Positions 1-42,365 of a DNA stretch of 42,365 bases are shown one piece after another (positions within the stretch are counted from its first letter, which is position 1; each line of letters opens with the position of its first letter). Source of the stretch: Acidimicrobiales bacterium (GTDB taxonomy: Bacteria; Actinomycetota; Acidimicrobiia; Acidimicrobiales; Ilumatobacteraceae); contig JAURJB010000008.1 in the NCBI GenBank assembly GCA_030832455.1, positions 1 to 42,365 of the forward strand, in the 5' to 3' direction. The notes beneath the pieces were generated by a model, which had not been told where the DNA came from, did not search any database, and worked only from the letters and a program-made list of their open reading frames with translations. The translations under genes and the position numbers were made by a program.

Positions 1-2
1 AC

Positions 3-803
3 CTATTTCCTTGCGAGCACTTCTCCATGCTTCACCACAAAATACCCATTTGGGCTTTCGACCCATTTCCTAAACGCCAACGAAATCTCATCGAGTTCAG
101 CACTCGTCGTCAATCCGTATTCAATCCCTTGAATGGCAAATTGACTTTGAATCACTCGATCTGCCCAAAGGTTTCCCCACCAGTTCCTGTCATCTTCACT
201 AACAAAATTCCATTCTGAGATAGACACATGAACTTCATCGAATCCAACTGAACGCGCCCAATTACCGAGGTGCCGCCCAGCATTAGGTTCAGCACCGTTT
301 CTACGAGCTATCTGTTGGTAAAGGTCCAACCAACGGTCAAGCATCGCATCGTCTGGACTCCAAGTCATTTCCCCATAATCAGAATCACGAACCGCAACAA
401 AACCACCTGTCTTCACTACGCGTTTCATTTCATGCAATGCAGCAATTGGTTTCCCTAAATGCTGCAGAACTTGGTGCGCATGAACTACATCAAACTCACC
501 ATCTGGATAATTGAGAGAGTAAATATCAGCAACTTCAAACCTGATGCAACTAGATGCAAATTCCACTTTGGCCATCTCGATCACATCACTTGCGATATCA
601 ATCCCAATGACAGAACCTGGATGAACTAATTCGGCAATACCCGCAGTCAGATTTCCTGGACCACATCCAACATCTAGAACTGACATTCCAGTGGCCAAGG
701 AACGAGATAAATATCTTGCAGAATTAGTCACCGTTCGCCATCTATGGCTTCGCAATACAGATTCATGATGACCATGCGAATAGACATCTTTGGGCGAATC
801 CAT
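3..803 (-). CDS. Class I SAM-dependent methyltransferase
   Basis: A 266-aa protein with a Rossmann-fold methyltransferase core. Motif I reads VLDVGCGPGNLT at about residues 42-53, followed by the acidic SAM-ribose loop GIDIASD and the post-motif DVVHAHQVLQHL, as in UbiE/Methyltransf_11 proteins. The family moves the SAM methyl group to small molecules; this substrate is not identifiable. The ATG lies 7 nt after a TACGAT hexamer on the same strand, so the mRNA is probably leaderless. tRNA-Cys lies just upstream on the same strand. The stop codon is inside the window, so the gene is complete. Fold assignment is firm; function is open. Confidence 0.85.
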   Translation of the reverse strand: MDSPKDVYSHGHHESVLRSHRWRTVTNSARYLSRSLATGMSVLDVGCGPGNLTAGIAELVHPGSVIGIDIASDVIEMAKVEFASSCIRFEVADIYSLNYPDGEFDVVHAHQVLQHLGKPIAALHEMKRVVKTGGFVAVRDSDYGEMTWSPDDAMLDRWLDLYQQIARRNGAEPNAGRHLGNWARSVGFDEVHVSISEWNFVSEDDRNWWGNLWADRVIQSQFAIQGIEYGLTTSAELDEISLAFRKWVESPNGYFVVKHGEVLARK

Positions 804-810
804 TGGATGA

Positions 811-816
811 ATCGTA
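811..816 (-). promoter_or_regulatory. -10 hexamer of the methyltransferase gene
   Basis: TACGAT on the minus strand, 7 nt before the ATG; no clear -35. This spacing puts transcription start at the start codon (leaderless). Confidence 0.5.
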
Positions 817-831
817 TTCCGTTGGACTTAT

Positions 832-905
832 TGGAGGCGACGCCGGGAATCGAACCCGGTTACGGGGCTTTGCAGGCCCATGCCTAACCATTCGGCCACG
901 TCGCC
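832..905 (-). tRNA. tRNA-Cys (anticodon GCA)
   Basis: Complete cloverleaf on the minus strand. The 7-bp acceptor stem is GGCGACG/CGTCGCC, the anticodon loop is CTGCAAA with GCA, and the T-arm is GGTTCGATTCC. The discriminator base is U73, as expected for tRNA-Cys, and CCA is encoded (832-834). A possible -10 hexamer TAGTTT (913-918) lies only 7 nt before the mature 5' end. Confidence 0.95.
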
Positions 906-912
906 GTAGTGA

Positions 913-918
913 AAACTA
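913..918 (-). promoter_or_regulatory. Possible -10 hexamer of tRNA-Cys
   Basis: TAGTTT on the minus strand, 7 nt before tRNA position 1. It lies within a 7-bp GAAA-loop palindrome (904-921) that includes the first two tRNA bases, so it could also be read as a hairpin. Confidence 0.35.
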
Positions 919-948
919 CGGGGTCAGGCTACAGGCAAAGGCAGCACC

Positions 949-954
949 TACGAT
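949..954 (+). promoter_or_regulatory. -10 hexamer of the first LLM oxidoreductase
   Basis: TACGAT ends 7 nt before the ATG at 962. No Shine-Dalgarno sequence is seen, consistent with a leaderless message. Confidence 0.5.
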
Positions 955-961
955 CATTCAG

Positions 962-1888
962 ATGAAACTTCGCATCTTTACCGAGCCACAACAAGGTGCT
1001 TCGTACGCACAGTTACTTGCAATCGCGCAGCGTGCAGAGCACCACGGATTTGATGCATTTTTTCGTTCGGATCATTTTTTGAAAATGGGTGACGTGAATG
1101 GAATGCCAGGACCGTCTGATGCATGGACAACGTTGGCGGGGATTGCACGTGAGACCACAAAGATTCGACTTGGCACATTGGTTAACTCTGTTACATTTCG
1201 TCATCCTGCGATGACAGCAATCAGCGTCGCAAATGTTGACGCGATGTCTGATGGAAGAGTTGAACTCGGGCTTGGTGCTGGATGGTTTGAAGCCGAGCAC
1301 AAGGCCTACGGATTCCACTTCCCCAGTCTTGGTGAGCGTTTTGACATGCTTGGCGAGCAACTACACATCATTAATGGTTTATGGAATACACCGTTAGGTG
1401 AGACCTTCTGTTTTGATGGGTCACACTTCAACGTGGAGAACTCGCCTGGTTTGCCAAAGCCCGTGCAATCACGCATACCGGTCATCGTTGGTGGACGTGG
1501 CACCAAGAAGACACCAATGTTGGCAGCCAAGTACGCGTCTGAGTTCAACATGCCGTTTGTGAACAAAGATGCATTTGTTGAACAGTGCGAGCGAGTGCGT
1601 GACGCTTGTTCGGCAATTGGGCGTGACCCCAGTTCGCTGAAGTACACCGTTGCTCAGGCCACCGTCTGCGGTACCAATGTTGCAGAAGTTGAACGACGGA
1701 CGAAGAAGATTGGTCGCGAGGTTATTGAATTGCGCGCAAATGGGCTGTGTGGAACGCCAGACGAATTGGTGAACAAGATTCGTGGCTGGAAACAGGCTGG
1801 AGCAGAAACCATCTATATGCAGATCTTGGACCTTGACGACCTCGATCAGATTGACCTCATCGGCAAAGAAGTACTGCCCCACGTCTAA
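962..1888 (+). CDS. LLM-class F420-dependent oxidoreductase (first of three)
   Basis: A 308-aa luciferase-like (beta/alpha)8-barrel protein. It opens with the typical strand MKLRIFTEP and carries SDHFLKM, the LGTLVNSVTFRHPA strand and DGRVELGLGAGWFEAEH, all hallmarks of actinobacterial F420-dependent LLM enzymes. These reduce or oxidise varied substrates with coenzyme F420 or FMN; this substrate is unknown. The frame stays open upstream to 803, but that stretch covers tRNA-Cys, so the ATG at 962 was chosen; it has a -10 hexamer 7 nt upstream. The trans-sulfuration gene follows after 41 nt with its own likely promoter. Confidence 0.88.
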   Translation: MKLRIFTEPQQGASYAQLLAIAQRAEHHGFDAFFRSDHFLKMGDVNGMPGPSDAWTTLAGIARETTKIRLGTLVNSVTFRHPAMTAISVANVDAMSDGRVELGLGAGWFEAEHKAYGFHFPSLGERFDMLGEQLHIINGLWNTPLGETFCFDGSHFNVENSPGLPKPVQSRIPVIVGGRGTKKTPMLAAKYASEFNMPFVNKDAFVEQCERVRDACSAIGRDPSSLKYTVAQATVCGTNVAEVERRTKKIGREVIELRANGLCGTPDELVNKIRGWKQAGAETIYMQILDLDDLDQIDLIGKEVLPHV

Positions 1889-1917
1889 ATAGCCCTCGTG
1901 CAGGCACCCAATTTCAT

Positions 1918-1923
1918 TACGCT
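1918..1923 (+). promoter_or_regulatory. -10 hexamer of the trans-sulfuration gene
   Basis: TACGCT ends 6 nt before the GTG at 1930; no ribosome-binding site is visible, suggesting a leaderless message. Confidence 0.45.
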
Positions 1924-1929
1924 GTTGAG

Positions 1930-3090
1930 GTGCCGGAACAGCAACCTGAGACCACTGCAATTACAGCAGGACGCGACGCTTCTGGTGCTTTGGCACCGAC
2001 GATTTGGACAAGCACCACCTGGCAGTCAAATGGTTTAGATGAAACCAGTAAGGCGGCAGTTTCTGTTCATACAACAGGAAACTATGCGCGCTACTCGAAC
2101 CCATCGGTTCGCGATTTCGAACGTGCCGTTGCCGAACTGGAAGGCGCTGATGATGCACTTGCATTTGGTTCGGGAATGGGTGCAATTACCTCGATCATTC
2201 TTGCGTTGTGCTCGACCGGTGATCACATTGTTGCCCAAAGCCAGTTGTATGGCGGAACTGTTGCATTCCTCAATGATCCGTGCAAACGACTTGGCATTGA
2301 TGTCACCTTTGTTGATGGCGCGAAGCCTGGCGCATTTGCGGCAGCTGTGAAGCCAGGCAAGACCATGTTGGTTCTTGCAGAGTCACCGTCGAACCCTCAG
2401 ATGGGTGTTGTTGATTTCGCCGAGCTTGCAAGCATTAAAGGTCCGTACACCGTTGTCGACTCCACGCTGGCTACCCCGCTTGGACAAAGCCCGCTTGCTC
2501 ACGGCGTTTCTCTTGTTATGCACTCGGCTACAAAAGGCATTGCTGGCCATAACGACGCAACGCTTGGTGTTGTTGCTGGCGAGAAAGAATTGATTGATGC
2601 CATTTGGGCGTACGCGGTTTTGCACGGCGCAACTGCATCGCCATATGACGCAGTAAATGGTTTACGCGGTATTCGCACGCTTGGTGTTCGTCTTGCCCAC
2701 CAGTGCAATAGCGCGATGGAACTCGCAACGCGACTTTCAACCCACAAAGCAATTTCAGCTGTTCACTATCCAGGACTTTCCACCCACCCGCAACACGCAC
2801 TCGCCACCAAGCAGATGCGTCAGTTTGGATCATTGCTCAGTTTCGACATTGCAGGCGGCAAAGATGCTGCACGCAAAGTTGTAGACGGATTGAAACTGGT
2901 TCGTCCTGCGGTGTCACTCGGTGGCCCCGAAACGCTCATCTGTCACCCAGCAAGCAGCACCCATGTTGGTGTGTCGCCAGAAGATCAGGTTGCGTCAGGA
3001 ATTACACAAGGGTTGTTGCGCGTGTCTGTAGGACTGGAATCTGCAACCGATGTCATTGCGGACTTTCAACAAGTCCTTGCAAGCTTGTAA
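1930..3090 (+). CDS. Cys/Met-metabolism PLP enzyme (gamma-synthase/gamma-lyase type)
   Basis: A 386-aa fold-type I PLP enzyme of the trans-sulfuration family. The PLP lysine is about K202 in HSATKGIAGHND. It also has the NYARYSNPS cofactor loop, the GSGMGAI phosphate region and VDSTLATPLGQSP. Members include cystathionine gamma-synthase, methionine gamma-lyase and O-acetylhomoserine sulfhydrylase; sequence by eye does not separate them. metX at 11.4-12.6 kb makes O-acylhomoserine, so a methionine-synthesis role is plausible, but the genes are not adjacent. The GTG start is the first usable codon and has a -10 hexamer 6 nt upstream. A terminator follows the stop. Confidence 0.88.
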   Translation: MPEQQPETTAITAGRDASGALAPTIWTSTTWQSNGLDETSKAAVSVHTTGNYARYSNPSVRDFERAVAELEGADDALAFGSGMGAITSIILALCSTGDHIVAQSQLYGGTVAFLNDPCKRLGIDVTFVDGAKPGAFAAAVKPGKTMLVLAESPSNPQMGVVDFAELASIKGPYTVVDSTLATPLGQSPLAHGVSLVMHSATKGIAGHNDATLGVVAGEKELIDAIWAYAVLHGATASPYDAVNGLRGIRTLGVRLAHQCNSAMELATRLSTHKAISAVHYPGLSTHPQHALATKQMRQFGSLLSFDIAGGKDAARKVVDGLKLVRPAVSLGGPETLICHPASSTHVGVSPEDQVASGITQGLLRVSVGLESATDVIADFQQVLASL

Positions 3091-3112
3091 AGCGCATCAT
3101 GCGCTTTGTTTT
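3089..3112 (+). terminator. Rho-independent terminator after the trans-sulfuration gene
   Basis: Stem AAAGCGCA/TGCGCTTT with a 3-nt loop, then TGTTTT. It begins in the stop codon. Confidence 0.7.
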
Positions 3113-3117
3113 GTAAC

Positions 3118-3134
3118 AGCGCACGAAGCGCTGA
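3118..3134 (-). terminator. Possible terminator of rpmB-rpmG
   Basis: CAGCGC/GCGCTG hairpin with a 5-nt loop just after the rpmG stop on the minus strand. The T-run is weak. Confidence 0.4.
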
Positions 3135-3139
3135 ACGAT

Positions 3140-3310
3140 TTAACGCTCTTCTTTGAAGATGACGTGTTTGCGTACGACTGGGTCGTACTTCTTCAACTCA
3201 AGACGCTCGCGTGAGTTCACCTTGTTCTTACGGGTGACATACACATAGCCAGTGTCGGCAGTGCTACGAAGCTTGATGATTGGACGCTTGTCTTTACTCT
3301 TTGCAGCCAT
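3140..3310 (-). CDS. rpmG: Ribosomal protein bL33, zinc-free form
   Basis: A 56-aa protein beginning [18 protein letters not shown] and ending KHVIFKEER, a clear bL33. It has no cysteine, so it is the C-minus (zinc-independent) form rather than the zinc-ribbon form. It sits in the large subunit near the E site. The start is 9 nt after the rpmB stop, so the two are co-transcribed. Many Actinobacteria keep both zinc-binding and zinc-free copies, the latter often under Zur; no Zur-like palindrome is visible here. Confidence 0.93.
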
Positions 3311-3319
3311 GATTCGTTC

Positions 3320-3556
3320 TCAGACTTTCTGACCCGTTGCACGGATGTCGGCGACTACACGCTCGATGCCGCGCTTGTCGATGGTACGAAGACCCTTGGC
3401 ACTGATGTGCAGGGTGACCCAGCGCTTCTCCGAAGGCAACCAGAAACGCTTCTTCTGGGCATTGACCTTCCACCAGCGCTTGCTCTTAATGTTTGAGTGG
3501 GAGACGGAGTGGCCCGTTGAGGGGCGCTTCCCGAGGACGTCACAGCGATTTGGCAT
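3320..3556 (-). CDS. rpmB: Ribosomal protein bL28, zinc-free form
   Basis: A 78-aa bL28, recognisable from MPNRCDVLGKRPSTGHSVSH followed by the basic KSKRWWKVN segment. Only one cysteine is present (Cys5) and both CxxC zinc knuckles are missing, so this is the C-minus form. It leads the rpmB-rpmG pair and is divergent from rpmE over a 46-nt gap. A TATACT -10 hexamer lies 6 nt before the ATG, indicating a leaderless mRNA. Confidence 0.95.
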   Translation of the reverse strand: MPNRCDVLGKRPSTGHSVSHSNIKSKRWWKVNAQKKRFWLPSEKRWVTLHISAKGLRTIDKRGIERVVADIRATGQKV

Positions 3557-3562
3557 TGGACA

Positions 3563-3568
3563 AGTATA
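3563..3568 (-). promoter_or_regulatory. -10 hexamer of rpmB-rpmG
   Basis: TATACT on the minus strand, 6 nt from the rpmB ATG; one of the best matches to TATAAT in the window. Confidence 0.6.
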
Positions 3569-3587
3569 GACAGGGACTTAGCCCCGC

Positions 3588-3593
3588 TACACT
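3588..3593 (+). promoter_or_regulatory. -10 hexamer of rpmE
   Basis: TACACT ends 9 nt before the rpmE ATG, predicting a leader of at most about 3 nt. Confidence 0.5.
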
Positions 3594-3602
3594 GGCAAAC
3601 CT

Positions 3603-3893
3603 ATGAAGAAGGACATTCACCCCGAGTACAACTTTGTTGTCCTTGAAGACAGCTCAGCCAACTATCGCTTCTTGACCCGCAGCACCATGAAAGTGGATGC
3701 CTCCAAGACCACGGTCTGGGAAGATGGCCAGACGTACCCAGTGGTGCAGCTTGAAATTTCGAATGCAAGCCACCCTTTCTTCACCGGTCAGATGAAGATC
3801 ATCGACTCCGCTGGTCGCGTTGAGCGCTTCAACAAGCGTTATGGCACCCGCAAAAAGGCAGTCGCCAAGAAAGAGCCAGCCGCTAAAAAGTAG
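3603..3893 (+). CDS. rpmE2: Ribosomal protein bL31, type B (zinc-free)
   Basis: A 96-aa bL31 beginning [18 protein letters not shown] with the LTRSTMK and SHPFFTG segments of type B (C-minus) L31; it has no cysteine. A lysine/alanine-rich tail ([13 protein letters not shown]) extends beyond the usual length and is probably disordered. In other bacteria type B L31 replaces the zinc form when zinc is scarce. It is divergent from rpmB-rpmG, which are also zinc-free. A hairpin follows the stop. Confidence 0.95.
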
Positions 3894-3899
3894 GCCATC

Positions 3900-3920
3900 T
3901 TCGCTGACTACCTCAGCGAA
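3900..3920. terminator. Bidirectional hairpin between rpmE2 and the decarboxylase gene
   Basis: Perfect 8-bp stem TTCGCTGA/TCAGCGAA with a 5-nt loop between convergent genes; the decarboxylase stop codon lies in the loop. T-runs are poor on both sides, so function as a terminator is inferred. Confidence 0.4.
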
Positions 3921-5317
3921 TCAATAATTGATTGAATTCCCTCAACTGTTGTGCGCGGATTCACGATGCACAAACGCAGAACTGTTTCGCCGTTCCAGCT
4001 ACTTGGCACCACGAATGCCAGCCCGCGTTCCAGAATGCGATCGCTCCACTGCTGATACTGCTGTTCGTTCCAGCCCCATCGTTTGAACACGATCACCGAC
4101 AACTCAGGCTCGAGAACTAAATCGACATGCGATGAGTTGCGAATGATGTCGGCGGATTCGCGTGTCACCTGCAATGTTGCTTCCATCGCATCGCGATACG
4201 CATCGGTACCGTGCATAGCCAAACTGAACCACACGGGCAACCCGCGGGCACGACGTGACAAGTGATGCGCGAGATCGGCAGGATTCATTGCTTCGTCCAA
4301 GCGCTTGTCGCCCTCCTGCTGCAACACATCGAGATACTCGGCATGTTGCGTGTGTGCCTGGCGGGCAATTTCTGGATTGCGATACAACAGTGCACATGAG
4401 TCGTATGGCCCAAAAAGCCATTTGTGCGGATCGACGATCAGGCTGTCGCAGAGTTCGATGCCGTTGAATAAGTGCCGCACACTGGGCGCACATAGCGCTG
4501 CTGCACCATAGGCACCGTCAACATGGAACCATGCGCCCAGTTTGCGCGCCTGCTCACCTATTCCCTGCAAGTCGTCAACCACACCAACATTGGTTGTACC
4601 TGAAGTTGCAACCACAGCGCACACTCGCGACTTGTCGATGTCACCCAACGAGTCAATGAACTGTTTCATGGCAGCACCCGAGGTTCGGCCGCGTTCATCA
4701 ACGGGAACTTTCTTGACATCTGCATCCATTACCTTCGCGGCTTGCGCAACAGATGAGTGAGATCCACCGGACGCGACGATGAGCGGGCGCATTGCATCGA
4801 GTGCACCATTGGCTTTATTGCGCCAGTTCCAACGCGCTGCAAGAAGTGCCGAAAGGTTGCCGGCAGTTCCGCCAGTAACGAACACGCCACCTGCTTCGGC
4901 TGGCATGCCAGCCAAGTCGGCTATCCAACGCAACGCCTGATTTTCCGCATACACCGCGCCAGCACCTTCAAGCCACGAGCCGGCGTACACATTTGACACT
5001 GACACCACCAGATCGAACAACAACGAACTTTCGGTTGGCGCACCTGGCACGAATGATAGGAACAGCGGATGGTCAACACTGATACACGACGGCGCAAGTT
5101 CATCAACGAACTCTTGCAATACATCTAAACCGTTGCGGCCTTCAGGTTTGATGGTTTGGCCGACGATGTTGTTCAGTTCGCTTAGTGTGTACGGCTTGTC
5201 AAGAGGTGGTGGATCCATCTTGGTGCGTTCCATTGCGTACTTCACAATGGCAACGGTGAGCTCTGCGCTTTCTTCGTCGTAGAAGTGCATCAGTTGTGGT
5301 TTGGAAATGTCGCTCAT
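3908..5317 (-). CDS. PLP-dependent group II (aromatic amino acid type) decarboxylase
   Basis: A 469-aa fold-type I PLP enzyme. Visible features are the glycine-rich VTGGTAGNLSALLAAR, HVDGAYGAAAL with the PLP-binding aspartate, and the lysine motif VDPHKWLFGPYDSCALLYRN, diagnostic of group II decarboxylases (DOPA, tyrosine, tryptophan, glutamate). Substrate cannot be assigned. The frame is open upstream, but the ATG at 5317 overlaps the ribokinase stop as ATGA, so it is the likely translationally coupled start. It lies downstream of ribokinase in a two-gene operon; no metabolic link is obvious. Confidence 0.88.
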   Translation of the reverse strand: MSDISKPQLMHFYDEESAELTVAIVKYAMERTKMDPPPLDKPYTLSELNNIVGQTIKPEGRNGLDVLQEFVDELAPSCISVDHPLFLSFVPGAPTESSLLFDLVVSVSNVYAGSWLEGAGAVYAENQALRWIADLAGMPAEAGGVFVTGGTAGNLSALLAARWNWRNKANGALDAMRPLIVASGGSHSSVAQAAKVMDADVKKVPVDERGRTSGAAMKQFIDSLGDIDKSRVCAVVATSGTTNVGVVDDLQGIGEQARKLGAWFHVDGAYGAAALCAPSVRHLFNGIELCDSLIVDPHKWLFGPYDSCALLYRNPEIARQAHTQHAEYLDVLQQEGDKRLDEAMNPADLAHHLSRRARGLPVWFSLAMHGTDAYRDAMEATLQVTRESADIIRNSSHVDLVLEPELSVIVFKRWGWNEQQYQQWSDRILERGLAFVVPSSWNGETVLRLCIVNPRTTVEGIQSIIDSLR

Positions 5318-6195
5318 TGTGCGGCTCGAAGCGCGGCAAGTACTGCTTGTCGTGTGGGCAGTGAAGGAACTGCGCCTTTCACCGTTGTGGCAAGAGCACC
5401 TGCCACTGCACCCATCCGTGCAGCCTCTTCGATCCTTGATCCGCGCGACAGCTCGGCACATGTTGCGCCGATGAACGCGTCTCCTGCACCAACCGTGTCA
5501 ACAGGAGTCACTTTGTGCGGGTCGATATGTGTGGTTGATGATGTGGTTTCGATGCTTGCGCCATCGGCACCGAGCGTGGTGACCACGGTGTTCACGCCTA
5601 AATCGAATAATGCTTTCGTTCCGCCCAGCTCGCCTGACTCGGTTTCATTAGGCACCACTATGTCGACAAGTTGCAGCAGCGACTGCGGAATGACTCGAGC
5701 AGGTGCTGGGTTCAACACCGTAACTGCACCGTTGTTTCGCGCTTGAGAGAACGCCATGGCAATAGTTTCAAGCGGCACTTCTAACTGTGCAAGAACTACA
5801 CGTGAATTCGGAATGAAAAAGTTGTCTTCAATACCGACTTCCGCGTTGGCGCCTGCGACAACAACGATTGCGTTTTCACCATGACTATCTACATTGATGA
5901 AGGCTCGACCGGTAGGAACACCAACTGTACGCAGATGAGAAGTGTCAATCCCTTCCTGTTCAAGCACTGAGCGGAGCAACACCCCTGCGTCATCGCCACC
6001 CACGCAACCAACGAATGACGTCTTTGCACCCATGCGCGCACACGCAACTGCTTGGTTCACGCCTTTGCCACCTGGATACTCGGCGTAGCCCAATGCAATG
6101 AGAGTTTGACCCGGCAACGGTAGGTGTTCGAGGTTGGCTACCAAGTCAAGATTGGCACTGCCCACCACAACAACATCAAAAATTGCGTTTGTCAC
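5314..6195 (-). CDS. rbsK: Ribokinase (PfkB family)
   Basis: A PfkB-family sugar kinase of about 293 aa. It has the N-terminal GSANLDLVANLEHLPLPG, the ribokinase-type GGKGVNQAVACARMG, and the C-terminal DTVGAGDAFIGA with the catalytic aspartate and anion hole. It is predicted to phosphorylate ribose at O5 using ATP. It is divergent from a nucleoside hydrolase, whose product is ribose, so the two probably form a nucleoside salvage route. The start is uncertain: GTG at 6195 has an AGAGGGG just before it; another GTG lies at 6213. The stop overlaps the decarboxylase start by 4 nt. Confidence 0.87.
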   Translation of the reverse strand: MTNAIFDVVVVGSANLDLVANLEHLPLPGQTLIALGYAEYPGGKGVNQAVACARMGAKTSFVGCVGGDDAGVLLRSVLEQEGIDTSHLRTVGVPTGRAFINVDSHGENAIVVVAGANAEVGIEDNFFIPNSRVVLAQLEVPLETIAMAFSQARNNGAVTVLNPAPARVIPQSLLQLVDIVVPNETESGELGGTKALFDLGVNTVVTTLGADGASIETTSSTTHIDPHKVTPVDTVGAGDAFIGATCAELSRGSRIEEAARMGAVAGALATTVKGAVPSLPTRQAVLAALRAAQ

Positions 6196-6218
6196 CCCTC
6201 TACTTTTACACACACGAC

Positions 6219-6224
6219 TAGAGT
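6219..6224 (+). promoter_or_regulatory. -10 hexamer of the nucleoside hydrolase gene
   Basis: TAGAGT ends 7 nt before the ATG at 6232; predicted leaderless. Confidence 0.5.
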
Positions 6225-6231
6225 CTGCGTC

Positions 6232-7164
6232 ATGTCTTCACGGGTAAAAATGATTCTTGACTGCGATCCAGGTCACGACGACGCAATGGCCATTGTTGTT
6301 GCGGCGAATCATGCGGATCTTGTCGGTGTAACCACTGTTGCCGGCAATGCTCCGATTACTGCCACAACTCGCAACGCCCGAATTGTGTTGGACATGATTG
6401 GCAGTAAGGCACCTCTGCATCAAGGTGCACGTCGACCGCTGGTCGCAGAACCCAAAGACGCGGCATATGTTCACGGAGAAAGCGGTCTCGATGGGGCCGA
6501 TTTGCCAGAACCATCACGCCCCGCCGATAGCGAAGACGCAGTGCAATTCATTATTGAATCGTGCCGGAATACTGAAGGTATCTGGCTTGTTCCAACAGGA
6601 CCACTCACCAACATTGCACTCGCCCTGCGCACAGCTCCAGACATTGCGCACAGAATTGCGGGCATTTCGCTGATGGGCGGTGGCACGTTTGGCAACCGAA
6701 CCACAGCTGCAGAATTCAACATCTGGGCAGACCCCGAAGCAGCAGCAATGGTGTTTGGATATGGCGGAAAACTGATGATGAGTGGACTTGATGTGACACA
6801 CAAGTTGCAAGCAACACCGGAGCGCATTGACAAGGTTCGCGCATTACCAGGAAAACTTGCTGAAGTACTTGCCGACCTCTTTGTGTTCTTTAGCGATGTA
6901 TATATAAGTCGTCACGACAACATGCGCGGTGGTGCGGTGCACGACCCGTGTGCTGTACTCACCATCACCCACCCCGAGCTATTCAGCATGAAAGATCAAC
7001 ACGTTGTTGTAGAAACTTCTGGCGAACACAGCCGTGGAATGACCCTTGTAGACATGCGCGGCTTAAAAGAACGCAAAAACCCCAACTGCACCGTGGTGTG
7101 GGATGTAGACGCCGAAGCCGCATTCAACGTAATTGTTGAATCGATCGGCGCTTTCTCTAAGTAG
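6232..7164 (+). CDS. Inosine-uridine-preferring nucleoside hydrolase
   Basis: A 310-aa IUNH-family enzyme. The calcium-binding motif DCDPGHDDAMAI is near the N-terminus (about residues 10-21), VPTGPLTNIALAL is in the middle, EFNIWADPEAA contributes to substrate binding, and GGAVHDPCAVL carries the late His-Asp pair. The enzyme cleaves ribonucleosides to base plus ribose. The ATG at 6232 begins the family's usual N-terminus and has a -10 hexamer 7 nt upstream. Divergent ribokinase would use the ribose. Its stop codon directly abuts the stop of the convergent oxidoreductase, leaving no room for a separate terminator. Confidence 0.92.
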   Translation: MSSRVKMILDCDPGHDDAMAIVVAANHADLVGVTTVAGNAPITATTRNARIVLDMIGSKAPLHQGARRPLVAEPKDAAYVHGESGLDGADLPEPSRPADSEDAVQFIIESCRNTEGIWLVPTGPLTNIALALRTAPDIAHRIAGISLMGGGTFGNRTTAAEFNIWADPEAAAMVFGYGGKLMMSGLDVTHKLQATPERIDKVRALPGKLAEVLADLFVFFSDVYISRHDNMRGGAVHDPCAVLTITHPELFSMKDQHVVVETSGEHSRGMTLVDMRGLKERKNPNCTVVWDVDAEAAFNVIVESIGAFSK

Positions 7165-7920
7165 TTAGCGCCAGCTGAGCAGCGTTTCGAGATCCTTCAT
7201 GTCAAACGGGCCAGCGCTCGTAAGAATGATGTGCTCGGCACCAGCCTGCTTGTACGCCTCGAACAACTCTGGCGTCACTTCTTTTGGATAGATGGCAACA
7301 GTGCGTTCGATCTCTTTTGGATTACGCCCAACTTTTGCACACCACTCGTCAAGAATCTTGATCTTGTTGGCGTAGCTTTCTGGCGGACCAAAGTAGTTGT
7401 ACTGCTGAGCATGCTCGGCGACAAGACGCAACGTGCGCTTTTCTCCGCCGCCGCCAATCATGATTGGAATGTTTCCATTCACTGGTTGCGGGTTCAGTTT
7501 TTTCATGCGATCTTTGATCACTGGCAGGCCAGCTTCAAGCAACTTCAAACGTTCAACTGCGGTACCGAATTCGTATCCGTATTCCGTGTAGTCGCGCTCA
7601 AACCAACCTGAACCAAGGCCAAGCACAAAGCGACCATCGCTGATGTGGTCGATGGTACGTGCCATGTCGGCAAGCAACTGTGGGTTGCGGTAGGTAAAGC
7701 ATGTAACCAAAGCGCCGACTTGTGCGTGACACGTATCGGCTGCCATTGCAGCGAGCAGCGTGTAACACTCGAAGTGGCGCTCCTCTGGGTCACCCGAAAG
7801 CGGATAGAAGTGATCCCATGTCCAAATGCTGTCGACGCCCATTGCATCGGCAGTACGCCATGCTGTGCGCATCTCTTTCACTGTGGTTGCTTGTGGCCAA
7901 AGTTGTACACCGATTTTCAT
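7165..7920 (-). CDS. LLM-class F420-dependent oxidoreductase (second of three)
   Basis: A 251-aa luciferase-like barrel protein with MKIGVQLWPQ, DSIWTWDHFYPLSG, VGALVTCFTYRNPQLLADMA and SDGRFVLGLGSGWFERDY. The C-terminal strand AGAEHIILTSAGP is typical of F420-dependent LLM proteins. It is shorter than the other two copies (308 and 317 aa) but has both barrel ends. A GAAAGG Shine-Dalgarno lies about 7 nt before the ATG. It is downstream of an aldehyde dehydrogenase with a 30-nt gap, so the two probably share a transcript and perhaps a pathway of aldehyde or alcohol oxidation (inference). Confidence 0.87.
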   Translation of the reverse strand: MKIGVQLWPQATTVKEMRTAWRTADAMGVDSIWTWDHFYPLSGDPEERHFECYTLLAAMAADTCHAQVGALVTCFTYRNPQLLADMARTIDHISDGRFVLGLGSGWFERDYTEYGYEFGTAVERLKLLEAGLPVIKDRMKKLNPQPVNGNIPIMIGGGGEKRTLRLVAEHAQQYNYFGPPESYANKIKILDEWCAKVGRNPKEIERTVAIYPKEVTPELFEAYKQAGAEHIILTSAGPFDMKDLETLLSWR

Positions 7921-7950
7921 GTGTATACCTTTCGTAATTGTGAGAACTAT

Positions 7951-9327
7951 TTAGAGAAATTTCTTAAGAATGGAGAACTTGCGTGCGGTGTATGGCGGAT
8001 ACGCCAACGGAGCATCAAACTTTGTTGATCGCTTGAGTACAGGTTTGAGATGCTGAAACACATCAACACCCGCCTGACCGTGATACGCGCCCATGCCGCT
8101 TTCGCCTACTCCGCCGAACGGCAAGAACGGCCCGGTCATGTGGAAGATGGTTCCATTAACCGTGACACCACCCGATGTGGTGTTAGCAACAACTTTCTCG
8201 CTTACCTGTGAGTCTTCGGCAAAGACATACAACGCCAAAGGATGTTGGCGACCATTTACGAAATTGAGTGCCTCATCCATTGAATTGACTTCAATGATTG
8301 GAAGAATTGGCCCAAAGATTTCTTCTTGCATCACCGGTGACGACTGATCAACATTGACCAGGACCGTTGGTGCGATATACCGCTCGGATTCTTCGGTTTG
8401 CCCTCCAACAGCGACCGTGCCCGAGCCGATCATGGCCTTCAGTCGTGTGAAGTGTCGCGGTGATACAACGCGTGCATAGTCCTTGCTGGCACGCGGGTCG
8501 GCGCCATAAAACTCGGTCACTGATTCACCAATAGCCGTAACCAACTTGTCGGCAACAGATTTGTGTGCAAGTACATAGTCGGGAGCCACACAAGTTTGAC
8601 CAGCATTGACATACTTTGCCCATGCAATTCGCCGTGCAGCAACTGCAATGTTGGCTGACGCGTCAACAATGGTGGGACTCTTTCCACCAAGCTCCAACGT
8701 GACTGGTGTCAGATTCTCGGCTGCTGCTCGCATCACAATACGACCTACTGTTCCGTTACCCGTATAAAAAATGTGCTCAAATTTCTGTGCGAGCAACTCT
8801 GTAGTTTCTGCAACTGCACCTTCAATAACTGCAACGGCTTGGTTATCAAAATATTGTGGAATAAATTTTGCGAGCGCCGCAGAAGTTGCAGGCGACACCT
8901 CGGATGGTTTCATGACGACCGCATTACCTGCTGCAATTGCACCTGCAGCAGGAACGAGCAACAACTGCACTGGGTAATTCCATGGCGCAATAACCAACAC
9001 GGTACCGAGAGGCTCTGGGATGCGTCGCGACGAACCCGGCTTTGAGACCAACGGTGTTGGCACTTTGCGCACCGAAGTCCACTTCTTAAGATTCTTCAAC
9101 ATCAATTTCACTTCGGCGATGGTGAACCCCAAGTCGTACATCCAGGCTTCTTCAACACCGCGACCAAGGTCGGCTTTCAGCGCAGCCGCGAATTCATCCT
9201 GGTGCTCTTCGATCATTCGAATCATGGCCTCGAGTTGGGCCTTGCGCCATGACAGCGGACGAGTGACACCTGATTGAAAGGCGGACCGAGTTTGACTTAC
9301 GACCTGTCCGATATTGGTGTGACTCAT
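7951..9327 (-). CDS. Aldehyde dehydrogenase, class 3-like
   Basis: A 458-aa NAD(P)-dependent aldehyde dehydrogenase. It shows the cofactor region VLVIAPWNYPVQLLLVP, the FYTGNGTVGRIV turn, TLELGGKSPTIVD with the general-base glutamate, and NAGQTCVAPDYVLAH with the catalytic cysteine. The short length, the GQTCVAPDY form and a basic C-terminus match class 3/coniferyl- or fatty-aldehyde dehydrogenases. A -10 hexamer TAGTCT lies 7 nt before the ATG. The F420-type oxidoreductase downstream is likely co-transcribed. The natural aldehyde is unknown. Confidence 0.92.
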   Translation of the reverse strand: MSHTNIGQVVSQTRSAFQSGVTRPLSWRKAQLEAMIRMIEEHQDEFAAALKADLGRGVEEAWMYDLGFTIAEVKLMLKNLKKWTSVRKVPTPLVSKPGSSRRIPEPLGTVLVIAPWNYPVQLLLVPAAGAIAAGNAVVMKPSEVSPATSAALAKFIPQYFDNQAVAVIEGAVAETTELLAQKFEHIFYTGNGTVGRIVMRAAAENLTPVTLELGGKSPTIVDASANIAVAARRIAWAKYVNAGQTCVAPDYVLAHKSVADKLVTAIGESVTEFYGADPRASKDYARVVSPRHFTRLKAMIGSGTVAVGGQTEESERYIAPTVLVNVDQSSPVMQEEIFGPILPIIEVNSMDEALNFVNGRQHPLALYVFAEDSQVSEKVVANTTSGGVTVNGTIFHMTGPFLPFGGVGESGMGAYHGQAGVDVFQHLKPVLKRSTKFDAPLAYPPYTARKFSILKKFL

Positions 9328-9334
9328 GAAAATG

Positions 9335-9340
9335 AGACTA
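9335..9340 (-). promoter_or_regulatory. -10 hexamer of the aldehyde dehydrogenase gene
   Basis: TAGTCT on the minus strand, 7 nt before the ATG at 9327; predicted leaderless. Confidence 0.5.
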
Positions 9341-9361
9341 ACCCACCACTAAAGGAACTAC

Positions 9362-9437
9362 TGGAGCGGACGACGAGATTCGAACTCGCGACCCTCACCT
9401 TGGCAAGGTGATGCTCTACCAACTGAGCCACGTCCGC
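9362..9437 (-). tRNA. tRNA-Gly (anticodon GCC)
   Basis: Complete cloverleaf on the minus strand. The acceptor stem is GCGGACG/CGTCCGC, the D-arm GGCTCAGTTGGTAGAGC, the anticodon stem-loop CACCTTGCCAAGGTG with GCC, and the T-loop GTTCGAATC. The discriminator is U and CCA is encoded (9362-9364). The mature 5' end is only 5 nt after the stop codon of the upstream EamA gene, so it is probably made from that operon's transcript. Confidence 0.95.
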
Positions 9438-9442
9438 ATGGT

Positions 9443-10396
9443 TTACGGATTCGAGTTTAGCAGGGGGTCTGCATTCCTCAACACGTCCGCTTTAGCTGCT
9501 TCTGACATGCCGTATCGCACTACCCCAGCCAATGACGACAGCACAATGACTGCACCAACCATTTGCAACGCCTTGATGTTCTGTTCAAAGATCAACCAGG
9601 CGAAGACCATGGAAATTACAGGACTAAGCAAACAGATCAGCGAGGAGGTGGATGCCGCTACATATTTATGCGCCCAAACAATCGCAGTGTGACCAACTGT
9701 ACCTGGAATGAGCGTCATGGTTAACACCAATACGAAGTCGCGAGTAGAGATTGACGTGATGTCACTACTTGTCAACAGTGCCCAAGCACCCGCAATCATC
9801 GCTTGAATCACTGCAATGCTGAACATGAACGACCATATATCGACGCCATCCGTCCGCATGCGCTTAGTGGTAACAAAATAGCCAGACCACAGCACCGCAT
9901 TGATCAAGGCAAGGACATCCCCATACAGCGCCGCTCCTCCGCCTCCTCTAGCAGTAACCACAACAAGGGCAACACCACAGAAACTGCTGAACGCGAATAG
10001 CACCTGCAGTTTGGTGATCTTTTCATTTAAGAACCTCGGTGCAATAAACAGCATCATGGCCGAAGATGTTGTGCCAATCAATGTTGCGTTAGCAATTGAT
10101 GTATTTGTGAATGACATGAAACCAAAAATTGTTGAGACGCCAAAAAAGAAACCGGGTATCAGCGCGCTTTTCAGCACCGGCCAACTGATGTCGGCGTTGC
10201 GGTTTCGCGCAATGAGATATAACACCACAGGCCACATCGTCACTCGATAAAAGATGGTCGAATTAATCGACATGTCAACAGCAACCGTAAGTATCGGCCC
10301 GATTCCCCACGCCAAATTGGCAAGCAATACTCCGCTAATCGGAAACACTTGTGCGCGAGCGCTGATTGCGCTGCCTGCGCGAGCGACCTTGTTCAC
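9443..10396 (-). CDS. EamA/DMT-family transporter (first of two)
   Basis: A 317-aa membrane protein with about ten hydrophobic segments arranged as two five-helix EamA repeats, as in the drug/metabolite transporter superfamily. Repeat one starts at about residue 20 (GVLLANLAWGIGPI) and repeat two at about 160 (GDVLALINAVLWSGYFVTTK). The conserved helix AASTSSLICLLSPVISMVFAW is near 245-265. Substrate is unknown. The GTG start overlaps the stop of the 75-aa gene as GTGA, and tRNA-Gly follows 5 nt after the stop, so this is an operon ending in a tRNA. Confidence 0.88.
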   Translation of the reverse strand: MNKVARAGSAISARAQVFPISGVLLANLAWGIGPILTVAVDMSINSTIFYRVTMWPVVLYLIARNRNADISWPVLKSALIPGFFFGVSTIFGFMSFTNTSIANATLIGTTSSAMMLFIAPRFLNEKITKLQVLFAFSSFCGVALVVVTARGGGGAALYGDVLALINAVLWSGYFVTTKRMRTDGVDIWSFMFSIAVIQAMIAGAWALLTSSDITSISTRDFVLVLTMTLIPGTVGHTAIVWAHKYVAASTSSLICLLSPVISMVFAWLIFEQNIKALQMVGAVIVLSSLAGVVRYGMSEAAKADVLRNADPLLNSNP

Positions 10397-10620
10397 GCCT
10401 CGGCGTTTGGTGGGCGCAGATCTACACGAAGTACGAGAAAACCATCTTCGATCGTTGCCGTCGAATCTGCGATCATCGCAAAATCTTGGAAATCGGTTTG
10501 TGCTTGAGTGAGAAACATTTGGCGCTCTTCGCCTGCAACAGGAGGAAGAGGGCGACGCTTCACAGCGGACGCTCGATCCTTGAATCGCGTAATCATGTCG
10601 TTTGGATCAAATACGGCCAT
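10393..10620 (-). CDS. Small protein of unknown function, upstream of EamA
   Basis: A 75-aa soluble protein that I do not recognise. It begins MAVFDPNDMITRFKDRA and has a proline-basic RRPLPPVAGEERQMF stretch, a middle QTDFQDFAMIADS and an acidic C-terminal strand pattern ending LRVDLRPPNAEA. Coding is supported by its place in a gene train: it starts 17 nt after the 118-aa gene and its stop overlaps the EamA start by 4 nt. No signal peptide or membrane segment is visible. Confidence 0.7.
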   Translation of the reverse strand: MAVFDPNDMITRFKDRASAVKRRPLPPVAGEERQMFLTQAQTDFQDFAMIADSTATIEDGFLVLRVDLRPPNAEA

Positions 10621-10637
10621 ATGTCAAAACTATACAT

Positions 10638-10994
10638 TCACTGCTTCAACAATGGGTCAATCGCACGACGACCTGGCGGTGGTTGATCAATCACCTCGTC
10701 TTCTTGCCTTACAGATTGCTTACGAGCAGGTTCGTTGCGCACGATTTTTCGTTTGAGCGGAACAGCAACGATGCTTTCAGCCTCTTTCAGTAATTGCTCT
10801 CGTTCTTCAGATGTTGCCCCTTCAAAACGTCGATCGCTCATGATTTCTAGGCGTGCAAGAGACGGAGGCTCTGGCATAGCCGTTGACCAAAACCACCATG
10901 TCAGTGCGGCCAAGGCACCACCACCCCCAAGACACACCACTGCGACAAGAGCTACACGTATCGAGATCGCAAGAAGGATGTACGTGCTGCCCAT
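10638..10994 (-). CDS. Membrane-anchored small protein of unknown function
   Basis: A 118-aa protein with one N-terminal membrane segment (about residues 5-37, ILLAISIRVALVAVVCLGGG and beyond), then a charged cytoplasmic tail rich in Glu, Arg and Lys with a short likely helix (EEREQLLKEAES). It is not recognised. It heads an operon with the 75-aa protein, EamA and tRNA-Gly. A TAGGTT hexamer 9 nt before the ATG is a candidate promoter. It is divergent from another one-TM protein at 11034. Confidence 0.65.
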   Translation of the reverse strand: MGSTYILLAISIRVALVAVVCLGGGGALAALTWWFWSTAMPEPPSLARLEIMSDRRFEGATSEEREQLLKEAESIVAVPLKRKIVRNEPARKQSVRQEDEVIDQPPPGRRAIDPLLKQ

Positions 10995-11003
10995 GCCACC
11001 CCA

Positions 11004-11009
11004 AACCTA
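11004..11009 (-). promoter_or_regulatory. Candidate -10 hexamer of the 118-aa gene operon
   Basis: TAGGTT on the minus strand, 9 nt before the ATG at 10994, in a 39-nt divergent intergenic region. Confidence 0.35.
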
Positions 11010-11020
11010 TCGCAGGCGAC

Positions 11021-11026
11021 CATACT
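11021..11026 (+). promoter_or_regulatory. Candidate -10 hexamer of the 137-aa gene
   Basis: CATACT ends 7 nt before the GTG at 11034; weaker match than others but the same spacing. Confidence 0.35.
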
Positions 11027-11033
11027 GAATCAC

Positions 11034-11447
11034 GTGGTGTCAGGGGTTATTAACTTTTTCAGTACCGTCGCATTCATCGCAGCGCTCAGTTGGCTGATCT
11101 TTAGACTGCGCAAACTTGGTAATCATTGGTCGTCCCCAGATGGCTTGCGATGTATTTGCCAGATGTCTCTCGCGCCAGACGATCAGATGCTGTCGTGGCG
11201 AGAAGTGCGCATGATCATCACGCCCCAACGTCGCACGGTGCTTACAAGATCACGAGGCGCAAAAGGAGTGCAACTACGAGGTGAATGGACAGTGATCGGA
11301 ATACCCCACTCGTCTCATGTTGCACCCGAATATGGCGTGCTCCACTTTGCAGTGAGCAGCTCCTTGCACCCAGAACGACTCGCCATCATTGCCATACCCG
11401 AGCACAGCGCAAGCAGCACTGTGCTCAAAGCAATGATTCCTAACTAG
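11034..11447 (+). CDS. One-TM protein, possibly DUF2550-like
   Basis: A 137-aa protein with one N-terminal membrane helix (about residues 5-22), then a basic RLRKLG segment and a small soluble domain with SWREVRMIITPQRRTVLTRS. The plan (N-terminal anchor, WREV/R-rich beta domain, about 140 aa) resembles the actinobacterial DUF2550 family, but this is by eye only. GTG start with a candidate -10 box 7 nt upstream. Its stop codon TAG and the stop of the convergent metX share the palindrome CTAG. Confidence 0.6.
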   Translation: MVSGVINFFSTVAFIAALSWLIFRLRKLGNHWSSPDGLRCICQMSLAPDDQMLSWREVRMIITPQRRTVLTRSRGAKGVQLRGEWTVIGIPHSSHVAPEYGVLHFAVSSSLHPERLAIIAIPEHSASSTVLKAMIPN

Positions 11448-12613
11448 TAATTTGCCTCAAGGAATTCAGCAATCGGAGCGCCCACTTGATCAAAATTGAT
11501 CAAGAACGCATCATGACCATGTGGCGAGTCGATCTCGACATAAGTCGAGTCGACTCCCTTTTCGGTGAGCATCGAATGGATCTGTTTCTGTTGATATGTG
11601 GGATACAAAATGTCGCTTGAGATACCAAGTACAAGCGTTGGCGCTTTGATGCGCGACATTGCATTGTCGAGCGAGCCCCGACCACGAGCAATATCGTGCA
11701 AGTCCATCGCTTTACCAATGATCAAGTAACTGTTGGTGTCGAATCGACGAATAAGTCGGTCTCCGTGATGATCGAGGTAGCCCTCCACCTCAAATCTGTC
11801 CCACAAGCCAAGGCCGTTGTAGTCGGCATCCATGTCAACAAGTGCGCGACCAAACCGTTCGGTAAACACGTTGTCGCTGCGGAATGTGACCTGCGAAATC
11901 ATGCGAGCAATTGCTAAGCCCTCCCACGGCCCTTCACCAATTGCCGCGTCGTAGTACTCACCATTGCGCCACTTTGGATCGAGGCGAATAGCCCGACGAC
12001 CAATTGCACCCCATGCAATTTGCTGTGCCGTTGCTTGCACACATGTGGCGATAGGAACGATGGTCTTCACACGATCGGGAAATGTGACAGCCCATTCCAG
12101 CACTTGCATGCCGCCCATCGAACCACCGACAACGCTGTGCCATTGTCGAATGCCAAGCATGTCCGAAAGACGCACTTGCGCACGCACCATGTCTCGAATG
12201 GTGATTACGGGAAAGCGCGAGCCATACAACTGACCATCTTCTGGGTGAGCAGTTGCAGGACCAGTGGAGCCTTGACAACCACCAATCACATTGCTGCACA
12301 CCACGAACCATGTGTTGGTGTCGATTGCTTTGCCCGGACCAACAACACCCTCCCACCAACCTGGTGTTGGATTACCTTCCTCGGCGGCACCAGTGACATG
12401 ACTGTCGCCTGTCCATGCGTGACAAATCAAAATCGCATTTGATGCATCTGCATTGAGCGTTCCCCACGATTCATATGCAATGGAAACACTGCTCAACACT
12501 TTTCCGCCATCGAGTGCGAAGGGGCGATCTTCGGGAAAATGCGCGAACTTTCGACCGCCAACAGGCATGCCAGGAAACCATGCTCCTGTTGCTGGGTAAT
12601 CATGTCGGGTCAT
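11444..12613 (-). CDS. metX: Homoserine O-acyltransferase (acetyltransferase type)
   Basis: A 389-aa alpha/beta-hydrolase-fold MetX. The nucleophile is in VVGGSMGGMQVLEW, the acid in LGISSDILYP and the histidine in DSPHGHDAFLIN; the N-terminal AYESWGTLNADASNAILICH is typical. It activates homoserine by O-acetylation (some members use succinyl-CoA) as the first committed step of methionine synthesis. The mRNA carries a SAM-IV-like riboswitch, matching feedback by SAM. An AAAGGA Shine-Dalgarno sits just before the ATG. The stop overlaps the convergent gene's stop by 3 nt. Confidence 0.95.
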   Translation of the reverse strand: MTRHDYPATGAWFPGMPVGGRKFAHFPEDRPFALDGGKVLSSVSIAYESWGTLNADASNAILICHAWTGDSHVTGAAEEGNPTPGWWEGVVGPGKAIDTNTWFVVCSNVIGGCQGSTGPATAHPEDGQLYGSRFPVITIRDMVRAQVRLSDMLGIRQWHSVVGGSMGGMQVLEWAVTFPDRVKTIVPIATCVQATAQQIAWGAIGRRAIRLDPKWRNGEYYDAAIGEGPWEGLAIARMISQVTFRSDNVFTERFGRALVDMDADYNGLGLWDRFEVEGYLDHHGDRLIRRFDTNSYLIIGKAMDLHDIARGRGSLDNAMSRIKAPTLVLGISSDILYPTYQQKQIHSMLTEKGVDSTYVEIDSPHGHDAFLINFDQVGAPIAEFLEANY

Positions 12614-12625
12614 ACATTTTCCTTT

Positions 12626-12658
12626 GTAACGAAACTATGCGCTTTTGCAGTTCGTCAC
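12626..12658 (-). promoter_or_regulatory. Hairpin before the metX ribosome-binding site
   Basis: Stem GUGACGAA/UUCGUUAC ending 1-2 nt before AAAGGA. No T-run follows, so if it is part of the riboswitch expression platform it would act on translation or as an anti-sequester. Confidence 0.45.
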
Positions 12659-12664
12659 GCTCAC

Positions 12665-12778
12665 CCAACTGAGCCAGCCCGTTGCTACGCCTGCTGGCGT
12701 AACCACATCTTTCGCATTTCGCGAAATGGCACCGTGGGAAATCCCGGTTGCCGGACCAGTTGGTCGCTCGTGATGTAC
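12665..12778 (-). promoter_or_regulatory. SAM riboswitch, SAM-IV-like, upstream of metX
   Basis: Read on the minus strand: P1 ACAUC (12776-12772) pairs with GAUGU (12709-12705). P2 is the short GACCA/UGGUC hairpin followed by the SAM-family core CGGCAACC. P3 is ACC-GGG/CCC-GGU with the conserved GGUGCC, and P4 is AUUUcgcgAAAU. After P1 comes a perfect P5 hairpin UACGCC/GGCGUA (12701-12686). A short P2 and a hairpin 3' of P1 fit SAM-IV or the SAM-I/IV variant rather than SAM-I. It binds S-adenosylmethionine and should lower metX expression when SAM is plentiful. Exact subclass is not certain. Confidence 0.8.
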
Positions 12779-12784
12779 TACTTG

Positions 12785-12870
12785 CAATGCCCGCCCGACT
12801 GAGCGGCCGGGAAGGCGTTGCCCGTACAACGATACCTGCCGATATCGTCAATTCCCCACAGCGGGCATTG
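12785..12870. other. Structured intergenic element with a perfect 10-bp inverted repeat
   Basis: CAATGCCCGC (12785-12794) and GCGGGCATTG (12861-12870) are perfect inverted repeats 66 nt apart. Between them are CGGG/CCCG (12808-12824) and ACGATA/TATCGT (12829-12848), giving a three-way-junction-like fold on either strand. It lies between the metX riboswitch and SURF1. I do not recognise it as a known RNA. An ATG at 12788 opens a frame of about 65 codons running into SURF1, so a small peptide cannot be excluded. Confidence 0.45.
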
Positions 12871-12935
12871 TTGGCGCTGTACGAGGAAGGTGGTGCATGT
12901 CTCGCGCCACCTCCTCAATATCATTCACAGTACCC

Positions 12936-13655
12936 ATGCCAACCTATTTGTTCCGTCCGAAGTGGATTGCCATTCACATGTTGGTGATCACGCTGATTGT
13001 CGTAATGTTCAACTTGGCTGATTGGCAGTGGTCCCGACACAATGAACGCAAAGCATTCAACGCAACGCTCATTGAGCGCTTCGATGCTGACACTCGCCCA
13101 TTTACCGAACTGCTCGCATCGGGAACTCCGGAACAGATTGAATGGCTTCCCGCTGAAGTGTCGGGAACATATCTTGCTAACAGCGACATCAGCCTTGTCA
13201 ATGTTTCACAAAACGGTATTGCGGGTTACGACGCAATTACACCAATGAAGATCGCTGACGGAACCATCGTTCTGATCAACCGAGGATTTCTCCCGCTCGC
13301 TGCTCCGTCTCCTCCCGTGCCAGATGGCGAGGTGACTCTTGTTGGGCGACTGCGCGCAAGTGATGCACGTGAGTCCGGCGAAATTTCCGAAGCCCCCACA
13401 GGTTCTCTCACTGAAGTATTTCGCATTGACATCGACCGCTTGGCACCCCAACTTGGCGGCGATGTCGCTCCCGTCTATGTCCAACTGTTGAAGAGCAGCC
13501 CGCCCGACGACCCAAACCTTGCGATGATTGCAGATCCAACATTTAATAACGGATCGCATCTTGGATACACAGTTCAGTGGATCATCTTCAGCATCTGTGC
13601 GCTTGGGACCTGGGTTGTGCTGATACGACGAGAAATGGCCAAACAGAAAAAGTAA
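12936..13655 (+). CDS. SURF1-family cytochrome oxidase assembly protein
   Basis: A 239-aa SURF1-type protein: an N-terminal TM helix (about residues 11-27, ending NLADWQWSRHNERK, the family's WQ..R signature), an extracytoplasmic domain with VLINRGFLPL, and a C-terminal TM helix (about 216-231) before the basic tail. SURF1 aids assembly of heme-copper oxidases, linked to heme a delivery. ATG 12936 gives the family-like N-terminus; an in-frame ATG at 12897 has a GGAAGG sequence ahead and would add 13 polar residues. No oxidase genes lie in the window. Confidence 0.88.
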   Translation: MPTYLFRPKWIAIHMLVITLIVVMFNLADWQWSRHNERKAFNATLIERFDADTRPFTELLASGTPEQIEWLPAEVSGTYLANSDISLVNVSQNGIAGYDAITPMKIADGTIVLINRGFLPLAAPSPPVPDGEVTLVGRLRASDARESGEISEAPTGSLTEVFRIDIDRLAPQLGGDVAPVYVQLLKSSPPDDPNLAMIADPTFNNGSHLGYTVQWIIFSICALGTWVVLIRREMAKQKK

Positions 13656-13664
13656 TACGAATCG

Positions 13665-14867
13665 TTACTGAAGTCGGGTAAGACCCATTTTCAGGTTTCG
13701 CACTGCCTGGGCAATCCGTTGCTCATTTTCGATCAAGGCAAAACGCGCGAAACCTTCGCCGCCTGGGCCAAATCCTGCACCAGGCGAAAGTGCCACATTG
13801 CAATCACGAACAAGATGACTACAGAACTCCACCGAGTCCATATCGCTATACACCTCGGGAATTGGCGCCCACACAAACATTGACCCTCGCGACTTAGGAA
13901 TATGCCAACCGATTCGATCTAAACCATCGATCAACGCATTACGTCGGCTTTCGTAAATGTTTGAGACCTCTTGTGGGAAATCTTGCGCTTCGTTCAGTGT
14001 GACGGTTGCTGCGATCTGCACCGGCTGGAATGATCCGTAATCCAAATAGCTCTTGAGTTTTGTCAAAGCACCAACAACTTTTTCATTGCCAGCCATAAAC
14101 GCAACACGCCATCCAGCCATCGAGAAACTCTTTGTCATTGAATACAACTCAACTGCACAGTCCATGGCACCCTCTGCTTGCAAGATAGATGGCGGTTTGT
14201 AGCCGTCGAACCCTACGTCGGCGTAGGCAAAGTCGTGAACCACGATCATGTCTCGCTCGAGACAGAAGTCGACAACGCGTTGCATGAAGGCGAGATCCAC
14301 TGTCGCGCCTGTGGGATTGTGCGGAAACGAGACAACTAACACGCGTGGTCGCGGCCAACCATTTTTATATGCCTCTGTGAGGTTTTCGAAAAACTCATCC
14401 GAATACTGCTGATCATCAATTACTTGTTGGCTTTGCATCGGAACTTGACGCACATCTGCACCAGCAAAAATTGGACCGTAAATGTGAATTGGATAGCTCG
14501 GGCTTGGAACAATTGCCGCGTCGCCGCGATCGAGTAACACCCACATCAAGTGACTGAAGCCTTCCTTCGAGCCAATGGTGTTGGTGATTTGCGTTTCGGG
14601 ATCGAGCGTGACATTCCAGTTGCGCATGTACATATCGGCAACTGCCTCACGAAGCTTTGGTAAACCGCGCGACAATGAATAGCGATGGTTCTTTGAGTTC
14701 TGTGCTGCCTCGATCAGTTTGTCCACTGCGATTTGCGGAGATGGAATGTCGGGATTACCGAACCCTAAGTCGACAACATCGGCACCATCGTGACGCGCTT
14801 GAATTTTTAGATTATTGATAATCGTAAAAACGTATGGAGGCAGATTGGTGATGCGTCGAAATTCCAC
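13665..14867 (-). CDS. alaC: Alanine-synthesising aminotransferase, AlaC-like
   Basis: A 400-aa class I aminotransferase. It closely follows AlaC: RRITNLPPYVFTIINNLK at the N-terminus, VDLGFGNPDIPSP, IGSKEGFSHLMW, VPSPSYPIHIYGP, FPHNPTGATVDL, VHDFAYADVGFDGYK, and the PLP lysine in YSMTKSFSMAGWR. The enzyme moves an amino group between glutamate and pyruvate to give alanine. Diaminopimelate and methionine aminotransferases are the nearest alternatives. The GTG start has a -10 hexamer TAGTTT 6 nt upstream overlapping the stop codon of the ROK gene, so it can be transcribed separately from the upstream gene train. Confidence 0.9.
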   Translation of the reverse strand: MEFRRITNLPPYVFTIINNLKIQARHDGADVVDLGFGNPDIPSPQIAVDKLIEAAQNSKNHRYSLSRGLPKLREAVADMYMRNWNVTLDPETQITNTIGSKEGFSHLMWVLLDRGDAAIVPSPSYPIHIYGPIFAGADVRQVPMQSQQVIDDQQYSDEFFENLTEAYKNGWPRPRVLVVSFPHNPTGATVDLAFMQRVVDFCLERDMIVVHDFAYADVGFDGYKPPSILQAEGAMDCAVELYSMTKSFSMAGWRVAFMAGNEKVVGALTKLKSYLDYGSFQPVQIAATVTLNEAQDFPQEVSNIYESRRNALIDGLDRIGWHIPKSRGSMFVWAPIPEVYSDMDSVEFCSHLVRDCNVALSPGAGFGPGGEGFARFALIENEQRIAQAVRNLKMGLTRLQ

Positions 14868-14873
14868 AACGAC

Positions 14874-14879
14874 AAACTA
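14874..14879 (-). promoter_or_regulatory. -10 hexamer of alaC
   Basis: TAGTTT on the minus strand, 6 nt before the GTG, lying in the last codon and stop codon of the ROK gene. Confidence 0.45.
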
Positions 14880-15740
14880 GTCGTGCAGATGTAGCAATGA
14901 CGCACCAATTGCACCAGCACGCTCACCAAGTACGGCCCCAACGACCCGTGGATGCTGACGATGAGAAGGTGCATATAGCAAGCGTGCGAAATGCTGTCGG
15001 ATCGGTGGAAGTAATACATCTGCAGCCTCCATCACCCCACCTCCAATGACCATGACATCTGGGTCAGAGAAATTGGCAAGATTTGCTAGCCCTAACGCCA
15101 CCCATTCGCAGTATGTATTAACAACAAAAACAGCTGCATCATCACCACGACGCGCTTGACTGATTACTTCTTCACCCGAGAGCCCACCAGATAGTCGTGC
15201 AAGGCCAGCACCAGATGCGTATCTCTCCCAACAACCACGCTGACCACATGGACACAGTTCACCATGTGCATCCACCACCATGTGACCCGCTTCGCCCGCA
15301 TGGCCATGTGCGCCATGCTGCAACACACCGCCACTCACGATTCCTCCTCCAATGCCAGTGCCGAGCGTGACGAGCACCATGTCGTGTGCGCCGACACCTG
15401 CACCCATCTGCCACTCGGCAAGCGTTGCGCACGTTGCATCATTGTCACACCACACGTGTTCACCCAATGCGTCACTGAGTTGCTCGCGCACGGGCATTTC
15501 AATTGCCGTGCTCATGTTTGGCGAAGAACGGATAACTCCCTGACGCGAAATCAATCCCGGAACTCCAACACCAATCGTGTCGTGCTCTCCAAGTTCAAGA
15601 ACCATTTCTAGTAAAACATCGACAAGCAGATCTGCGGTTGGTGTTGGCCTGCGAACCTCGCGAACGATTGCTCCCGATCCGTCAACAACGACTCCAAGAC
15701 ACTTCGTGCCACCGACGTCTATGCCAGCGGCGAGGGTCAC
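14877..15740 (-). CDS. ROK-family sugar kinase, probable glucokinase
   Basis: A 287-aa ROK protein. The phosphate-binding AAGIDVGGTKCLGVVVD is N-terminal, VWCDNDATCATLAEW carries the catalytic aspartate, and the zinc site is GEAGHMVVD plus CPCGQRGCWERYASG. A DNA-binding domain is absent, so it is an enzyme rather than a ROK repressor. Glucose is the likely substrate, as for Streptomyces GlkA, which sits in a similar neighbourhood. The GTG start overlaps the SRPBCC stop by 4 nt (GTGA). It is the last gene of the pimB train. Confidence 0.9.
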   Translation of the reverse strand: MTLAAGIDVGGTKCLGVVVDGSGAIVREVRRPTPTADLLVDVLLEMVLELGEHDTIGVGVPGLISRQGVIRSSPNMSTAIEMPVREQLSDALGEHVWCDNDATCATLAEWQMGAGVGAHDMVLVTLGTGIGGGIVSGGVLQHGAHGHAGEAGHMVVDAHGELCPCGQRGCWERYASGAGLARLSGGLSGEEVISQARRGDDAAVFVVNTYCEWVALGLANLANFSDPDVMVIGGGVMEAADVLLPPIRQHFARLLYAPSHRQHPRVVGAVLGERAGAIGASLLHLHD

Positions 15741-16168
15741 GATTCTGCGCGCGCCTTCAGTTCTTTAAGTGTGCTTAAGATTCGCATCTCGGCACGGCGC
15801 TTAACGAAACCTGGCAATGGGATGACGAGTTCAACTGCGAGATCATATGACACTCGAGTACCGGCACCATCTTCTTTAAGTGTGTATGCACCGCGAATTG
15901 AACGCATGATGTCACCATCAACAAGATGCCACGACAACACGTTGGGAGCTTTTGAGTAGTCGTACTCAAGCGTGTAATGCGTGCTTCGTCCTAAAGCTGA
16001 CGCCCGATACTCAACCGTGTGTGGTCGACCTTGATCATCGCGCTGCAACACGGTTGCTTCTTTAACATCTTTTGCCCACAACGGATATTTTTCGAAATCA
16101 CTTGCAACGTCAAAACACCGTTCGGCAGAAGCCGCTATGAAAACTGAGTCAGATCCAGAATCAACCAT
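15737..16168 (-). CDS. SRPBCC (START-like/polyketide cyclase) protein
   Basis: A 143-aa protein with the SRPBCC helix-grip fold: N-terminal strand DSVFIAASAERCFDVASDFEKYPLWAKDVKEA, a middle THYTLEYDY strand, and an amphipathic C-terminal helix ending ILSTLKELKARAES. The family makes a hydrophobic cavity for lipids or other ligands. The mycobacterial counterpart in the pimB region, Rv2185c, is of the same family, so a lipid-related role is plausible but unproven. The start at 16168 overlaps the upstream gene by 8 nt. Confidence 0.85.
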   Translation of the reverse strand: MVDSGSDSVFIAASAERCFDVASDFEKYPLWAKDVKEATVLQRDDQGRPHTVEYRASALGRSTHYTLEYDYSKAPNVLSWHLVDGDIMRSIRGAYTLKEDGAGTRVSYDLAVELVIPLPGFVKRRAEMRILSTLKELKARAES

Positions 16169-16643
16169 GAGGACTATCTTTGCCGATATCGGACTCGTCT
16201 GCGGAAACATTGGGCACATTCCTTGAAGCAAATACACCATGCTTGCTTGCCCACATGCCGTTTAGACCTAATCCAAGCAATGGAACGAGCACCCCAAAGG
16301 CCAACGTGCTGCCAGGCTTGCCGTCGGTTGAGCCGCGAACAATCGCCCCCGTCACACCAATAATGGTCTGCACAGCAAGAGCAGTATTCATCCTCAATGT
16401 GGTCGAACGGTCTGCAACCTTGTCGAGCAAAAGAAATAACCCAGCAACCGATATCTCCTCATAGCGACTGCGTTGCACACCCGAGAAGTAACCCATGATA
16501 AACGTTGCGACCCCAATCGCAAACAGCGCTAGATCGAATACAACCACCGCGACACGTAACTCGGGACTAAACACCGCCGCCGCAATCGCGGTGACGACAA
16601 CAAACAGTCCTGTTAACAACAGATTTATTCGCACAATGTTCAT
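16161..16643 (-). CDS. Four-TM membrane protein of unknown function
   Basis: A 160-aa protein with about four membrane segments (residues about 7-28, 31-52, 87-104 and 114-130) and a polar tail ending ADESDIGKDSPHG. The family is not recognised. Its ATG overlaps the pimB-like stop as ATGA and its end overlaps the SRPBCC gene by 8 nt, so it is translated within the same train. A link to phosphatidylinositol mannoside metabolism is inferred from position only. Confidence 0.75.
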   Translation of the reverse strand: MNIVRINLLLTGLFVVVTAIAAAVFSPELRVAVVVFDLALFAIGVATFIMGYFSGVQRSRYEEISVAGLFLLLDKVADRSTTLRMNTALAVQTIIGVTGAIVRGSTDGKPGSTLAFGVLVPLLGLGLNGMWASKHGVFASRNVPNVSADESDIGKDSPHG

Positions 16644-17773
16644 GAGTTCACCTGCAAGACATCTGCCAAATGCTGTGTAAGCACCTGATAATCAAACTGA
16701 CTCAATGCACGGCTGCGTGCGGCTACACCCATCTTCTGCAGTCGATCTGGATCTGCAAACAAAGAGTTGATTGCTTGTGCGACATGAGCAACATTGCTTG
16801 GCTGTTTAATGACAAGTCCTGTTTCTCCGTCGAGCACCGCTTCAGCAGCACCGCCACTATCGCCCGCGATCTGAGGCACACCACATGAAGCGGCTTCCGA
16901 GAACACAATGCCAAAGCCTTCCTGTTCCAAACCCGCCCAACGCGATCGACACAACATTGCTGACATGTCAGCACAGCCATACAGCAGAGGCAAGTCATCG
17001 TGAGCAACACGACCAAGCATGGTTACCGGTGCGCGAAGTTGGTCGATGAGTCTTTGCAACCGCTGACTGTCGCGCCCCGTTCCGCCAATTGCGACACGAA
17101 GCTGAGGACGACTTGGCGAAAGTGCAGCAGCAGCGCGAATGAGTGTGTCGAAACCCTTGCGAGGGACTAAGCGGCTCACGCCCACCACCAACTCATCATC
17201 GTGACCGAAACCAAACCGTGATCGCGCAGCATTTCTCTGTTCAACAGAAAGCGGAACAAATCGATCGGTGTCTACCCCAGGAGGAACAACAGTTATAGCG
17301 AGACCATCTCCTCCAGCACGTAGTGCTTCGGTTGCCGGATACCCACCTGCTGCGATGATGTGCTGTGCCCCACGCAAGACACGTGACAGCACTTGCTTCG
17401 AACCTGGAAGCCGACCAGGCACCGTGACTTCTGCACCATGCACCACCACCATGTACGGCAACTTGAGCGCAGGCCCAACGATGCCCAACGGCACCGCTGG
17501 ATCGAGAACAATAAAATCTGCACCGATCTCAGCCGCCATGTCATTGATTCGCTGCACCATCCACGGATGAGGCAATAACACGGGCTCTTTGGTGCGTCGA
17601 ATGAGAAACGGCTGAGCAGCATCAAAGGCTGCTGATTCTTTATGAGGCGATGTGAGTACCGCAAATGAATCCGGCGGCAGCCGACGCCACCACTCCCACA
17701 ACAAATTTTGTATTCCGCCAACTTTTGGCGGGAAATCGTTGGTGACAAGAAGATGTTTCATATGTTGCGTCAC
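16640..17773 (-). CDS. pimB: GT4 glycosyltransferase, PimB-like mannosyltransferase
   Basis: A 377-aa GT-B retaining glycosyltransferase. The N-terminus LLVTNDFPPKVGGIQNLLWE is typical of PimB-type enzymes; VVHGAEVTVPG is in the acceptor domain, VVGVSRLVPRKGFDTLI starts the donor domain, and the EX7E motif is EGFGIVFSEAASCGVP. PimB adds the second mannose from GDP-mannose to phosphatidylinositol monomannoside at the cytoplasmic membrane face. The SRPBCC and kinase neighbours support the assignment, though other mannosyl acceptors are possible. Start GTG 17773 or ATG 17761; the gene begins 9 nt after queG. Confidence 0.82.
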   Translation of the reverse strand: MTQHMKHLLVTNDFPPKVGGIQNLLWEWWRRLPPDSFAVLTSPHKESAAFDAAQPFLIRRTKEPVLLPHPWMVQRINDMAAEIGADFIVLDPAVPLGIVGPALKLPYMVVVHGAEVTVPGRLPGSKQVLSRVLRGAQHIIAAGGYPATEALRAGGDGLAITVVPPGVDTDRFVPLSVEQRNAARSRFGFGHDDELVVGVSRLVPRKGFDTLIRAAAALSPSRPQLRVAIGGTGRDSQRLQRLIDQLRAPVTMLGRVAHDDLPLLYGCADMSAMLCRSRWAGLEQEGFGIVFSEAASCGVPQIAGDSGGAAEAVLDGETGLVIKQPSNVAHVAQAINSLFADPDRLQKMGVAARSRALSQFDYQVLTQHLADVLQVNS

Positions 17774-17782
17774 CCAATACTG

Positions 17783-18919
17783 TCAGATGCCCTCACTCAT
17801 TCGCACTTCGGGTAAATGTGCAAGTTCGGCCTGCACGATTGGTGACTCATCAGCAACAGGTATGAGATCGTGATGCCCGAGTCGGGCTGCGCTCCAGATT
17901 GCGTGAGCGCGCAACATTGGATCATCATCTCTGCAATACGAACCCAGCACATCGCGCACTGCTTGATCGGATACCGAAGCAATGTTGCCAAGGATGATGA
18001 GCAGATTCCTTCTCACCCACACAGGATTTCGATCTGCCACATACCACTGCCCAACTTGCGCCATTAACTCATTATCAGTCAATTGCAACATTGTTAAGAC
18101 CGGTACCGAGGTACGAACTGCGGCAAGAGGTTTTTTGATACTCAACCGGATTGTCGGTGGACACGACTGCTGACAATCGTCACAACCATAAATGCGATCA
18201 CCCAGTGCCTCGCGAAACTGATGTTCAAATACACCAGGTTTCTGAATCAACCATGCAAGACATGTGCGAGCATCAATAACTCCAGGCGCAACAATTGCAC
18301 CCGTTGGACACGAGTCAAGACATCGCTTGCATGCACCACAACCATCATTGAGTGGCGCTGGTGCAACATCAAGAACAGCGTCTGAAACAACGCTTCCCAA
18401 AACAAAATAACTTCCTGCACCTGGCAACAACAAGTTGGCATTTTTCCCGTACCAACCGAGGCCTGCAAGATAAGCCGCTTCTCGATCAACAAGAGCATTG
18501 CTATCGACGACAACCTCTGCGCGAAAACCATCTGTACGCAACTGGTCTCGCACCACGTTCAGCGATGATCGCAGTTGATCATAAAAATCGCTCCATGCAT
18601 AACGAGCAATACGTGCCTCGAGATAGTTGTGCTGTTCAGTGCGCTCAGTTGCATACGACAATGCGCCAACAACAATTGATTGTGCACCTGCAAGCGTTGA
18701 CTGTGGATCAGTTGAGCGATCGGGGTTGCGATACGTGAATTGCATGGTGTCGTGCAATCCACGCTGCTTACGTTCATGCAATTCGTGACGCGTTCGCGCA
18801 AAGATGTGAGCAGGCGCTACGCCAATGCGATCGATGCCCTGTGCCAACCCGAGCGCGAGTAGGCGCTCGGTATAGGCGGAGTTCTCGGATGAACGATTGG
18901 GTGGATCAGCTAACGGCAC
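17783..18919 (-). CDS. queG: Epoxyqueuosine reductase
   Basis: About 378 aa. N-terminal cobalamin domain with RLLALGLAQGIDRIGVAPA, then VVVDSNALVDREAAYLAGLG and GWYGKNANLL near the active site. Two ferredoxin-type motifs follow, CGACKRCLDSCPTGAI and GCDDCQQSCPP, then a HEAT-like C-terminus VWVRRNLLIILGNIA. QueG reduces epoxyqueuosine to queuosine in tRNA using B12 and two 4Fe-4S clusters. No other queuosine gene is in the window. The start is unclear: GTG 18919 overlaps the small Cys-rich gene by 14 nt; ATG 18949 and 19018 are also in frame. Neither has a good ribosome-binding site. Confidence 0.9.
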   Translation of the reverse strand: MPLADPPNRSSENSAYTERLLALGLAQGIDRIGVAPAHIFARTRHELHERKQRGLHDTMQFTYRNPDRSTDPQSTLAGAQSIVVGALSYATERTEQHNYLEARIARYAWSDFYDQLRSSLNVVRDQLRTDGFRAEVVVDSNALVDREAAYLAGLGWYGKNANLLLPGAGSYFVLGSVVSDAVLDVAPAPLNDGCGACKRCLDSCPTGAIVAPGVIDARTCLAWLIQKPGVFEHQFREALGDRIYGCDDCQQSCPPTIRLSIKKPLAAVRTSVPVLTMLQLTDNELMAQVGQWYVADRNPVWVRRNLLIILGNIASVSDQAVRDVLGSYCRDDDPMLRAHAIWSAARLGHHDLIPVADESPIVQAELAHLPEVRMSEGI

Positions 18920-19124
18920 GATGCCGAAGCGTAGGCACCATTCCGGCATTTGCGAGCAGTCGGACAGCCCGCTGTTCTTCAAGGTTGAAAACCACCGCAG
19001 TTTCGGCGGTATCTCCACACATAAATGACACCAAACAATCGGAACATGCGTCGGTTTCGCGCATGACGCAGGTGTCGCAGCTGATGACGAGTACGGATGA
19101 TGACGGTGTTGATGGTGCTTGCAT
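18906..19124 (-). CDS. Small cysteine-rich protein, unknown
   Basis: A 72-aa protein with a spaced cysteine cluster C-x2-C-x7-C-x2-C-x5-C at residues 16-36 (CDTCVMRETDACSDCLVSF then MC), followed by a helical segment LEEQRAVRLLANAGMVP and a short TLRH tail. The pattern suggests bound zinc or an Fe-S cluster. I recall similar small proteins in Actinobacteria but no function. An AGGAG lies 5 nt before the ATG, better than any other start nearby, and the gene overlaps the 5' end of queG, so it is a real, translated member of the train. Confidence 0.7.
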   Translation of the reverse strand: MQAPSTPSSSVLVISCDTCVMRETDACSDCLVSFMCGDTAETAVVFNLEEQRAVRLLANAGMVPTLRHRAVS

Positions 19125-19226
19125 GATTACTCCTGTGATTCGGTCAGTAGGCATTGATTTCGGTTATTGAGTTCATGTGTGCGCCAATTGCGTACTCCGG
19201 AATCTTGCCTTCTGGGTGTCACAGAG

Positions 19227-20063
19227 TTATAGGAACACCGCCCCATCACGATCGATATCCAACACATGTGTGATGCCTGTTGACGGCAATGCCTTAGCGA
19301 TGGTTGCTGCATCGCCTTTGGCACACAGCACACCAACGGTTGGTCCAGAACCCGACAACCAAGCACACCAAGCTTTTGTGGCTAAAGCTGCTGTGAACGC
19401 TTCAAGAGAATTCGGGGCTGCAGTAAATCGAATGTCTTGGTGCATGCGATCTTTAGTCGCCTCTCGTAACACCGCAATATCGCCTGCAGCAAATGCAGCC
19501 ATCAGCAATGCGGTATGGCCGATGTTGAACACGACGTCTGAAAGTGCAATAGCAGCAGGAATAGCAGTGCGAGATTTTTCAGTACTGGTTTGAAAATCTG
19601 GCACCCATGCAATAAAGGCAGGATCAAAACCGAGTGGCAGTCGCACCACTTCGCCTCCCGAACTTGCAGTTACACCTCCAACCAATGAGGCCCCAACATT
19701 GTCTGGATGACCTTCAAGTTCAGTTGCCAAACGCAGGAGTTCTTTGCGATCACGAATCAATGAATCCGATCCATTGCGTTGAGCATGGGCGAGCACAACG
19801 CCTGCAACCCGCGCTGCCCCACTGAAGCCCAAACCTCGACCCATTGGAATTGACGATCGCACCCACACATCACCCGTACCACCAACATGACGGAAAGCCA
19901 CGAAGGCAGGATGACTGGCTTCAACTACCTTTGCCCGTTCGGGAAGTGGACTGCCATCAACCGTGCCCATTTCGAGATACAACGAGAGCGCCATACCCAA
20001 GGTGTCAAAACCAGGACCGAGATTTGCCGAACTTGCAGGCACTCGCACAGACAACGAACTCAT
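19227..20063 (-). CDS. thrB: Homoserine kinase
   Basis: A 278-aa GHMP-family kinase. The N-terminus VRVPASSANLGPGFDTLGMAL is diagnostic of ThrB, the ATP loop is PMGRGLGFSGAARVAG (usually GLGSSA; Phe and Ser-Gly vary here), and the C-terminal GHMP motif is AWLSGSGPTVGVLC. It phosphorylates homoserine in the threonine branch, competing with MetX for the same substrate. It starts 6 nt after trpD and is in the same train; thrC and hom are not in the window. A 102-nt gap with no gene follows before the small Cys-rich gene. Confidence 0.93.
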   Translation of the reverse strand: MSSLSVRVPASSANLGPGFDTLGMALSLYLEMGTVDGSPLPERAKVVEASHPAFVAFRHVGGTGDVWVRSSIPMGRGLGFSGAARVAGVVLAHAQRNGSDSLIRDRKELLRLATELEGHPDNVGASLVGGVTASSGGEVVRLPLGFDPAFIAWVPDFQTSTEKSRTAIPAAIALSDVVFNIGHTALLMAAFAAGDIAVLREATKDRMHQDIRFTAAPNSLEAFTAALATKAWCAWLSGSGPTVGVLCAKGDAATIAKALPSTGITHVLDIDRDGAVFL

Positions 20064-20069
20064 AACGAC

Positions 20070-21122
20070 CTATCGTGCCACAGCGTTGCTAAAAACTTTT
20101 AATGCTTCGACAACGCGGAGTGCCGAGCCATTGTCAATTGACTTCTGCGCTTGCGCAACAGCATCCACCATGTCACGGGCAACTCCTGCAACCACTAAAC
20201 CCGCCGCAGCATTTAATACCACGATGTCACGAACCGGTCCAGCCTCTCCATTGAAACAATCCACTACAACTTGTGCATTATGTGCAGGATCACCGCCACG
20301 CACACGCGTGACGTCGGCAATCTGCAATCCATAATCGACAGCATTAATCGAAAATGTTCGCACCGATCCTGCGGAGACTTCAACAACAGAGCATGGTCCG
20401 CTGAGCGACAACTCATCCAACCCACCATGCCCATGCACCACCCATGCCCGTTTAACACCTCGAGATGCAATTGCTTGCGCCATACGTTCGGCAAACCGAG
20501 GATCGCCAACTCCAACAACCTTGAATGCAACGTCGGCAGGGTTGGCCATTGGTCCAAGCAAATTAAAGATTGTGGGAATTCCGAGTTCTTTACGCGTTGG
20601 TCCTGCGTGGCGAAACGCTGGGTGAAAGTTGGGAGCAAAACAAAACCCCATGCCAGCTTGTTCAACACACTGGGCAACTTCTGTTGGGCCAAGATCAATT
20701 CGCACACCAAGTGCTTCGAGAACATCTGCCGTTCCGCATTGCGATGACGCAGCACGATTGCCGTGCTTGCACACTGGGACACCAGCACCAGCGACAACAA
20801 AAGAAGCCATTGTCGAAATATTGACTGAGTGCGATTTGTCGCCACCTGTACCAACGATGTCAATTGCACGAGCCGAAACCGAAGGACTGAGATCAACACG
20901 CGCCGATGCACTGCGCACCTCGGCCAACATGCCTTCCAACTCGTGCGCACTTTCACCTTTAGATCGCAGGCCCATCACCAATGCGGCAATCTGTGCAGAT
21001 GATGCATCACCCTGCAACACTGTGCGCATCGCCAACTGCGCCTCGAGTAACGACAAATCGGTGCCAGCTGCAAGCTTGCCGAGAATTGTTGCCCAACCGC
21101 CAACTTCGTCAATAGCGCTCAT
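20070..21122 (-). CDS. trpD: Anthranilate phosphoribosyltransferase
   Basis: A 350-aa TrpD. It has the PRPP loop DIVGTGGDKSHSVNIST (about residues 88-104), KHGNRAASSQCGTADVLEALG (SSxxGTADVLE is typical), the FAPNFHPAFRH active-site stretch and TIFNLLGPMANP. It joins anthranilate to PRPP in tryptophan synthesis. It is separated from other trp genes, placed between whiB (12-nt gap) and thrB (6-nt gap), as is common where trpD is unlinked in Actinobacteria. Confidence 0.95.
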   Translation of the reverse strand: MSAIDEVGGWATILGKLAAGTDLSLLEAQLAMRTVLQGDASSAQIAALVMGLRSKGESAHELEGMLAEVRSASARVDLSPSVSARAIDIVGTGGDKSHSVNISTMASFVVAGAGVPVCKHGNRAASSQCGTADVLEALGVRIDLGPTEVAQCVEQAGMGFCFAPNFHPAFRHAGPTRKELGIPTIFNLLGPMANPADVAFKVVGVGDPRFAERMAQAIASRGVKRAWVVHGHGGLDELSLSGPCSVVEVSAGSVRTFSINAVDYGLQIADVTRVRGGDPAHNAQVVVDCFNGEAGPVRDIVVLNAAAGLVVAGVARDMVDAVAQAQKSIDNGSALRVVEALKVFSNAVAR

Positions 21123-21134
21123 CGCGCCACCACG

Positions 21135-21374
21135 TTAGGCAGTGTGGCGGCGTTGGCGAAGCATTTTTCGACGATCGCGCGCTGTTGCTCCACCCCATAC
21201 GCCCTGTTGTTCTCGCGTATCAAGTGCATAATTCAAACACGCTATGCGCACAGCACAGTGCTCGCACACCGATAAAGCAAAATCGGCGTGGTCTTCATTT
21301 TCGGGATAGAAGATCTCTGCATCCAGCCCTTGACAGGCACCACTACTGCGCCACGTCACATCCGTTATCGCCAT
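21135..21374 (-). CDS. WhiB-family transcriptional regulator
   Basis: A 79-aa Wbl protein. The four Fe-S cysteines are C14, C37, C40 and C46 (C..CEHCAVRIAC), followed by the GVWGG turn at about 58-62 and a basic tail RDRRKMLRQRR that contacts DNA. Wbl proteins bind the primary sigma factor through a 4Fe-4S cluster and occur only in Actinobacteria and their phages. ATG 21374 has a strong AAAGGGGG site; the frame is open further upstream but without one. It begins the train that continues into trpD. The subclass cannot be told by eye. Confidence 0.93.
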   Translation of the reverse strand: MAITDVTWRSSGACQGLDAEIFYPENEDHADFALSVCEHCAVRIACLNYALDTREQQGVWGGATARDRRKMLRQRRHTA

Positions 21375-21473
21375 GCACGGCCCCCTTTGCCAAATGCTGA
21401 CTACTACCCCGTGAGTGACATTAGAACGATGGCAGGGGCCCACGCCAATTCGGACGACCAGCCCTATACAGGC

Positions 21474-22781
21474 CTAGTTCTCTTCGATAAAGCCGTATGC
21501 CCGAGCCATCACCTGCAAAGGATGAATCGGTTGATTACCGGTTTGCTCACAGATCGCGGTGTTCGCCAAATGACAATCGCCTGCGACGATGTCGCCATCT
21601 GCTCCGTTGATCTCCGTTGCCAACTTCTCGGCAATCTGTAGAGACACATGAGCGTTTTCGGCTCGCAACCCCCACAAGCCATCAATGCCCGAACATTGCT
21701 GCACTGCCTTCACTTTTGCACCGGTCAACTTCATCAGGTCACGGCTCCTTAACCCAATGTCTTGTGCTCGAAGATGACATGGCGAATGGTAGGTAATCGA
21801 GTCACGGATCACGCCGGTGAACTCGAGATCTAGCGAATTGCCATCTCGATTATGCAGGTTCATCAAATATTCAGCTGCGTCATACGTGTGCCGTGATACC
21901 AACTCTGCATCAGGACCACCGACATAGTCGACATAGTCTTTTTTCAAGATGTAACTACATGTGGGTTGTGGCACAACGATGTCTTTACCTGCGCGAATAT
22001 CTTGCGCCAGTTTGGAAGCATTCTTTGCTGCAACTTTGGTGAAGCCATCGATATCGCCAGAATGAAGATACGGAGCGCCACAACAAGTTGTCGTACTAGC
22101 GAGTGAACACGTAACACCGTTGTGCTCATAGACCTTGACTAAGTCGTGCCCAATACTTGGATGCTGATATTCCACAACACAGGTAGGAAAGACCACAACA
22201 TCACCTTGTGATTTCATTACTCGAATCTTTGGACGCTTTTCGAACCACGTTGTGAAACGTTGCCTTGCGAATGGATGCAACATTCGTACGCTCGAGATAC
22301 CTGAAGTCTTTTCGACCACTTTGCGAATCAACGAACCAGGCTTTGACCCCATGATCACGTTGGCAACAACAGCCGATCTGGTTGCTGCCTTTCCGACAGC
22401 GTCTGTACGACCAAGCACTGCAGTGGTCATCTTGTTACGAATAGAAATGTGGCCGTTGGTATACCTCATCGCATCGGCTCGCAACATGAGACGCGGGAAG
22501 TCGAGTGCCCACTCATGCAACTCTGGCGTGTACGGACATGTCACATAACAGATCTTGCATTGGAAACATCCATCAACAACGTGATCTTGTTGCGCTGGTG
22601 TCATTTTCCCCGAATCGCGATCGTCATGCATATCTACGTACGAAAACAGCGTGGGAAACGATGGACATAAATCGACACACATGCGACAGCCTTGACACAG
22701 GTCGTACACGCGCTCGAGCTCTTTGCGGGTATCTGCCTCGTCCAGATAAAGCGGGTGATGCGGGTCGTAAATCGTGGTCAT
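21474..22781 (-). CDS. GlpC/HdrD-like Fe-S oxidoreductase
   Basis: A 435-aa protein with two N-terminal 4Fe-4S motifs, CQGCRMCVDLCP (about 29-40) and CFQCKICYVTCPY (about 72-84), then two CCG-type domains. The first has CCGAPYLHSG; the second has SPCHLRAQDIG and a degenerate CSG in place of CCG. The family passes electrons between cofactors and quinone or thiol partners. It starts 13 nt after rubrerythrin, so it may serve as its electron donor; similar pairs occur in other bacteria. The nearby divergent glpD makes a GlpC-like role in glycerol phosphate oxidation a second possibility. Confidence 0.85.
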   Translation of the reverse strand: MTTIYDPHHPLYLDEADTRKELERVYDLCQGCRMCVDLCPSFPTLFSYVDMHDDRDSGKMTPAQQDHVVDGCFQCKICYVTCPYTPELHEWALDFPRLMLRADAMRYTNGHISIRNKMTTAVLGRTDAVGKAATRSAVVANVIMGSKPGSLIRKVVEKTSGISSVRMLHPFARQRFTTWFEKRPKIRVMKSQGDVVVFPTCVVEYQHPSIGHDLVKVYEHNGVTCSLASTTTCCGAPYLHSGDIDGFTKVAAKNASKLAQDIRAGKDIVVPQPTCSYILKKDYVDYVGGPDAELVSRHTYDAAEYLMNLHNRDGNSLDLEFTGVIRDSITYHSPCHLRAQDIGLRSRDLMKLTGAKVKAVQQCSGIDGLWGLRAENAHVSLQIAEKLATEINGADGDIVAGDCHLANTAICEQTGNQPIHPLQVMARAYGFIEEN

Positions 22782-22794
22782 GTGTTGCGCAATT

Positions 22795-23214
22795 TCAGGA
22801 AATGCTCTTCAACGCATCCGCGAGTCTGAGTGCATGGCTTTTTTCAGCCCGAGCAAGAGATTCGAACCAATCTGCGATTTCTGAAAAGCCTTCATCGCGA
22901 GCAGTTTTTGCGAATATCGGGTACTTCTCCGAGTATTCATATGTTTCGCTAAGAATCGACGACTTCACATTGTCTTCTGTGTCACCAATTGGCTCATCCG
23001 ATGCTGGATCACCGATTTCTGCAAGATACTCAAGAATTCCGAAAGCATGGCCGGTTTCGCTAACCGCAATGCTCCGAAACAATGCGGCGATCTCTGGAAA
23101 TCCGTCGACATCTGCTTTCTGAGCAAACCACAAGTAACGACTATTGGCTTGGCTTTCTCCAGCAAATGCATCTTTGAGGTTTTCATGCGTTTTCGAACCA
23201 GCCAGGCCTGCCAC
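22795..23214 (-). CDS. Rubrerythrin-type diiron protein without rubredoxin domain
   Basis: A 139-aa ferritin-like protein: THENLKDAFAGESQANSRYL, SETGHAFGILEYLAEIGDP, and a second half with ETYEYSEKYPIFAKTARDEG and RAEKSHALRLADAL. The two ExxH-type motifs give a diiron site. It ends after the four-helix bundle with no CxxC rubredoxin domain, so electrons must come from elsewhere, possibly the Fe-S protein downstream. A GTG start follows AAAGGAG. It probably reduces hydrogen peroxide. The gene is divergent from glpD across 71 nt. Confidence 0.9.
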   Translation of the reverse strand: MAGLAGSKTHENLKDAFAGESQANSRYLWFAQKADVDGFPEIAALFRSIAVSETGHAFGILEYLAEIGDPASDEPIGDTEDNVKSSILSETYEYSEKYPIFAKTARDEGFSEIADWFESLARAEKSHALRLADALKSIS

Positions 23215-23273
23215 GAATTACTCCTTTGTTGAAAATTCACTGCTCCGCCAACCTACTAAATGAGTTGAGCGTT

Positions 23274-23279
23274 TAGGAT
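23274..23279 (+). promoter_or_regulatory. -10 hexamer of glpD
   Basis: TAGGAT ends 6 nt before the GTG at 23286; predicted leaderless. Confidence 0.5.
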
Positions 23280-23285
23280 TGGAAT

Positions 23286-24959
23286 GTGAATTTTGAGCGC
23301 GACTTCCATATTGATCGAATGAAGTCCGAGCAATTTGATGTGCTGGTGATTGGCGGAGGCATTACAGGCGTTGGTGTGGCACTTGATGCAGCATCTCGAG
23401 GTTTGCGCGTAGCCCTCGTCGAGAAAGACGATTTCTCATCGGGCACCTCTTCAAAAAGCAGCAAACTCATCCACGGCGGATTGCGCTACCTGCAACAAGG
23501 CGAGATCGGTTTGGTGTATGAAGCCCTTCACGAGCGTCAGCGTCTGCGCAAAAATGCTCCGCATCTTGTACAGCTATTGCCGTTCATGATCCCTATTCTC
23601 ACCAAAGATGGTGTGGTCTCTCGCAAGATTGCGCGTGCACTAGGCAGTGCTTTATGGATGTACGACTTAACGGGTGGATGGAGAATCGGCAAGTTCCATC
23701 GCCGACTCAAAGCAAAAGCTGCACACGCCCATCTTCCAACGATGCCATTTGAGAAATTGGCCAGCGCGTACTTGTACTACGACGCCGCAGCAGACGACTC
23801 ACGTCTATGTGTCGCTCTTGCTCGAACCGCAGCACAGCATGGTGCCGCAATTGCAAACCAATGCCGCGTAACAAAGATTGTTCATGATGAACAAGGAATT
23901 GCTCGTGGCGCCCAGGTGCACCCCACTGATGGTGATCCATTCACCATTCGTGCCACGACGGTGGTGAATGCTGCTGGTGTTTGGGCCGATGAGGTTCGTC
24001 AGGCCGATGAAGGCACTAATCCACATAGCATTCGTCCCGCCAAAGGCATCCATGTCACCGTGCCGTGGGAAAAAGTACGCAATGACATCGCGATCGTGAT
24101 TCCTGTGCGCAGAGACAAGCGCAGCCTGTTTGTTGTTCCATGGATTCCACATGGCGATGGCACCTACAAATACACCTATATAGGCACCACAGATACCGAC
24201 TTTGCGGGTGGCGTAAACGAATCGCAAACCAGTGCTGAAGACATTCATTATGTCCTTGAGGCATTGAACCAATCCATCACCACCAAGGTGACCGTCGATG
24301 ACGTAACTGCTGTGTGGTCAGGTTTACGTCCACTTGTCAGCAATGAAGACGGTTCTGCAGCTACAGGCAAAACAGCTGACTTGTCGCGTAAACACAAAGT
24401 AAAGGTTTCACCTTCTGGCGTGATCTCCATCATGGGTGGAAAGTTGACGACCTACCGCAAAATGTCAGAGCACACGGTTGACGAAGTGGTGAAACATACG
24501 GGCAAGGCACGAAAGTGCAAAACAAAAAATTTGTCGATCATTGGTGCTGCCGGATTTAGGCCATCAATGCTGAAAGGCCCAGATGCTCATTTGGCCGAGC
24601 GTTTCGGCTCCGAAATGAACGCGATCAAAGACCTCATTACCCAGAACTCATCGTTGGGCGAACCTCTCGTTGTCGGCTTGCCCTACTTGCGCGCCGAGGC
24701 CGTGTTTGCCTGCCGCAATGAAATGGCCCAAACACTCGATGACGTGTTGTCGCGACGCACACGAGCACGCATCATCAACCGTCGTGCCACATTGGATAGC
24801 GCTCGCAGCGTTGCCGAACTGATGGCTGGCGAACTGAACTGGGATTCCGCCGAAATCGATCGACAGATTTCTGAATTTGTTGATTCATGCTCACGCGAAG
24901 AAGCAGCCGGCATGGTCAGTGAAGCCGAGTTCCTCGCTTCTCAGTACCACCTCCGATAG
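23286..24959 (+). CDS. glpD: FAD-dependent glycerol-3-phosphate dehydrogenase
   Basis: A 557-aa GlpD. The FAD-binding fold is VLVIGGGITGVGVALDAASR (about 19-38), followed by SSGTSSKSSKLIHGGLRYLQ, the family signature, and the mid-protein TTVVNAAGVWADEVR and SIMGGKLTTYRKM. The C-terminal cap domain (from about 390) has AEAVFACRNEMAQTLDDVLSRRTRAR. It oxidises sn-glycerol-3-phosphate to dihydroxyacetone phosphate and feeds electrons to quinone at the membrane. It leads a cluster with an alkyl-DHAP-synthase-like flavoprotein and a glycerol-kinase-like gene. Confidence 0.94.
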   Translation: MNFERDFHIDRMKSEQFDVLVIGGGITGVGVALDAASRGLRVALVEKDDFSSGTSSKSSKLIHGGLRYLQQGEIGLVYEALHERQRLRKNAPHLVQLLPFMIPILTKDGVVSRKIARALGSALWMYDLTGGWRIGKFHRRLKAKAAHAHLPTMPFEKLASAYLYYDAAADDSRLCVALARTAAQHGAAIANQCRVTKIVHDEQGIARGAQVHPTDGDPFTIRATTVVNAAGVWADEVRQADEGTNPHSIRPAKGIHVTVPWEKVRNDIAIVIPVRRDKRSLFVVPWIPHGDGTYKYTYIGTTDTDFAGGVNESQTSAEDIHYVLEALNQSITTKVTVDDVTAVWSGLRPLVSNEDGSAATGKTADLSRKHKVKVSPSGVISIMGGKLTTYRKMSEHTVDEVVKHTGKARKCKTKNLSIIGAAGFRPSMLKGPDAHLAERFGSEMNAIKDLITQNSSLGEPLVVGLPYLRAEAVFACRNEMAQTLDDVLSRRTRARIINRRATLDSARSVAELMAGELNWDSAEIDRQISEFVDSCSREEAAGMVSEAEFLASQYHLR

Positions 24960-24974
24960 GCGTAACCTCGGTGC

Positions 24975-26468
24975 ATGACACAGCCGACCGAACCTATTGA
25001 GTTCGCTGGTGCTGCAGACGACATTGTCAGCAGATTCGCTGGCAATAACGATCTCAACGCTGCCGCTCTAGACGCACTGAGTGCCATTTGCCCCACCACA
25101 ACAGATGCACAATCCACCGCCGAACACGGAAGAGATTGGTGGCCACTCGCGATGCACTGGGCGTTGCAAGGCAAAACTCCACGTCGAGCCGGCGCGGTAT
25201 GCACACCAACTAACTCCATCCAAGTTGCAGCGATTGTTGCAGTGTGCAATGCGCACGACTTACCGCTGACAGTTGCAGGTGGTCGCAGCGGAGTATGCGG
25301 AAGTTCTGTTCCGTTGTACGGAGGCGTTGTTTTAGATGTCACCGCGATGCAAGGTATTGTTTCCGTCGACACAGTTTCAGGAATTGTCGAAGTGCTTCCC
25401 GGCACCTTCGGACCAGACTTTGAAAACGAACTGCAATCGAAGTTTCAACTCACCGTTGGCCACTTCCCACAGTCGTTCGATATTTCAACCATCGGTGGAT
25501 GGGTTGCGTGCAGAGGTGCTGGCCAATACTCCACGCGCTACGGGAAAATTGAAGACATGGTTGTTGGCCTTGAAGTAGTTCTGGCAAACGGCGACATTGT
25601 GCGCACTGGTGGTGCGCCTGCTGCAGCGATTGGCCCAGATCTCACCTCGCTCTTTGTTGGCAGCGAGGGAACACTAGGCGTGATCACAAAAGTGTGGTTA
25701 CGTGCGCATCCTGTAGCCCAGTTTCAGGCGCGTGCCGCATATGTATTCCCCTCGTTTGCCGACGGCATGCACGCATGTCGTGATTCGGTACGTAATGGCG
25801 CGACACCTGCAGTACTTCGCTTGTATGACGAAATCGAAAGTAAGCGATCACACGGGCTTGATGGAACACAGTGCACCCTGCTTGTTCTTGACGAAGGTGA
25901 TGAGCGCTTAGTGAAAGCAACACTGGACATCGTTCGCGAATGTGCGATAAGTAATCACGGAAGAGTCGGAGATGTTGAGTTAGTAGAAAAGTGGCTGCAT
26001 CACCGCAATGACACCAGCGGGCTGCAAGCACTCACCCGCAAGGGATACATCGTGGACACCATGGAAGTATCAGCGCCATGGTCCAAGCTGGAATCCATCT
26101 TTAATGACGTGCGCACGGCGTTCATGTCAGCAGTTGGGGCACGGTCTGCATCGTGCCACCTATCGCACAGCTACCTCGATGGCGCATGCCTATATTTCAC
26201 CTTTGCCGGAGACAAAACCGACGCCGTAGAAGACAACTACATCGCCATGTGGAACGCTGGTCAACGCGCAGCAATTGCATGCGGAGCAAGTGTCTCGCAT
26301 CATCATGGAATTGGTATCAATCGCGCTCGCTTCATGCAGGAATCACTCGGCAACGCTCTGCAATTACTGCAGGGTTTGAAGAACACATTGGATCCGAAGG
26401 ACCTACTTAATCCCGGAAAGATTGGGTTGACTTCGCTGCGAAACAATGGTCGCCAGGTGTGGCCGTGA
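24975..26468 (+). CDS. FAD-binding oxidoreductase, alkyl-DHAP synthase-like
   Basis: A 497-aa VAO-type flavoprotein. The FAD-binding domain has LTVAGGRSGVCGSSVPLYGG and GSEGTLGVITKVWLRAHP. The C-terminal cap has CHLSHSYLDGACLYFTFAG and SHHHGIGINRARF, both typical of alkyldihydroxyacetonephosphate synthase, where the histidines line the active site. That enzyme uses acyl-DHAP, and DHAP is made by GlpD next door. Whether this protein makes ether lipids or oxidises another glycerol- or lactate-like compound is not settled. It starts 15 nt after glpD; its end overlaps the kinase start. Confidence 0.85.
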   Translation: MTQPTEPIEFAGAADDIVSRFAGNNDLNAAALDALSAICPTTTDAQSTAEHGRDWWPLAMHWALQGKTPRRAGAVCTPTNSIQVAAIVAVCNAHDLPLTVAGGRSGVCGSSVPLYGGVVLDVTAMQGIVSVDTVSGIVEVLPGTFGPDFENELQSKFQLTVGHFPQSFDISTIGGWVACRGAGQYSTRYGKIEDMVVGLEVVLANGDIVRTGGAPAAAIGPDLTSLFVGSEGTLGVITKVWLRAHPVAQFQARAAYVFPSFADGMHACRDSVRNGATPAVLRLYDEIESKRSHGLDGTQCTLLVLDEGDERLVKATLDIVRECAISNHGRVGDVELVEKWLHHRNDTSGLQALTRKGYIVDTMEVSAPWSKLESIFNDVRTAFMSAVGARSASCHLSHSYLDGACLYFTFAGDKTDAVEDNYIAMWNAGQRAAIACGASVSHHHGIGINRARFMQESLGNALQLLQGLKNTLDPKDLLNPGKIGLTSLRNNGRQVWP

Positions 26469-27910
26469 GCGTGCTCGTCGTTGATGTTGGAACCACTGGT
26501 CTGCGTGCTGCCGTTGTTTCCCCGGATGGAACCATTGAGCACCTCAATTACGAAAAGTGCTCACCAATGTCACCGTTTCCAGGACTCGTGGAGTTCGATG
26601 CACTCGCGATGCGTGATGCAATTTTGCGTGTTGCACGAATGTCGCTTGCCCAAGCAGGAAAAGTTGAGGCAATCGGAATTACTACGCAACGAGCATCGAC
26701 CGTCATATGGGATGCTCACACTGGGATTCCGCTCGGCCCCGCACTGTCGTGGCAAGACTTGCGAACTGTTGGCGAGTGCATTACTGCAAAGATTGAGCAC
26801 GGCCTCACACTTGCACCCAACCAGACTGCGACCAAGGCATCGTGGATGTTAAAGAACTACGTAATTCCTGCGGGAGCCGACATCAAGATCGGAACGGTTG
26901 ATACGTGGGTTGCTTCGGTGTTATCGGGTGGAGCACTGCATGTCACCGATCATTCCAATGCCGCTGTCACAGGTTTGCTTGATCCACTCACACAAACATG
27001 GTCGACACGATCACTGTCGTTGATGGGCATTGATGAATCAATGTTGCCTCGAGTGGTGACGTCAGGCGGCGTGGTTGGATATGCAACCGAGTTAGATGGC
27101 GCGCCACCAATTGCTGGAATTGTCGGCGATCAGCAAGGATCACTCATTGGGCAAGGTTGCATCGTGCCTGGAAAAACAAAAATTACATTTGGTACTGGTG
27201 GCATGCTAGATATTTTCACAGGTGATGCTGCTCCACAATCGGCCCAGCGAAGCACTGGTGGCACGTTTCCGATCATTACGTACAGCGATGCGCAGTCAGT
27301 GAACTGGGGCGCTGAAGCCATCATGTTGTCGGCAGGAACAAACATTGATTGGTTGTGCACCGATATGCAACTCATTGATTCTCCGCACGAGAGCCACGAT
27401 GTTGCTGCACAATGCAATACCACTGATGGTGTGGTGTATGTGCCAGCACTGCTTGGACTCGGTACACCGCGTTGGGACTACGGTGCACGCGGATCGCTGT
27501 TTGGTCTGACGCGCGGCACCAACCGCAGCCATATCGTGCGTGCCGTTCTCGAAGGCATCGCACATCGCGGTACCGACCTGATCGAGGCAGCCGAAGTTGA
27601 TTCTGGTTTGTCCATCACCTCTGTGCGCATCGATGGCGGGATGAGCAAGAACGCCACATTCGTCCAAGCGTTGGCGAATGCCTCCCAACGAAATGTCGAA
27701 GTGTCTCCCGTCACCGAGGCCACCACTCTGGGGGCAGCGTTCCTGGCAGGAGTGGCAACCGGTACATGGAAATCCTTATCTGAGGCTGTCAGCACATGGA
27801 TCCCAGCCCAGGTGGTAAGCCCGAGCGCCTCCCTCGACCGAGGCCAATGGACGGAAGCGCTGAACCGAGCCGCGGGCTGGATACCCGAGTTATCTGCTCT
27901 TGACTTCTAG
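26465..27910 (+). CDS. FGGY-family carbohydrate kinase, glycerol kinase-like
   Basis: About 481 aa. Both FGGY halves are present: the N-terminal VLVVDVGTTGLRAAVV and ITTQRASTVIWD, the central GDQQGSLIGQGCIVPGKTK with FGTGGMLDIFTG, and the C-terminal VRIDGGMSKNATFVQALA and TEATTLGAAFLAGVATGTW. These match glycerol kinase better than xylulokinase. It would make glycerol-3-phosphate for GlpD. The GTG at 26465 overlaps the previous stop as GTGA; another in-frame GTG lies 6 nt earlier. glpF is absent, so glycerol entry is not explained here. Confidence 0.85.
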   Translation: MSVLVVDVGTTGLRAAVVSPDGTIEHLNYEKCSPMSPFPGLVEFDALAMRDAILRVARMSLAQAGKVEAIGITTQRASTVIWDAHTGIPLGPALSWQDLRTVGECITAKIEHGLTLAPNQTATKASWMLKNYVIPAGADIKIGTVDTWVASVLSGGALHVTDHSNAAVTGLLDPLTQTWSTRSLSLMGIDESMLPRVVTSGGVVGYATELDGAPPIAGIVGDQQGSLIGQGCIVPGKTKITFGTGGMLDIFTGDAAPQSAQRSTGGTFPIITYSDAQSVNWGAEAIMLSAGTNIDWLCTDMQLIDSPHESHDVAAQCNTTDGVVYVPALLGLGTPRWDYGARGSLFGLTRGTNRSHIVRAVLEGIAHRGTDLIEAAEVDSGLSITSVRIDGGMSKNATFVQALANASQRNVEVSPVTEATTLGAAFLAGVATGTWKSLSEAVSTWIPAQVVSPSASLDRGQWTEALNRAAGWIPELSALDF

Positions 27911-27965
27911 ATTGTTAGCGCCCCATTGGGCAAGGATTTGTCGGATTTTTGAAAGGAACACCCAC

Positions 27966-28514
27966 GTGACCAACGCGCAAGCACGCTCTCCGCGTAGCAC
28001 GCCACCCGCGCAACCAACAGAAGCAGACAAGCAACTGCTTCAAATTGCTCAGGGAGTCGAAATCACCGCCCACGACCTTTACAAGAAGGCAGCTGACTCG
28101 GGAAAGTTCGCAGGTGATGAACTTGCAATGATCACGATGTTTGGCGAGCACCACAATATGTACGCTCAAGCAATCAATGGATTAATCGGCAAGGCTGCAA
28201 CCAATCAGCGCAACGAGTCGCTGTACTCCACCCATGTTGGTCAACTTGGTTCTGCACAATCCGCGTACAGCGCATTGCAAAACGTAGAAAACACTGTTGC
28301 AGCAACAAACACCGACATCCTTGGACAACTGCAGGGAATTGATGCTGTCAGAGTTCTTGCATCGATCATCACCATCGAGGCACGTCAGGCAGCAGTCTTT
28401 GGAACACTTCCAGGACTCAACCTCACTTCTGCTCTTGATAAGAGTGCCAACTCACTTGCTCCCTCAATTCCACAAGCCCCAGAGGCATCTACTGAAACAA
28501 CGGTGGCACCATGA
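27966..28514 (+). CDS. Ferritin-like domain protein, no signal peptide
   Basis: A 182-aa mostly helical protein. Helices carry GVEITAHDLYKKAADSG, FGEHHNMYAQAINGLIG, LQNVENTVAATNTDILGQL and IITIEARQAAVFGTLPG, the layout of Ferritin_2/DUF4439-type domains. The last motif has Gln where a diiron His is expected (EARQ against DEARH in its neighbour), so the metal site may be incomplete. Ends are proline/threonine-rich and probably disordered. A GTG start follows GAAAGGA. It overlaps the next gene as ATGA. No export signal is visible although its partner has one. Confidence 0.78.
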   Translation: MTNAQARSPRSTPPAQPTEADKQLLQIAQGVEITAHDLYKKAADSGKFAGDELAMITMFGEHHNMYAQAINGLIGKAATNQRNESLYSTHVGQLGSAQSAYSALQNVENTVAATNTDILGQLQGIDAVRVLASIITIEARQAAVFGTLPGLNLTSALDKSANSLAPSIPQAPEASTETTVAP

Positions 28515-29314
28515 ACAACATCACTCGTCGTGACGCACTTCGCGTAAGTGGTCTCACCGTATTCGGAGCCACATTCTTGGCTGCGTGCGGTAAACAATCT
28601 GGCGTACAGCAAAGTGACAACATCTCCTCAGAAGGCGAAGCGACTCCGCTTGCTGAACTCCCTGAAGGCGTTGTGAATGATGTGGTGCTATTGCGCACTG
28701 CTGCTTCGCTTGAGTACAACGCAATTGATACCTACACTGCTGCACTTGACGGTGGACTACTGACTGGTGATTACGCAAAACTTACCGATGCTGTAAAGCG
28801 TTTCCGTGACGATCACATCGCTCACGCAAGTGCGCTAAACGGACTTATTGTTGCGCTAGGCGGAAAAGAACACACATGCGCAAACGAGCGCATTCATCGC
28901 ATCTACATTCAGCCAGCGCTCGAACTGATCACAGCGAGCGACAACCCCGACTTGGCAAAAGACGTTGTTGCTCTTGCACATGCATTGGAAAACGTCGCAA
29001 CCCAGACATACCAGGGCGTAGTGACATCACTCAGTGCTCCAAACTTGCGCGCCGATGCGATTCGCATCGCTCAAGACGAGGCACGTCACGCTGTAGTCCT
29101 CGCACAAGTATTGAACGGTGGTTACGCCTCCGTTGGCCCAACCACCAACGAAGCCACAGGCAAACCGAACATCGCTTCAGTCCCAGCTCCATACGGTCCT
29201 TTAGCAACCATTCCGCTGACGATTGGTGCACCAAGTGCTGAAGGCTTGAAAACATCTCTTTCTCTTGAGACACCAAGCCTCAACAGCCTCATCTACGACT
29301 ACGTCTCCTGCTAA
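28511..29314 (+). CDS. Tat-exported lipoprotein with ferritin-like domain
   Basis: A 267-aa protein starting MNNITRRDALRVSGLTVFG with twin arginines, a hydrophobic stretch and the lipobox LAAC (cysteine at about residue 26), predicting Tat export folded and lipid anchoring. The mature part is a four-helix ferritin-like domain: LRTAASLEYNAIDTYTAAL, DDHIAHASALNGLIVALGG, ALENVATQTYQGVV and AQDEARHAVVLAQVL, with a full set of Glu/His ligands. Tat export fits a metal loaded in the cytoplasm. It is translationally coupled to the signal-less ferritin-like gene before it. Role in iron storage or redox defence is inferred. Confidence 0.85.
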   Translation: MNNITRRDALRVSGLTVFGATFLAACGKQSGVQQSDNISSEGEATPLAELPEGVVNDVVLLRTAASLEYNAIDTYTAALDGGLLTGDYAKLTDAVKRFRDDHIAHASALNGLIVALGGKEHTCANERIHRIYIQPALELITASDNPDLAKDVVALAHALENVATQTYQGVVTSLSAPNLRADAIRIAQDEARHAVVLAQVLNGGYASVGPTTNEATGKPNIASVPAPYGPLATIPLTIGAPSAEGLKTSLSLETPSLNSLIYDYVSC

Positions 29315-29325
29315 TTACTCCCCCG

Positions 29326-29331
29326 TACACT
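29326..29331 (+). promoter_or_regulatory. -10 hexamer of rnpB
   Basis: TACACT ends 6 nt before the first base of RNase P helix P1, fixing the usual -10 to start distance in this genome. Confidence 0.6.
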
Positions 29332-29337
29332 GACCTC

Positions 29338-29705
<368 letters not shown>

Positions 29706-29707
29706 AC

Positions 29708-30139
29708 TTAAGCATTGGTGTCCTTAACTTTCGTATACGTCCAGTACAACAGTGCAGCGCCAATCAGCTCGAGTGGAATGTTGATAAGCCCACGGTCAAA
29801 CACCGGTAATGCGTAATCGCCAAACTGCAACCCAGAGATTGGCCACCAAAACATCTTGGTGTTCGTAAATGCGCCATCGAACACCAAGTGCAGAAACATG
29901 CCAATAACGAAGGCGAGCATTTTGCTTCGAGACTTCTTGCGTCCATACGTAATCAACATGACCACAGCCATAATTGCCACCATGGTGACCAAACTGTGAA
30001 GTGGGCCTGCGTGACCGAGAAACACCTCAATGGCATCGGGAGCAAGTGCGCCTGCAACGACTAGCCGATACACAAACTTCTTATCGTGGAATACAAACCA
30101 TATGGTTGCAATGGATGTGCCGATAAACCAAAAGAACAT
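29708..30139 (-). CDS. Small multi-TM membrane protein, possibly YdjM/DUF457-like
   Basis: A 143-aa protein with about four membrane segments. It keeps HAGPLHSLVTMVAIMAVV and FVIGMFLHLVFDGAF; the GPLHSL and HLVFD histidine/aspartate pattern recalls the membrane metal-dependent hydrolase (YdjM/DUF457) family. The protein is shorter than usual and function is unknown. It is 6 nt downstream of the zinc-ribbon gene and its stop ends 2 nt from the 3' end of rnpB on the other strand, so transcripts must collide or overlap there. Confidence 0.75.
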   Translation of the reverse strand: MFFWFIGTSIATIWFVFHDKKFVYRLVVAGALAPDAIEVFLGHAGPLHSLVTMVAIMAVVMLITYGRKKSRSKMLAFVIGMFLHLVFDGAFTNTKMFWWPISGLQFGDYALPVFDRGLINIPLELIGAALLYWTYTKVKDTNA

Positions 30140-30145
30140 GACTTC

Positions 30146-30853
30146 CTAAAATACGATAAAACTGCCGCAATGCGGGCATTCTGGAAACTCATCAACAGGC
30201 ATTGCACGCATTGAGTTGATTTCGCCCTGCGAGATGTCAAGGTGGCACGAACCACACGTCGGCCCCGTCAAACGACACACTGCCCCATCTGGGCGATGCT
30301 TGCGCTTTGCTTCATACGTCGACATCAATGATGGCGCAACGACAAGTGCTTGGGCGCTTCGCTGTTCGATAAGAGCGGCGATTTCCGCGTCAATCTTTTG
30401 CTTAACCGAACTCAATGCCATCGTTGCAGAAGCTAACGAACTTTTTGCACTTACTTGCAATGGACCAAGTTCGCTCTTCCTAAGTTCGGCAGTTTCTACG
30501 ACGCCCATGAGTTCAAGCTCACGGTCGTCAAGCAAACTTCTTTCGGTTGTCACTATTGCGATCTCGTGCTGAAGTGCCTCTGCTTCGCGAGGCGCAATTA
30601 CAGTTTTCAATTGCTTATTTAACTTGATCAGTTTGTCATCGTGTTCGTGCGAGAGGCGATCGACTTTTGTGATCTCCGTATTCGCAGCGACGATCTCTGT
30701 ATCGCACACCGCAATCTGTGCATCTATTTCGGAAAGCGATTTTTTTGCACTGTCACGATCGATCGTTTCTTGAAGATGAGTCAAGCGATGTTTCGCCTGC
30801 GATATCGCAATATCTGTTGTTTGCACTGCGAGAAGATCGTTCAGTGCTGACAT
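30146..30853 (-). CDS. Coiled-coil C4 zinc-ribbon protein (CT398/DUF164 family)
   Basis: A 235-aa protein. Residues about 15-165 form a long antiparallel coiled coil rich in Glu, Lys and Leu, with the central APREAEALQHEI. The C-terminus is a zinc ribbon with ligands in TCGSCHLDIS and CPHCGSFIVF. This matches the CT398/Rv2229c family, often beside rnpB or RNase H genes in Actinobacteria and suggested to act in secretion or nucleic-acid transactions. Function is not established. It begins 2 nt after the PBP stop. Confidence 0.9.
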   Translation of the reverse strand: MSALNDLLAVQTTDIAISQAKHRLTHLQETIDRDSAKKSLSEIDAQIAVCDTEIVAANTEITKVDRLSHEHDDKLIKLNKQLKTVIAPREAEALQHEIAIVTTERSLLDDRELELMGVVETAELRKSELGPLQVSAKSSLASATMALSSVKQKIDAEIAALIEQRSAQALVVAPSLMSTYEAKRKHRPDGAVCRLTGPTCGSCHLDISQGEINSMRAMPVDEFPECPHCGSFIVF

Positions 30854-30855
30854 GA

Positions 30856-33279
30856 TTATTCAACAACCGTTGTTACAGCCGATGGGGGCAAGCCATCGAC
30901 GCAGTTATAGACCCAATAAGCGCCTATTGGCACCGTGTTGACAGGGCCGGCCGGATATCGATCTTTGATGTACTGCTTGTCGCGCATCACACTCGTCACT
31001 GGCGTACCCGCGATCGTTGTCGTGGTGGTTGTCGTCGTAGTAGACACCACAGGCAGCGCAGGTGGCTCGACGATGTTCACCACAACGGTATTGTCAACCA
31101 CAACTGGAACCGTAGTGGTTGTTTTACCGGGTTTTGCCGGTGCCGTGCTTGGAGGCACGGTTCCCGATACCACTTGTGCCAAGCATTCGTTTCCTGGCAA
31201 AAAGATTCGCTGAGGAGCCAGATCAACACGTGCTTCTGTCGCCACGGGTCCTGGAGCCAACGGCCAGTCGGAGTTCTCATTAATCGGCACATTGCCTAGC
31301 GTGGTGTCCATCATTTGCTTCCAAATGCGTGCAGGATACATAGCTCCCTGAATTCGCCGGTAACCGTCTGCTTTAACAAACTCGGGAATGTTGATCATCG
31401 GTGTATACGCACGAGGGTCGCCCACCCACACCGCAGTAGTTAGCTCGCGAGTGAACCCGACAAACCATGCATTGGTGTTGTCAACTTGAGTTCCTGTTTT
31501 TCCGGCAGCAGGACGACCGCCTTCAAGTTGGGTTCGACGCGCAGTGCCAAACTTCAACACCCCCTTCATCGTGTCGACCGTACGCAAGGCGGCGGCCTCA
31601 GATAACGCTTGATCTGGATTCAATTCGTGCTGGTAGATCACTCCCGTTGAATCCTCAATTTTTTCAACCAAATATGGCTCGTGGTGTACACCAAAGTTGG
31701 CGATGGTTTGCGCTCCTGATGCCATATCCAGGGGGCTCAGCTCATTAGCACCTGTCGACAACGACGCATACGGCTTGATGAGGTTCAACCTTTCAGCATC
31801 TGTTCCCCACTCTGGTTTTGGCAAGAAATCTGAACTCATCATTCCGTACATCAATGCGACGACTTTTTCGAGACCAACAACCTGAGAAAGTCGCGCATAT
31901 GCACAGTTGATCGATAAAGCGGTCATCGTTCGTAACGATGCAGTCGGCTGACTGACACCATTGGAGATGAGGAAAGTTGGTTCTTCATCATTACCTGGGT
32001 TGGGCAACGTACACGGCAGAGTTCCGTCGATCACATCGTCTGGTAGAAGACCGGCCTCCATTGCCGCGGCAAGAATAAACATTTTCACGCTTGAACCAGA
32101 TTGACGGCGACGCAATGCAACGTTTACTTCACTGACCAAAAAATCGCGACCACCAACCATTGCCCGCACCCCACCCGTTGCGTTGTCGACCGTTACTACA
32201 GCCGCTTGAACATTTGCAGAGTTCTCGGGCATCTGTTCGAGTGCTGCCTGCTCGGCTGCGGCTTGTGCAGTTTTGTCAAGCGTGGTGTGAATGACCAGAC
32301 CGCCATAAAACAAGTTCTTGTAACGCTCTTCATATGTATCACCAAGGATGTTTGAACGATTGAGAAGGTAATCGCGAACAGCTTCAGTGAAATATGTTCG
32401 CCCTGTATCGGTTGCACGGGAAATCTCACGACGATTCTCCGGGATTGGACAGTCGGCATCTTCAACAGTACGAATGCGCGGTTGTTCCCATCCTTTGCAT
32501 GCAATCGTTGCCTGCTCTGGCGTGATGTCTCCAACTTCCACTAACCGGCCTAGCACCTGCTTGTAGCGATAGCGCGACGCATCGGGACGCGTAAATGGGT
32601 CGCGTGATGACGGTGCTTGAACCATTCCCGCCAGAAATGCTCCTTGCAACTGCGAGAGCCCTTGCACCGATGTTCCGAAATACACTTCGGCAGCTGCCTG
32701 AAGCCCGTATGCGTTATTGCCGAAAAATACGGTATTTAAATAACGCTCGAGAATTTCATTTTTCGTAAGTTGGCGTTCAAGCATCACGGCACCACGAATC
32801 TGCAAAAGCTTGAGCCGACTTCCCGATATCTTGCCGCCCAACAATTCATTTTTGATTACTTGCTGAGTGATTGTTGATGCACCCTGTCGCCCACCACCTT
32901 GAGAGTTGGCAAGAACCGCACGACCCACCGCCCGCAAGTTGACACCGTCGTGTTCGTAGAACACCGAGTCTTCAACGGCAATGAATGCGTTGCGTACCGA
33001 CTCGGGAATCTTGCTGATTGGCGTTTGTTGCGTATTCTTAACTTGAAATACACCCACCTGCTGACCGTTGACATCAAGCAAAATGCTGCGTTGGGCCAAT
33101 CCCGAAAACTGAGAAAGTGAGACGGGAGCCTCACTGTGCGCGTTGAGGATGCCCCACGCCTGCGGCGCCATAGCAGTCACAATGGCCGTGATTGCCAATG
33201 CTCCTGCGAGCATCGTGATCAGCAGGCGGATACTCAACCTCAAGTGGGGATTCACGTCGGTATCAACACTAATCTGCAT
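30856..33279 (-). CDS. Bifunctional class A penicillin-binding protein
   Basis: About 807 aa. An N-terminal TM helix (about residues 18-42) is followed by a GT51 transglycosylase domain: AVEDSVFYEHDGVN with the catalytic Glu, QGASTITQQVIKN, and ERYLNTVFFGNNAYGLQAAA. The transpeptidase domain has the nucleophile in SGSSVKMF, SINCAY as SxN, and AAGKTGT as KTG. It polymerises and cross-links peptidoglycan. The tail has a nine-threonine tract (31015-31041) and is Pro/Val-rich, as in actinobacterial PonA. ATG 33279 leaves 2 nt to the divergent gene; an in-frame ATG at 33288 would overlap it by 7 nt. Confidence 0.93.
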   Translation of the reverse strand: MQISVDTDVNPHLRLSIRLLITMLAGALAITAIVTAMAPQAWGILNAHSEAPVSLSQFSGLAQRSILLDVNGQQVGVFQVKNTQQTPISKIPESVRNAFIAVEDSVFYEHDGVNLRAVGRAVLANSQGGGRQGASTITQQVIKNELLGGKISGSRLKLLQIRGAVMLERQLTKNEILERYLNTVFFGNNAYGLQAAAEVYFGTSVQGLSQLQGAFLAGMVQAPSSRDPFTRPDASRYRYKQVLGRLVEVGDITPEQATIACKGWEQPRIRTVEDADCPIPENRREISRATDTGRTYFTEAVRDYLLNRSNILGDTYEERYKNLFYGGLVIHTTLDKTAQAAAEQAALEQMPENSANVQAAVVTVDNATGGVRAMVGGRDFLVSEVNVALRRRQSGSSVKMFILAAAMEAGLLPDDVIDGTLPCTLPNPGNDEEPTFLISNGVSQPTASLRTMTALSINCAYARLSQVVGLEKVVALMYGMMSSDFLPKPEWGTDAERLNLIKPYASLSTGANELSPLDMASGAQTIANFGVHHEPYLVEKIEDSTGVIYQHELNPDQALSEAAALRTVDTMKGVLKFGTARRTQLEGGRPAAGKTGTQVDNTNAWFVGFTRELTTAVWVGDPRAYTPMINIPEFVKADGYRRIQGAMYPARIWKQMMDTTLGNVPINENSDWPLAPGPVATEARVDLAPQRIFLPGNECLAQVVSGTVPPSTAPAKPGKTTTTVPVVVDNTVVVNIVEPPALPVVSTTTTTTTTTIAGTPVTSVMRDKQYIKDRYPAGPVNTVPIGAYWVYNCVDGLPPSAVTTVVE
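33270..33275 (+). promoter_or_regulatory. -10 hexamer of the third LLM oxidoreductase
   Basis: TAATCT ends 6 nt before the ATG at 33282. It lies within the first codons of the divergent PBP gene. Confidence 0.5.
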
Positions 33280-33281
33280 CA

Positions 33282-34235
33282 ATGGCATCTACTCGGCAGT
33301 TCCCCATCCGTCCATTTCGCTTTGGAATTCAAGCAAGCAGCACCCCAACAGGCAAGGAATGGGTAGAACTTGCGAGAAAGACTGAGTCTCTTGGTTACGG
33401 CGCCCTCACGATGCCCGACCACTTCACCGACCAGCTCGCACCCCTTCCTGCGCTCACTGCTGCCGCCATGGCGACATCGACATTGCGCATTGGCGCATTG
33501 GTGTGGGACAACGACTACAAGCACCCCGTGGTATTTGCAAAAGAAATGGCAACACTTGATGTACTGAGCGATGGCCGTCTTGATTTGGGAATTGGTGCAG
33601 GGTGGATGGTCACCGATTATGAGCAGTCTGGAATCGTGTACGAATCGGCTGGCACCCGCATAGACAAGATGATTGAAGGCATTGACATCATGAAGGGCTG
33701 CTTTGCTCCCGGTCCGTTTTCTTACGCCGGCAAGCATTACACCATCACCAATTACAACGGCATGCCAAAGCCCGTGCAAGGTGTGTGCCCGCCACTGCTC
33801 ATTGGTGGCGGCGGTAAGCGCGTGCTCACCTATGCAGCCAAGGTTGCCGACATCGTAGGCATTAATGCAACGATGACCGCTGGCGCTGTTGGACCTGAAG
33901 CCATTTCAACCATGACCGCAGAGGCCGTTGACGGCAAGGTTGACATCGTACGTGAGGCTTCGGGCGACCGTATCGGCAACATTGAAATGAATATTCGTGC
34001 GTTCTTGGTCAACGTCACTGACGATGCACAAGGCGCAATCAGCAGGCTGGCAAAGGGAATGGGTGTTGAAGAGTCGATGGTGGCCAACACCCCATTCGCA
34101 TTAATGGGCCCACCAAACAAACTGATTGAAGATCTTCTTGCGCGGCGCGAACGATGGGGCTTTTCCTATGTAATCGTTGGTGGCGAAGACGTAGAGGCGT
34201 TTGCTCCCGTGGTCGCGGCACTGGCTGGCAAATAG
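33282..34235 (+). CDS. LLM-class F420-dependent oxidoreductase (third of three)
   Basis: A 317-aa luciferase-like barrel protein: FRFGIQASSTPTGKEWVELA, YGALTMPDHFTDQLAPLPAL, TLRIGALVWDNDYKHPVV and DGRLDLGIGAGWMVTDYEQS. The late GFSYVIVGGEDVEAFAP strand closes the barrel. It belongs to the TIGR03621-like F420 group of Actinobacteria (by eye). Substrate is unknown. It is transcribed away from the PBP gene with start codons almost touching; a -10 hexamer lies 6 nt upstream. A cold-shock gene follows. Confidence 0.88.
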   Translation: MASTRQFPIRPFRFGIQASSTPTGKEWVELARKTESLGYGALTMPDHFTDQLAPLPALTAAAMATSTLRIGALVWDNDYKHPVVFAKEMATLDVLSDGRLDLGIGAGWMVTDYEQSGIVYESAGTRIDKMIEGIDIMKGCFAPGPFSYAGKHYTITNYNGMPKPVQGVCPPLLIGGGGKRVLTYAAKVADIVGINATMTAGAVGPEAISTMTAEAVDGKVDIVREASGDRIGNIEMNIRAFLVNVTDDAQGAISRLAKGMGVEESMVANTPFALMGPPNKLIEDLLARRERWGFSYVIVGGEDVEAFAPVVAALAGK

Positions 34236-34271
34236 TTGATGGGATGAAGTGTGTTTAGGCACAACATGTCA

Positions 34272-34277
34272 TAACCT
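34272..34277 (+). promoter_or_regulatory. Candidate -10 hexamer of the cold-shock gene
   Basis: TAACCT in the 96-nt gap after the oxidoreductase gene would give a leader of about 48 nt, unlike the leaderless genes nearby. Weak evidence. Confidence 0.3.
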
Positions 34278-34331
34278 AGAAGTCGGATTTGCCACAAGGG
34301 CGATTCCTCATTTCACGAAAAGAGAAAAGTT

Positions 34332-34529
34332 ATGCGCGGTACCGTCAAATTCTTTAATGCAGAGAAGGGCTACGGCTTTATTTCACGAGATGGAGGGGAC
34401 GATGTTTTCGTTCACTTCTCGAACATCAAGGGCGAAGGCTACAAGTCTTTGTTCGAAGGTCAAGCCGTTGAATTCGACGTTGCACCTGGTCGCAAGGGTG
34501 AGGAAGCACAAAACGTCGTCGTAATCTGA
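34332..34529 (+). CDS. Cold-shock domain protein
   Basis: A 65-aa single cold-shock domain. RNP1 is [10 protein letters not shown] and RNP2 is DVFVHFSNI, on a five-strand OB-fold starting [16 protein letters not shown]. It binds single-stranded RNA or DNA as an RNA chaperone or antiterminator. Length and motifs are standard for CspA. An AGAGAAAAG stretch lies just before the ATG. The gene stands alone with a longer 5' region than its neighbours, as often seen for csp genes under post-transcriptional control; no clear cold-box structure is seen. Confidence 0.95.
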
Positions 34530-34545
34530 CGAACTAAGAAAATAC

Positions 34546-35952
34546 TCAGTCGATCGGATCGATCGGCGTGCTTAAACCACACGCCGATTCGATCTGCTCG
34601 GCGATTGCAAGGCAGTGAAGATCGGTGAAGCGAGACCCGATCACCTGGACACCCACTGGAAGCGAGTCGGCCATTCCGCCCGGCACCACCACTGCAGGAA
34701 GTCCAAGCAAGTTTGCAGGCAACACAGCACGTAACTGTTGCAACGTTCCCATTGCATTTTCAACATCTTTAATGTCATTGTCATACACAAACGCTGGCTC
34801 TGTCCATGTTGGACAAATCAATATCGGATGATCTTGAAACCACATTGACCAACGTCGTGCAACGCCATTGCGCTGCATCTGCGCATTGACCCATGTTGCA
34901 AAGTCGACCGGAGTCATTCCGTCACTGGTGAGTTCGAGGAAACGACGACCACCTTCGCCCATCACCATGTTGAGCAATTCGAGTTGCAGGGTTAGTTCAC
35001 CATTCATCTGAATTGACCACAACAAACACGCAAGCTCAAAATCAGGTGGAGTTGCTTCAATAACATCGTGACCTGCGTTCGACAACGCATCTGCAGCATT
35101 GCGCACCACAGCTTCAATTCCAGGGTGAGTAGATCCGCCTGGTGGGTTTGCCATAACAGCGACGCGAGTCTTCTTTGTCGCTGGAAAATCGTCTAGCGCA
35201 ACAGGAACACTGATTGGGTCGCGTGCATGAGCACCTGCAACCACACGTAGCCCTGCGCGCACGTCTGCAATGCGTCGAGCCATCACACCTTGACCAAGCA
35301 TCACTTGCGAACTGAGACCGAAATCTTCCACCGGAAACATCTGTGCATCGGGCACCACACCCTTTGTCGGCATGATCGAAGCGATGCCATTGCAATGTGC
35401 CGGGTTACGCAACGAACCACCGATGTCATTTCCCAAACCAAGTGGAGTCATTCCGCTTGCCAGCGCAGCACCTTCACCTCCGCTTGATCCACCCGCAGTG
35501 CGGTCTGACTTCCACGGATTTTTTGTGCGGCCATACAAGGTGCTGTCGGTGTGCACACGCAAACCCAAGTCGGGCATGTTTGTGCGACCGAGCATGATGG
35601 CGCCTGAGGTCTTCATGCGCTCGATCGTCGGTGCATCAATGGCCGGTATGGCTTCAGCAAGCGCGGTGATTCCTTGCGTGGTCGCCTGACCAGCAACATC
35701 AATATTGATCTTGACGGTGTAGGGAACGCCGTGAAGTGGACCGATTGGGCCTCCTTGAGCAAGCGCCTTGTCGGCCGCATCGGCACCAGCACGCGCCTCT
35801 TCTGCAAGCACCGTGACCACGGCGTTGATCTGAGGGTTCACTGCATCGATTCGTGCGAGATGTGCGTCGACTACTTCTCTACTTGAAAACTTTTTATTAC
35901 GAATTCCCTCTGCAAGATCAAGTGCACTCTTACGCCATAGTTCGTTCGACAT
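34546..35952 (-). CDS. Amidase-signature family enzyme
   Basis: A 468-aa amidase. The Ser-cisSer-Lys triad is visible: Lys in LHGVPYTVKINIDVAG, the cis-Ser in TAGGSSGGEGAALASG, and the nucleophile Ser in GNDIGGSLRNPAHCNG. It hydrolyses carboxamides to acid plus ammonia. Substrate is unknown; GatA is less likely because gatB/gatC are not adjacent and the C-terminus differs. ATG 35952 has AGGGGGTAGAG directly before it; the frame is open further upstream but without support. It is divergent from an EamA transporter. Confidence 0.9.
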   Translation of the reverse strand: MSNELWRKSALDLAEGIRNKKFSSREVVDAHLARIDAVNPQINAVVTVLAEEARAGADAADKALAQGGPIGPLHGVPYTVKINIDVAGQATTQGITALAEAIPAIDAPTIERMKTSGAIMLGRTNMPDLGLRVHTDSTLYGRTKNPWKSDRTAGGSSGGEGAALASGMTPLGLGNDIGGSLRNPAHCNGIASIMPTKGVVPDAQMFPVEDFGLSSQVMLGQGVMARRIADVRAGLRVVAGAHARDPISVPVALDDFPATKKTRVAVMANPPGGSTHPGIEAVVRNAADALSNAGHDVIEATPPDFELACLLWSIQMNGELTLQLELLNMVMGEGGRRFLELTSDGMTPVDFATWVNAQMQRNGVARRWSMWFQDHPILICPTWTEPAFVYDNDIKDVENAMGTLQQLRAVLPANLLGLPAVVVPGGMADSLPVGVQVIGSRFTDLHCLAIAEQIESACGLSTPIDPID

Positions 35953-35996
35953 CTCTACCCCCTTGCGTAAACAGTACCCAACTGTGCCGACAGCAC

Positions 35997-36002
35997 TAGA
36001 TT
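35997..36002 (+). promoter_or_regulatory. -10 hexamer of the second EamA gene
   Basis: TAGATT ends 6 nt before the GTG at 36009; predicted leaderless. Confidence 0.5.
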
Positions 36003-36008
36003 CGGAGC

Positions 36009-36917
36009 GTGTTGAAGAACCAAAAGGCTGTCGGCGCCATGTTGATCGTGTTTGCCAGCGCATGCTTCGCCATGGTTCCGTTTATGGCAAAAAGCACCTA
36101 CGACGAGGGAGCCAACGCCTTGGGCATGTTGTCTTCGCGATTTGCTATGGCGGCAATCATGATGATCGTGTTGCGCTTGATCTTCGTGCGCAACACACCA
36201 TGGCCACGCAGGCAACTGCTGCCTGATCTGTTATCACTCGGTTTTGTTGGCCTCACTATCTGCGCGCTCACCTACTTCACGGCGATTCGCGATATTGATA
36301 CCAGCCTGGCGATCGTGATTTTTTATTGCAATCCCGTCATGGTGGTGTTGGCATCGTGGCTGATCTACAAAAAGAAACCGTCAAAAAGCATTGTGTATGC
36401 ACTGATCTTCACGATGGTTGGCGTTGGTATTACAACTGGTGAAATCGGCAGCGGGAGCATGCGGGCAGTTGTGCTTGTATTGATCTCTTCTCTTGCCTAT
36501 GTGTTCTATGCACTTGGTTGCTCTCGTTCTCTAAAGCACACCGACATGTTCACCGGTGTCACCTTTGTCAATATCGGCGGTGCACTTGGGTTCAATCTCG
36601 TTGCCTTAGTTTCGCCAGGTGGGCTTGAGCCCGATTATCCCGATACCACCAAAGGCTGGTTGATCATTGTTGCGCTTGCCATTGTGGGCACGGTATTCCC
36701 GACGACAACATTCTTCATGGGCTTAAAGCGCATTGGCACCAACATGACTTCGATTTTCACCACAAGCGAGCCAGTGTTTGGCATTGCAGCAGGAGTGCTC
36801 ATTTTGAACGAGCGTCTGTCACTCAACAGCATGATTGGCGCCACGTTCGTCATCGGTGCACTACTGATGCTGTCAGTAGTTGAATCACGATCTGAAACCG
36901 TTACTGCCCACCAGTAA
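36009..36917 (+). CDS. EamA/DMT-family transporter (second of two)
   Basis: A 302-aa protein with ten predicted TM helices in two EamA repeats. Repeat one starts KAVGAMLIVFASACFAMVPF, repeat two at about residue 155 with AVVLVLISSLAYVFYALGC. The helix TSIFTTSEPVFGIAAGVLIL near 255-275 is the usual conserved segment. Cargo is unknown. GTG at 36009 gives a start 6 nt after TAGATT; TTG at 36012 is the alternative. The 3' end overlaps the convergent serine-hydrolase gene by 17 nt. Confidence 0.88.
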   Translation: MLKNQKAVGAMLIVFASACFAMVPFMAKSTYDEGANALGMLSSRFAMAAIMMIVLRLIFVRNTPWPRRQLLPDLLSLGFVGLTICALTYFTAIRDIDTSLAIVIFYCNPVMVVLASWLIYKKKPSKSIVYALIFTMVGVGITTGEIGSGSMRAVVLVLISSLAYVFYALGCSRSLKHTDMFTGVTFVNIGGALGFNLVALVSPGGLEPDYPDTTKGWLIIVALAIVGTVFPTTTFFMGLKRIGTNMTSIFTTSEPVFGIAAGVLILNERLSLNSMIGATFVIGALLMLSVVESRSETVTAHQ

Positions 36918-37812
36918 CAGGAAATTGCTCGATTACTTCCCGCAGTTCAGCAACAACAGTATTTCGTAGTTCAGCAACAGTTTTTCCAAGTCGCACGACA
37001 ACGAGATCACGATCTGGGATGACCATGACGTATTGCCCCTCGTACCCGGCTGCAACAAGGCTGTTGCGTTCACCAGGAAGCGTCCACCAGTGTGCCCCGT
37101 ACCCCAAACCCGTTTCTTTGTCGAACGCGTGCTGTGCTCGTGCGTGATCCACCCAACCTTCAGGCAGGATTCGCTCCCCGTTGCATACTCCGTCGCGAAG
37201 GTACAGCAAACCAAACTTTGCAAAATCACGAGCTGTTGCGAAAACATAGGACGAGCCAACAAAGGTGCCTGCAGCATCAAACTTTGGCTGCGCGTGCATT
37301 CCTATGGCGTCGAACAAACGAGAGCGCATAAATTGCTCAATGTTGACATGAAAGCCACTCGCGTCACCCAAAGCATTGCCAAGTAGCCGAGCAACAATGT
37401 TCGTCGTTCCTGACGAATATACCCACTCGGCACCAGGATTTGAGGTGAGTGGTTGCGCAATTGCATAACCGGCATTGTCGTTTTTGCCCGAGCCAAACAG
37501 CATTTCAATGACATCAGAAGCATCGCCATCTACATAGTCCTCTACCCATGACAGACCCGACCGCATCTCCAACAGCTGTTGCAAGGTGATATTGCGTCGC
37601 TCATCTGCTTCCCACTGGGAAAACAAGTGGCTATCTGAAACGTTCAACAAACCATCCATCTGTGCAATACCAACGAGCGCGTGCGTCACGCTCTTTGCCA
37701 TCGACCACGAAATGAGCGTGGTTTGTGCCGTCACATCTGGACCGTATATTTCTGAAACCACTTCACCGTGATGCATCACCAGTTGAGCAAGTGTCACATT
37801 GTCGCTTGTCAT
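36901..37812 (-). CDS. Serine hydrolase, class C beta-lactamase-like fold
   Basis: A 303-aa protein of the beta-lactamase/6-aminohexanoate-dimer hydrolase type. The catalytic SxxK is ISWSMAKSVTHALVG (about residues 34-48), the tyrosine motif is WVYSSGTTNIVARLLG, and GLGYGAHWWT with AAGYEGQYVMVIPDRDLVVV forms the C-terminal region. No signal peptide is visible, so it is likely a cytoplasmic esterase/amidase rather than an antibiotic-resistance enzyme. ATG 37812 overlaps the upstream stop as ATGA, indicating coupling to the nuclease gene. Confidence 0.87.
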   Translation of the reverse strand: MTSDNVTLAQLVMHHGEVVSEIYGPDVTAQTTLISWSMAKSVTHALVGIAQMDGLLNVSDSHLFSQWEADERRNITLQQLLEMRSGLSWVEDYVDGDASDVIEMLFGSGKNDNAGYAIAQPLTSNPGAEWVYSSGTTNIVARLLGNALGDASGFHVNIEQFMRSRLFDAIGMHAQPKFDAAGTFVGSSYVFATARDFAKFGLLYLRDGVCNGERILPEGWVDHARAQHAFDKETGLGYGAHWWTLPGERNSLVAAGYEGQYVMVIPDRDLVVVRLGKTVAELRNTVVAELREVIEQFPVTGGQ

Positions 37813-39410
37813 TTCTGGACTTCCAAAAACTTGGCAATGCACAGCACCTCGTCAATGACGTCGTTACGCAGTGCACCAAACTCATTGCTTGCACTTTGTG
37901 GAGGGATGATCGCATCGCGAACTGTTTGGCTTACACCGTCAAGTGGCGTAAACATTTGGTCGGCATAACGCGTAGAGGCAAGTACTCCATGATCAATCTC
38001 GTAGACAATGTTGTCAAAACGGAGCGAAAAACTCCCCCGCTCACATAATTGCACTGCCTGGTTATATCGACGCATCACCGTATTGAAAGTCTGGATTCGG
38101 TCACGAAGGTATGCCGCCTCTTCATACCGCTGCGCCTCGGAGTGCGTCTGCATTCGTTCGGTCAACGCATCAAGCACGAAGGTGCTATTTCCTGTGAGTG
38201 CATCGGCCGCCAAACGCACAACATTGGCGTATGACTCTGGGTCCGCAGTTCCCGAGCACGGACACTGCGCAAGACCCAATCGCGCCGCCGAACACACGGG
38301 TGCACCTTCTGGCGCCACATACTTGCGCCCCATACGTACGGTGCAGCGGCGAAGTGGGATGACCGACTCAATTGCATCCACCACCTCGGTTGCCATGTTG
38401 CGAGTAGAGATAGGGCCGATACAGAGGCCCTTTGCCGATGGTGTTTTTGAAACTAATAGACGAGGCCACTCTTCATCGAGCGTTAAGCGCACATAGCAAT
38501 ACTTTGCCGTGCGCGTGCCAGCGTGGTTGTACCGAGGGCGAAGCCTGCCAATAATTCTTAGTTCAAGAATTTCGGCAGTCAAGATGTCGGGGGTTTGAAT
38601 GTATTCGACGCCCTGCATCAATTTGAGCAATGAACCCACTTTGGTGCGGGATTCATTGGTGCCGAAGTAACTTCGCACACGCGAGCGGATATTGCTTGCC
38701 TTACCCACATACAACACTTCACCTTGCACATCGGTGAACATGTACACACCTGTGGTTCGTGGAAGTTGCTCGGTGAACTTCAACTTCCTTGCTTGAGGAT
38801 GTGCCCCAAGTTTTGGCAGCGCAATGAGATCGCTTAAGTCGAAAACCCCAAACCCTGCCGCACGTTCGATGAGGTAATGAAGCAAGTCGCCTGTTGCAAG
38901 CACATCATTGATGGCCCTGTGTGCAGGTTGATGACGTAGCCCAAGAGATTCAGCCAGCGTTGACAGCTTGCAGTTAGGCACTTCGCTGCGAACAAGTCGG
39001 CGAGCAAGCGAAACGGTGTCGATCACTTTGTTGGTGAGCCGAGGCCTGCCGTCGCGCTCGAGTGATGACTGGATAAAACTCATATCGAATCGAGCATTGT
39101 GGGCAACAATCACTGAATCTCCAATGAAAGCAACCAGATCATCAAGTACATCTTCAATAGGTGGCGCATTCATCACCATGATGTCGGTGATGCCTGTGAG
39201 CATGACGATGAATGATGGGATCGCGCAACCAGGATTGACCAACGTGGTGAACCGCGCAATCTCTTGACCGCCCTGATACTTCACAGCACCGATTTCGGTG
39301 ATGCCGCCAACCTCGGCCGAAGAACCAGCTGTTTCTAAGTCAAGAACGCAAAACACCACATTGGACAATGCCGGGCTTGCATCGTCGAGTGAAAGTTGCC
39401 CCGTGGTCAC
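37809..39410 (-). CDS. DEDDh exonuclease fused to a UvrC-like GIY-YIG domain
   Basis: A 533-aa two-part nuclease. Residues about 18-185 are a DnaQ-like DEDDh exonuclease (VFCVLDLETAGSS, VIVAHNARFDMSFI, HRAINDVLATGDLL). Residues about 215-300 are a GIY-YIG domain (TTGVYMFTDVQGEVLYVGKA, NIRSRVRSYF), then a UvrC-like region with a cysteine group (CSAARLGLAQCPCSG) and a UVR-type helix (YEEAAYLRDRIQTF). This matches the actinobacterial Rv2191 type, close to DNA polymerase III epsilon and UvrC but distinct. Its role, presumably in DNA repair, is not established. GTG start, -10 hexamer 6 nt upstream. Confidence 0.9.
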   Translation of the reverse strand: MTTGQLSLDDASPALSNVVFCVLDLETAGSSAEVGGITEIGAVKYQGGQEIARFTTLVNPGCAIPSFIVMLTGITDIMVMNAPPIEDVLDDLVAFIGDSVIVAHNARFDMSFIQSSLERDGRPRLTNKVIDTVSLARRLVRSEVPNCKLSTLAESLGLRHQPAHRAINDVLATGDLLHYLIERAAGFGVFDLSDLIALPKLGAHPQARKLKFTEQLPRTTGVYMFTDVQGEVLYVGKASNIRSRVRSYFGTNESRTKVGSLLKLMQGVEYIQTPDILTAEILELRIIGRLRPRYNHAGTRTAKYCYVRLTLDEEWPRLLVSKTPSAKGLCIGPISTRNMATEVVDAIESVIPLRRCTVRMGRKYVAPEGAPVCSAARLGLAQCPCSGTADPESYANVVRLAADALTGNSTFVLDALTERMQTHSEAQRYEEAAYLRDRIQTFNTVMRRYNQAVQLCERGSFSLRFDNIVYEIDHGVLASTRYADQMFTPLDGVSQTVRDAIIPPQSASNEFGALRNDVIDEVLCIAKFLEVQK

Positions 39411-39416
39411 GACCTA

Positions 39417-39422
39417 ACTGTA
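39417..39422 (-). promoter_or_regulatory. -10 hexamer of the DEDDh/GIY-YIG gene
   Basis: TACAGT on the minus strand, 6 nt before the GTG at 39410; predicted leaderless. Confidence 0.5.
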
Positions 39423-39447
39423 AACCACCGGTATCTGGAAGTTTTTG

Positions 39448-39915
39448 TTAAGCCAACAGGCTTCGAAGCATCCAGGCTGTTTTTTCATGAACCTGCATTC
39501 GCTGTGTGAGCAAATCGGCCGTCGGCTCGTCGTGGGCGGCATCAACAATTGGAAAAAGGGATCGCGCCGTCCGGACAACCATTTCTTGGCCATCAACGAG
39601 ACGACGAATCATCTCCGTTGCATTCGGAGTATCTGTGTCTTCCTTGATGTTTGCCAACTTGGAAAACTCGGAGTAGCTGCCTGGCGCAAGCACGTCCAAG
39701 GCACGAATACGTTCGGCAATCAAGTCGACAGCCAACGAGAGCTCGTTGTATTGAGTTTCGAACATCAGATGCAATGTTTGAAACATCGGGCCTTGCACAT
39801 TCCAGTGATATTTATGCGTCTTTAAGTACAACGTGTAGGTGTCAGCCAAGAACACTGACAAACCATTCGCGATTGCAATTCGATCGTTGTCTTGTATTCC
39901 TAATTGTGCTGCCAT
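39448..39915 (-). CDS. dps: Dps-family DNA-protecting ferritin
   Basis: A 155-aa Dps. The ferroxidase signature is [20 protein letters not shown] followed by ETQYNEL, with the intersubunit His, Asp/Glu ligands, and a C-terminal helix [16 protein letters not shown]. Dps forms a 12-mer that oxidises and stores iron using hydrogen peroxide and shields DNA. There is little basic N-terminal tail, so direct DNA binding is doubtful. A GGAGT site precedes the ATG. It is the third ferritin-fold system in the window after rubrerythrin and the exported pair. Confidence 0.93.
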
Positions 39916-39962
39916 GAGTAACTCCTTAGATCATCACCCTGTACAACACGTGAGACTCTCGG

Positions 39963-40595
39963 TTATACCCGATTCAACTGCTCGACTCTTGAGCACAATG
40001 CAACGACGTCGACTTGGTCGTGACTCACGATCAAGGTAGGTACACCTAACATGCTCAAACGAGAGGCAATAACCGAACGCACACCATTGCGTGATTCTTC
40101 GTCAATTGCCGACAGCGGCTCATCAAGCAGGACCACGCTTGGATTGCCAATTAATGCGCGCACAATAGCCACACGCTGACTTTGCCCGCCCGAGAGCGTT
40201 GATGACAACTGATATGCGACATCGGCCACACCAAACTGTTCAAGTAGCTCGAGCGCCAACGTTTTTGCCTCGCCACGCTTCATACCTCGCACCACCAACG
40301 GGAGCGCAGCATTACCTACAGCGCTCAAAAACGGCATCAGTGCGTGATCCTGGAACACCATTCCAATACTTCGCAACTCGGGCAATACAAAAAGACGTTT
40401 TGCAGGTTGATCAACCATCACACCATTGAGGCTCAGCTGTCCAGATCCAAGAGCCGACAAGCCTGCGATCGTGCGCAGTAGCGATGTCTTACCGGTTCCG
40501 TTCTGTCCGACCACACCGACGATCTCGTTACCAATTTCGAGATCGAAGCGACGGCTGAACTCGCCAGCCACGACGGTTCCATGCAGCGAAATCAT
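39963..40595 (-). CDS. modC: Molybdate ABC transporter ATP-binding protein
   Basis: A 210-aa ABC ATPase. Walker A is VVGQNGTGKTSLL (about 29-41), the Q-loop is MVFQDHALMPF, the signature is LSGGQSQRVAIVRAL, and Walker B is SVVLLDEPLSAIDEES with an H-loop IVSHDQVDV. It powers ModB. It ends directly after the ATPase core and has no C-terminal TOBE/MOP regulatory domain, which typical ModC (about 350 aa) carries. The ATG overlaps the modB stop as ATGA. Confidence 0.88.
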   Translation of the reverse strand: MISLHGTVVAGEFSRRFDLEIGNEIVGVVGQNGTGKTSLLRTIAGLSALGSGQLSLNGVMVDQPAKRLFVLPELRSIGMVFQDHALMPFLSAVGNAALPLVVRGMKRGEAKTLALELLEQFGVADVAYQLSSTLSGGQSQRVAIVRALIGNPSVVLLDEPLSAIDEESRNGVRSVIASRLSMLGVPTLIVSHDQVDVVALCSRVEQLNRV

Positions 40596-41392
40596 CGCGC
40601 GAAACCGCCAATCCACTTGTCACGCAAACCAATCAGCACTGCAACACACACTGCAACTAACAGAAAGCTCAACGCATACGCCCCCTCAGGGTTGCTCTCT
40701 AACATGGTGTACACAGCAAGCGGCGTAGTTTGGGTGCGCCCTTCAATATTTCCTGCAAACGTGATCGTTGCACCAAACTCACCAAGTGCTCTGGCCCACG
40801 CAAGCATCAAGCCGGCAACAAGAGATGGCCGAAGCATTGGCAGCACAACACTTCTAAACCGAGCGAGATCAGATGCACCCATTACCGCAGCGGCTTCTTC
40901 GTATCGCGTGTTGATTGAACGAAGTCCACCTTCGAGTGCAAGCACGAGGAAAGGCATTGCCACAAATGCCTCGGCAATGATCACGCCCCAAATGGAATAG
41001 GTCAATTGAATGCCAAAGACTGAATCGAGCACCCCACCGAGCAAACCATTGGTCTTTCCGTATACGCCAAGCAGTGCCACTCCACCAACAACGGGCGGGA
41101 TGACCATTGGTAGCAACACCAGCGCACGCACAACCCGCCGCAGTCGAAATTGCATCCGTGCAAGACACCACGCCAGAGGAAGACCAACGATCAGCGCAAG
41201 CAACGTTGCACTTAATGAGGCATACAGCGAAATTCGCAGCGCTTCACGGCTTGATGACTGTGTCAACTGATCCCACAGTGTCAACCATGAAACACGTCGC
41301 AACAATCCCACAATCGGTAGCGCCAGAAATGCAACACCCAAGGCAGCGCCCACTTGCACAAAACGTGGGGTACGTGCTCCAACGGTTGACAT
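40592..41392 (-). CDS. modB: Molybdate ABC transporter permease
   Basis: A 266-aa permease with about six TM helices and the cytoplasmic coupling motif EEAAAVMGASDLARFRSVVL followed by PMLRPSLVAGLMLAWARALGEFGATITFAG, which is typical of ModB/CysT. It forms the channel that takes molybdate from ModA. It is directly downstream of modA (adjacent stop and start) and overlaps modC. Sulfate or tungstate permeases are close relatives; the ModA partner supports molybdate. Confidence 0.92.
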   Translation of the reverse strand: MSTVGARTPRFVQVGAALGVAFLALPIVGLLRRVSWLTLWDQLTQSSSREALRISLYASLSATLLALIVGLPLAWCLARMQFRLRRVVRALVLLPMVIPPVVGGVALLGVYGKTNGLLGGVLDSVFGIQLTYSIWGVIIAEAFVAMPFLVLALEGGLRSINTRYEEAAAVMGASDLARFRSVVLPMLRPSLVAGLMLAWARALGEFGATITFAGNIEGRTQTTPLAVYTMLESNPEGAYALSFLLVAVCVAVLIGLRDKWIGGFAR

Positions 41393-42169
41393 TTACGGAG
41401 CCTGAAAACCGTAGGACGAAAGAATTCGCTTACCCTGTGATGACAGCACAAAGGCAACAAACCTCTCCGCTACCACACCATGCTTGCTAGCACGAATGAC
41501 ACCAATGCCATACGCGGCCTTGATGTTTGTTGCTCCTGGAATAGCGATAACGCGCACCCTTTTCTTTGCTGACAACGCATCTGTTGCATAGACAATTCCT
41601 GCATCAGCGTCACCGTTTGCCACAGCGTTAAGCGATGCGGTCGCATCGACTCCACGCGTAATTTTAGATTCTGCAATCATGACGCTAGATCGCGAAAGCA
41701 ATTGTCTTGCATATATTCCACAGGGTACGGTTTTTGCACACAGCGAAACAGTTTTGGCTTTATTGAGATCTGTGATTGAGGTGATACCCAATGGGTTTCC
41801 TGGTTTCACAATAAGTTGCATTGCGTTGTGGGCAAATACCTTTGGCAAGCCCACCACAGCTCTTTTAGCCCGCAATCTGTAGAAGCTCGTCAGGTCTGCT
41901 GCGGCGAGTACGTCTGACGGTGCACCCGATTGGATCTGATTAACCAAACTTGACGACGATGCAAAGTTGAATCTGATTTTTACCGCTGGGTTCATTTGTT
42001 CAAATTGCTTACCCAACTCTTTATAGGCCACAGCCAGCGAAGCTGCAGCCGACACCGTGATCGTGGTTTTCTTTGCCCCAACCCCACGTGCATCAACCTG
42101 AGCGCATGCACCAAGATTCACCGACGCAGCAACAAGCAAGCAGCCTGACAATCGGGCTAAAATAGTCAC
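41393..42169 (-). CDS. modA: Molybdate-binding lipoprotein
   Basis: A 258-aa substrate-binding protein. The signal has a hydrophobic stretch and lipobox LGAC (cysteine at about residue 22). The ligand-binding core opens with TITVSAAASLAVAYKELGKQ and continues FNFASSSSLVNQIQSGAPSD, the serine-rich oxyanion-binding motifs of ModA, then VANGDADAGIVYATDA. The GTG at 42169 gives a normal lipoprotein signal and follows a TATAGT hexamer by 6 nt; an upstream ATG at 42220 would add a polar leader. It starts one base away from the divergent PadR-like gene. Confidence 0.9.
   Translation of the reverse strand: MTILARLSGCLLVAASVNLGACAQVDARGVGAKKTTITVSAAASLAVAYKELGKQFEQMNPAVKIRFNFASSSSLVNQIQSGAPSDVLAAADLTSFYRLRAKRAVVGLPKVFAHNAMQLIVKPGNPLGITSITDLNKAKTVSLCAKTVPCGIYARQLLSRSSVMIAESKITRGVDATASLNAVANGDADAGIVYATDALSAKKRVRVIAIPGATNIKAAYGIGVIRASKHGVVAERFVAFVLSSQGKRILSSYGFQAP
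42158..42163 (+). promoter_or_regulatory. -10 hexamer of the PadR-like gene
   Basis: TAAAAT ends 7 nt before GTG 42171 and lies inside the modA coding sequence. Confidence 0.55.
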
Positions 42170-42170
42170 A

Positions 42171-42365
42171 GTGAGACTATACACGCCTTCAGTTCTTGAC
42201 CATATTGTGCTGGCGCTCATCTGTGAGGAACCTCAACATGGTTTTGCAATTTCAAAGGAGCTCGATTCCGATGAATCTCTCGTGGCTGTGATGAATGTCC
42301 GCCGCCCCTTGGTGTACCGATCGATCAACAGTCTTGAAGCAGCAGGGCTGATTAGACCGACCAAA
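42171..42365 (+). CDS. PadR-like transcriptional regulator (cut by window end)
   Basis: The first 65 codons are in the window and no stop is reached. The translation VRLYTPSVLDHIVLALICEE then PQHGFAISKEL, and later RPLVYRSINSLEAAGLIRP, is the winged-helix start of PadR-type regulators: short helix, LALL-like helix, H/YG turn and a recognition helix before the wing. The GTG start has a -10 hexamer TAAAAT 7 nt upstream. It is divergent from modA with start codons one base apart, suggesting it controls modABC and itself; molybdate sensing through a later domain is possible but lies outside the window. Confidence 0.82.
   Translation, partial: MRLYTPSVLDHIVLALICEEPQHGFAISKELDSDESLVAVMNVRRPLVYRSINSLEAAGLIRPTK
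42176..42181 (-). promoter_or_regulatory. -10 hexamer of modABC
   Basis: TATAGT on the minus strand, 6 nt before GTG 42169, inside the PadR-like coding sequence. Confidence 0.6.

Follow-up and report, generated by a model that had tools for sequence, protein, structure and literature searches.

A 19-bp near-perfect palindrome at positions 42162-42180 is, in our judgement, likely to be an operator that overlaps two interlocked leaderless promoters and serves a dedicated PadR repressor of modABC, which would also regulate itself. The window, meaning the whole 42,365-nt stretch of DNA that was analysed, is an entire contig (C108) of a 1.47-Mb MAG, and the features concerned are collected in Table 1. 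In the mechanism that we propose, the regulator gene and modABC would be transcribed divergently from −10 boxes lying in each other's first codons, and the operator, beginning at the 3′ end of one −10 box and reaching the other, would take in the two predicted transcription starts and the two start codons. Because it spans both predicted starts and touches both −10 boxes, a bound regulator dimer would block the two promoters together, so that molybdate uptake and production of the regulator would both be repressed. With the repressor absent the promoters should compete for RNA polymerase, since the polymerase footprints overlap; judged from this geometry, polymerase at either promoter would cover and thus exclude the other. 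That the PadR protein binds the palindrome, and represses by doing so, we infer from sequence, and Mo status would presumably be the signal.

Table 1. Features of the modA/PadR junction and the adjoining operon
Feature	Positions	Strand	Remarks
Palindrome ATAGTCACAGTGAGACTAT, proposed PadR operator	42162-42180		Centre base 42171
−10 box TAAAAT of the regulator gene	42158-42163	+	7 nt before GTG
−10 box TATAGT of modA	42176-42181	-	6 nt before GTG
PadR-family regulator, 5′ 65 codons	42171-42365	+	Gene cut by contig end at 42365
modA, molybdate-binding lipoprotein of ABC transporter	41393-42169	-	GTG start; TIGR01256 131.7 vs cutoff 62.5
modB, molybdate permease	40592-41392	-	TIGR02141 205.9 vs cutoff 182.6
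ABC ATPase in modC position, without TOBE	39963-40616	-	Start uncertain

The two divergent GTG codons, 42171-42173 for the PadR-family gene (+) and 42169-42167 for modA (-), are separated by the single base 42170, and each gene's −10 box lies inside the opposite gene. The initial annotation had described this 24-bp segment (42158-42181), with the starts one base apart and each −10 box within the other gene's first codons; its coordinates are exact when read directly from the sequence, and the boxes are of TANNNT form, 6-7 nt from the starts. Inspection by eye showed no convincing −35 element for either gene. The initial annotation had also named a modA start at 42220 and a later regulator start as possibilities that would overturn its reading. 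Both were checked and are disfavoured, which supports the proposed starts. The 42220 start was rejected as it is not conserved, with a stop codon intervening in two relatives (L009 and L050), and its 17 extra residues would precede the signal peptide with its lipobox (LGAC), leaving no sensible signal peptide. The regulator start has the same position in 13/13 close relatives, as ATG or GTG; beginning instead at the next in-frame GTG, codon 13, would remove part of the first predicted helix (residues 8-19).

Leaderless genes are common in Actinobacteria, and a TANNNT −10 box some 6-8 nt ahead of the start codon is their published signature (PMC3160421). We surveyed 406 kb of this genome for such boxes, using the first start codon of every ORF of at least 150 aa (n = 345). 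The motif was found at a gap of 6 nt in 43 ORFs (control gaps gave about 2), and at gaps of 7, 8 and 9 nt in 12, 10 and 10 ORFs, respectively; Shine-Dalgarno-like motifs in the same set showed a small excess only. Leaderless starts therefore appear common in this genome, given the sharp peak at 6 nt, and both junction genes carry the signature (gap 7 for padR, gap 6 for modA). A second divergent leaderless pair was seen in the same genome (L116:13716-13807, on contig C31 of G000), where the starts of kynureninase (-) and tryptophan 2,3-dioxygenase (+) are separated by 11 bp and each gene has its −10 box at a gap of 6; interlocked leaderless promoters are thus not unique to modA.

The palindrome, which is absent from the initial annotation, is ATAGTCaCAgTGaGACTAT, centred on the G that opens the regulator's GTG, with 8 of 9 base pairs complementary about the one central base and the modA start codon within its left arm. 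Its core, TAGTCNCANTGNGACTA, has a single match without mismatch in the genome, and matches with 2-3 mismatches number 29 vs 63 for the reversed control pattern. A genome-wide regulon was accordingly rejected, there being one perfect site and others at or below the control rate.

Conservation of this site follows the gene pair. Among 150 genomes of the family the exact pattern occurs in 12, once in each and always at a modA/PadR junction (reversed control, 0), and 296 genomes of the class gave eight further matches, seven of them at such junctions. When loci were collected by the regulator protein sequence alone, a site with at most two mismatches was present in 37/38 divergent modA/PadR loci and 0/6 loci lacking a divergent modA, compared with 3/1448 control segments. 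The two collected locus sets overlap (L003 and L044, for example), so their counts are not additive, and many sequences come from related MAGs and do not count as independent events. The site is centred on the regulator start base in 13 loci (L044-L056) and lies 14-92 bp upstream in 26 others. The strict 1-bp interlock with the modA GTG is confined to one subclade, the window and about six closest relatives (L044-L049). In L054-L056 the modA start is shifted about 6 nt downstream, so a two-sided start overlap is not strictly required. Across these loci, the class-wide conserved unit is the operator between the two genes rather than the 1-bp interlock. In this genus and its near relatives the palindrome appears to have become the start codon and codons 2-3 of the regulator, while elsewhere it often lies upstream; this direction of change, an operator moving into start codons, is read from the distribution and not from a tree. 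The nearest named relative is Acidimicrobium sp. BACL17 MAG-120823-bin42 (isolate BACL27, an Acidimicrobiia MAG; L046), with a ModA 96% identical, and further close relatives are labelled Ilumatobacteraceae.

Where the palindrome overlaps coding sequence it appears to constrain codon choice. Of 49 conserved degenerate codons tested in the 14 sequences of the start-overlapping type, only regulator codons 2 (AGA) and 3 (CTA) show no synonymous change, being identical in all 14, and the other 47 all vary; background use of AGA and CTA is 7% each of their codon families. The centre base of the palindrome is A or G only where it belongs to the start codon, and any of A, T, G and C elsewhere. On the other strand, modA codon 4 is TTA in 7/7 loci of the strict form, a codon used for 2.4% of leucines in the PadR genes; the regulator's opposite-strand −10 box demands it. 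The middle bases of that box vary among relatives (TAAAAT, TAATAT, TAACAT, TAGATT). The conservation beyond coding constraint that the initial annotation had called for is thus found, in the invariant codons 2-3 and the retained palindrome. Taken together, the genome-wide TANNNT statistic, the conserved palindrome and the invariant codons give good support to three of its further proposals, namely leaderless starts for the two genes, one regulator site over both, and built-in autoregulation. The possible exclusive switch that it raised would follow from the geometry, but simple joint repression might equally be what matters.

The regulator is truncated in the window and relatives give its full length as about 173 aa. 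A full-length orthologue scores 39.9 bits against PF03551, the PadR N-terminal wHTH (cutoff 27), and the partial copy in the window scores 23.9 bits, below that cutoff. The fold predicted by AlphaFold2 (pLDDT 93) combines a winged helix with C-terminal helices, and its best structural matches are PadR structures 8ioi and 5x11, at modest TM values of 0.5-0.6; matches to this predicted fold include B. subtilis PadR bound to operator DNA. No TOBE domain was found in the full-length orthologue. In other genera of the family, PadR homologues divergent from modA do carry a C-terminal TOBE, assigned by Pfam in L019, L021, L028 and L030 and by sequence likeness in L022, L023 and L027. Since these fusions adjoin a divergent modA, they tie the regulator group to molybdate, and such a fusion could possibly be a PadR-type molybdate sensor. 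The junctions of these loci carry other repeat-like sequences.

The modC-position ATPase scores 136 vs 285 bits against TIGR02142 and is short. It has 217 aa and no TOBE tail such as classical ModC carries, in agreement with the absence of TOBE from the genus. The organism probably uses molybdate, given four PF02738 molybdoenzyme matches in the genome; a molybdate role for the switch itself we infer from gene neighbourhood.

Three other explanations of the junction were weighed. The palindrome might serve another regulator, either ModE-type or a global factor, with the PadR gene merely a neighbour, and ModE does control molybdate operons in other bacteria. We regard this as quite unlikely, for throughout the class the site accompanies a divergent PadR gene and is missing from loci in which PadR and modA are not divergent, a single copy per genome is not what a global factor would have, and TOBE, the molybdate-binding part of classical ModE, was not found in 16 genomes of the genus. 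It is very improbable that there is no regulation at all, and that the palindrome is only a symmetric bidirectional promoter conserved for its two −10 boxes. Those boxes do sit at its outer ends, and promoter symmetry is known to yield divergent transcription, but conservation extends to the central GTCNCANTGNGAC, which does not belong to a −10 box, and the palindrome is still intact at loci where 14-92 bp separate it from the regulator start.

The operator could also be as we propose, with a regulator that activates modA or acts one-sidedly, the tight overlap of starts being a by-product of genome compaction. The small genome speaks for this, as do the kynureninase/tryptophan 2,3-dioxygenase pair, which is unrelated and has its starts 11 bp apart, and the many relatives whose operator lies well before the regulator start. 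We nevertheless hold it unlikely. Neither activation nor one-sided action fits easily with a site that lies over both predicted transcription starts and reaches the two −10 boxes, and operator sequence is kept inside codons despite the cost in rare codons. Repression of both promoters by the PadR protein is the reading we retain.

The sharing of operators by a divergent repressor and its target is classical, with tetR-tetA as the type. The present arrangement is similar in having a repressor and its target transporter divergent, with overlapping promoters, shared operator(s) and autoregulation; it differs in that one palindrome covers both start codons, that both promoters are predicted to be leaderless, and that a PadR-type regulator would govern molybdate import. 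ModE, which combines a LysR-type wHTH with TOBE domains, represses modABC. Here too a winged-helix regulator adjoins the molybdate transporter, with repression putative, but it is PadR-type and without TOBE, though relatives have PadR-TOBE fusions beside modA. Sequence and predicted fold resemble those of known PadR repressors (B. subtilis PadR, 5x11; Rv1176c, 8ioi) whereas the target is different, and the operator sequence presumably differs from theirs as well. The repressor CvkR and cas12k of cyanobacterial CAST systems are divergent, with both mRNAs leaderless and starts 82 nt apart (PMC9938897). The likeness lies in a divergent leaderless pair of small repressor and target with a conserved palindromic motif; CvkR, however, is MerR-type, and in place of its 82 nt we find 1 bp and an operator overlapping coding sequences. 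The EcoRV restriction-modification control region likewise has divergent promoters with overlapping RNA polymerase sites and one autoregulator, but the C protein there has a different DNA-binding domain and logic, and the leaderless C transcript is reported for AhdI rather than for the divergent EcoRV pair (PMC5333194).

Searches of the open-access literature turned up incidental co-mentions of PadR and molybdate genes but no description of a PadR protein that regulates modABC. What appears to be new is the extreme overlap of starts together with a PadR regulator on modABC. We lean, somewhat more cautiously, towards a broader proposal, that Acidimicrobiia control molybdate uptake by an undescribed PadR-type class, comprising the short form and the PadR-TOBE fusion, in place of ModE, and that in one lineage the operator moved into the start codons of the regulator and modA, the 24-bp segment coming to serve as operator, as the two leaderless promoters and as codons for two proteins. 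If true, this would mean that uncultured aquatic actinobacteria have a PadR-type route to molybdate control, and that two genes have promoter, operator and start codons in common in an unusually compact switch. The relatives would also offer a comparative series, from an operator between genes to one inside start codons, testable with short synthetic DNA.

Two variant arrangements were seen among the collected loci. In L065, L067, L074 and L086 the palindrome occurs twice between modA and padR, at a spacing of about 21-34 bp, which suggests tandem operators. A further PadR subgroup with a GEWACLG motif has no ModA match in the fetched stretch (L016, L020, L024, L026 and L031); in some of its loci, such as L016, the upstream ORF ends in what by eye is a TOBE-like tail, suggesting that this PadR is in an operon with modC.
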